A stretch of 32,564 bases of DNA, from contig CAIOTC010000021.1 in assembly GCA_903861205.1 (NCBI GenBank), positions 1 through 32,564 of the forward strand, given 5' to 3'. The translations under genes and the position numbers were made by a program. The notes below the pieces were generated by a model, which ran no database searches, had not been told where the DNA came from, and worked only from the letters and a program-made list of their open reading frames with translations. This DNA is from an uncultured bacterium. Lineage in GTDB: Bacteria > Patescibacteriota > Minisyncoccia > Phycocordibacterales > DATDWN01. Of this stretch, positions 1 to 32,564 are shown in pieces. Positions within the stretch are counted from its first letter, which is position 1. Every line of letters begins with the position of its first letter.

Positions 1-69
1 GACACCTTCGTTTTTGATACGGTTGATTATTTGCTCCTTTACCTCTGGAGCGATTTTGTGTTTTTTCAT
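1..69 (-). CDS. Transposase N-terminus (partial)
   Basis: A start codon at 69 opens 23 codons that run off the window edge. The peptide begins MKKHKIAPEVKEQIINRI and is basic and helical, like the first helix of the helix-turn-helix domain of IS3-type OrfA transposase subunits. It lies 32 bases past the stop of the truncated surface-protein gene and is preceded by a TATAAT box and an inverted repeat, as expected for an element's own promoter. Only the N-terminus is visible, so the family is a guess; any small helix-turn-helix protein is an alternative. Confidence 0.45.
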   Translation of the reverse strand, partial: MKKHKIAPEVKEQIINRIKNEGV

Positions 70-71
70 TG

Positions 72-110
72 TCTTGTATGTTAATTAATTTTGTTAATTA
101 TTATACAAGA
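72..110. promoter_or_regulatory. Imperfect inverted repeat with TATAAT box
   Basis: TCTTGTAT (72-79) pairs with ATACAAGA (103-110), and the inner TTAATTAA and TTAATTA also pair in part. The minus strand reads TATAAT across the outer arm, upstream of the start codon at 69. It may be the promoter-operator of the transposase gene. It also contains the stop codon (101-103) of the truncated surface-protein gene. Confidence 0.4.
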
Positions 111-3100
111 TTAGTGTATGAAATTTGGGGGGAGGGCCACTCAAGATATGTTATAAACGGCTCCGGCACGCCTCGATTAACATAATATGCTTTCAGATCG
201 GAGTGGCTTACCGTTGAATCGATAAGCTTCAACCCGAAATATTCACCTGTTAGTGTCTCGTCTGCATGAGTTCCAGATTTAAATTGAACCAAATGGTCAA
301 CCGAAGCAACATTATTTGTGTTTAGGACAAAACCACCAGAAAGATCACCAGTCATATCCACACCACCGTCTGTTGCGCCGGTAATTGTCAAAGTTGGAGC
401 AGTGGTATCAATATTGGAAACTGTGGCTACCGCTGAACCAGCTGTTCTACCAACACTCACAAATGTGAATGTAAATGTATCGTTGCTATTGAATGTGTGA
501 GTCAAACCACCAACACTTGTCACTTTTACAGTCGGATCAACATTAAGCGTTGCAACAATCGGACCTTGTGTTGGAATTGTTAAATCATGATCATACGTCA
601 CAGTGCCAACTGGAACATTCTTACTTCCAGCTACAATCAATTTGAATGTAACATCCGTCGAATTTCCAGCCAAATCTTTTATTGTTCCGTGTACGGTATA
701 AGTGCCAAGAGGAAAATCATCCGGAACGATCATATCGGATTCATTGTGTCCATTTAGAGTATACTGAGCGCCATCAAGAAGTTTTACAGAAGTGTTACCG
801 GTTGTTTTTATGTAAGCGAAAGGCAAAGTTCCAGCCGCAGCAGAATCCAAATAACTTAGATATGGTTCAGGTTTGGTCAGATGATAGTAAGTGACCAAAG
901 CATCTGTCTGTCCTGCAGTTGGAGTAAGGTAAAGTCCCGATACGGAAGCCATCAAATTTTCGTTAGCCACACTTCCAGTCTTGAATTGCAAAACGTGCGA
1001 TAGACCGACAAATTCAGTATTCAATGTATAACCATCAGTCAAATTCCCCGCCATGTCAGAACCATCAGCAGTAAAACCGGTTACTGAAAGAGTTGGTGGA
1101 ACATTGTCAACAACATGAACCATAAAACTTGTTTGCGTTGCTTTGTTGCCAGCGGTATCAGTAGCATCACATTTTACTGTTGTGTCGCCATAAGCGAACA
1201 ACGTTCCGGAAACCGGCGAACAAATTGCAACAACACTTGTGTCAGCATCAGTAACTGCCGGTAATGTGTATGTAACATTTGTTCCTATTTGAGTTGGGAC
1301 ATAAACTGTGGCATCAGCGTGAGATGTAATTGCTGGTGGTGTATTATCTACTATAATTGTCTTACTTGTGTCCGTTGTTGTATTTTTTGCTGCGTCTTTT
1401 ATTACTATTTTTATTGTATATATTCCATCTGGTACTAACGTTCCCATAGTATTATCTTTACTATTTCTTCCGTACCATATTTTTGCACCAGGATCTTTTG
1501 CGGTTCCAGACCAATCAACTATGACCGTTGCGCCAGACATTATTGATATGTCATAATCTGATTCTTCTGAAAAAGCCAAATCAATACTTGTTGAGTCTTT
1601 AACTCCATCACCATTTTTAGGTGAAATTACCACATTGCTTATCTTGTATGTTGTAATCGTCGGTGCAACATTATCAACAACATTAACTTTGAACATTGTT
1701 GGAGTTGCTGAATTTCCGGCAGTATCTTTTGCATTACATGTTACGGTTGTCTGTCCATAAGCAAATGTCGAGCCAGAAACCGGCAAACATATTGCCACAA
1801 GCCCTGTGCTGTGGTTATCAGTTACAGTTGGAAGAACGTATGTTGCAGGCGAAGCAGTATTTGTAGAAACATTCACAGTTACATCCTCATGAGTCGCAAT
1901 AACAGGAGCCTCTCTGTCAACCACAAACTCGGCAGTCAAAGTAAGTGAATTATTCGAGTTATCCCTGAATGTTGCAACTAGATCATGCGTGCCATCACTA
2001 AACACAACTGGAGTTCCTGGAACATATGACCAAACTCCGTTTGAATAATGCATCACTCCATTTGGTTCGCTCAAACCATCAATAAACACTGGAACATCCG
2101 TCTTGTTCAAATCCAAGTCGGTTACGGAAACACTAAGTGAGGTGAAGACATCACTTCCCATAAGAGGTGTTGGAATCGTATAATTATTTTCAACTGGCGA
2201 AACTGGATTATTTGACGAATGATTGACCGTTGACCATGTCAGATTTCCAGCAACTGGAGCAATAACATCTGTAACATTGAATGACTGTGTGACAGGAGTT
2301 GCGGTATTGTAGTTATCATCACCGATTTGCTGTGCGGTTATTGCGCAAACACCTACACCAACAATGTGAACGGTGCTGCCAGAAACAGTACAAACCCCTG
2401 ACAGATTTGCAGTGAATACTACTGCCAAACCGGAATCAGCTGTTGCACTTACAGAAAAATCAGAATCGCCAAGATGTTTGTCACCCAACGCAGAAAATGA
2501 TACTGCCTGATCAGCTTTTAATACATTTATGGAAACAGATTTTGTCGCTGAATTATAATCTGAAGTTCCAGCAACCGTGACTGTCAAAGTCTGGCTAAGT
2601 CCAGCGTTAAGTTTTGTCCCAGAGACGGGAGAATATGTCAGAACGCCAGCAGGAGTTGCACCGGACACTGAGACAGTAGCATTTAATTGTGTGTCACTCA
2701 AAAGTGTTCCATATGTAATGTCCGCAGGATTTTCCCAATTTATCGTTTGGTCCGCCTTTAGAACATTTATTTTGACTGTTTGGGTAACTGGATTGTAGTC
2801 ATTCGTATCGGTCGGAGTGAATGTAACAGAAAGTGTCTGTGACGAACCAGCGCTCAACGTCGCTCCAGCAGCCGGACTGTATACGAACACACCAGAGAGA
2901 GTTTGGTTATCAACACCCTTCGCCGACGCGTTCAACTGACTATCACTTAATGCTGTTGGATATGTAATATCTGAGGGGTTGAGCCATGTTACTTTCGGAT
3001 CAGCTTTAAGAACCGCGATGGTCTGAGAAACATCATTAGCTGAATTGAAATTATTATTTCCTGCCTGTGACGCCTTAACTATAATGTCGCCAACACCAGT

Positions 3101-3766
3101 AATTGTGACGACTTTTCCGGACAAAGTGGCCGGGCCAGAAACAAGATAGAATGTAACTGGTAATCCTGAAGAAGCTGAGGCAAGCGTTGTCAAATCAAAC
3201 GGTGCATCGCCGAATATTTTTGCGGCTATAGCAGGAAAGCTTATTGTTTGATCAGCCCAGGTATGTATTCCGTAGCTTGTCGAGTACGAGCCACCGGCTT
3301 TACCAACCGGAACTTTGACTTCAACCGTTATTTGGATTTGTCTGCCAGCTAAAATAGGATCGATGTCACCAGTCAGATTCATAGCGCTAGAGTACGTATT
3401 TGCGTCAGAAATAGTTATTGGGTTTATCGCAGAACTGGCATTCGATGATTGAATTGAATAGAACCTGATATTATTTTGTGCAAGAATTGTATCCGTTCCA
3501 TTGAACCAATTATCAAATTTCATTTTCAAAGTGGTTTCGCTTTCCGGAACAGTAACTTCAAAAACCCACCTCCAGCCATGTTCAAACGTATCGTCCGCAA
3601 TCGCGTATGTTTGCACAGCGGTAATTTTTGTCACTCCGTAAGCTGGAACGATATCTGCGCTCGCCAGATTCGGGATAAAAAAACCACTGGCAATCAAAGC
3701 AACAGCGGCAAAAGCGACAAAAGATTTTTTAATAAAAGATTCGAGACGCAAATAATTACTTTTCAT
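101..3766 (-). CDS. Secreted multi-domain surface protein, C-terminus apparently truncated
   Basis: 1221 residues. A Sec signal peptide (about 1-37, hydrophobic core AVALIASGFF, cleavage after ASA) is followed by all-beta modules: an opening domain, an Ig-like unit near 185-255, two MBG-type Ig repeats (about 258-420) with the recurring VLKADQ boundary, a related unit to about 500, two HYR domains (about 640-715 and 830-910, each with the paired cysteines of the V.C.P.SG.TF.YG.T.V.C pattern), and a FlgD-like Ig domain between them that carries SPKNGDGV. A roughly 165-residue repeat starts near 912. Its second copy starts near 1130 and stops after PEPFITYLE, where the first copy continues for about 90 residues. 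The last 12 residues come from the insertion sequence edge. The protein probably forms part of the cell envelope or an adhesin; its missing C-terminus may have held the anchor. No Shine-Dalgarno site precedes the start. Confidence 0.85.
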   Translation of the reverse strand: MKSNYLRLESFIKKSFVAFAAVALIASGFFIPNLASADIVPAYGVTKITAVQTYAIADDTFEHGWRWVFEVTVPESETTLKMKFDNWFNGTDTILAQNNIRFYSIQSSNASSAINPITISDANTYSSAMNLTGDIDPILAGRQIQITVEVKVPVGKAGGSYSTSYGIHTWADQTISFPAIAAKIFGDAPFDLTTLASASSGLPVTFYLVSGPATLSGKVVTITGVGDIIVKASQAGNNNFNSANDVSQTIAVLKADPKVTWLNPSDITYPTALSDSQLNASAKGVDNQTLSGVFVYSPAAGATLSAGSSQTLSVTFTPTDTNDYNPVTQTVKINVLKADQTINWENPADITYGTLLSDTQLNATVSVSGATPAGVLTYSPVSGTKLNAGLSQTLTVTVAGTSDYNSATKSVSINVLKADQAVSFSALGDKHLGDSDFSVSATADSGLAVVFTANLSGVCTVSGSTVHIVGVGVCAITAQQIGDDNYNTATPVTQSFNVTDVIAPVAGNLTWSTVNHSSNNPVSPVENNYTIPTPLMGSDVFTSLSVSVTDLDLNKTDVPVFIDGLSEPNGVMHYSNGVWSYVPGTPVVFSDGTHDLVATFRDNSNNSLTLTAEFVVDREAPVIATHEDVTVNVSTNTASPATYVLPTVTDNHSTGLVAICLPVSGSTFAYGQTTVTCNAKDTAGNSATPTMFKVNVVDNVAPTITTYKISNVVISPKNGDGVKDSTSIDLAFSEESDYDISIMSGATVIVDWSGTAKDPGAKIWYGRNSKDNTMGTLVPDGIYTIKIVIKDAAKNTTTDTSKTIIVDNTPPAITSHADATVYVPTQIGTNVTYTLPAVTDADTSVVAICSPVSGTLFAYGDTTVKCDATDTAGNKATQTSFMVHVVDNVPPTLSVTGFTADGSDMAGNLTDGYTLNTEFVGLSHVLQFKTGSVANENLMASVSGLYLTPTAGQTDALVTYYHLTKPEPYLSYLDSAAAGTLPFAYIKTTGNTSVKLLDGAQYTLNGHNESDMIVPDDFPLGTYTVHGTIKDLAGNSTDVTFKLIVAGSKNVPVGTVTYDHDLTIPTQGPIVATLNVDPTVKVTSVGGLTHTFNSNDTFTFTFVSVGRTAGSAVATVSNIDTTAPTLTITGATDGGVDMTGDLSGGFVLNTNNVASVDHLVQFKSGTHADETLTGEYFGLKLIDSTVSHSDLKAYYVNRGVPEPFITYLEWPSPQISYTNLV

Positions 3767-3840
3767 ATTAATAAATTAATAAAACTTTTTAATAAATTTT
3801 TAACATACCAAAAAAGACTGGAATTTTTTCCATCTTTTTT

Positions 3841-3885
3841 CAAAAACGAGACTGCTTTAAGTCTATATCCTCACAAAAAGCAGTC
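3841..3885 (-). terminator. Rho-independent-like terminator of the kinase operon
   Basis: GACTGCTTT (3850-3858) and AAAGCAGTC (3877-3885) form a 9-bp stem. On the minus strand it is followed by a short T run (3842-3846), 34 bases past the histidine kinase stop. The loop is long, at 18 bases. Confidence 0.45.
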
Positions 3886-3918
3886 AAGACTGTCCATGAA
3901 GTATTTTCCGTGCTCAAA

Positions 3919-4950
3919 TTAAACTACCAACGGCAGTGCCACTTTGACCACGGTTCCCTTTCCAATTTCACTTTGAACGTCAATGTGACCGTTATGTAGA
4001 TCGAGGTGGGATTTGACAATCGAAAGTCCGAGACCGGAACCATGAGTACCATCACCGCTTTTGGCCCGATAAAACGGTTCGAAAATGTGCGGCAAATTTT
4101 CTTTTGAAATTCCAACTCCGGTGTCGGAAATGGCCACCACAAAATATTTTCCTTTTCTATCGATGGAATAGTTGACGCTGACCGATCCGCCGTCCGAAGT
4201 GTAGATAATAGCGTTGTGGATCAAATTATAAAAAGCTTGGCTTAGCATGAAATCGTTGCCGGAAATCAACATTTTTTTGTCGGCATGACCGGTTAAAGAA
4301 AGGTGGATGTGTTTTTCGTCCAAGACGTGCTTCATTCTTTCGACTTTTCTGGCCAAAATGTCCGGCAAATAAATTTTGGTAAAAGTAATATTGGAAACGT
4401 GGCCTCTCGAATAAGCCAGGAGATCGTTCGAAAGCGCTGTTAAAAGATTAACCTCCTTTAGCGTGTCGGATATTATTTTGCGTGATTCCTCGGCCGACAA
4501 ATCTTTTTTCCTCAAAGAAACTTCGATGCCGGTTTTCATGACGGCCAGCGGCGTGCGAAGCTCGTGCGAAGCGTCGGCAATGAACCTTTCTTGTTTTTTT
4601 ATGAAAGTTTGGATCGGTTCGAGCGTTTTTTTGGTCAGGAAAAATCCGACCACGACGACGATGACCAGCACCACGCTGTCACCGAGAAAAATCAGATTGC
4701 GAATAATGCCTTCGGCTTTGGAGAGTACCAAACCGCGCACGGCCGGATCCAAGATCGTGTCCTTGGCCGAATCCGTCAGTCGGCTGAGCAGGCTTCCGTA
4801 CAAAACGTAGCTGAAGGCGCACAGAAAGACGACGGCCAAAAGCGTGTAAAGCACCGTCAAACGCACTCTCGTGACAAAAAATTCATCGCGCCGCAATTTA
4901 GACTCCCATCGTGTAACCCACTCCGCGGATCGTTTGTATAAGTTTTCCAT
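3919..4950 (-). CDS. Membrane sensor histidine kinase
   Basis: 343 residues. There are two membrane segments (about 29-51 and 85-105) with a short outer loop of about 35 residues, so the input domain is minimal. The HisKA box FIADASHELRTPL puts the phosphorylated histidine at 129. The ATPase domain has the N box (NLIHNAIIYT), G1 (DTGVGI), F box (FEPFYR) and G2 (GSGLGLSI). It autophosphorylates and passes phosphate to the response regulator encoded just upstream. From the ATG at 4950 the gene overlaps the regulator gene by 53 bases and has no Shine-Dalgarno site. A TTG at 4896 lies one base after the regulator stop with GGGAG six bases before it, and would give a protein 18 residues shorter. 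The signal sensed is unknown. Confidence 0.93.
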   Translation of the reverse strand: MENLYKRSAEWVTRWESKLRRDEFFVTRVRLTVLYTLLAVVFLCAFSYVLYGSLLSRLTDSAKDTILDPAVRGLVLSKAEGIIRNLIFLGDSVVLVIVVVVGFFLTKKTLEPIQTFIKKQERFIADASHELRTPLAVMKTGIEVSLRKKDLSAEESRKIISDTLKEVNLLTALSNDLLAYSRGHVSNITFTKIYLPDILARKVERMKHVLDEKHIHLSLTGHADKKMLISGNDFMLSQAFYNLIHNAIIYTSDGGSVSVNYSIDRKGKYFVVAISDTGVGISKENLPHIFEPFYRAKSGDGTHGSGLGLSIVKSHLDLHNGHIDVQSEIGKGTVVKVALPLVV

Positions 4951-5566
4951 TATCGTGTAATTTTTTTCTTAGATTTTTTATGTGGACGTCAACAGTGTTG
5001 CTAAAGGATGAATCCGCGAAATCCCAGGCGTGAGCATACAAAGTATCGCGAGTGATCACTTTATTCACGTTTCGCATGAGATATTCCAAAACCATGAACT
5101 CTTTCAGTGTCAGCGACAATTCCTTGGACCGGAACTCCGCGCGTCTGTTGGTGGTGTCAAGCGTGATGTCGGCCACCGTCAAAACATCGTGAGCAAAATT
5201 TTTCGGTCGCCGCAACAGAGCGTGGATTCTCGCCACGAGTTCGTCGAACTCGAACGGCTTTGACAGATAATCGTCAGCACCGGCATCGAGACCCATCACT
5301 TTGTCGTTCGTCGTATCAAGCGCTGTCAGCATGATGACCGGAATCCTGATGTCGGCATTACGCCAAGCCAGGCAAACCGCCGCGCCTTCCTTTTCCGGCA
5401 GCATTCGATCGAGAACGACTAGGTCATATTCGTCGCGGTTAACGGAAATCCTCCGCTCCGCCGACGCCCCGTCGTACAAACAGTCGACCGCAAACCCTTC
5501 TTGCTCCAAACCCATTTTAATTGTATCAGATAACTTTTTATTGTCTTCTACTAATAGTAATTTCAT
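4898..5566 (-). CDS. OmpR/PhoB-family response regulator
   Basis: 222 residues. The receiver domain (1-118) has the acidic pair E7/D8, the phosphoacceptor D53 in VVLDRMLP, T81 and K103, all the expected positions. The winged-helix DNA-binding domain covers about 128-222 and ends in the typical TIRGVGYTMGV. It is the partner of the histidine kinase that follows in the same operon. No Shine-Dalgarno site precedes the start. A TATAAT box at 5598-5603, with two adjoining palindromes upstream, gives a leader of about 25 bases and suggests that the regulator or another factor controls this promoter. Confidence 0.95.
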   Translation of the reverse strand: MKLLLVEDNKKLSDTIKMGLEQEGFAVDCLYDGASAERRISVNRDEYDLVVLDRMLPEKEGAAVCLAWRNADIRIPVIMLTALDTTNDKVMGLDAGADDYLSKPFEFDELVARIHALLRRPKNFAHDVLTVADITLDTTNRRAEFRSKELSLTLKEFMVLEYLMRNVNKVITRDTLYAHAWDFADSSFSNTVDVHIKNLRKKLHDNGKLIQTIRGVGYTMGV

Positions 5567-5597
5567 ATTTATTTGTTAGCTATTAACATAGGCTCAT

Positions 5598-5639
5598 ATT
5601 ATAACACCAAACATGAACAGTTCATGAAGTTGACAACTT
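5598..5639 (-). promoter_or_regulatory. Promoter and two palindromic operators of the two-component operon
   Basis: The minus strand has an extended -10 (TGTTATAAT, box at 5598-5603). The place of the -35 is taken by a perfect 15-base palindrome, CATGAACAGTTCATG (5612-5626), directly followed by a second, AAGTTGACAACTT (5627-5639). Binding at such sites could activate a weak -35 or block polymerase. Confidence 0.6.
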
Positions 5640-5655
5640 TGCCGATTTTGCCTAA

Positions 5656-5692
5656 CAAAAACCCAGTTACTTGGAGAATAACCGGGTTTTTG
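5656..5692. terminator. Bidirectional intrinsic terminator
   Basis: CAAAAACCC (5656-5664) pairs with GGGTTTTTG (5684-5692), extended by GTTA/TAAC inside one mismatch. A-rich and T-rich flanks make it work in both directions. On the minus strand it would close the small unit at 5771-5899 and shield the two-component promoter from read-through. Confidence 0.65.
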
Positions 5693-5770
5693 TCTTCTAT
5701 TTATATGAGGTTTTTAGAACTAAAATTAGAGGGGTCGTTTTTGTTGGTATGTTAGAGGTTCATCTCTTGG

Positions 5771-5899
5771 TTAGGTTTTGTCTATTCTATCTCCTGTCGG
5801 CGCCCTAGCCTTGGGAATGAGATTAAATCGACCTTTCAAGATGTGCGACGAAACAAATATTCCTGCGGTTACAATGCTGAACATGATAACTATATTCAT
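5771..5899 (-). CDS. Possible small membrane peptide (42 aa)
   Basis: An ATG at 5899 opens 42 codons to TAA at 5771-5773. The first 20 residues are hydrophobic (MNIVIMFSIVTAGIFVSSHI) and are followed by a basic, polar tail (LKGRFNLIPKARAPTGDRID), the layout of a single-pass small membrane protein. The intrinsic terminator at 5656-5692 lies 78 bases downstream in the same direction. No Shine-Dalgarno site or convincing promoter was found, and the length is within chance range. The transcript could instead be non-coding. I do not recognise the peptide. Confidence 0.25.
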   Translation of the reverse strand: MNIVIMFSIVTAGIFVSSHILKGRFNLIPKARAPTGDRIDKT

Positions 5900-5937
5900 A
5901 TTTGTGCCAAGACACTTTTATTGCTAGACCCTCACGC

Positions 5938-5982
5938 ATGGACGGATTGCGCGGGAGTAATGACACTGTACTCCTCGTCCGT
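5938..5982. other. Stem-loop in the gene-poor stretch 5700-6045
   Basis: GGAGTA and TACTCC enclose a nine-base loop (about 5954-5974), and an outer GGACG/CGTCC pairing (5939-5982) extends it around an asymmetric bulge. A T-rich tract follows on the plus strand from 5987. It may be a terminator or part of a small RNA. Apart from this, the possible peptide at 5771-5899 and the terminator at 5656-5692, I see nothing in this stretch. Confidence 0.3.
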
Positions 5983-6045
5983 GAATTTTATATGAATTTT
6001 TTATTTTTTTTCAAAAATAATTTTTTGTGTTAGAGTTTGTGAGAC

Positions 6046-6116
6046 GCGAGTGTAGTTTAGTGGTAGAACTGGTGCTTCCCAAGCATCGGGCGCGAGTCCG
6101 ATTCTCGCCACTCGCA
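6046..6116 (+). tRNA. tRNA-Gly (anticodon CCC)
   Basis: The cloverleaf is complete: acceptor GCGAGTG/CACTCGC, D arm GTTT...GAAC with AGTGGTA loop, anticodon arm GGTGC/GCATC with loop TTCCCAA (anticodon CCC), T arm GCGAG/CTCGC with loop TCCGATT. The discriminator is A6116. CCA is not encoded, unlike in the tRNA-Ser nearby. A long hairpin element starts two bases after the gene. Confidence 0.95.
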
Positions 6117-6117
6117 C

Positions 6118-6239
6118 AAAACTCACGTGGTAGCATGCTTTTTCGTCGCCAGAATAAATCGCTGCTGCGATTTTTCTTCCTGCTCATGTCTTCACGCATT
6201 CCGCAATGCGCCAAAAAAGCATGCTACCACGTGAGTTTT
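6118..6239 (-). repeat. Long hairpin element, family 1, copy A
   Basis: Two 26-base arms (6118-6143 and 6214-6239) are perfect inverted copies around a core of about 70 bases. On the minus strand the core starts GGCGCATTGCGGAATGCG and ends TTCTGGCGAC. It contains two smaller hairpins, CGCATT-GCGG-AATGCG and AATCGC-AGCA-GCGATT. The core matches the one at 12229-12297 at 59 of 69 positions by hand alignment, but the arms do not match. It lies between the tRNA-Gly end and the cupredoxin stop codon, so it could also act as a terminator for either. See the findings for the paired changes. Confidence 0.9.
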
Positions 6240-6246
6240 TTCAGTA

Positions 6247-6693
6247 TTACGGATTGACAATCACCTTTCCTTTAGCAGACGGGTTGTCGTGGTTGTGATA
6301 TCCCCACGTGCCAACTTTTTGGAATGTAAATGTGTAAGTTTTACTGCCTATTTGCGAGCTTTTGGTCTGATCAAACTCCGGATAGTCCGTGTGTGTCGGA
6401 TGAGGATCCGAGGCCACATTCATTTTGCCGGTACTTTGATTTACAAAAGTCACTGTGTCGCCTTTTCGAATAGTTATAGTACTCGGACTAAAACTTTTGC
6501 CGTTATAAGTGACGGTCATTTGGCTTTTTGTTGTAGTTGTCGAAGTCGCCACATTTGTACTAAAAACTGTTCCGGTCGAATTATCCCCTGCTTGATTTTG
6601 AGCGGCATTTTGAGCCCGACTTCCAACATAAAAAAACGAGCCGATAATAATCAGCACTAAAACTGCAACGATAATGGCGTAATTTTTGTTCAT
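6247..6693 (-). CDS. Membrane-anchored cupredoxin-like protein
   Basis: 148 residues from the ATG at 6693; two upstream TTG codons also in frame are less likely. A membrane anchor (about 4-22) and a Ser/Thr/Gln-rich linker lead to a cupredoxin fold of about 90 residues (YNGKSFSPSTITIRKGDTVTFVN, then SDPHPTH, then TFTFQKVGTWGYHNH). In blue copper proteins the end of the domain has a Cys-x-x-His-x-x-x-x-Met type ligand set. Here the cysteine is absent and the stretch reads GYHNHDNPSAKG, so a type 1 copper site is not formed in the usual way. Several histidines (PHPTH and YHNH) could still bind copper. It would act outside the membrane, perhaps in metal handling or electron transfer. The start codon lies in an inverted repeat. 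Confidence 0.8.
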   Translation of the reverse strand: MNKNYAIIVAVLVLIIIGSFFYVGSRAQNAAQNQAGDNSTGTVFSTNVATSTTTTKSQMTVTYNGKSFSPSTITIRKGDTVTFVNQSTGKMNVASDPHPTHTDYPEFDQTKSSQIGSKTYTFTFQKVGTWGYHNHDNPSAKGKVIVNP

Positions 6694-6720
6694 CAACAAA
6701 AGTTATCATGAGTTGATGAA
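6689..6720. promoter_or_regulatory. Inverted repeat over the cupredoxin start codon
   Basis: TTCATCAAC (6689-6697) pairs with GTTGATGAA (6712-6720), a perfect 9-bp stem with a 14-base loop. The start codon (6691-6693) is inside one arm. In RNA it could hide the start; in DNA it could be an operator. Confidence 0.4.
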
Positions 6721-6734
6721 ATTTATAGCAAATT

Positions 6735-6822
6735 TGGCGGAGGGTAAGGGATTCGAACCCTTGGTGGTGTAACCCACACACGCTTTCCAAGCGTGCTCAC
6801 TAGACCGCTATGAGAACCCTCC
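6735..6822 (-). tRNA. tRNA-Ser (anticodon GGA)
   Basis: Read on the minus strand: acceptor GGAGGGT/ACCCTCC, anticodon arm CACGC-TTGGAAA-GCGTG (anticodon GGA), the long variable arm expected of tRNA-Ser, T arm AAGGG-TTCGAAT-CCCTT, discriminator G. CCA is encoded (6735-6737). It lies just upstream of the cupredoxin gene on the same strand. Confidence 0.96.
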
Positions 6823-6849
6823 AAATTACAATTGATTATACAGAAATTT

Positions 6850-6881
6850 TTATAAAAAGATAATAGCCCCGAGGGGCTATT
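6850..6881 (-). terminator. Intrinsic terminator overlapping the MazG-like stop codon
   Basis: AATAGCCCC (6862-6870) and GGGGCTATT (6873-6881) form a perfect 9-bp stem with a two-base gap. On the minus strand a T-rich tract follows (6850-6861). The TAG stop of the upstream gene (6877-6879) lies inside the stem. Confidence 0.75.
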
Positions 6882-7209
6882 TGGGTTTGTAAACAGACTC
6901 GAGAAAAATTCTTTTTTCGAAACCGCCGCGCCGTTTTAATTTTTCCAACCTGACAGCTTCGACGTTTTCCGGAATTACTCCCCTTGATTTGAACATAGCC
7001 AAAACAACTTCCATCATATCAGCTGCTTCAGAAACGATTTCGCAGTGATCATTTGCGCAGTAAAATTCTTTCAATTCTTCGTTCAGTTTTTTGATCAGAG
7101 CTTTAATATAATCTTTATTGCCCAGCCGACACGTTTTCGGCACGGCACCTTTTTTGGTAATGATTTCCGGAATTTTATCTCTGACGAGTTTGTTATATTT
7201 TTTCGGCAC
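6877..7209 (-). CDS. MazG/HisE-like nucleoside polyphosphate pyrophosphohydrolase
   Basis: 110 residues from a GTG at 7209, chosen because GGGAGG lies five bases before it and because the frame upstream is only an Arg/Trp-rich shadow of the glycine-rich tail of the neighbouring gene. It starts MPKKYNKLVRDKIPEIITKK, the signature opening of short all-alpha NTP pyrophosphohydrolases. Metal-binding acids are seen in NEELKEF and in SEAADMMEV (the E-x-x-D element), and it closes with RGGFEKRIFLE. The family splits off pyrophosphate from nucleotides and is usually described as house-cleaning of non-canonical NTPs; HisE in histidine synthesis is related, but no his genes are nearby. It lies 38 bases after the TPM-domain gene. 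Confidence 0.85.
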   Translation of the reverse strand: MPKKYNKLVRDKIPEIITKKGAVPKTCRLGNKDYIKALIKKLNEELKEFYCANDHCEIVSEAADMMEVVLAMFKSRGVIPENVEAVRLEKLKRRGGFEKRIFLESVYKPK

Positions 7210-7247
7210 AAGAACCTCCCGGCACACCATAGCACAAAAATTGGGCG

Positions 7248-8150
7248 CTACCAACTTCCAGAGGAACCGCCGCCGCCGGAAGAACCCCCGCCGAAACCGC
7301 CAAAGCCTCCGCCTCCAAATCCGCCGCTTCCTCCGCCGAAACCTCCACCACCGAGAAACCACGGAGGCCGCGGTCCGCCATCTTTGTGATTTTGGTAAGC
7401 GCGCGAAACTAAAAAGTCAAAAAGTAATCCGAAACCAACAAGCAAAATGAAAACCGGAATGGCCACGAGAAGCGAGTGAATTAGAAACAACCACAAGCCA
7501 ACGCCAACGACTCCGCCAAGCACGCCTCCAGCCCACCAGGATTTGGAACGAGCCAGAATGGCGCCGACCCATTGCAAAACGATAAAGCCGACAATGAAAA
7601 TAAATTGCCAGTTCCAACCGCCGGAATTTTGCTGCGGCTGGTAATCCTGCGGGACAATTTGCATTCCGCCGAGTGCCGTGATCATTTTGTCCACCGCGCC
7701 GTTTATACCGCCGTAATAATCGCCCGCCCGAAATGCCGGAGTAACAACGTCTTGCTGAATGTAAGACGTGCCGATGTCAGTCAAATCGCCTTCCACGCCG
7801 TAACCTGTCTGAATACGCGTTTTGTGCTCGTCGAGAGAAATCAGAAAAAGCACACCATTATTTTTGTCTTTTTTGCCAATTCCCCACGCCGTGAAAATTT
7901 CCTGGGCCACGTTTTCGATCGTGTCGCCGTCAAGCGACTGAATTGTCACTACCGCGATCTCGTTGGTCGATTGCTTCTCATACGCCTCCAGCTTTGTCTC
8001 CAACGCCGTCACCTGCCCCGCCGTCAAAATTTTCGCGTAATCCTGGACAAAACCGGTCGGTCTGGCAGGTATAGTAAAAGCCAACACTGAAAGTGGTAAA
8101 AGAAAAACTGTGAGAACTATAATTTTCAATTTCCAATTTCCAATTTTCAT
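7248..8150 (-). CDS. TPM-domain membrane protein (YgcG-like)
   Basis: 300 residues. A signal peptide or anchor (about 8-24) is followed by a TPM domain (about 31-160: VQDYAKILTAGQ, STNEIAVVTI, ARAGDYYGGINGAVD-type end), three hydrophobic segments between about 182 and 245, and a C-terminal tail made of GGGGFGG and GGSSGGGGSSGSW. TPM proteins of this layout are widespread and often lie next to LemA, as here; roles in photosystem repair and in phosphatase activity are known for plant members only. The lemA gene is directly upstream on the same strand, but a long hairpin element (8191-8312) sits between them. No Shine-Dalgarno site; the start lies at the edge of a CATTGAA/TTCAATG palindrome. Confidence 0.9.
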   Translation of the reverse strand: MKIGNWKLKIIVLTVFLLPLSVLAFTIPARPTGFVQDYAKILTAGQVTALETKLEAYEKQSTNEIAVVTIQSLDGDTIENVAQEIFTAWGIGKKDKNNGVLFLISLDEHKTRIQTGYGVEGDLTDIGTSYIQQDVVTPAFRAGDYYGGINGAVDKMITALGGMQIVPQDYQPQQNSGGWNWQFIFIVGFIVLQWVGAILARSKSWWAGGVLGGVVGVGLWLFLIHSLLVAIPVFILLVGFGLLFDFLVSRAYQNHKDGGPRPPWFLGGGGFGGGSGGFGGGGFGGFGGGSSGGGGSSGSW

Positions 8151-8190
8151 TGAATTTTCAATGAGTCAATTTTCAAAAAATAATCACTGA

Positions 8191-8312
8191 GCAAATTTCG
8201 TTGAACAATAACAATTTTGGAGACTCCGGACGCCGGCGGGCGGAGGCTTGAGGAATTTTTCAGCAGAAAAATATCCGTGCTCCAAAATTGTTATTGTTCA
8301 AAAGAAATTTGC
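8191..8312 (+). repeat. Long hairpin element, family 2, copy B
   Basis: The arms (8191-8222 and 8280-8312) pair over 9 outer bases (GCAAATTTC/GAAATTTGC), a small bulge, and 22 inner bases that end in TTTTGGAG/CTCCAAAA. The core holds a GC hairpin CGCC-GGCG-GGCG (8231-8242) and an AT hairpin around CAGCAG (about 8253-8276). The 22821-23023 element has the same 32-base left arm layout and the same core. It is placed between lemA and the TPM gene of one operon. Confidence 0.9.
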
Positions 8313-8321
8313 GATCGTAAA

Positions 8322-8903
8322 TTAGAAGTTAACTGTCGGAGGAACGTCCGCCCCAGTCGGTGCCTGGAAATACGCTCTCTCCTTCACGCCAAAAATCCCC
8401 GCCACCAGATTCGTCGGAAATTGCATGACATAAGTGTCAAATGTTTTGACTTTGTCGTTATATTTTCCTCGCTCCACGGCAATACGGTTTTCGGTGCCTT
8501 CCAAAGTGACCAGCAAATCTCGGTAGGCTTGCTCAGATTGGAGTTGCGGATAATTTTCGGCGATAACGAGGAGTCTCCCCAAAGCCGATTCAACTTCTCC
8601 GGCCGCGGCCGCTTTCTGATCCGGTGTTACCGCTCCGCTGTATTTTGTGCGCGCGTCTGTGACCAACTTGATAGCGTCCAAATCCTGCTTGGCCGCGCCT
8701 TTGACTGTGGCCACAACGTTTGGAATCAAATCCAATCGTCTCTGAAATTGATTTTCCACCTGGGCCCATTGGCCGTCGATATCCTGGCCAAGCACGATGA
8801 AATTATTGTATTTTGAAACTCCCCAACCAACGAGCAAAGCCAAAATAACTACAACCAAAAGCCAGCCCCAGTTTCTTTGTAAAAAATTTTTTTGCGGTTC
8901 CAT
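8322..8903 (-). CDS. lemA: LemA family protein
   Basis: 193 residues, close to the family's usual length. There is a short cytoplasmic N-terminus, one membrane segment (about 12-30), then the alpha-helical LemA domain with YNNFIVLGQDIDGQWAQVEN, the hallmark RRLDLIPNVVATVKG, and the closing NLVAGIFGVKERAYFQAP. The function is not firmly known. In many bacteria lemA precedes a TPM-domain gene, as it does here. An extended -10 (TGATATAAT, box at 8947-8952) lies about 44 bases upstream, beside an inverted repeat shared with the divergent gene. No Shine-Dalgarno site. Confidence 0.95.
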   Translation of the reverse strand: MEPQKNFLQRNWGWLLVVVILALLVGWGVSKYNNFIVLGQDIDGQWAQVENQFQRRLDLIPNVVATVKGAAKQDLDAIKLVTDARTKYSGAVTPDQKAAAAGEVESALGRLLVIAENYPQLQSEQAYRDLLVTLEGTENRIAVERGKYNDKVKTFDTYVMQFPTNLVAGIFGVKERAYFQAPTGADVPPTVNF

Positions 8904-8946
8904 ATAAAAGTAAATAATTAATTAATAATTTTTGATAATTAGCGGT

Positions 8947-9030
8947 ATTATATCACACCTTGACCCTGTGATATTGTCCAAAGGACACCTATATCACAGG
9001 GTTGACTTGAATGCAAATAGAGTGTAGTGT
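8947..9030. promoter_or_regulatory. Divergent promoter region with a central inverted repeat
   Basis: Minus: extended -10 TGATATAAT (box 8947-8952) for lemA. Plus: TTGACT (9002-9007) and TAGTGT (9025-9030), 17 bases apart, for the gene at 9047. Between them CCCTGTGATAT (8964-8974) and ATATCACAGGG (8991-9001) pair perfectly, with an inner TGTCC-AAA-GGACA hairpin (8975-8987). It covers the -35 position of lemA and touches the -35 of the plus gene, so a single factor could control both. Confidence 0.6.
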
Positions 9031-9046
9031 AATCGCGGAGGATTTT

Positions 9047-9313
9047 ATGACAGACAAGAAAGTTTGGGACGCGTTCTTTGTGTTGAAAAAATATATTGAA
9101 ATCTATAATTTGGAACAAAATCGAATAAAAAGATTGGCAATTATAAGCGAAACCATCATTTTTTTGCAAGCGCAGCTAGGCGAGCAATATCGTGATTTTT
9201 TGGATTTTGCTTTCCCAGAACATGTTCCGGGCGTGGGAAATAACGTGATTCGAAGCCTTGGTTTGCCGGAGAAATTTAAAATATTTCTCAAACTTCACAA
9301 AACCGCCCCATGA
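9047..9313 (+). CDS. Hypothetical 88-residue protein
   Basis: The start at 9047 is chosen for its strong Shine-Dalgarno site (GGAGG, 9037-9041) and the promoter just upstream. The protein begins MTDKKVWDAFFVLKKYIEIY, is mostly helical, has no membrane segment or signal peptide, and contains a PEHVPGVGNNVIRSLGLPEK stretch that looks like a loop or turn region. I do not recognise a family. The gene is a self-contained unit, with its own promoter and an intrinsic terminator that overlaps its stop codon. It lies between lemA (divergent) and groEL (convergent). Confidence 0.75.
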   Translation: MTDKKVWDAFFVLKKYIEIYNLEQNRIKRLAIISETIIFLQAQLGEQYRDFLDFAFPEHVPGVGNNVIRSLGLPEKFKIFLKLHKTAP

Positions 9314-9327
9314 GGCGGTTGTTTTTT
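9301..9327 (+). terminator. Intrinsic terminator of the 9047 gene
   Basis: AACCGCC (9301-9307) and GGCGGTT (9314-9320) form a 7-bp stem, followed by GTTTTTT. The TGA stop (9311-9313) is in the loop. Confidence 0.85.
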
Positions 9328-9347
9328 ACAAATTACACCACATTTTA

Positions 9348-9376
9348 AAAATTACAAAGACGGCCATTGTAATTTT
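9348..9376. terminator. Bidirectional AT-rich hairpin after groEL
   Basis: AAAATTACAA (9348-9357) pairs with TTGTAATTTT (9367-9376), a perfect 10-bp stem with a GC-rich loop and T-rich flanks on both strands. It lies 16 bases past the groEL stop and would end transcription from groEL and back up the terminator of the convergent gene. Confidence 0.6.
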
Positions 9377-9392
9377 ATTTTTGTGTTATAAT

Positions 9393-11149
<1,757 letters not shown>

Positions 11150-11551
11150 TTATTTGAGCACCGCGAGAATGTTCTCCTCTTTTATCAAATAATATTCCTC
11201 CCCATCAACAGTGATGTCATCATACCCGTATTTCGAAAAGGCCACGATGTCGCCAACAGAAACAGAAACCGGGATTCTTTTGCCGTCATGCCACTCGCCT
11301 GGACCGACAGCAATAACCTTGCCCTGCTCCGATTTTTCTTTCTTGTCAGCGTCCGGCAAGATAATCCCGAAATTATTTTCCTTTCCGCTTTTCTTGTCCA
11401 ATTCCTCCTTTGTAAAAGGTTTGATCAAAATCCTGCTCCCGAGCGGCATAATTCCTGATTTGCCCGAGGCAACCCCTAGGGCAACTTTTTTACGCAAGGA
11501 CTGTCCTTGCGAAACTTTCTTTGCTTTCTTTTTTAGCACTTTTTTGGCCAT
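11150..11551 (-). CDS. groES: Co-chaperonin GroES with a lysine-rich N-terminal extension
   Basis: 133 residues; the usual length is about 95-100. The GroES beta-barrel begins near residue 34 (IMPLGSRILIKPFTKEE) and continues with the mobile loop (SGKENNFGIILPD) and VGPGEWHDGKRIPVSVSVGD to the end. The first ~33 residues are a basic extension (MAKKVLKKKAKKV and on), part of which (SQGQSLRKK) is encoded by a 19-base palindrome that also occurs in the dihydroorotate dehydrogenase gene. A shorter start is not obvious: no in-frame Met lies between residue 1 and IMPLG. It caps the GroEL ring. No CIRCE operator is seen upstream; a TATTAT box lies four bases before the start. Confidence 0.95.
   Translation of the reverse strand: MAKKVLKKKAKKVSQGQSLRKKVALGVASGKSGIMPLGSRILIKPFTKEELDKKSGKENNFGIILPDADKKEKSEQGKVIAVGPGEWHDGKRIPVSVSVGDIVAFSKYGYDDITVDGEEYYLIKEENILAVLK
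11493..11511. repeat. Coding palindrome inside groES
   Basis: CGCAAGGACTGTCCTTGCG is a perfect palindrome around one base and is identical to 30553-30571. Here the minus strand reads it as SQGQSLR in the N-terminal extension. Confidence 0.9.
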
Positions 11552-11622
11552 ATCTATAATAGTTAGTTGTTAATGGTTTTTTATACGCTCAAAATATACG
11601 TTAATTTGGCACTATATTCAAC

Positions 11623-11651
11623 TTGACAAGAAATACCATAAGGTGTATAAT
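11623..11651 (+). promoter_or_regulatory. Full-consensus sigma-70-type promoter
   Basis: TTGACA (11623-11628) and TATAAT (11646-11651) are separated by exactly 17 bases. It drives the coiled-coil gene starting at 11677, giving a leader of about 19 bases. Confidence 0.9.
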
Positions 11652-11676
11652 AAGAGCAGAAAGAAAGGTGCCCACC

Positions 11677-12036
11677 ATGGCGGATACGGATGACAAAATT
11701 CGAGAATTGACACAAAATCTAGATGTATACCGCAAAGCAATTGACAGCCTCAGCGAGTCGAACGACAAGCTAATGGCACAACGTGACGGTGCAGTCGCCG
11801 AGATCGAACACCTGCGCGAACAACTGGAACTCTCGGGAAGAAAAACGGCGGAATACCAGGAGTACGAGACCGCTTGCCATAAAATCTTCAATGTCCAGAT
11901 GTTCGTTAACGAGCTGGTGACCAAGAAAACGTGGTTGGTTCGCGGAGTATATGTGATCAGCCGGCTCAACCAAATTCTCAACAGCAATGTAACTGTCACC
12001 GTCACCGGTGTCGGCAGTAGCATCAAGAAAAGCTAA
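11677..12036 (+). CDS. Hypothetical coiled-coil protein (119 aa)
   Basis: The start at 11677 is set by the promoter at 11623-11651, which rules out the longer frame, and by AAAGG (about 11664-11668). The protein opens MADTDDKIRELTQNLDVYRK and forms a heptad-rich helix to about residue 55 (SESNDKLMAQRD, EIEHLREQLEL). A more mixed region with VNELVTKKTWLVRGVYVISR follows, then a Thr/Val-rich end (NSNVTVTVTGVGSS). No signal peptide or clear membrane segment. I do not recognise a family. It is a complete unit with a consensus promoter, ribosome site and intrinsic terminator, unlike most genes around it, which may mean high expression or a foreign origin. Confidence 0.8.
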   Translation: MADTDDKIRELTQNLDVYRKAIDSLSESNDKLMAQRDGAVAEIEHLREQLELSGRKTAEYQEYETACHKIFNVQMFVNELVTKKTWLVRGVYVISRLNQILNSNVTVTVTGVGSSIKKS

Positions 12037-12054
12037 CGGACTTGATTTCCGTCA

Positions 12055-12082
12055 GGGCACGACTTGCGAGTCGCGCCCTTTT
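12055..12082 (+). terminator. Intrinsic terminator of the coiled-coil gene
   Basis: GGGCACGACT (12055-12064) and AGTCGCGCCC (12069-12078) pair with one mismatch around TGCG and are followed by TTTT. Confidence 0.88.
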
Positions 12083-12129
12083 ACTTTACCCCAACCACCC
12101 ACCAAAACTTATGAAAAAACATTCAAATT

Positions 12130-12177
12130 CCAAAGGTCTGGCCTTTGGTGCCCAATTTCCCAAGGCCAGACCTTGGG
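12130..12177. repeat. Two facing palindromes
   Basis: CCAAAGGTCTGGCCTTTGG (12130-12148) and CCCAAGGCCAGACCTTGGG (12159-12177) are each hairpins. Their central 13 bases are also inverted copies of each other, so the pair can fold as two small hairpins or one longer one. They share the NCAAGG-CAG-CCTTGN plan with the coding palindromes in groES and the dihydroorotate dehydrogenase gene. Confidence 0.75.
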
Positions 12178-12200
12178 TGCGAATGCAAAATTCACCACTA

Positions 12201-12324
12201 GCAAATTCCGCTAAGAAAACTCATTTTGGGCGCATTGCGGAGTGCGTGAAGACACAAGCAGGAAGAAAATTTTCAGCAGAAAATTATTCTGGCGACCAAA
12301 ATGAGTTTTCTTAGCGGAATTTGC
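12201..12324 (+). repeat. Long hairpin element, family 1, copy C
   Basis: Arms of 29 bases (12201-12229 and 12296-12324) are perfect inverted copies. The core (12229-12297) holds CGCATT-GCGG-AGTGCG and ATTTTC-AGCA-GAAAAT hairpins and matches copy A (6118-6239, opposite strand) over 69 positions, except for 10 changes. The arm sequences are unrelated to those of copy A beyond the first few bases. It lies directly upstream of the secG promoter. An open frame that runs through it (12110-12314) is judged spurious. Confidence 0.9.
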
Positions 12325-12329
12325 GGTTG

Positions 12330-12357
12330 TTGCAAAAATTTCAAAATAATATATACT
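12330..12357 (+). promoter_or_regulatory. Probable secG promoter
   Basis: TTGCAA (12330-12335) and TATACT (12352-12357) are 16 bases apart, and the start codon follows 10 bases later. The leader would be very short or absent. Confidence 0.55.
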
Positions 12358-12367
12358 ACATTACATC

Positions 12368-12598
12368 ATGAGTTTATCTCATTTTATCGCATACAGTCAG
12401 ATCGTCCTGTCGGTTCTCCTGATGATCGGCGTTCTCCTCCAACAATCCGAAGCCGGCCTCGGCGGAGCTTTTGGCGGTGGAGACGGTTTTTCGTCCGGAA
12501 ATCACAGCAAGCGCGGAGCGGAGAAATACATTTTCGTTGGTACAATAATCATATCAATTTTGTTTGCGGCAACATCTTTCTCATTACTACTTTTATAA
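12368..12598 (+). CDS. secG: SecG, protein translocase subunit
   Basis: 76 residues, usual for the family. Two membrane segments (about 5-24 and 53-75) flank the SecG signature LLQQSEAGLGGAFGGGDGF with glycine-rich cytoplasmic loop. It is an accessory part of the SecYEG channel that exports unfolded proteins; the large secreted proteins in this window would pass through it. It has its own short-leader promoter and no Shine-Dalgarno site. Confidence 0.96.
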   Translation: MSLSHFIAYSQIVLSVLLMIGVLLQQSEAGLGGAFGGGDGFSSGNHSKRGAEKYIFVGTIIISILFAATSFSLLLL

Positions 12599-12612
12599 TT
12601 ATCAAGCAGTCA

Positions 12613-12683
12613 AAAGTCCATCAAGTCCGTAAAGTCTAAAGTAAATGCATCTGACTTTATAGACTTTTGACTTTATGGACTTT
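12613..12683 (+). repeat. Imperfect inverted repeat of AAAGTC units after secG
   Basis: The left arm (12613-12642) is built of AAAGTC/AAGTCC units and pairs imperfectly with the right arm (12654-12683, ACTTTATAGACTTTTGAC and on). The loop is AAATGCATCTG. It may act as a weak terminator between secG and the next gene. Confidence 0.6.
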
Positions 12684-12699
12684 CTAACTTTTCATTCTC

Positions 12700-14451
12700 G
12701 TGTTCACTTCTCTCCTTGATTTATTCAAAAAACACTTCCACCTTCCCTACGCCGGCAAAGTTAGGCGGGTTATTTCAGCGTTTTCCTTGACCGAAAAAGT
12801 AATATTTTATTTTTTCGTCGCCCTTCTTTTCCTTTCCGGCATGTCGCTCATGTGGCAAGTCAACAAATCGCTCCTCGTTTCCGTTCCTGACTACGGCGGA
12901 AGCTTGACCGAGGGTGTCATCGGTTCGCCACGATTTATCAATCCGCTTCTGGCCATTTCCGACACCGACCGCGATTTGACCTCCCTCATTTATTCCGGAC
13001 TGCTCAAAGTCAACCCGGACGGAACGCTCGCGCCGGACCTGGCCGAAAAATACACCATCTCGGACGACGGACTGACTTACACATTCACGCTCAAGAAAAA
13101 GGCGGAGTTCCAAGACGGCACGCCGGTCACAGCCGACGACGTAGTTTTCACCATCGAAAAAGCCCAGGACCCGACGCTCAAAAGTCCGCGCAAGGCCAAC
13201 TGGGACGGAGTGACAGTTAACAAACTCGACAATCTGACAGTCCAGTTCATTTTGAAACAGCCATACTCGCCGTTCATCCAAAACGCCACGCTCGGCATTT
13301 TGCCAAAGCATATCTGGAAAACAGCCGGCGCCGACGAATTTCCTTTCAGCCAATTTAATGTTAACGCGGTAGGCTCCGGGCCGTACAAAGTCGGCAGCAT
13401 TACTTACACCAGTGGCGGGTTGCCGAGCGAATATCATTTGGTCGCTTTCAAAAAATATGTTTCGGGTGAACCGTACATTACGGATCTGACCGTCAAGTCG
13501 TATCAAACCGAAAAAGACGCAATCACAGCCTACAACAACGGCAACATCGAAAGCTTGCATGGCATCTCACCGGAAAATTTGACCGGTTTGAAAATGGGTA
13601 GCGGTCAAGCGATAGTTTCCCCTCTTCCGCGCATTTTCGGAGTTTTTTTCAACCAAAACACCGCGCCGGTTTTCGTCAACGCGGAAGTGCGGCAAGCGCT
13701 GGACATGGTGACCAACAAAGATGAGATCATCAAAGAAATTCTGAACGGCTACGGCCAGGCAGTCGACGAGCCAGTTCCGCCAAAAAAGATTGCGGATAAA
13801 AGTGTTTCAACGTTTGACGAAACAACTCAAATAGCCAAAGCCAAAGCTTTGCTCACGGCCAAAGGTTGGAAGCAGAACGCCGACGGAATCTTCGAGAAAA
13901 CGGACAGCAAAAAGAACACCACCACGCTGGCCTTTTCCATTTCGACCTCGGACGCGCCGGAGCTGAAAAAAACGGCGGAAGTTTTGCAAAACGAATGGCA
14001 GAAAATCGGCGCGCGAGTGGACGTCAAAATTTTCGACATTAGCGATCTCAACCAAAATATCATTCGTCCGCGCAAATATGACGCTTTGCTTTTCGGAGAA
14101 ATCATCGGTCGCGACACCGACCTCTTCCCATTCTGGCATTCATCGCAGAGAGTTGACCCTGGGCTCAACATTGCTTTGTACACGAACCTCAAAGCCGACA
14201 AAATTTTGGAAACGCTCCGCAAAACAACAGACCAAAGCAAACAACAAAGCCTTTACGACAGCTTCAACAAAGAAATTGATTTGGATACGCCGGCTGTCTT
14301 TATTTATTCGCCATATTTCATTTACATAGTTCCGAAAAAAGTAAACAACATAGAGCTCGGCCAGCTAGCCACCCCAGCCGAAAGGTTTGAGAACGTTTCG
14401 GAGTGGTATATCGAGACGAGCAATATTTGGAAAATATTTACAACCCGGTAG
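12700..14451 (+). CDS. Oligopeptide-binding protein (SBP family 5), membrane-anchored
   Basis: 583 residues from a GTG. A basic cytoplasmic start, one membrane segment (about 32-52) and then the SBP_bac_5 domain: GSLTEGVIGSPRFINPL, the DRDLTSLIYSGLL signature, FQDGTPVTADDVVFTIEK, GSGPYKV and AEVRQALDMVTNKDEI. It resembles OppA and DppA, which catch peptides or other small molecules for an ABC importer. It has an uncleaved-looking anchor without a lipobox cysteine. No permease or ATPase gene is nearby, so it either uses components encoded elsewhere or has a different role, such as peptide binding at the surface. The stop codon is inside the basal stem of the multi-hairpin structure at 14444-14538. 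Confidence 0.92.
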   Translation: MFTSLLDLFKKHFHLPYAGKVRRVISAFSLTEKVIFYFFVALLFLSGMSLMWQVNKSLLVSVPDYGGSLTEGVIGSPRFINPLLAISDTDRDLTSLIYSGLLKVNPDGTLAPDLAEKYTISDDGLTYTFTLKKKAEFQDGTPVTADDVVFTIEKAQDPTLKSPRKANWDGVTVNKLDNLTVQFILKQPYSPFIQNATLGILPKHIWKTAGADEFPFSQFNVNAVGSGPYKVGSITYTSGGLPSEYHLVAFKKYVSGEPYITDLTVKSYQTEKDAITAYNNGNIESLHGISPENLTGLKMGSGQAIVSPLPRIFGVFFNQNTAPVFVNAEVRQALDMVTNKDEIIKEILNGYGQAVDEPVPPKKIADKSVSTFDETTQIAKAKALLTAKGWKQNADGIFEKTDSKKNTTTLAFSISTSDAPELKKTAEVLQNEWQKIGARVDVKIFDISDLNQNIIRPRKYDALLFGEIIGRDTDLFPFWHSSQRVDPGLNIALYTNLKADKILETLRKTTDQSKQQSLYDSFNKEIDLDTPAVFIYSPYFIYIVPKKVNNIELGQLATPAERFENVSEWYIETSNIWKIFTTR

Positions 14452-14538
14452 TAGAAGTCGGCATTGTGCGAAGCACAAAAACAGATGCCGACTTCACTAC
14501 AGGGTTAGCCCTGTAGTGAGCTTCGCTCTACTACTGGG
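14444..14538 (+). repeat. Three-hairpin structure with basal stem
   Basis: The basal stem pairs 14444-14455 with 14527-14538 (12 bp with one G-T). Inside are GAAGTCGGCAT/ATGCCGACTTC (14454-14464, 14485-14495, with inner TTGTGC-GAA-GCACAA), CACTACAGGG-TTAG-CCCTGTAGTG (14495-14518) and AGC-TTC-GCT (14519-14527). GTAGTGAGC can alternatively pair with GCTCTACTAC. The basal stem includes the TAG stop of the OppA-like gene. No T run follows, so it is not a standard terminator. Confidence 0.7.
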
Positions 14539-14603
14539 GCAAAAAATGATTTTCAATTTTAACTTTATAACTTTCAACTTTATAACTTTATAACTAATTT
14601 ATT

Positions 14604-16418
14604 ATGATCCCCACACAACACACACCGCGCGTTGAAAGAAACCCGCGAACACCCAGAGGAGGCATGAAGCGCTCATATTCGCGCAGGGATGTGCCGTTCA
14701 AAATGACCAGAAAAACAGCCGATGTCATCCCAACTTCGGCCGGCGACAGCATCCGCATCATTCCGCTTGGCGGAGTGGAAGAAATCGGCCGAAATATGAC
14801 TTGCATCCAGTACAAAAACGACATTTTGGTCGTTGACGCCGGATTCCAGTTCAAGGACGATGACAGCCCGGGCGTCGATTACATTTTGCCAAACACCAAA
14901 TATTTGGAAGACAACAAAGATAAAATCCGCGGAGTTTTGATTACCCACGGCCACCTCGACCACATCGGCGGCATTCCCTACATCATGGATCGCATCGGCA
15001 ATCCGCCGATTTACACTCGTGCGCTAACTTCCATCATGATCCGCAAGCGCCAGGAGGAATTTCCGCATTTGCCGGCCCTCGATATTCGCGTGGTCGAAAA
15101 GGAAGACGCCATTCGCCTCGGCGATTTGAAAGTCAGATTTTTCTCGGTCACTCACACCATTCCGGATTCGATGGGCATCATCATCGACACTCCATACGGC
15201 GCGATCGTCACACCTGGTGACATCAAACTCGACCACGTTGACGGCATTCCAAAGGAAAGCGAAGAAAAAGAGTACGCTAGATTCGCCCACGAAAATGTTT
15301 TGCTTCTCCTCATGGATTCGACCAACGTCGAAAACCCGGGCTTTTCCACACCCGAATGGCTGGTGCACAAAAACCTCGACGAAATTATCAAAAACACCAA
15401 AGGGCGCTTGGTCATCGGCACTTTCGCTTCCCAACTCGAGCGCATCATCAAAATCATTCAGATTGCTGAAAAGTACGGCAAGAAAGTGGTCGTCGAAGGC
15501 CGCAGTATGAAAAACAACATTGAGATTGCTCTCAACATCGGAATGCTCAACGTCAAAAAGGACACGATCATTTCAACCGAGCAGATGGAAAATTATCCGC
15601 CGGACCGCATCATCGCCCTGGCTACCGGAGCGCAAGGCGACGAATTCGCCGCGCTAATGCGCATGTCCAACAAAACGCACAAATATTTCAAGATTACTCC
15701 GCGCGACACGGTTCTCTTGTCCAGCTCGATTATTCCCGGCAACGAAAAAGCGGTGGAAAAATTGAAAGATAACTTGGCCAGGCAAGGAGCAAAAATAATC
15801 CACTACCGCTCGTCCGACGTTTACATTCACTCGACCGGCCATGGCAACCGCGGCGAACTGGAATGGCTGCACAAAAAAATCCATCCGAAGTTTTTCATTC
15901 CGATTCACGGCAATCATTACAGACTGAAAATTCACGAGGACTTGGCTCGTTCCGTCGGTATGCCGCCTGAAAATATTATCGTTCCGGACAACGGCACCAT
16001 CATCGAAATCCAAGACGGCGGCAAAAAAATTGTCCGCCTGAAGGAGCAGGCGCCAAGCGGCATGGTCATGGTTGATGGCTTCTCAATTGGTGACGTCCAG
16101 GAGCTGGTCATTCGCGATCGCAAAATGCTGGCCCAGGATGGCATGTTCGTCATCATCGCTTCGATCAACACCAAAACCGGCAAGCTGAAAAAATCGCCCG
16201 ACATTATTTCGCGCGGTTTCGTTTACCTCCGCGAATCGCAGGAACTTCTCGGACAAGCGCGCCTAATCATCAAAAAAACCGTCGAGGATAGCACCCGCGG
16301 AATGAATCCAATCAACTTCGACTACGTCAAGTCAAACGTCTCCGACGCCGTCGGCCGATTTCTCTTCCAAAAAACCGCCAAAAAACCAATAGTCATTCCA
16401 GTGATCTTAGGGGTGTAA
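14604..16418 (+). CDS. rnj: Ribonuclease J
   Basis: 604 residues. A basic N-terminal extension of about 45 residues (RNPRTPRGG, KRSYSRRD) precedes the metallo-beta-lactamase fold: IRIIPLGGVEEIGRNMT, the zinc motif HGHLDH (H115, H117, D119, H120), then HTIPDS, GDIKLDH and beta-CASP elements (GTFASQLERI, ATGAQGDEFAAL, STGHGNRGE near 410, IPIHGNH). The C-terminal domain (about 450-604) is present. RNase J is a 5'-3' exo- and endonuclease for mRNA decay and rRNA maturation. Upstream is a run of CTTTATAA repeats with possible -10 boxes and no Shine-Dalgarno site. A GC hairpin at 16424-16442 follows. Confidence 0.96.
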   Translation: MIPTQHTPRVERNPRTPRGGMKRSYSRRDVPFKMTRKTADVIPTSAGDSIRIIPLGGVEEIGRNMTCIQYKNDILVVDAGFQFKDDDSPGVDYILPNTKYLEDNKDKIRGVLITHGHLDHIGGIPYIMDRIGNPPIYTRALTSIMIRKRQEEFPHLPALDIRVVEKEDAIRLGDLKVRFFSVTHTIPDSMGIIIDTPYGAIVTPGDIKLDHVDGIPKESEEKEYARFAHENVLLLLMDSTNVENPGFSTPEWLVHKNLDEIIKNTKGRLVIGTFASQLERIIKIIQIAEKYGKKVVVEGRSMKNNIEIALNIGMLNVKKDTIISTEQMENYPPDRIIALATGAQGDEFAALMRMSNKTHKYFKITPRDTVLLSSSIIPGNEKAVEKLKDNLARQGAKIIHYRSSDVYIHSTGHGNRGELEWLHKKIHPKFFIPIHGNHYRLKIHEDLARSVGMPPENIIVPDNGTIIEIQDGGKKIVRLKEQAPSGMVMVDGFSIGDVQELVIRDRKMLAQDGMFVIIASINTKTGKLKKSPDIISRGFVYLRESQELLGQARLIIKKTVEDSTRGMNPINFDYVKSNVSDAVGRFLFQKTAKKPIVIPVILGV

Positions 16419-16423
16419 ATTCC

Positions 16424-16442
16424 ACCGAGGCAAGGCCTCGGT
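16424..16442. repeat. GC palindrome after RNase J
   Basis: ACCGAGGC-AAG-GCCTCGGT is an 8-bp hairpin six bases after the stop codon. No T run follows. It may aid 3'-end formation or be another stray palindromic repeat. The remaining stretch to 16531 has a GACACCCGGTGTC palindrome (16473-16485) and no gene. Confidence 0.6.
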
Positions 16443-16531
16443 AAATGGCTCAACCAAGCCCCCTTATTCGTTGACACCCGGTGTCCACAAATTTGGGGTT
16501 TTGAGTGTGAAAACTACTGACGATTTTTCCT

Positions 16532-19500
16532 TTATTTTTTCAGTTGGAGGAGTTGGGCTTGGAGTTGCAGGACCATTTCGGTCAGTTGTTTTATCATGGC
16601 GACCATTTGCTCCACCGTCATTGAAGATGTTCCACATCCGGAATTTTTAATGTCATTATTTATTGTCGCAAAAGTTGTTTTGCCAACGCTTCCCCAGCCA
16701 GTTGTGGCGGCCGATCCGGAGCAAACGATTCCCTTGTCGCACTGATATTTTTGCAAAGCGGAAACAGTCATCTGTCCGAAATAATCTGTCGGAACTGCTA
16801 CAATCAAGTAATTTTTTTGTATCAGAAATTTTTGCAAATTAAGGACGGCGGCGCTTCTTGTGAAAGGAACAACTGTGTTGGAAAGAGGTGTAAGTGAACC
16901 TCCAGTCGAACAAATATTGCCGGCTGATCCGCCGGAAGCAGAGGTTTGGGTTTGAGCCGGAGTGGAAACGCCAGATGTCGCGCTGCCGAACATCGCTTCC
17001 CTAGTTCGCGTGCCAAGCACGCCGTAGCCGGTTGTTTCGGGCGAACCGGAACAAACAATCCCCTTGTCGCATTGAAATTTTTGGACGGCCGACTGCGTCA
17101 AATTTCCATAATAATTTGTCGGCACAAGCGTACTTGGCAAATAGCCGAGAGCGATCAGTTCTTGCTGAAGAACAATAACGTCATCGCCGGTCGAGCCGAT
17201 GGCAAGCGAGCGAGTAATGGCTGACGAGCTCGTGTTTGTCGTTTGCTGTTGTGTTTGATTTGTCTGACTGGCGTTTTGATCCGGAGAAACGACAACTTGA
17301 CTCTGACTGGCCAGTGGCGTGGCCGAAATGGTCGCTTTGGCCGTGGCATTGAGACCGGAAGTGGTCATGGAAAAAGCGGCGTAATAATATGTCGTGCCAT
17401 TTGAGAGGCCGGTGTCAACAAAACTGGTGGCCGTGCCTTCGTATATTTTGGTGCCGTCGGTTGAGTTGGCCGGTGTGCTTCCTGTTTTTCTGACAATGAA
17501 GGCGCGCAAAAAAGATGAATCCGTTGGTTTGGTCCACGAAAGAGAAATTTGGCCGTTCAATGGCGTGGCGCTGAAATTTGTTATGGTCACATTTGGAGCG
17601 ACAATTCCGCCACCCCCACCGCCGCCCCCTCCGCCACCGCCTCCGCTTGGAGGTGGAGCAGCAGGCGCAGATTGGGTTGTGGCCGTTGCCGATGTTGATT
17701 GGGCGGATTCGTTGGGAACAGCGTCGTAAGCAGAAACTACGTAAGTGTAAGCGGTGGAAGCCGACAAACCGGTATCAGAATAACTGGTTGTTACAGATGT
17801 TCCAACCTGAACTCCATCACGAAAAATTTTGTAACCGACCAGTCCGCCCGCGTCAGTTGAAGCTGTCCACGACAAATCGATCTCGGCGGCAGAAGAAGCT
17901 GTAGCGACAAGATTGGTTGGCACAGTCGGCGCCGTAACATCTTGCGTGGTGGCGGAAGCGGATGATGATTTGGCTGAGGTGTTGTAAACAGCGTCAAAAG
18001 CTGTCAGTTTGTATGTATAAGAAGTCGATTCCAAAAGAGAAGTATCGGCATAAGAGTTGGTTGTGGATGTGGCGATCTGAACAGTCGGCGAGCATGACGA
18101 TCCGAGACAACGGAAAACTTGGTAGCCGGCCACGCCAACGGCATCCGTCGAAGCCGTCCACGCTAGATCAATTTCCGAATTGGAAACTGCAGTGGCAGAA
18201 AGATTTGTCGGAACGGTTGGAGCTGTGACATCAGCCACAGATGATGTCATGAAAGTGTAGTCGGACGAAGTGGTCAAGTTTGCGGCGGCGTCCTGTGATT
18301 TGACTCGAAAATGATAGACGTTTGATGCGGAAAGTCCTGAGACGGAAACGGAGTGGGACGTAACGAGAGTGGAATCGAGAACACTTGATGAACCATAGCC
18401 CGCGGTCGGACCATAATCGATTTGCGAATCGGCCGATTCGTTGGTCGTCCAAGTGACGGTAGCTGTTGTAGCCGATGTAGTGGAAGCGATGCCGGAAATC
18501 GTCGGCGCGGTGTTGTCCACGGTCAGAGTTCTAGCGGAGGCATTTGATCTGTTGCCAGCAGCGTCAATGACGTAAAGTTTGTAAGCTCCGGCATTTGCAG
18601 GCGCGAGAATGGTCGTGGCCGTTCCGTTTGCTGCCTTGGTCATTGTTGCGCCGGCGGAAAAAACGGTCGTGCCGCTCGGCGCAAACCAAACGTCATTACT
18701 TGCCGTACCGGAACTGACAATCGTAACAGACGTTCCGCCTTTTTTTGTAGTGTTTGAAGCAAAAACTGTGTCCTGATTATTCGGCGCGGTGTTGTCGACA
18801 GTAAATGTGGCGCCACCGGTTGGGGCAGAAGTGACAACATTGCCAGCCACATCGGTGCCGACGGAAAGTGCGACTGTGGCCGTACCATTGCCAGCGCCGA
18901 CAGTGAAAATGTAAGTGTAATGAGTGGTGTCAGACTTGACCATGTTGGTGGCTGCCAGAGTATTGGAACCGGAAATGGCAATTTTGACCACCGGCGAGTC
19001 AACAATCGGTTCGGAAAATGTAGCGGTGATGGTCAGCGAGTCGCCCGATTTGACGATACCATCGGCGTCGGAGTAAGTGATAGCGGCAGTCGGCGCGGTG
19101 TTGTCGACAGTCAGTGTGGCAGTGGAAGCGCTTGAAATATTTCCGACGGCATCAATTACGTAAAGTTTGTAATCGCCGGCAGTGGCTGGAGCCAAAATGG
19201 AAGTGGCCGTTCCACCAGCCGTAGTCATGGTAGCGCCGGCGGAAAAATTACTCGTTCCACTCGGCGCGAACCAAATATTGTTCGTGGCGTCTGCCGAAGA
19301 AACAACCGTGACAGATGCCCCGCCCTTTTTCGTCACACTTGGGGTGAAAACGGTGTCCTGATTATTCGGCGCCGTGTTGTCCACGGTGAAAGTTGTGCTC
19401 GGACCAGCCGAAGCAGATGTGTTGCCGGCAGTGTCCGAAGCTGTTCCAGCAGCAAGTGAAATGCCGAGGGTACCGTCGCCTGTGATTGAAGAAATGGTCA

Positions 19501-21118
19501 CTGTCCGTGCGGCTGTTCCACTTCCTGAAACTGCCACTGTGCCATTGGCCGAACCTGTTTTGTTCAGCGTGACATTTCCGTTGGCTAAAGTGACAGCGTC
19601 GGCCCCGGTGTATGTGACAGTGTAAGTGACAGATCCCGCTTTGGTTAAAGTCGCGGAAGGCGCGCTCACAGAAATGGTTGGCGCGGTGTTGTCCACCGTG
19701 TAAGTGGCGCCGGATGTTGGGGCGGAAGTGACCACATTGCCGGCCGTGTCCGTGCCAACGGAAAGCGCCACCGTGGCTGTGCCGTTGCCAGCGCCGACAG
19801 TGCGGACGTAGCTGTAATGCGTGCTGTTCGTTTTGACCATATTGACCGCCGCCAATGTATCGCCGCCGGAAATGGCAATTTTGACCACCGGCGAATCAAC
19901 GATCGGTTCGGAAAAAGTGGCGGTGATGGTCAGCGAATCGCCGGATTTGACGAGACCGTCGGCGTCGGAGTAACTCACGGCGGCGGTCGGCGCGGTGTTG
20001 TCAGCCGTAACCGAAACGGCGCCGGAAGTGGTGGTGTTGCCGGCCAAGTCGGTGGCCACAGCAGTTAGCGAAATTGCGCCGTTGAGCCCAGTCGTGTCCC
20101 AAGTGATTGAATATGGCGCGGAATCGTCAGTGCCGATAAGAGTGCCGCCACCGCGGTAAAATTTGACGTCTGAAATGCCGGTACCGCCGGTGTCAGTGGC
20201 GCTGGCCGAAACAGTCACACTACTTCCCTGCACGGTCGCCCCGCCGCTCGGAACGGTGACGGAAACGACCGGCGCGGTGTTGTCCACTGTGACAGAAACG
20301 GCCGGCGACGACGTAGCATAGTTGTTCGAGCTGTCGCGCGAAACAGCGATCAAAGTGTGCGCGCCGTCGGCCACGCCGGAAGTAGTGTTCCAAGTGGTCG
20401 AGTAAGTGCTGCCTGAAGCCAAGGTTATTTCGTTGCCAATTTTGTGAGTCGAGTCGTAATAAAAAGTCACACCGGCAACAGCGATGTTGTCAGTCGAGTT
20501 GGCAGAGAGAGCAAAGGTGGAACTGGAAGCAAAAGCGGAAGGCGCCGGCACAGTCAAACTGACCGTCGGCACTACAGTGTCCGTCAAGGAAATCGTCCCG
20601 TCAACACCGAGAGTGGCCACGGCATGAGCGTCAAGCGTAGTCGAAAGCAACCCGGAAAAAGTAACCGGAACGGAAGTGACAGTCGGCGACGCCGCGATTG
20701 TAAAAGTGACAACGTTTAAAACACCACTGTGAATGATGTCTTCGTTTACACCGGTTATGAGGCATCTGTATTGGCCGGCAGTAATGATCGCGCAATCGGT
20801 TGACTTATTGGCACTCTCGGCCACCGCGCCATTCACCGCCGAAATGTCGGTGATCTGGTTCGGGTCAAAATTCAAGTCCCATTGCACCCCGGCCACGCCG
20901 GCACTGTCCGTCAAAACTTGCGTGGTGTCGATGCTCAAGTTTAGATTAACCGTGCCACCCGGAACAGCCGAACCGGAACTGAGCGTGAGAACGGCTTCAT
21001 TCGCCGCTTGAACTACACCACAGAATCCAAAAAGAAAAAATAAAATTGTCAGCGTAAAAAATACGCCCTTAAAACTACAATTCCTTTTATTCACAAAAAT
21101 ATGGCTACAAATATGCAT
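16532..21118 (-). CDS. Giant secreted protein: cohesin-like, Ig-like, FN3 and peptidoglycan-binding domains
   Basis: 1528 residues. Signal peptide (about 1-38, ending VVQA). Residues 41-180 form a cohesin-like domain (GVQWDLNFDP, a Cys pair around TAGQYR, LITGVNED) also found in both genes upstream. Then come two Big-type Ig domains with YYDS and YRGG strands (about 190-375), a duplicated pair of Ig modules (about 375-850), three to four fibronectin III domains (about 850-1130, with TAPTVPTNLSAT-type starts), a run of 13 glycines, another FN3, and two peptidoglycan-binding domains (each with QKFQCDKGIVCSGS or QKYQCDKGIVCSGS). The end is a coiled coil (MVAMIKQLTEMVLQLQAQLL). It is probably bound to the wall and exposed. 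The promoter is full consensus, with its start point at or one base before the ATG. Confidence 0.93.
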   Translation of the reverse strand: MHICSHIFVNKRNCSFKGVFFTLTILFFLFGFCGVVQAANEAVLTLSSGSAVPGGTVNLNLSIDTTQVLTDSAGVAGVQWDLNFDPNQITDISAVNGAVAESANKSTDCAIITAGQYRCLITGVNEDIIHSGVLNVVTFTIAASPTVTSVPVTFSGLLSTTLDAHAVATLGVDGTISLTDTVVPTVSLTVPAPSAFASSSTFALSANSTDNIAVAGVTFYYDSTHKIGNEITLASGSTYSTTWNTTSGVADGAHTLIAVSRDSSNNYATSSPAVSVTVDNTAPVVSVTVPSGGATVQGSSVTVSASATDTGGTGISDVKFYRGGGTLIGTDDSAPYSITWDTTGLNGAISLTAVATDLAGNTTTSGAVSVTADNTAPTAAVSYSDADGLVKSGDSLTITATFSEPIVDSPVVKIAISGGDTLAAVNMVKTNSTHYSYVRTVGAGNGTATVALSVGTDTAGNVVTSAPTSGATYTVDNTAPTISVSAPSATLTKAGSVTYTVTYTGADAVTLANGNVTLNKTGSANGTVAVSGSGTAARTVTISSITGDGTLGISLAAGTASDTAGNTSASAGPSTTFTVDNTAPNNQDTVFTPSVTKKGGASVTVVSSADATNNIWFAPSGTSNFSAGATMTTAGGTATSILAPATAGDYKLYVIDAVGNISSASTATLTVDNTAPTAAITYSDADGIVKSGDSLTITATFSEPIVDSPVVKIAISGSNTLAATNMVKSDTTHYTYIFTVGAGNGTATVALSVGTDVAGNVVTSAPTGGATFTVDNTAPNNQDTVFASNTTKKGGTSVTIVSSGTASNDVWFAPSGTTVFSAGATMTKAANGTATTILAPANAGAYKLYVIDAAGNRSNASARTLTVDNTAPTISGIASTTSATTATVTWTTNESADSQIDYGPTAGYGSSSVLDSTLVTSHSVSVSGLSASNVYHFRVKSQDAAANLTTSSDYTFMTSSVADVTAPTVPTNLSATAVSNSEIDLAWTASTDAVGVAGYQVFRCLGSSCSPTVQIATSTTNSYADTSLLESTSYTYKLTAFDAVYNTSAKSSSASATTQDVTAPTVPTNLVATASSAAEIDLSWTASTDAGGLVGYKIFRDGVQVGTSVTTSYSDTGLSASTAYTYVVSAYDAVPNESAQSTSATATTQSAPAAPPPSGGGGGGGGGGGGGIVAPNVTITNFSATPLNGQISLSWTKPTDSSFLRAFIVRKTGSTPANSTDGTKIYEGTATSFVDTGLSNGTTYYYAAFSMTTSGLNATAKATISATPLASQSQVVVSPDQNASQTNQTQQQTTNTSSSAITRSLAIGSTGDDVIVLQQELIALGYLPSTLVPTNYYGNLTQSAVQKFQCDKGIVCSGSPETTGYGVLGTRTREAMFGSATSGVSTPAQTQTSASGGSAGNICSTGGSLTPLSNTVVPFTRSAAVLNLQKFLIQKNYLIVAVPTDYFGQMTVSALQKYQCDKGIVCSGSAATTGWGSVGKTTFATINNDIKNSGCGTSSMTVEQMVAMIKQLTEMVLQLQAQLLQLKK
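18510..20000 (-). repeat. Internal duplication of Ig modules
   Basis: Two module types occur twice within the giant gene. Module A (SYSDADG, FSEPIVDSPVVKIAISG) is at about 19685-20000 and 18790-19100. Module B (NNQDTVF, WFAPSGT, KLYVIDA) is at about 19100-19385 and 18510-18790. A different module separates A1 from B1, whereas A2 and B2 are adjacent. Long near-identical DNA stretches in each pair would allow recombination and copy-number change. Confidence 0.85.
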
Positions 21119-21125
21119 TATTAAT

Positions 21126-21154
21126 ATTATATACTAAAATATACTCGATGTCAA
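21126..21154 (-). promoter_or_regulatory. Full-consensus promoter of the giant surface protein
   Basis: On the minus strand TTGACA (21149-21154) and TATAAT (21126-21131) are 17 bases apart. The ATG starts at 21118, only 7 bases after the -10, so the mRNA would have essentially no leader. Confidence 0.9.
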
Positions 21155-21167
21155 TAGAAAAATTGGC

Positions 21168-21195
21168 AAAAAAGGAGGCCCCAGATGGAGCCCCC
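21168..21195 (-). terminator. Intrinsic terminator of the cohesin-dockerin operon
   Basis: On the minus strand GGGGGCTCC (21187-21195) and GGGGCCTCC (21174-21182) pair over 9 bp if G-U pairs are allowed, with an ATCT loop, and are followed by TTTTTT (21168-21173). It lies 10 bases past the stop of the 21205 gene. Confidence 0.8.
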
Positions 21196-21204
21196 GCTTA
21201 AATC

Positions 21205-22056
21205 TCACTCTTTTTTCTGAGGCAAAATGACTTTCAGAAACTGGTCATCCAGAAACCTCACCCCGACTAAAATCGGGGTGGTTTCCTGATTGTCAGCCTC
21301 CTTGATCTCCAGCCTCAGATCGAACGAGAAGTCGTTTTTGACGACCAAAACTGGATCGACATCTGTCCGTTTCTCCTCGACACTTTCACCAAAGGCATAG
21401 AACGGTGTAACCCGCATTCCACCCTCGGACGCAACCGATAGAAATCCGTCGCAGTGAACGAGCGCCCCACTCTGCGAACAATTCATATCGCCGAACGGTT
21501 GCTGTTCCTGTTCTTCGGCTCCGTCCGTCGATAGCTGAATGGTTTCTTGTCTCAAAGCGGGAGTGGCCGGAACAGAACTTCTGTGGTTTGGCGGAGCCGT
21601 CGGCGTGCCTTTGGCGATACTGCCGGACACCCCGTAGGTATACACGCTGTGGGCATCCGGAGAAGTGGCAAACACGCAGTAGATGTAAATCCCTTGCGTG
21701 TACGAAAACTTGGCAGGAACGGTGACGTCAAGATACGCAATGATGCCGTTCGCCAAAACATTCTTGTTTTGTCCACTAATCAGGCACTGCTGAGTCGAGT
21801 TGTACGCGGTGCCGGACAGAACGCAACTCAAGCTCTTGCCGGCACCGGTTGCCACCGGTCCAAGGATGACCGAAGCTGACAGTGAGTTATAATTCAGCGT
21901 CCACTGCAGGCCGGCGATTGATTTGCCGGCAATGTCGAGTGTGATTGGTATTCGCACTGTTGAGCCGGGCAACGCCGTCGTTTTACCAACAGTTATCTTC
22001 TGGCCGTAAGCCAGAAGCGAAAGCACTAGCACGAGGAGAAATTTTGCGTTTTGCAT
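21205..22056 (-). CDS. Secreted protein with cohesin-like domain
   Basis: 283 residues. The ATG at 22056 is chosen because AGGAGG overlaps the upstream stop codon at the right spacing; a GTG 27 bases earlier is less likely. Signal peptide about 1-19. Residues 20-145 form a cohesin-like domain (LPGSTVRIPITLDIAG, GLQWTLNYN, Cys pair near 78 and 91, LISGQNKNVLANG). Then a Pro/Thr-rich linker and an acidic C-terminal part of about 110 residues with two cysteines (DMNCSQSGALVHCDG) and no family I recognise. There is no dockerin and no membrane anchor. It is translated 8 bases after the preceding gene and is closed by its own terminator. Confidence 0.82.
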   Translation of the reverse strand: MQNAKFLLVLVLSLLAYGQKITVGKTTALPGSTVRIPITLDIAGKSIAGLQWTLNYNSLSASVILGPVATGAGKSLSCVLSGTAYNSTQQCLISGQNKNVLANGIIAYLDVTVPAKFSYTQGIYIYCVFATSPDAHSVYTYGVSGSIAKGTPTAPPNHRSSVPATPALRQETIQLSTDGAEEQEQQPFGDMNCSQSGALVHCDGFLSVASEGGMRVTPFYAFGESVEEKRTDVDPVLVVKNDFSFDLRLEIKEADNQETTPILVGVRFLDDQFLKVILPQKKE

Positions 22057-22064
22057 ATTTCCTC

Positions 22065-22742
22065 CTATTGCCCCACATTGCACGCGTCACCAAGAGACGC
22101 ATTGACGATCCTCTGGTAGGTGATGACATTGCACTGATTATTATAAATCTTGATCGTGCAGGCCTGAAGGCCGAGAGCCATTCTCATGGCCAACTGCACG
22201 TCCAAGATATCAACCTTCCCATCGCCGTTGGCATCGCAACTCATTGCGTTGCCGTAAACGGTTCCGCCAGTGCCACTTAAGGTAATGGCGTTAGCGTCAA
22301 TCGAAGCGCCGAGAGTATTACTCAAACCAAGATAGGTTTGATTTATCCCGGCCGCTAGCGTAACGCTTATGTTTGCCACAACGCCATTACTCATGACGTT
22401 CTGATTTACACCTGTGAGCAAACAAACCATACTGGTACTGCTCGCTGTAAGGGGGGCGCAAGAGATATCCTTGCCGACCACTGTAGCCGCCGGTCCAGCT
22501 GTCACAGTGATATCGGGGACCTGTGTATTCACACCCCCGATAAGTATGCTTTTTTTTGCAAGCTGCGAAGCTGTGAACGTCACCGTCCACTGCAACCCGG
22601 CCGGCATGACTGTGAAGCCACTTGCCGTAAGTGGTGTTGTGATTGTCCCAGTTCCAGCGATGGAACCGATTGTTAGCGTCGGGTATGCCGACAATGTAAC
22701 GGAAAGTGCCAAAAACATCAAAAAAACCAACATTTTCCTCAT
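22065..22742 (-). CDS. Secreted protein with cohesin-like and dockerin-like modules
   Basis: 225 residues. Signal peptide about 1-19. Residues 20-165 form a cohesin-like domain (AGLQWTVTF, C95 and C107, LLTGVNQNVMSNG). A dockerin-like module follows: CDANGDGKVDILDVQLAMRM (169-188) has the full calcium-loop pattern of D170, N172, D174 and D181-type positions. The second half (NNQCNVITYQRIVNASLG) keeps the helix but has lost the acidic loop residues. In cellulosomes dockerins bind cohesins; here both sit in one chain, next to two more cohesin-like proteins. AGGAG precedes the start by six to seven bases. The organisation resembles proteins of Acidobacteria, which is an impression from memory and not a search result. 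Confidence 0.85.
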   Translation of the reverse strand: MRKMLVFLMFLALSVTLSAYPTLTIGSIAGTGTITTPLTASGFTVMPAGLQWTVTFTASQLAKKSILIGGVNTQVPDITVTAGPAATVVGKDISCAPLTASSTSMVCLLTGVNQNVMSNGVVANISVTLAAGINQTYLGLSNTLGASIDANAITLSGTGGTVYGNAMSCDANGDGKVDILDVQLAMRMALGLQACTIKIYNNQCNVITYQRIVNASLGDACNVGQ

Positions 22743-22780
22743 TTTTTGTCTCCTATGTCAAAATAACCATTCCCTTTTAT

Positions 22781-22808
22781 ATTATATCATACCCTTGATT
22801 TTTTGCAA
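22781..22808 (-). promoter_or_regulatory. Promoter of the cohesin-dockerin operon
   Basis: On the minus strand TTGCAA (22803-22808) and an extended -10 TGATATAAT (box 22781-22786) are 16 bases apart. The leader would be about 31 bases and contains AGGAG. Confidence 0.75.
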
Positions 22809-22820
22809 GTATGTGCACCA

Positions 22821-23023
22821 AACACAAATTTCGTTTAAACATGACAATTTTGGAGACTCCGGAGCGCGGCGGCGCGAGGCTTGAGGTGAGAAATGATATT
22901 ATCATTTCGCAAGACCTTGAACTTCTGTAATCAGAAGTGAAAGGTGTACCGTCCCTGTAAGGGATATTCAGCAGAAAAATATCCGTGCTCCAAAATTGTC
23001 ATAGTTAATAAGAAATTTGTGTT
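22821..23023 (+). repeat. Long hairpin element, family 2, copy D, with nested palindromes
   Basis: Arms: AACACAAATTTC/GAAATTTGTGTT outside and 15 paired bases ending TTTTGGAG/CTCCAAAA inside, with a mismatched segment between. The GC hairpin is GCGC-GGCG-GCGC where copy B has CGCC-GGCG-GGCG. About 80 extra bases (about 22885-22965) not in copy B carry four small palindromes: 22890-22908, 22910-22919, 22921-22938 and 22952-22964. The right arm is directly followed by the -10 box of the MFS gene. It fills the space between divergent genes. Confidence 0.9.
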
Positions 23024-23028
23024 ACAAT
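23023..23028 (+). promoter_or_regulatory. -10 box of the MFS transporter gene
   Basis: TACAAT ends 6 bases before the ATG at 23035, so the transcript would be leaderless. It overlaps the end of hairpin element D. No good -35 is seen at 17 bases. Confidence 0.45.
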
Positions 23029-23034
23029 TATTTT

Positions 23035-24219
23035 ATGAATAAATTTTTATCTCCTTTCAAAAACGGAAAACTGCTCAATATTATTTTTCTGTCGAACGTT
23101 CTGCTTTCTTTTCATTATTACCTGATCGTTTACATCAACTCCACTTTTCTCTCCGGATTTTTTTCCGAAACGCAGGTCAGCACGCTTTATGTCATCGGCT
23201 CACTTCTGAACATTTTCCTTTTCATCAACGTTTCAAAAATTTTAAACTCGATCGGCAATTACAAGACGGCCATGTATGCTCTCGTGGTGGAAATATTGGT
23301 CACGCTGGGACTGGCTGTGGCTTCGAATCCGTTTCTGATCGGATTTTTCTTCATTCTTCATTTGGCCACCATCGCTTTCATTTCTTTCAACCTCGATATT
23401 TTTCTGGAAGGCCTCATTACCGACGAAACCAAAACCGGTAACATTCGCAGCATGTACATGACTTTGGCCAACGCCACGCTCGTCATCGCACCGCTTATTA
23501 TTTCGCTCCTGCTCGTTCACAACACCTACTGGCATATTTACGTCGTTTCTTCCCTCTTTCTTATTCCGATGATGTATTATCTGCGAAAAAATTTCGGTGG
23601 GAAATTCATCAAGGACAAAGAAATACCGTATATAAAAATCAGGCAAACGATCAAGCAATATCTGGCCGACAAAAATCTTTACAATATTTTCTTTTCCCAA
23701 TTTTTGCTCCAACTTTTCTACGCTTTCATGGTTGTTTACACTCCGCTTTATTTGGAAAAATATATCGGATTTTCGTGGACGGAAATCGGCATTATTTTCA
23801 CCATCATGCTTTTGCCTTTTATTATTTTCGAAATTCCCGTTGGTGACTTGGCAGACGAAAAATACGGCGAAAAAGAATTTATGACGGTCGGACTCATCGT
23901 CATGGGAATTTTCACCATGATCATCAGCTTTATCACCGGAAAAAATTTTTGGCTTTGGACAATTGTTCTTTTTATGACCCGCGTCGGAGCAAGTTTCGTC
24001 GAAGTGACATCGGACAGTTATTTTTTCAAACACGTCGACCAAGAAAAAACGGACATCATCAGTTTTTTCCGCCTGACTCGCCCACTTTCCTACATCGTCG
24101 CACCTATCATCGCCGCCCTCGCTCTCCAATTCGTGCCATTTCAATACACATTCATCATCATCGGAGCGTTGATGATAATTGGGACGAGATATAGTCTAGC
24201 ATTGGTGGATACGAAATAA
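23035..24219 (+). CDS. Major facilitator superfamily transporter
   Basis: 394 residues from the ATG at 23035; an in-frame TTG 18 bases earlier lies in the hairpin element and is unlikely. About 12 hydrophobic segments are seen, in two halves of six split by a basic loop near residue 190 (YYLRKNFGGKFIKDKE). The motif between segments 8 and 9 reads PVGDLADEKYGEKEF, close to the MFS loop pattern G-x-x-x-D-x-x-G-R. The substrate is not clear. No Shine-Dalgarno site. It is not in an operon; the gene downstream is convergent. Confidence 0.88.
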   Translation: MNKFLSPFKNGKLLNIIFLSNVLLSFHYYLIVYINSTFLSGFFSETQVSTLYVIGSLLNIFLFINVSKILNSIGNYKTAMYALVVEILVTLGLAVASNPFLIGFFFILHLATIAFISFNLDIFLEGLITDETKTGNIRSMYMTLANATLVIAPLIISLLLVHNTYWHIYVVSSLFLIPMMYYLRKNFGGKFIKDKEIPYIKIRQTIKQYLADKNLYNIFFSQFLLQLFYAFMVVYTPLYLEKYIGFSWTEIGIIFTIMLLPFIIFEIPVGDLADEKYGEKEFMTVGLIVMGIFTMIISFITGKNFWLWTIVLFMTRVGASFVEVTSDSYFFKHVDQEKTDIISFFRLTRPLSYIVAPIIAALALQFVPFQYTFIIIGALMIIGTRYSLALVDTK

Positions 24220-24282
24220 TTTTTAATTTAAAATTTTTAATTTTTAATGAATTTTCAATCTTTAAATTTTCAATAAATTCTT
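24220..24282. repeat. AT-rich repeat between the MFS and S23 genes
   Basis: AATTTTTAATTTAAAATTT units with AATGAATTTTCAAT near 24248-24261. It is the same type as at 11030-11149 and 26633-26731 and overlaps the last codons of the four-helix-bundle gene. Confidence 0.55.
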
Positions 24283-24639
24283 GGTTTTTATGGTTGTTAC
24301 AATTTTATGAAAAATCATCGTGAGCTCTTGAGCTTCCTGCCAATACCTTTTCAATTCATCTAATTTGTCTGGATAATAACCTGCCAACATGCGTAACCAA
24401 TATTTTGTTTCCTGGGATTCTTTCTTACAAATGTAAATTTTACTTGCAAAATCTTTTCGTGAGCTTGAGCCATTGGCTTCCATGTAATTTGCGCCAACAC
24501 TTGTTGCAGACCTGACAAGTTGAGTTAGTATTGGAAGTACAATCGGATCTCGCTTTGCAATGCGACAAAATTCAATAATTTGCTCACCAAACTTAGCAGT
24601 TCTTTCTTCTAAATCGTATTTCATTTTTAATTTTTCCAT
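24262..24639 (-). CDS. Four-helix-bundle protein (S23 family)
   Basis: 125 residues from the ATG at 24639, or 120 from the Met at residue 6 (24624), which gives the family's usual opening MKYDLEERTAKFGEQIIEF. The signature middle is QLVRSATSVGANYMEANGSSSRKDF, followed by KKESQETKYWLRML. The family was first seen in insertions within 23S rRNA genes and is also common as separate genes in CPR genomes; its function is unknown. No rRNA gene is nearby. AT-rich repeat tracts flank it on both sides, which suggests a mobile cassette. Confidence 0.9.
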   Translation of the reverse strand: MEKLKMKYDLEERTAKFGEQIIEFCRIAKRDPIVLPILTQLVRSATSVGANYMEANGSSSRKDFASKIYICKKESQETKYWLRMLAGYYPDKLDELKRYWQEAQELTMIFHKIVTTIKTKNLLKI

Positions 24640-24687
24640 TCTTTAATTCATTAAAAATTTTAAATTAAAAATTAAAAATTCTTGTTC
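24640..24687. repeat. AT-rich repeat upstream of the S23 gene
   Basis: TTAAATTAAAAATTAAAAATT-type units with ATTCATTAAAAATTTT. It is the mate of the tract on the other side of the S23 gene. Confidence 0.5.
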
Positions 24688-26622
24688 CTATCCCAACTTT
24701 GCCCCCCTCACCAGCGGGTCAACAATGTCGGCTAGCGAGCATTGCGCTACGCCAACCACTTTGTCCGCTCCGCCGTAATAGATGTAAATTTTATTTTTTT
24801 TGACCACCGCTCCGCACGGAAAAACGACGTTGTTTACGATGCCGACTTTTTCATAATCTTCCGTCGGCTCGAAAACCGGATCGGTACTGCGCGAGAGAAC
24901 GAGTGTCGGATCTTTCAAGTCGAGCAAAACAGCGCCGATGCGGTAAGTATTGTGACGTTTAGAAACACCGTGGTAGAAAAGCAGCCAGCCGTATTTTGTT
25001 TTGATGGGCGGCGAGGAAATGCCGACTTTGTTCGAATCCCACATACCGGTGCGCGGACCCAGAACCGCGATGCATTTGTCCACTTTTTCTTTTTCAAAAT
25101 CGAGACTGTCCACATAGTCGGCGCAAATGTCGAGACCTATTCTGTGGAAAATCAGCCACTTGCCCTTAATTTTTTCTTCCAGAATGCAGGCATCTTTGTC
25201 ATCGACGCCGTCGGGAGTAATGATTGCCGGTTTGGCCCAAACAAAATTTCTTTTTAAAAAATCTTTCAGGTCGATTGAGGTTACGGCCACCCTTGGAACA
25301 TTGACGCCGTCATAGGCCGTGTAACACATGTAAATTCTGTCTTTGATCAGCATGACACGCGGATCCTCGCAACCGGAATTTCCGTTTTCTTTTTTCTTCA
25401 TTTCAAAATCCTCGCGCGGCACGTAAATCGGCGCGGATAATCTTTCCTCTATTGTCAGATTATCGGAACTGACCGCCAACCCGATAGTCGAGGTGTTATC
25501 CTGCGACATTGCCCGGTAAAAAATGTACGTTTTGCCTTTGATGGAAATGGCCGCCGGATTAAACGTGGCCAAAGATTCCCAACCATGGCTCGGTATCGGC
25601 GTGATGATCGGATTGTACGGCGGACGAACGAACGGATCGCGATCCGGCGTGGAGAGCTGCATCGTTTTGATCAGGTTTACTAGAGTGACAGATGCCCGGC
25701 AAATAACGTTGTCCGCCCCGCCGTAATAAATGTGCAAAATATCTTTGTCGATAATAGCGCCTGACGGAAAAACGATTTCGGAAACCGCTCCGCGGCGCTC
25801 GTAAAGTTCCTCCGGCGAAAGAAGCGAACCTTTTGTCCGGCCGATAATGGTGTGCGGATTTCCCAATTCCAAAAGAACCGCTTCCGTGCCAAACGTCGGC
25901 TCGGCCCTTTCCGGATTCGGAAAATATGTTTGGATATAAGAATAAATCAGAAGCCAACCGTCTTTGGTTTTGAGGGGTGGCGCCCCGATTTCCAGATGAT
26001 CGTACTGCGTTCGTTTCAAATCCAAAACGTGAATGTCGATTTCGGCGTACCACTTTTGCCAAAAATCCTCCGACCACAATTCATCGATCCTGTCTGCGTA
26101 ACCCACGGTAATGCGAGAATGGTCAGTATCCGGATCAACAGTCAGAAGAAAAACGATTTTGCCGTGAATGCGCTCCGGAAAAAGGGTCATGGCTTTGGAG
26201 TTGAATGGCGTGCAGAGATGTCTCGAGACCACTTTTTTCAAATCTTTACTCACGGCCACAGCCGATTTGACATTGTCTTTGCCAAACGGATAACCGCCGA
26301 GGGCTGTATAAAAAATATAATAATTGCCCTCGAAAAATGTTGCTCGCGGATCTTCGCAGCCGTATTTTTCCCATTCCTCTTTCGGTTCGATGAATGGAAT
26401 TCTTTTTTCGAAATGAATGCCGTCTCTGCTTTCCGTTTTGCCGATAACTGATCTCGATTGCGGATTTTCAAGCGGATCCGGATGTGACATGGCTCGATAA
26501 AAACCGACATAATTTTTGCCGTGTCTGACTACCGACATATTAAAAACGGCCAAGCTTTCAAAGTGGTGCTCGTGATAAGGAACCAGAAGCGGATTGTGCG
26601 ATGATCTTTTGACGACGAACAT
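24688..26622 (-). CDS. Tandem double GH130 protein (beta-mannoside phosphorylase type)
   Basis: 644 residues made of two GH130 five-bladed propeller domains (about 1-320 and 325-644), each beginning with NPLL or NPII and ending with a YYGGAD motif. Both halves have the YRA motif and GCEDPR (E90-D91 in the first, near 417 in the second), which holds the presumed catalytic aspartate. The second half has the complete set, including HR in WLIFHRIG and SSPPIKTKYGWLLFYHG. In the first half the HR position reads LLTVDPDTD, so its phosphate site may be changed. GH130 enzymes split beta-mannosides, mostly by phosphorolysis to mannose-1-phosphate, though some are hydrolases. There is no signal peptide, so it is cytoplasmic. 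It lies downstream of another GH130 gene, a cupin and a phosphomannomutase. Confidence 0.9.
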   Translation of the reverse strand: MFVVKRSSHNPLLVPYHEHHFESLAVFNMSVVRHGKNYVGFYRAMSHPDPLENPQSRSVIGKTESRDGIHFEKRIPFIEPKEEWEKYGCEDPRATFFEGNYYIFYTALGGYPFGKDNVKSAVAVSKDLKKVVSRHLCTPFNSKAMTLFPERIHGKIVFLLTVDPDTDHSRITVGYADRIDELWSEDFWQKWYAEIDIHVLDLKRTQYDHLEIGAPPLKTKDGWLLIYSYIQTYFPNPERAEPTFGTEAVLLELGNPHTIIGRTKGSLLSPEELYERRGAVSEIVFPSGAIIDKDILHIYYGGADNVICRASVTLVNLIKTMQLSTPDRDPFVRPPYNPIITPIPSHGWESLATFNPAAISIKGKTYIFYRAMSQDNTSTIGLAVSSDNLTIEERLSAPIYVPREDFEMKKKENGNSGCEDPRVMLIKDRIYMCYTAYDGVNVPRVAVTSIDLKDFLKRNFVWAKPAIITPDGVDDKDACILEEKIKGKWLIFHRIGLDICADYVDSLDFEKEKVDKCIAVLGPRTGMWDSNKVGISSPPIKTKYGWLLFYHGVSKRHNTYRIGAVLLDLKDPTLVLSRSTDPVFEPTEDYEKVGIVNNVVFPCGAVVKKNKIYIYYGGADKVVGVAQCSLADIVDPLVRGAKLG

Positions 26623-26632
26623 GGTTTAAAAA

Positions 26633-26731
26633 CAAATTTTTAATTTTTAATTTAAAATTTTTAATGAATTTCTAAATTTAAAAATTTAATCATTGAAAAT
26701 TCAATAAAAATTAAAAATTTTAAATTAAAAA
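26633..26731. repeat. AT-rich repeat between the GH130 genes
   Basis: About 100 bases of AATTTTTAATTTAAAATTT units in both orientations with an ATTGAAAATTCAAT palindrome (about 26693-26706), able to fold back on itself. No gene. It is the same type as at 11030-11149. Confidence 0.6.
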
Positions 26732-28681
26732 TTATTTTACTTTGTTAATATGCGGTTTCGGCAGAGCATCTTTTTTCAAACTTTTCAAAAGCTCCTCCAT
26801 TTCGATCTGCGCCACACAGCAGACTTTGTCGCCACCGCCGTAATAAACATGGAGCATTCCGTCGATATTCACCGCTCCGCCAGGATAAGCAATGCCGGGT
26901 TTGCCGTCATTTTCGTAAAATTCCGATGGTGTCAAAATCGGTCTGCGGCATCGCGCCAAAACTTTTGACGGATCGTTCAAATCCAGCAGCATGGCGCCGA
27001 TTTTGTATTTCCCGCCATCAAGCCGATCCACCGCGTTATAAATAATGAGCCAACCGTCTTTTGTTTTTATCGGAGTCGAACCAACGGACATCTTCAAACT
27101 GTCCCAGAAAGATTTTCGCGGTAAAATCATTTTTTCTCCGGTCAGCCATCTTTTACCTTCGCCGAATTCCAGCTCCGGCACAATGTCGAGCATGATGTTC
27201 GGCCACATTCGGTGAAAAATATAATAATTACCGTTTATTTTTTCCGGAAAAAGAACAACGCTTTTACTGCCGACTCCCGGCGGTGACATGAGTTGAGACT
27301 TTTCCCATTTCCATTTTTTGTGAAGGAAATCGTCCACTGAAATCGAGGTCAGGACCGTGCGCATCGGCCAAACGCCGGTGTGCGCCACGTAAGTCATGTA
27401 AACTTTATCGCCAATTTGAGTCACTTTCGGATCCTCGCATCCGCCCCAGCTGCCACCGGATGAAAAAATCGATTCGTCTCTCTCAGTTTTTTCACCATCG
27501 CCTTTTTCAAACCAATATTTCGGAGAATAAACCGGTTTGGCCAGTCTCTCGTCGATGTTCAAACCGTCACTACTCGAGGCGTAACCGATCGATGAATATC
27601 CGTCGCCGCCAACCGCCCTGTAAAGCAAATGCACTTTGTCGCCCAAACGCAGAGCTGTCGGATTGAACGCGCCATCTTTTTCCCAATGCAAATCCGTCGG
27701 AGAAAGTATTGGGTTGTTCTGCCATTTTTTGAGCAAAATCTGTTTTCGATTTTTGTGATCGGAAATGGTGTCACCGGGCAAATTGATAAAGCCAATCTGT
27801 CCATCAAGCGAGGCCGTGTAAATGCGGAAAGATTTTTCGGTTTTTGTTTGAATGGGCACAACGCCAAGCACACGAACCCTGTTGTGCGTTTCAATCGGCA
27901 CTTCTATCACCGGTAATTCCGTCTGCCACAAAAGTCGTGTCGGTTCATTTTTGTCAAAAATAGCCACACCAACTTTGAGTAATCTCTCCTCGCCGATTTT
28001 TTCATTGTGCAACCAAACATCCTTCAAAATATCAACGGTATGCTCGGCGCAGTAGAAAACAGCAAACTCGTCATCAACAGGCAAACCTCCGGCAATGGAA
28101 AACGGCACACCGTCAAAAAAGTTCCAATGCGGGGCGCGCGGTGGATCGACAATTTCCCATTTGGTTTTCGCTTTTCTGGCAATTCTCAAAATGTGATCAC
28201 CAAAATAAATGTTTGGGGATTTTCCTTTTTCGTCGTAAGCGACAATGCCGGCCGTTTTGATTTTTGTGATGACATCCTTCACGGTCCATTTTTTCCCATC
28301 TTTGCTTTCGGCAGAAACAAAAACTTTGCCGGACTCGGTGTTTCTGGTGTAGGTTAAAACCAAATTTTTATCCAATTTTTTATCACAGCAGGAAAATCTG
28401 AAGTCGGAGCAAATGGCAATGTTTTCTTTTTTCTTTTTGCTGTCAGTCAAACTCACCTTGCTTGCCGTGCCATCAAATTTTGTATCGCTTTTACCGGAAG
28501 TGATATAAAGCTCGCAATCCGTTCTGGAGAATTTGCGAAAAAGTAGAAAAAGTTTGTTTTTTTCAAATCCGACGGCAAGCGGTTCGGTCATGAAGTCGTC
28601 GGCCGCAGCTGACACTTTCGCGGCTTTTACTTTCGTAGCTGACGCCTTATTTCTTAATTTTATTTTCTTTTTTGCAGGCAT
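26732..28681 (-). CDS. GH130 family protein with extra N-terminal propeller-like domain
   Basis: 649 residues from the ATG at 28681, chosen for AGGA seven bases upstream and for its position one base after the stop of the cupin gene. A Lys/Ala-rich start (about 1-30) is followed by a domain of about 270 residues with blade-like repeats (YITSGKSD, VFVSAESKDGKKWTV, FRIYTASLDGQIGFI) but no GH130 motifs. The GH130 domain (about 325-640) has FNPTAL, YRAVGG, GCEDPK near 415, FPEKINGNYYIFHRM, GSTPIKTKDGWLIIYN and YYGGGDKV, a complete set by eye. It probably acts on beta-mannosides in the cytoplasm. The first domain may be a degenerate propeller copy, as the neighbouring gene is a true double. Confidence 0.9.
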   Translation of the reverse strand: MPAKKKIKLRNKASATKVKAAKVSAAADDFMTEPLAVGFEKNKLFLLFRKFSRTDCELYITSGKSDTKFDGTASKVSLTDSKKKKENIAICSDFRFSCCDKKLDKNLVLTYTRNTESGKVFVSAESKDGKKWTVKDVITKIKTAGIVAYDEKGKSPNIYFGDHILRIARKAKTKWEIVDPPRAPHWNFFDGVPFSIAGGLPVDDEFAVFYCAEHTVDILKDVWLHNEKIGEERLLKVGVAIFDKNEPTRLLWQTELPVIEVPIETHNRVRVLGVVPIQTKTEKSFRIYTASLDGQIGFINLPGDTISDHKNRKQILLKKWQNNPILSPTDLHWEKDGAFNPTALRLGDKVHLLYRAVGGDGYSSIGYASSSDGLNIDERLAKPVYSPKYWFEKGDGEKTERDESIFSSGGSWGGCEDPKVTQIGDKVYMTYVAHTGVWPMRTVLTSISVDDFLHKKWKWEKSQLMSPPGVGSKSVVLFPEKINGNYYIFHRMWPNIMLDIVPELEFGEGKRWLTGEKMILPRKSFWDSLKMSVGSTPIKTKDGWLIIYNAVDRLDGGKYKIGAMLLDLNDPSKVLARCRRPILTPSEFYENDGKPGIAYPGGAVNIDGMLHVYYGGGDKVCCVAQIEMEELLKSLKKDALPKPHINKVK

Positions 28682-28682
28682 T

Positions 28683-29024
28683 TTATGTCCTATTATAATC
28701 ATCCTCCAAACGCACTTCGTCATTTTCATCGAAATCGCCTATTGAAATTTCCAGAAAAACAACATCGTCAACAGGCGCGGAAATGCGATGTACTTCGCCA
28801 GCCTTGGCCGTGAATTCGTCGCCGGCCTCCGCTTCGCTTTTTTTGTCGCCGATTTCGACGATCGGGCTGCCGGAAATTATTTTCCAAAATTCGTCGCGGT
28901 GAGAATGTTTTTGTAGACTAAGTTCCTCGCCTCTGTTTATGTAAAGAAGTTTGACGGTCGAGCTTTCGTTATGAGTGAATTGCTCAAAAGACCCCCACGG
29001 TCTGGAGACTTTGATAATTTCCAT
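28683..29024 (-). CDS. Cupin, type II phosphomannose isomerase domain
   Basis: 113 residues. It has the features of the C-terminal isomerase domain of ManC-type bifunctional enzymes: RPWGSFEQF at the start, YINRGEELSLQKHSHRDEFW (metal-binding histidines), a second metal site at EVHRI, and the closing EISIGDFDENDEVRLEDDYN, which is characteristic. It would convert mannose-6-phosphate to fructose-6-phosphate; the bigger enzymes also carry a guanylyltransferase, absent here. It lies between the phosphomannomutase and GH130 genes, with translation coupled to the next gene (one base between stop and ATG). A TAAAAT box lies 6 bases before its start. Confidence 0.88.
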   Translation of the reverse strand: MEIIKVSRPWGSFEQFTHNESSTVKLLYINRGEELSLQKHSHRDEFWKIISGSPIVEIGDKKSEAEAGDEFTAKAGEVHRISAPVDDVVFLEISIGDFDENDEVRLEDDYNRT

Positions 29025-29064
29025 GTCTTAATTTTAACACCATGCACACTATATATACAGTGCA
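29025..29064 (-). promoter_or_regulatory. Short-leader promoter and operator-like palindrome before the cupin gene
   Basis: On the minus strand TAAAAT (29031-29036) stands 6 bases before the ATG at 29024. Just upstream, 29043-29064 reads TGCAC, a central TATATATA and GTGCA, an imperfect 22-base palindrome that covers the -35 position. Confidence 0.5.
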
Positions 29065-29087
29065 AATCAGACTGGTATGTTGATAAC

Positions 29088-29837
29088 TCAAACTACATAA
29101 CTAAGTAGAATTTTCTCGGCTTCCTCCGGACCGGAGACAGAAATGCATTCCACGCCGGTTTCCTTGGCCGATGAGTCGTTACCGCCGGGAAAAAGCGCGT
29201 CGCCGAGAAAAACGATGTCTTCCTTGCCGATTTTAAGCAATTCTTCGATTTTGCGGATGGCGTAAGCTTTGGTAATGCCTTTGCCGGTAACATCCACAGA
29301 TGTCGCTCCACCGATTCTGACTTCAAATTCGGGTATTTCCCTTTTCAATATTTCAACGATTTTTTTGCGCTTCTCCTGATCCGGATCCCATTTTTGTTTG
29401 ACGTCTAAAGGAGCTTCCTGTCCTCTGCCGGAAAATGTCACTTGCCCGCCGCGATCCTCTATCAAAATTCCGTACGGATCGGAAACATCGACATCGGATT
29501 CTTTTATTGCCTTTTCAAACGCGGAAAAAATTTCTTTTCTTTCTTCTTCGGTCAAATTTTCTTCATACAAACTTATCCAGTCATTTTTTTCTTTATCGAA
29601 AATATAGCAACCGCTTCCGTTTGTCGGAAACAAGTATAAATTTTGGAGTTTCTCGCCGTCGCATTCCAAATGCGTCAAAAATTGTTTCTGAAATTGTTTG
29701 TATGCTCCACCTGAAATAACCGCCAGCTTGTGTTTTTCCAAAACTTTGCACAAAACATCCGCCATGCTTTTTTCCAGCGACGCCTTGCTCGGCGCCAGCG
29801 TTCCGTCAAGGTCACAAACAATTACTTTTTGGTTCAT
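29088..29837 (-). CDS. Eukaryotic-type phosphomannomutase (HAD superfamily IIB)
   Basis: 249 residues from the ATG at 29837. HAD motif I is DLDGTLAPSK, close to the DVDGTL(T/A)P motif of phosphomannomutases, with the nucleophile and acid aspartates in D-x-D. Also visible are AVISGGAYKQFQKQF, FPTNGSG, an IGGATSVDV strand, and the hallmark FLGDALFPGGNDSSAKETG with motif IV acidic residues, the same plan as PMM1 and PMM2. It interconverts mannose-1-phosphate and mannose-6-phosphate. It is the first gene of the mannose cassette. A TATAAT box (29844-29849) directly follows the stop codon of the gene upstream and lies 6 bases before the start, so the cassette can be transcribed separately. Confidence 0.88.
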   Translation of the reverse strand: MNQKVIVCDLDGTLAPSKASLEKSMADVLCKVLEKHKLAVISGGAYKQFQKQFLTHLECDGEKLQNLYLFPTNGSGCYIFDKEKNDWISLYEENLTEEERKEIFSAFEKAIKESDVDVSDPYGILIEDRGGQVTFSGRGQEAPLDVKQKWDPDQEKRKKIVEILKREIPEFEVRIGGATSVDVTGKGITKAYAIRKIEELLKIGKEDIVFLGDALFPGGNDSSAKETGVECISVSGPEEAEKILLSYVV

Positions 29838-29843
29838 GAAATA

Positions 29844-29849
29844 ATTATA
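29844..29849 (-). promoter_or_regulatory. -10 box of the mannose cassette
   Basis: TATAAT on the minus strand ends 6 bases before the phosphomannomutase ATG (29837) and starts 3 bases after the TAG stop of the upstream gene. No clear -35 is seen. Confidence 0.6.
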
Positions 29850-29851
29850 CA

Positions 29852-31015
29852 CTATTTATAATCCGCGCCGATGGCTTGGGAGATGTTGGAAAAACCGTCG
29901 CGACGCAAAAGTTCGACGAGACCGAGATTAATTTCGGAGATGAGTTGTGGGCCTTCAAAAATCATACCGGTGATGAGTTGGACTAGTGTGGCGCCGGAGC
30001 GGATTTTTTTGTAAGCATCCTCGGCCGAAAATATCCCCCCGCAACCGATCAATATGAATTTTCTAGCTTGGCCGTCGGCGGTAACTTGCGGAGTTAAGAC
30101 TTCCCGACGATAAATATATGAGAGCAAATCGTCAGACAAATCCTGCAATGGTTTGCCGGAAATTCCGCCGACACCTGGCAAATTATTTTCCAAAACTTTC
30201 GGATTATTTTTTTGTTTTGTCAGATTGGAGCAAATAATTCCATGAACTCGATGTCTTCTCAAAACATCCAAAATAGCGTCAACTTCATCAATCGTTTTGT
30301 CGGGTGACATTTTGACGAAAATCGGTTTTTTGGTTTCGATTGCATCGAGCTTGGAAAGCAAAACGTCGAGTTTGATCGGCTCGGTAAAAGGCTGACCGCC
30401 CTGGGCATTCGGACAGCTGATGTTGACCGTGGTGTAACTTCCGATATCGGCGAACGCCTCAAAAGCTTTGGCGTAATCAGCTGCTGCCATGCTGGTATCT
30501 AAATTTTCCTCACAGTTTGTCATGGCCACGCTCACCCCAATCGGAAACTTTTCGCAAGGACTGTCCTTGCGGAATTTGTTTTTTAGACGCTCGGAAATTT
30601 CTTCGGAGCCGTTGTTTTTTAAACCATAATAGACAACGTATCCGCGAGATTGCGTCAAACGCCAAAGCCGTGGTCGTTTGTTGCCTTCGCACGGATAGCC
30701 GGTGACAGAACCGACTTCCTCGAAACCAAAACCGACTGACGGCATAATTTGCGTCAGCTCAGCGTTTTTGTCAAAACCGGCCGCCAAACCGACAGGATTT
30801 TTGAAATTTATTCCTAGAACAGTCTGTTCCAGCATTTTGTTCGAATACCCGAACCAAAGGCGCGTTTTCCAGCGGGTGAGAGAAAATTTTCCAAGAAATT
30901 TACCGACACCAAGAAACAGATTATGCATATCCTCCGGATCAAACGGAAAAATGATAGGTTTCAAGACAAAACCGTACAAAAATCTCATCAGTCTATTGCG
31001 CCCCTTTGTGAACAT
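29852..31015 (-). CDS. pyrD: Dihydroorotate dehydrogenase, class 2-like
   Basis: 387 residues from the ATG at 31015. An amphipathic N-terminus (LMRFLYGFVLKPIIF), as in quinone-linked class 2 enzymes, is followed by NPVGLAAGFDKNAE, GSVTGYP, FVKMSPD, GVGGISGKPL and IGCGGIFSAEDAYKKI (FMN phosphate site). It oxidises dihydroorotate to orotate in pyrimidine synthesis at the inner face of the membrane. The catalytic base position reads NISCPN; class 2 enzymes usually have serine (SSPN) and class 1 enzymes cysteine. A 19-base palindrome inserts RKDSPCE between SERLKNKF and EKFPIGVSVA. No other pyr gene is nearby. A TATAAT box with an extended -10 stands 6 bases before the start. Confidence 0.94.
   Translation of the reverse strand: MFTKGRNRLMRFLYGFVLKPIIFPFDPEDMHNLFLGVGKFLGKFSLTRWKTRLWFGYSNKMLEQTVLGINFKNPVGLAAGFDKNAELTQIMPSVGFGFEEVGSVTGYPCEGNKRPRLWRLTQSRGYVVYYGLKNNGSEEISERLKNKFRKDSPCEKFPIGVSVAMTNCEENLDTSMAAADYAKAFEAFADIGSYTTVNISCPNAQGGQPFTEPIKLDVLLSKLDAIETKKPIFVKMSPDKTIDEVDAILDVLRRHRVHGIICSNLTKQKNNPKVLENNLPGVGGISGKPLQDLSDDLLSYIYRREVLTPQVTADGQARKFILIGCGGIFSAEDAYKKIRSGATLVQLITGMIFEGPQLISEINLGLVELLRRDGFSNISQAIGADYK
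30553..30571. repeat. Coding palindrome inside the dihydroorotate dehydrogenase gene
   Basis: CGCAAGGACTGTCCTTGCG is identical to 11493-11511 in groES. Here the minus strand reads it as RKDSPCE, a different frame from the SQGQSLR of groES. It falls in a loop between conserved segments. Confidence 0.9.
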
Positions 31016-31021
31016 AATGTC

Positions 31022-31051
31022 ATTATACCACACCTGTTATTGTGCTATAAT
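31022..31051. promoter_or_regulatory. Compact divergent promoter pair with leaderless starts
   Basis: Minus: TGGTATAAT (box 31022-31027), 6 bases before the ATG at 31015. Plus: TGCTATAAT (box 31046-31051), 6 bases before the ATG at 31058. Both are extended -10 boxes, and the two start codons are only 42 bases apart. Neither gene has room for a Shine-Dalgarno site. Confidence 0.8.
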
Positions 31052-31057
31052 TGCCAC

Positions 31058-31441
31058 ATGTACAAAAACATTCTGCACTTTTTCGACAAATTGGAGGATA
31101 ATGTTCGCGGTCATTTGAGCCGACACCCGCTTGTTTACGCTCTAATCGCCGGAACTGGCGTCATTCTTTTTTGGCGCGGAATCTGGCACGCGGCTGACGA
31201 CATCAGCATGAGTTCGTCGCTTTCCATTGTCATCGGTATCGTTATTTTGCTCATCACCGGCGTTTTTGTCTCCGCTTTTGTCGGAAACCGCCTACTCCTC
31301 AGCGGATTAAAGGGCGAGAAAAAATTGGCCGAAATGACCAAGGAAGAATTGGAAACCGAAGAAGATGAGTTAAAACACGTCGAAAAAATTCTCAACAAAA
31401 TAGAAGGTGAAATTTCCGATATCGAAAATAAGATAAAATGA
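31058..31441 (+). CDS. Small membrane protein with coiled-coil tail
   Basis: 127 residues from the ATG at 31058, set by the promoter. Two membrane segments (about 25-42 and 54-75) are followed by a charged helix of about 45 residues (MTKEELETEEDELKHVEKIL, then EGEISDIENKIK) likely to form a cytoplasmic coiled coil. I do not recognise a family. Its TGA stop overlaps the ATG of the NAD kinase gene (ATGA), so the two are co-translated. Confidence 0.8.
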   Translation: MYKNILHFFDKLEDNVRGHLSRHPLVYALIAGTGVILFWRGIWHAADDISMSSSLSIVIGIVILLITGVFVSAFVGNRLLLSGLKGEKKLAEMTKEELETEEDELKHVEKILNKIEGEISDIENKIK

Positions 31442-32121
31442 AAACAAAAGTTTTGATATTCGGCAATGAGAAAAATAAAATCACCGATTTAATCAAGAGA
31501 ATCGGTTTTTCTGTTGTCCGAAAAAATCCGGATTTTGTGGTCAGTTTTGGTGGAGACGGCACCGTCATGCAATCGGAAGCGCAGTTTCCCGGAACTCCTA
31601 AAATAATTTTGAAAAACAGCCGAATTTGCAAACTGTGTTCCCCGATCCAAAACGAGGAAATTTTGGAAAAAATAAAGTCCGGAAAATACAAGATTGAAAG
31701 GTTTTGGAAAATTCTCGGCACAGCCAAAGACAAAAAAATAACCGCCATGAGCGACATTACCGTCCACAACGGCGACCCTCGCCACGCCATTCGCTACAAA
31801 TTTTCAGTTAATGGAAAACAAGTCAGTCACGAAATTATTGGTGATGGTGTGGTCGTTTCGACACCACTCGGCTCAACCGGATATTACAGATCGATCACCG
31901 ACAGCTTTTTCGAAGTTGGCCTCGGCCTCGCTTTCAACAACAGCACCGAACAAGCCGACCACATGGTCCTCAAGGAAAATTCCATAATCAAACTGGAAAT
32001 TACTCGCGGACCGGCAATAGTGTTTGCCGACAACAATCCGGAGAAAATTATTTTAGAAGTCGGCAACAAAATCACCCTCCAAAAATCAGCTGACTTTGCC
32101 CAAATTGTTAAAGTGGATTAG
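31438..32121 (+). CDS. nadK: NAD kinase
   Basis: 227 residues, shorter than the usual 270-300. It has the GGDGT motif (VSFGGDGTVMQSEA), an altered N-E-x-x motif (MSDITVHNGDPRHAIRY in place of LNEVVI), and the conserved DGVVVSTPLGSTGYYRS of the catalytic centre. It phosphorylates NAD to NADP. The first Rossmann-like part is short. It overlaps the upstream membrane protein gene by 4 bases. The altered motif makes a related lipid or diacylglycerol kinase-like role possible but less likely. Confidence 0.88.
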   Translation: MKTKVLIFGNEKNKITDLIKRIGFSVVRKNPDFVVSFGGDGTVMQSEAQFPGTPKIILKNSRICKLCSPIQNEEILEKIKSGKYKIERFWKILGTAKDKKITAMSDITVHNGDPRHAIRYKFSVNGKQVSHEIIGDGVVVSTPLGSTGYYRSITDSFFEVGLGLAFNNSTEQADHMVLKENSIIKLEITRGPAIVFADNNPEKIILEVGNKITLQKSADFAQIVKVD

Positions 32122-32535
32122 CTACTGCACCCTGGTCGTTGTGGCTGGGCGGACTTGGATTGATTGGGCAGTGATGCTGCCGTCCGAGTTGGCTGTGCCG
32201 GTGACAGTAATATTTTCTCCGACAGTCAAATCACCCACCGTTCCACTGACACTTTTTTGGACAGGAGTTGAACCGGTAATGAAAACAATTTTTGATCCAC
32301 CGCCCTGCGCGCTAACTGTGAGAGATGTGGCATCTTTGAAAATAATTTGTCCGCCGGTAAATCCGCCAGCCATCGCTCCGCGAGCACCTCTCGCCCCCGC
32401 CACAAAAGAGCCATTTGCTCCGAGGAAATTAGCGCCGAGAGCAGGCGTTTTGCTTTGACCGTATTTCATACCGCCGAAGAAGGAAGCGAGACCGACTAGT
32501 AATACTACAACAATTACAATGATTTTATTTTTCAT
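32122..32535 (-). CDS. DUF5666-like membrane-anchored protein
   Basis: 137 residues. One N-terminal membrane segment (about 4-22, IIVIVVVLLVGLASFFGG), a Gly/Ala-rich linker (ARGARGAMAGGFTGGQ), then a small beta-barrel-like domain of about 75 residues with the pattern TSLTVSAQGGGSKIVFITGS and VGENITVTGTANSDGSITAQ, as in DUF5666 (OB-like) proteins often seen in CPR genomes. Function unknown; it would face outward. Its stop codon directly abuts the NAD kinase stop, with no space for a separate terminator. Confidence 0.85.
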   Translation of the reverse strand: MKNKIIVIVVVLLVGLASFFGGMKYGQSKTPALGANFLGANGSFVAGARGARGAMAGGFTGGQIIFKDATSLTVSAQGGGSKIVFITGSTPVQKSVSGTVGDLTVGENITVTGTANSDGSITAQSIQVRPATTTRVQ

Positions 32536-32564
32536 ATTAATTAAATAATAATAATTTTTTATTA

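Follow-up and report, generated by a model that had tools for sequence, protein, structure and literature searches.

The Elements in the Window

The window comprises the whole of contig G000:C21 (32,564 nt), part of a genome of 884 kb in 24 contigs. It carries two elements of a first palindrome family, copies A and C, and two of a second. Copy A lies between a plastocyanin-like ORF on one side and a tRNA gene on the other. Both copies had been described in an earlier note as cores of equal length between perfect but unrelated arms, and this description was confirmed: the cores are near-identical, and the arms, of 29 bp in copy C and 26 bp in copy A, are perfectly self-complementary and unrelated in sequence. 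The three pair changes reported across one stem, AATCGC-AGCA-GCGATT in A against ATTTTC-AGCA-GAAAAT in C, were also found. Compared with shuffled sequence, the folding energies of the two elements, copies C and A, have z values of -11.3 and -10.5. The features are as follows, with bit scores from R1, a superfamily covariance model built from 44 diverse cores.

12201..12324, plus strand: copy C, complete family-1 element (fold against shuffles; R1, 66.6 bits)
12201..12229, plus strand: 5' arm of copy C, 29 bp, pairing perfectly with 12296-12324
12235..12261, plus strand: hairpin 1 of copy C, conserved version (alignment A2, columns 37-63)
12264..12290, plus strand: hairpin 2 of copy C, the superfamily signature (AGCA loop 12275-12278, bulged A 12286)
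12296..12324, plus strand: 3' arm of copy C, partner of 12201-12229
6118..6239, minus strand: copy A, complete family-1 element (R1, 58.5 bits)
Parts of copy A, minus strand: 5' arm 6239-6214; hairpin 1 6206-6180; hairpin 2 6177-6151; 3' arm 6143-6118
8191..8312, plus strand: family-2 element, with the architecture and hairpin 2 of family 1 (R1, 70.8 bits)
22825..23019, plus strand: family-2 element, interrupted, its hairpin-2 region broken at about 22887-22963 by a multi-hairpin module

The module at 22887-22963 (TGAGAA..TTCGCAAGACCTT..AAGGTGTAC..CCCTGTAAGGG) is inserted beside hairpin 2 of its element. Similar multi-hairpin modules lie between hairpins 1 and 2 at a locus of genome G006 and upstream of hairpin 2 in locus L045 (G025), so that the cores look modular. 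Copy C is preceded at 12130-12199 by a second hairpin (GGTCTGGCCTTTGG..CCAAGGCCAGACC), which occurs with identical spacing in L009 and is part of a longer composite repeat, while L022 and L025 have in common a different, downstream hairpin.

Other repeats occur in the same contig. A 25-nt palindrome, CGCAAGGACTGTCCTTGCG, lies at 11490-11514 and 30550-30574, each time within a coding region (a groES-like and a dihydroorotate-dehydrogenase-like ORF) and in differing frames, and possibly represents another coding palindrome family. Intergenic AT-rich inverted and direct repeats (AATTTTTAATTTAAAATTTTTAAT), which are 60-93% alike and could form large hairpins, are found at 8119-8181, 11038-11149, 24213-24316, and 26630-26739.

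The Conserved Fold

The consensus unit is a three-way junction of about 110-150 nt, in which a long stem formed by the arms is capped by two hairpins. Hairpin 1 is GC-rich and consists of 3-4 bp, an asymmetric G/A-rich internal loop, and a further 3-4 bp. Hairpin 2 has 7 bp under an AGCA-type loop, a single A bulged out of the 3' strand, and then 4 bp; its AGCA loop and bulged A form the signature common to the superfamily. Hairpin-2 loops in all families read A-N-Y-A with the bulged A. This combination recalls phage coat-protein operator hairpins, but the bulge is on the other side, and the resemblance is probably a coincidence.

The existence of further copies with compensatory changes was borne out. 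Family 1 numbers about 33 copies in the source genome (71-nt core query), and in an alignment of 31 of its copies 24 of the 45 pairs have changes on both sides, with 97.6% of cells paired. The covariation score of this family is 0.390, versus 0.136 for shuffled and 0.05-0.12 (maximum 0.117) for slid controls. Across genera, 16 of the 19 aligned pairs covary, hairpin 2 itself being fixed by the choice of loci. The CGCATT-GCGG-AATGCG stem, in which the earlier note had seen a T-A pair turn into T-G, is not a conserved one: two of its pairs are broken in 17 of 31 copies, and covariation is absent. In some copies, A and C included, this stem is stable locally as an alternative fold. The conserved hairpin 1 is formed by TTGC..GCAG and GCC..GGC (columns 37-40/60-63 and 44-46/55-57), which are 99.1% paired and have a covariation of 0.444 versus 0.186 when shuffled. 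Within families, the distal arms are partly conserved (AAATTTCGTCGA.., TCTCGTTGA..) and contain conserved non-Watson-Crick motifs, TYTCGTYGA ... AAAGA.

The two strands are not equivalent. When arms were aligned with an equal penalty for G-T and A-C mismatches, the stems of 74 diverse loci showed 75 G-T versus 19 A-C (p 5e-9), and 30 G-T versus 3 A-C were counted among elements whose strand is antisense to the known neighbour genes. As the excess persists in the antisense setting, it is the fold of one strand that matters, independently of read-through mRNA; this defined strand may act as RNA or as single-stranded DNA. Part of the G-T excess could derive from single-strand deamination rather than selection. 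The proposal that the fold is kept and not the bases, by selection or by a copying process, was thus upheld on both counts: selection is indicated by the strand asymmetry, with G-T far above A-C, and copying is most likely involved as well, given the copy-specific palindromic extensions.

Copy Number and Taxonomic Distribution

Besides family 1, the source genome contains about ten copies of family 2, which has the same architecture and an identical second hairpin. A covariance-model search had been suggested as a check on the elements; run with R1, it gave 60 matches at E<=0.01 in the 0.88-Mb genome, and R1 matches were obtained in 29 of the 31 genomes searched. The 21-nt hairpin-2 signature gave 403 matches in 113 of 197 genomes of the order, with about 13 in a reversed control. 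Outside the order, a phylum-wide sample yielded isolated single hairpin-2 matches, mostly non-consensus. Named records with the signature are Parcubacteria (Nomura-, Zambryski-, Taylor-, Kaiser-, Adler-, Nealson-, Colwell-, Harrison-, Wildermuth-, and Uhrbacteria), with the exception of one Brachyspira and one Burkholderiales record, which are read as chance and contamination. In genome G042 (contig C7), at about 279230-279482 and 404654-404931 (L294, L301), two to three junction units form tandem arrays with a spacing of about 85-120 bp.

The searched phages, plasmids, and viral contigs held no element matches, and an origin from any of these was rejected on that account. Rfam returned nothing relevant at gathering or permissive thresholds, and among the papers searched none joins Parcubacteria or Nomurabacteria with such repeats. 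The elements apparently constitute a previously undescribed, order-wide superfamily of small mobile palindromes of ultra-small Parcubacteria.

Mobility

Gain and loss at orthologous sites, occurrence in both orientations, and insertions within essential genes indicate that the unit is mobile, as the earlier note had suspected. At an intergenic locus of a sister genus, G002 carries a family-1-like element, G008 one of a different subfamily in the opposite orientation, and G010 a short empty spacer. On the 3' side of dnaJ, the elements of the source genome and of G014 differ and point in opposite directions, and in most other relatives the site holds no element and no palindrome. At the end of an orthologous ruvC-like gene, the L124 and L159 elements have cores inverted relative to each other and unrelated arms. 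Upstream of a divergent promoter, elements with different cores are present in six species. Persistence at some sites across several species of a genus may reflect a local function. The G002/G008 intergenic site is occupied in G011, G009, and G013 (L210, L213, L215) by other palindrome families, ATTCGTAT-based and CACCCTGTGAAAT-based, and is a hot spot for several unrelated palindromes.

Compared with solved homologues, TsaD has about 32 and Fmt about 22 additional residues made of the element, and domain hits place in-frame insertions in the genes for Dus, ArgS, and XerC. Elements within genes encode recurrent peptides, e.g., SIAQAxEPSIANFQQKIMC. These in-frame copies in tsaD, fmt, dus, argS, and xerC are the strongest evidence for insertion. 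Target-site duplications are not definable at the element ends because the arm ends are fuzzy. Among about 110 named loci no recurrent mobile gene lies beside the elements, the neighbours being housekeeping genes. Orientation is near random, the upstream gene being co-directional with the element in 16 of 30 and 48 of 84 cases. Integron attC sites were considered and set aside because the copies are scattered among housekeeping genes and face either way. A role as 3' UTR or terminator was also rejected, orientation bias being absent.

Origin of the Arms and Alternative Explanations

The arms end at neighbouring stop codons or extend a few codons into the host gene; in L124 and L159, one arm includes the last codons of the host gene. 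In the flanks of family-1 elements past the consensus arm, complementarity averages 4.63 within a copy versus 1.47 across copies (permutation p<5e-5), and these extensions are AT-rich without T-tracts. Template switching is known to create stems, homogenise their arms, and invert spacers (PMC8794818, PMC8604942). Copying of one flank into the other is the better reading of how the arms arise, because most empty dnaJ sites lack a palindrome, because the AT-rich extensions have no T-tracts, and because template switching of this kind has been published.

The copy-specific extensions could nevertheless come from selection or from insertion into existing palindromes. If the core inserted into inverted repeats already in place, such as terminators, the arms would be host hairpins, in line with their ends near stop codons and their variation from copy to copy. 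This origin is highly unlikely: the inner arms of most copies follow a common consensus, elements also occur between divergent genes and within ORFs, the extensions lack the T-tracts of a terminator, and the element-free dnaJ ends of relatives, mostly without a palindrome at the site, count against it. A multi-copy structured RNA that serves the cell, whether made by a family of non-coding RNA genes or acting at mRNA ends, is unlikely too. The conservation is RNA-like, with fixed loops and bulge, tolerated G-U pairs, and covariation; elements frequently lie directly 3' of stop codons, and several species retain them at the same divergent promoter region. However, many copies have no room for a promoter of their own, presence and absence turn over, insertions are in frame within essential ORFs, and no Rfam family is matched. 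A structured RNA had been entertained in the earlier note; a simple cis-acting one is unlikely because the elements face their neighbouring genes almost at random (48/84, 16/30).

The agent of movement was sought among resident enzymes. Mobilisation of REPIN-like elements on single-stranded DNA by resident Y1/RAYT transposases, for which the earlier note had considered the hairpins as substrates, would fit the six Y1_Tnp genes of the source genome, the strand-specific fold with a small imperfect hairpin and an extrahelical base, and the in-gene insertions known for REPs (PMC6006769). It is very unlikely, as the GTAG or GTGG guide that defines REPs 5' of the hairpin foot (PMC6006769) is missing at every helix foot in 30 of 30 family-1 copies (0-2 nt 5' of the foot), and Y1_Tnp shows no significant association, being present in 28 of 53 element-rich versus 86 of 144 other genomes (197 genomes; odds 0.76-1.6). 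G002, 98% complete, has elements without a Y1 candidate. A leading/lagging bias, the mark of IS200/IS605-type single-strand elements, is likewise absent (GC skew on the element strand -0.0015 +/- 0.086, n=101; 21 of 36 in G042), and the predicted proximity to tnpA/RAYT genes did not materialise, family-1 sequence being missing from all six Y1_Tnp loci up to 1.5 kb on each side. Retro-mobilisation, in which a resident reverse transcriptase would copy a transcript back, draws on RT genes in 61 of 113 genomes with at least one hairpin-2 match versus 22 of 84 without (p 1e-4), a weak association that may be phylogenetic. There is no link with copy number (27/53 versus 56/144, p 0.15), and the high-copy genomes G042 (17 hairpin-2 matches, 100% complete) and G002 lack RVT_1; this route is highly unlikely.

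Proposed Explanation

The elements probably, though by no means certainly, constitute a superfamily of small non-coding, non-autonomous mobile palindromes of Paceibacteria/Parcubacteria, RPE/REPIN-like, whose stem is built by fold-back template switching. They might spread as single-stranded DNA or as a transcript copied back, and a putative trans-acting factor would recognise the unit through hairpins 1 and 2. After insertion, the nascent strand would fold back on the junction as the site is replicated, so that one flank is copied into the other by the polymerase through quasipalindrome template switching. Such fold-back copying could build, lengthen, and repair the stem and invert the core, and it would explain perfect arms of unrelated sequence. 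A bolder version, which seems quite doubtful, would make the element a self-priming, selfish Y-shaped chromosomal DNA hairpin that converts the host sequence beside it into an inverted arm of its own by rolling-hairpin-like fold-back synthesis, without a dedicated transposase.

Comparison with Known Systems

Rickettsia palindromic elements (RPE) are dispersed folded palindromes of about 100-150 nt, located in frame in conserved protein genes and in intergenic regions. The present elements resemble them as dispersed folded palindromes of similar size, and in-frame insertion in conserved protein genes was found here as well, for TsaD and Fmt by comparison with solved structures and for Dus, ArgS, and XerC through domain hits. 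They differ in belonging to unrelated bacteria, in being mostly intergenic, and in their Y-shaped two-hairpin core with the universal AGCA/bulged-A hairpin and free, copy-specific arms. MITE-like repeats of the ERIC/IRU, Correia/NEMIS, BOX, and Bcr1 types have conserved terminal sequences; they are alike in size, intergenic location, and conserved secondary structure, whereas in the present elements the ends are the variable part. Parvovirus (AAV-type) terminal hairpins consist of a long stem and two short capping hairpins, and fold-back synthesis copies the stem. The likeness to them would be one of working principle only, as the present elements have the long stem and two short hairpins but no Rep gene and lie at internal chromosomal sites.

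REPIN/RAYT systems (PMC3116915, PMC6006769) are likewise high-copy, short, extragenic, and palindromic with a strand-specific fold; the present elements differ in that they lack a guide tetranucleotide, neither adjoin RAYT genes nor co-occur with them, and have arms whose sequence is not conserved. By analogy, they seem to work like RPE/REPIN-type non-autonomous elements, yet lack the REPIN features for which they were tested. Template-switch quasipalindromes (PMC8794818, PMC8604942) have in common with them copying that builds and homogenises arms, and spacer inversion; those mutations affect ordinary sites, whereas here the process is coupled to a dispersed conserved core.

Significance

The superfamily of mobile Y-shaped hairpins is real, abundant, and specific to the order, and its sequence-free, apparently host-derived arms are an unusual feature. 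With 60 model matches in 0.88 Mb, the elements represent an abundant mobile hairpin class in bacteria with streamlined genomes, where few repeats would otherwise be expected. Covarying long stems in intergenic regions of CPR genomes need not mean functional RNA, and unusual insertions in TsaD, Fmt, or ArgS are not necessarily protein domains. The elements separate selection for the fold from mutational copying of the arms, which are usually confounded in covariation analysis, and provide hundreds of natural replicates for testing template switching.
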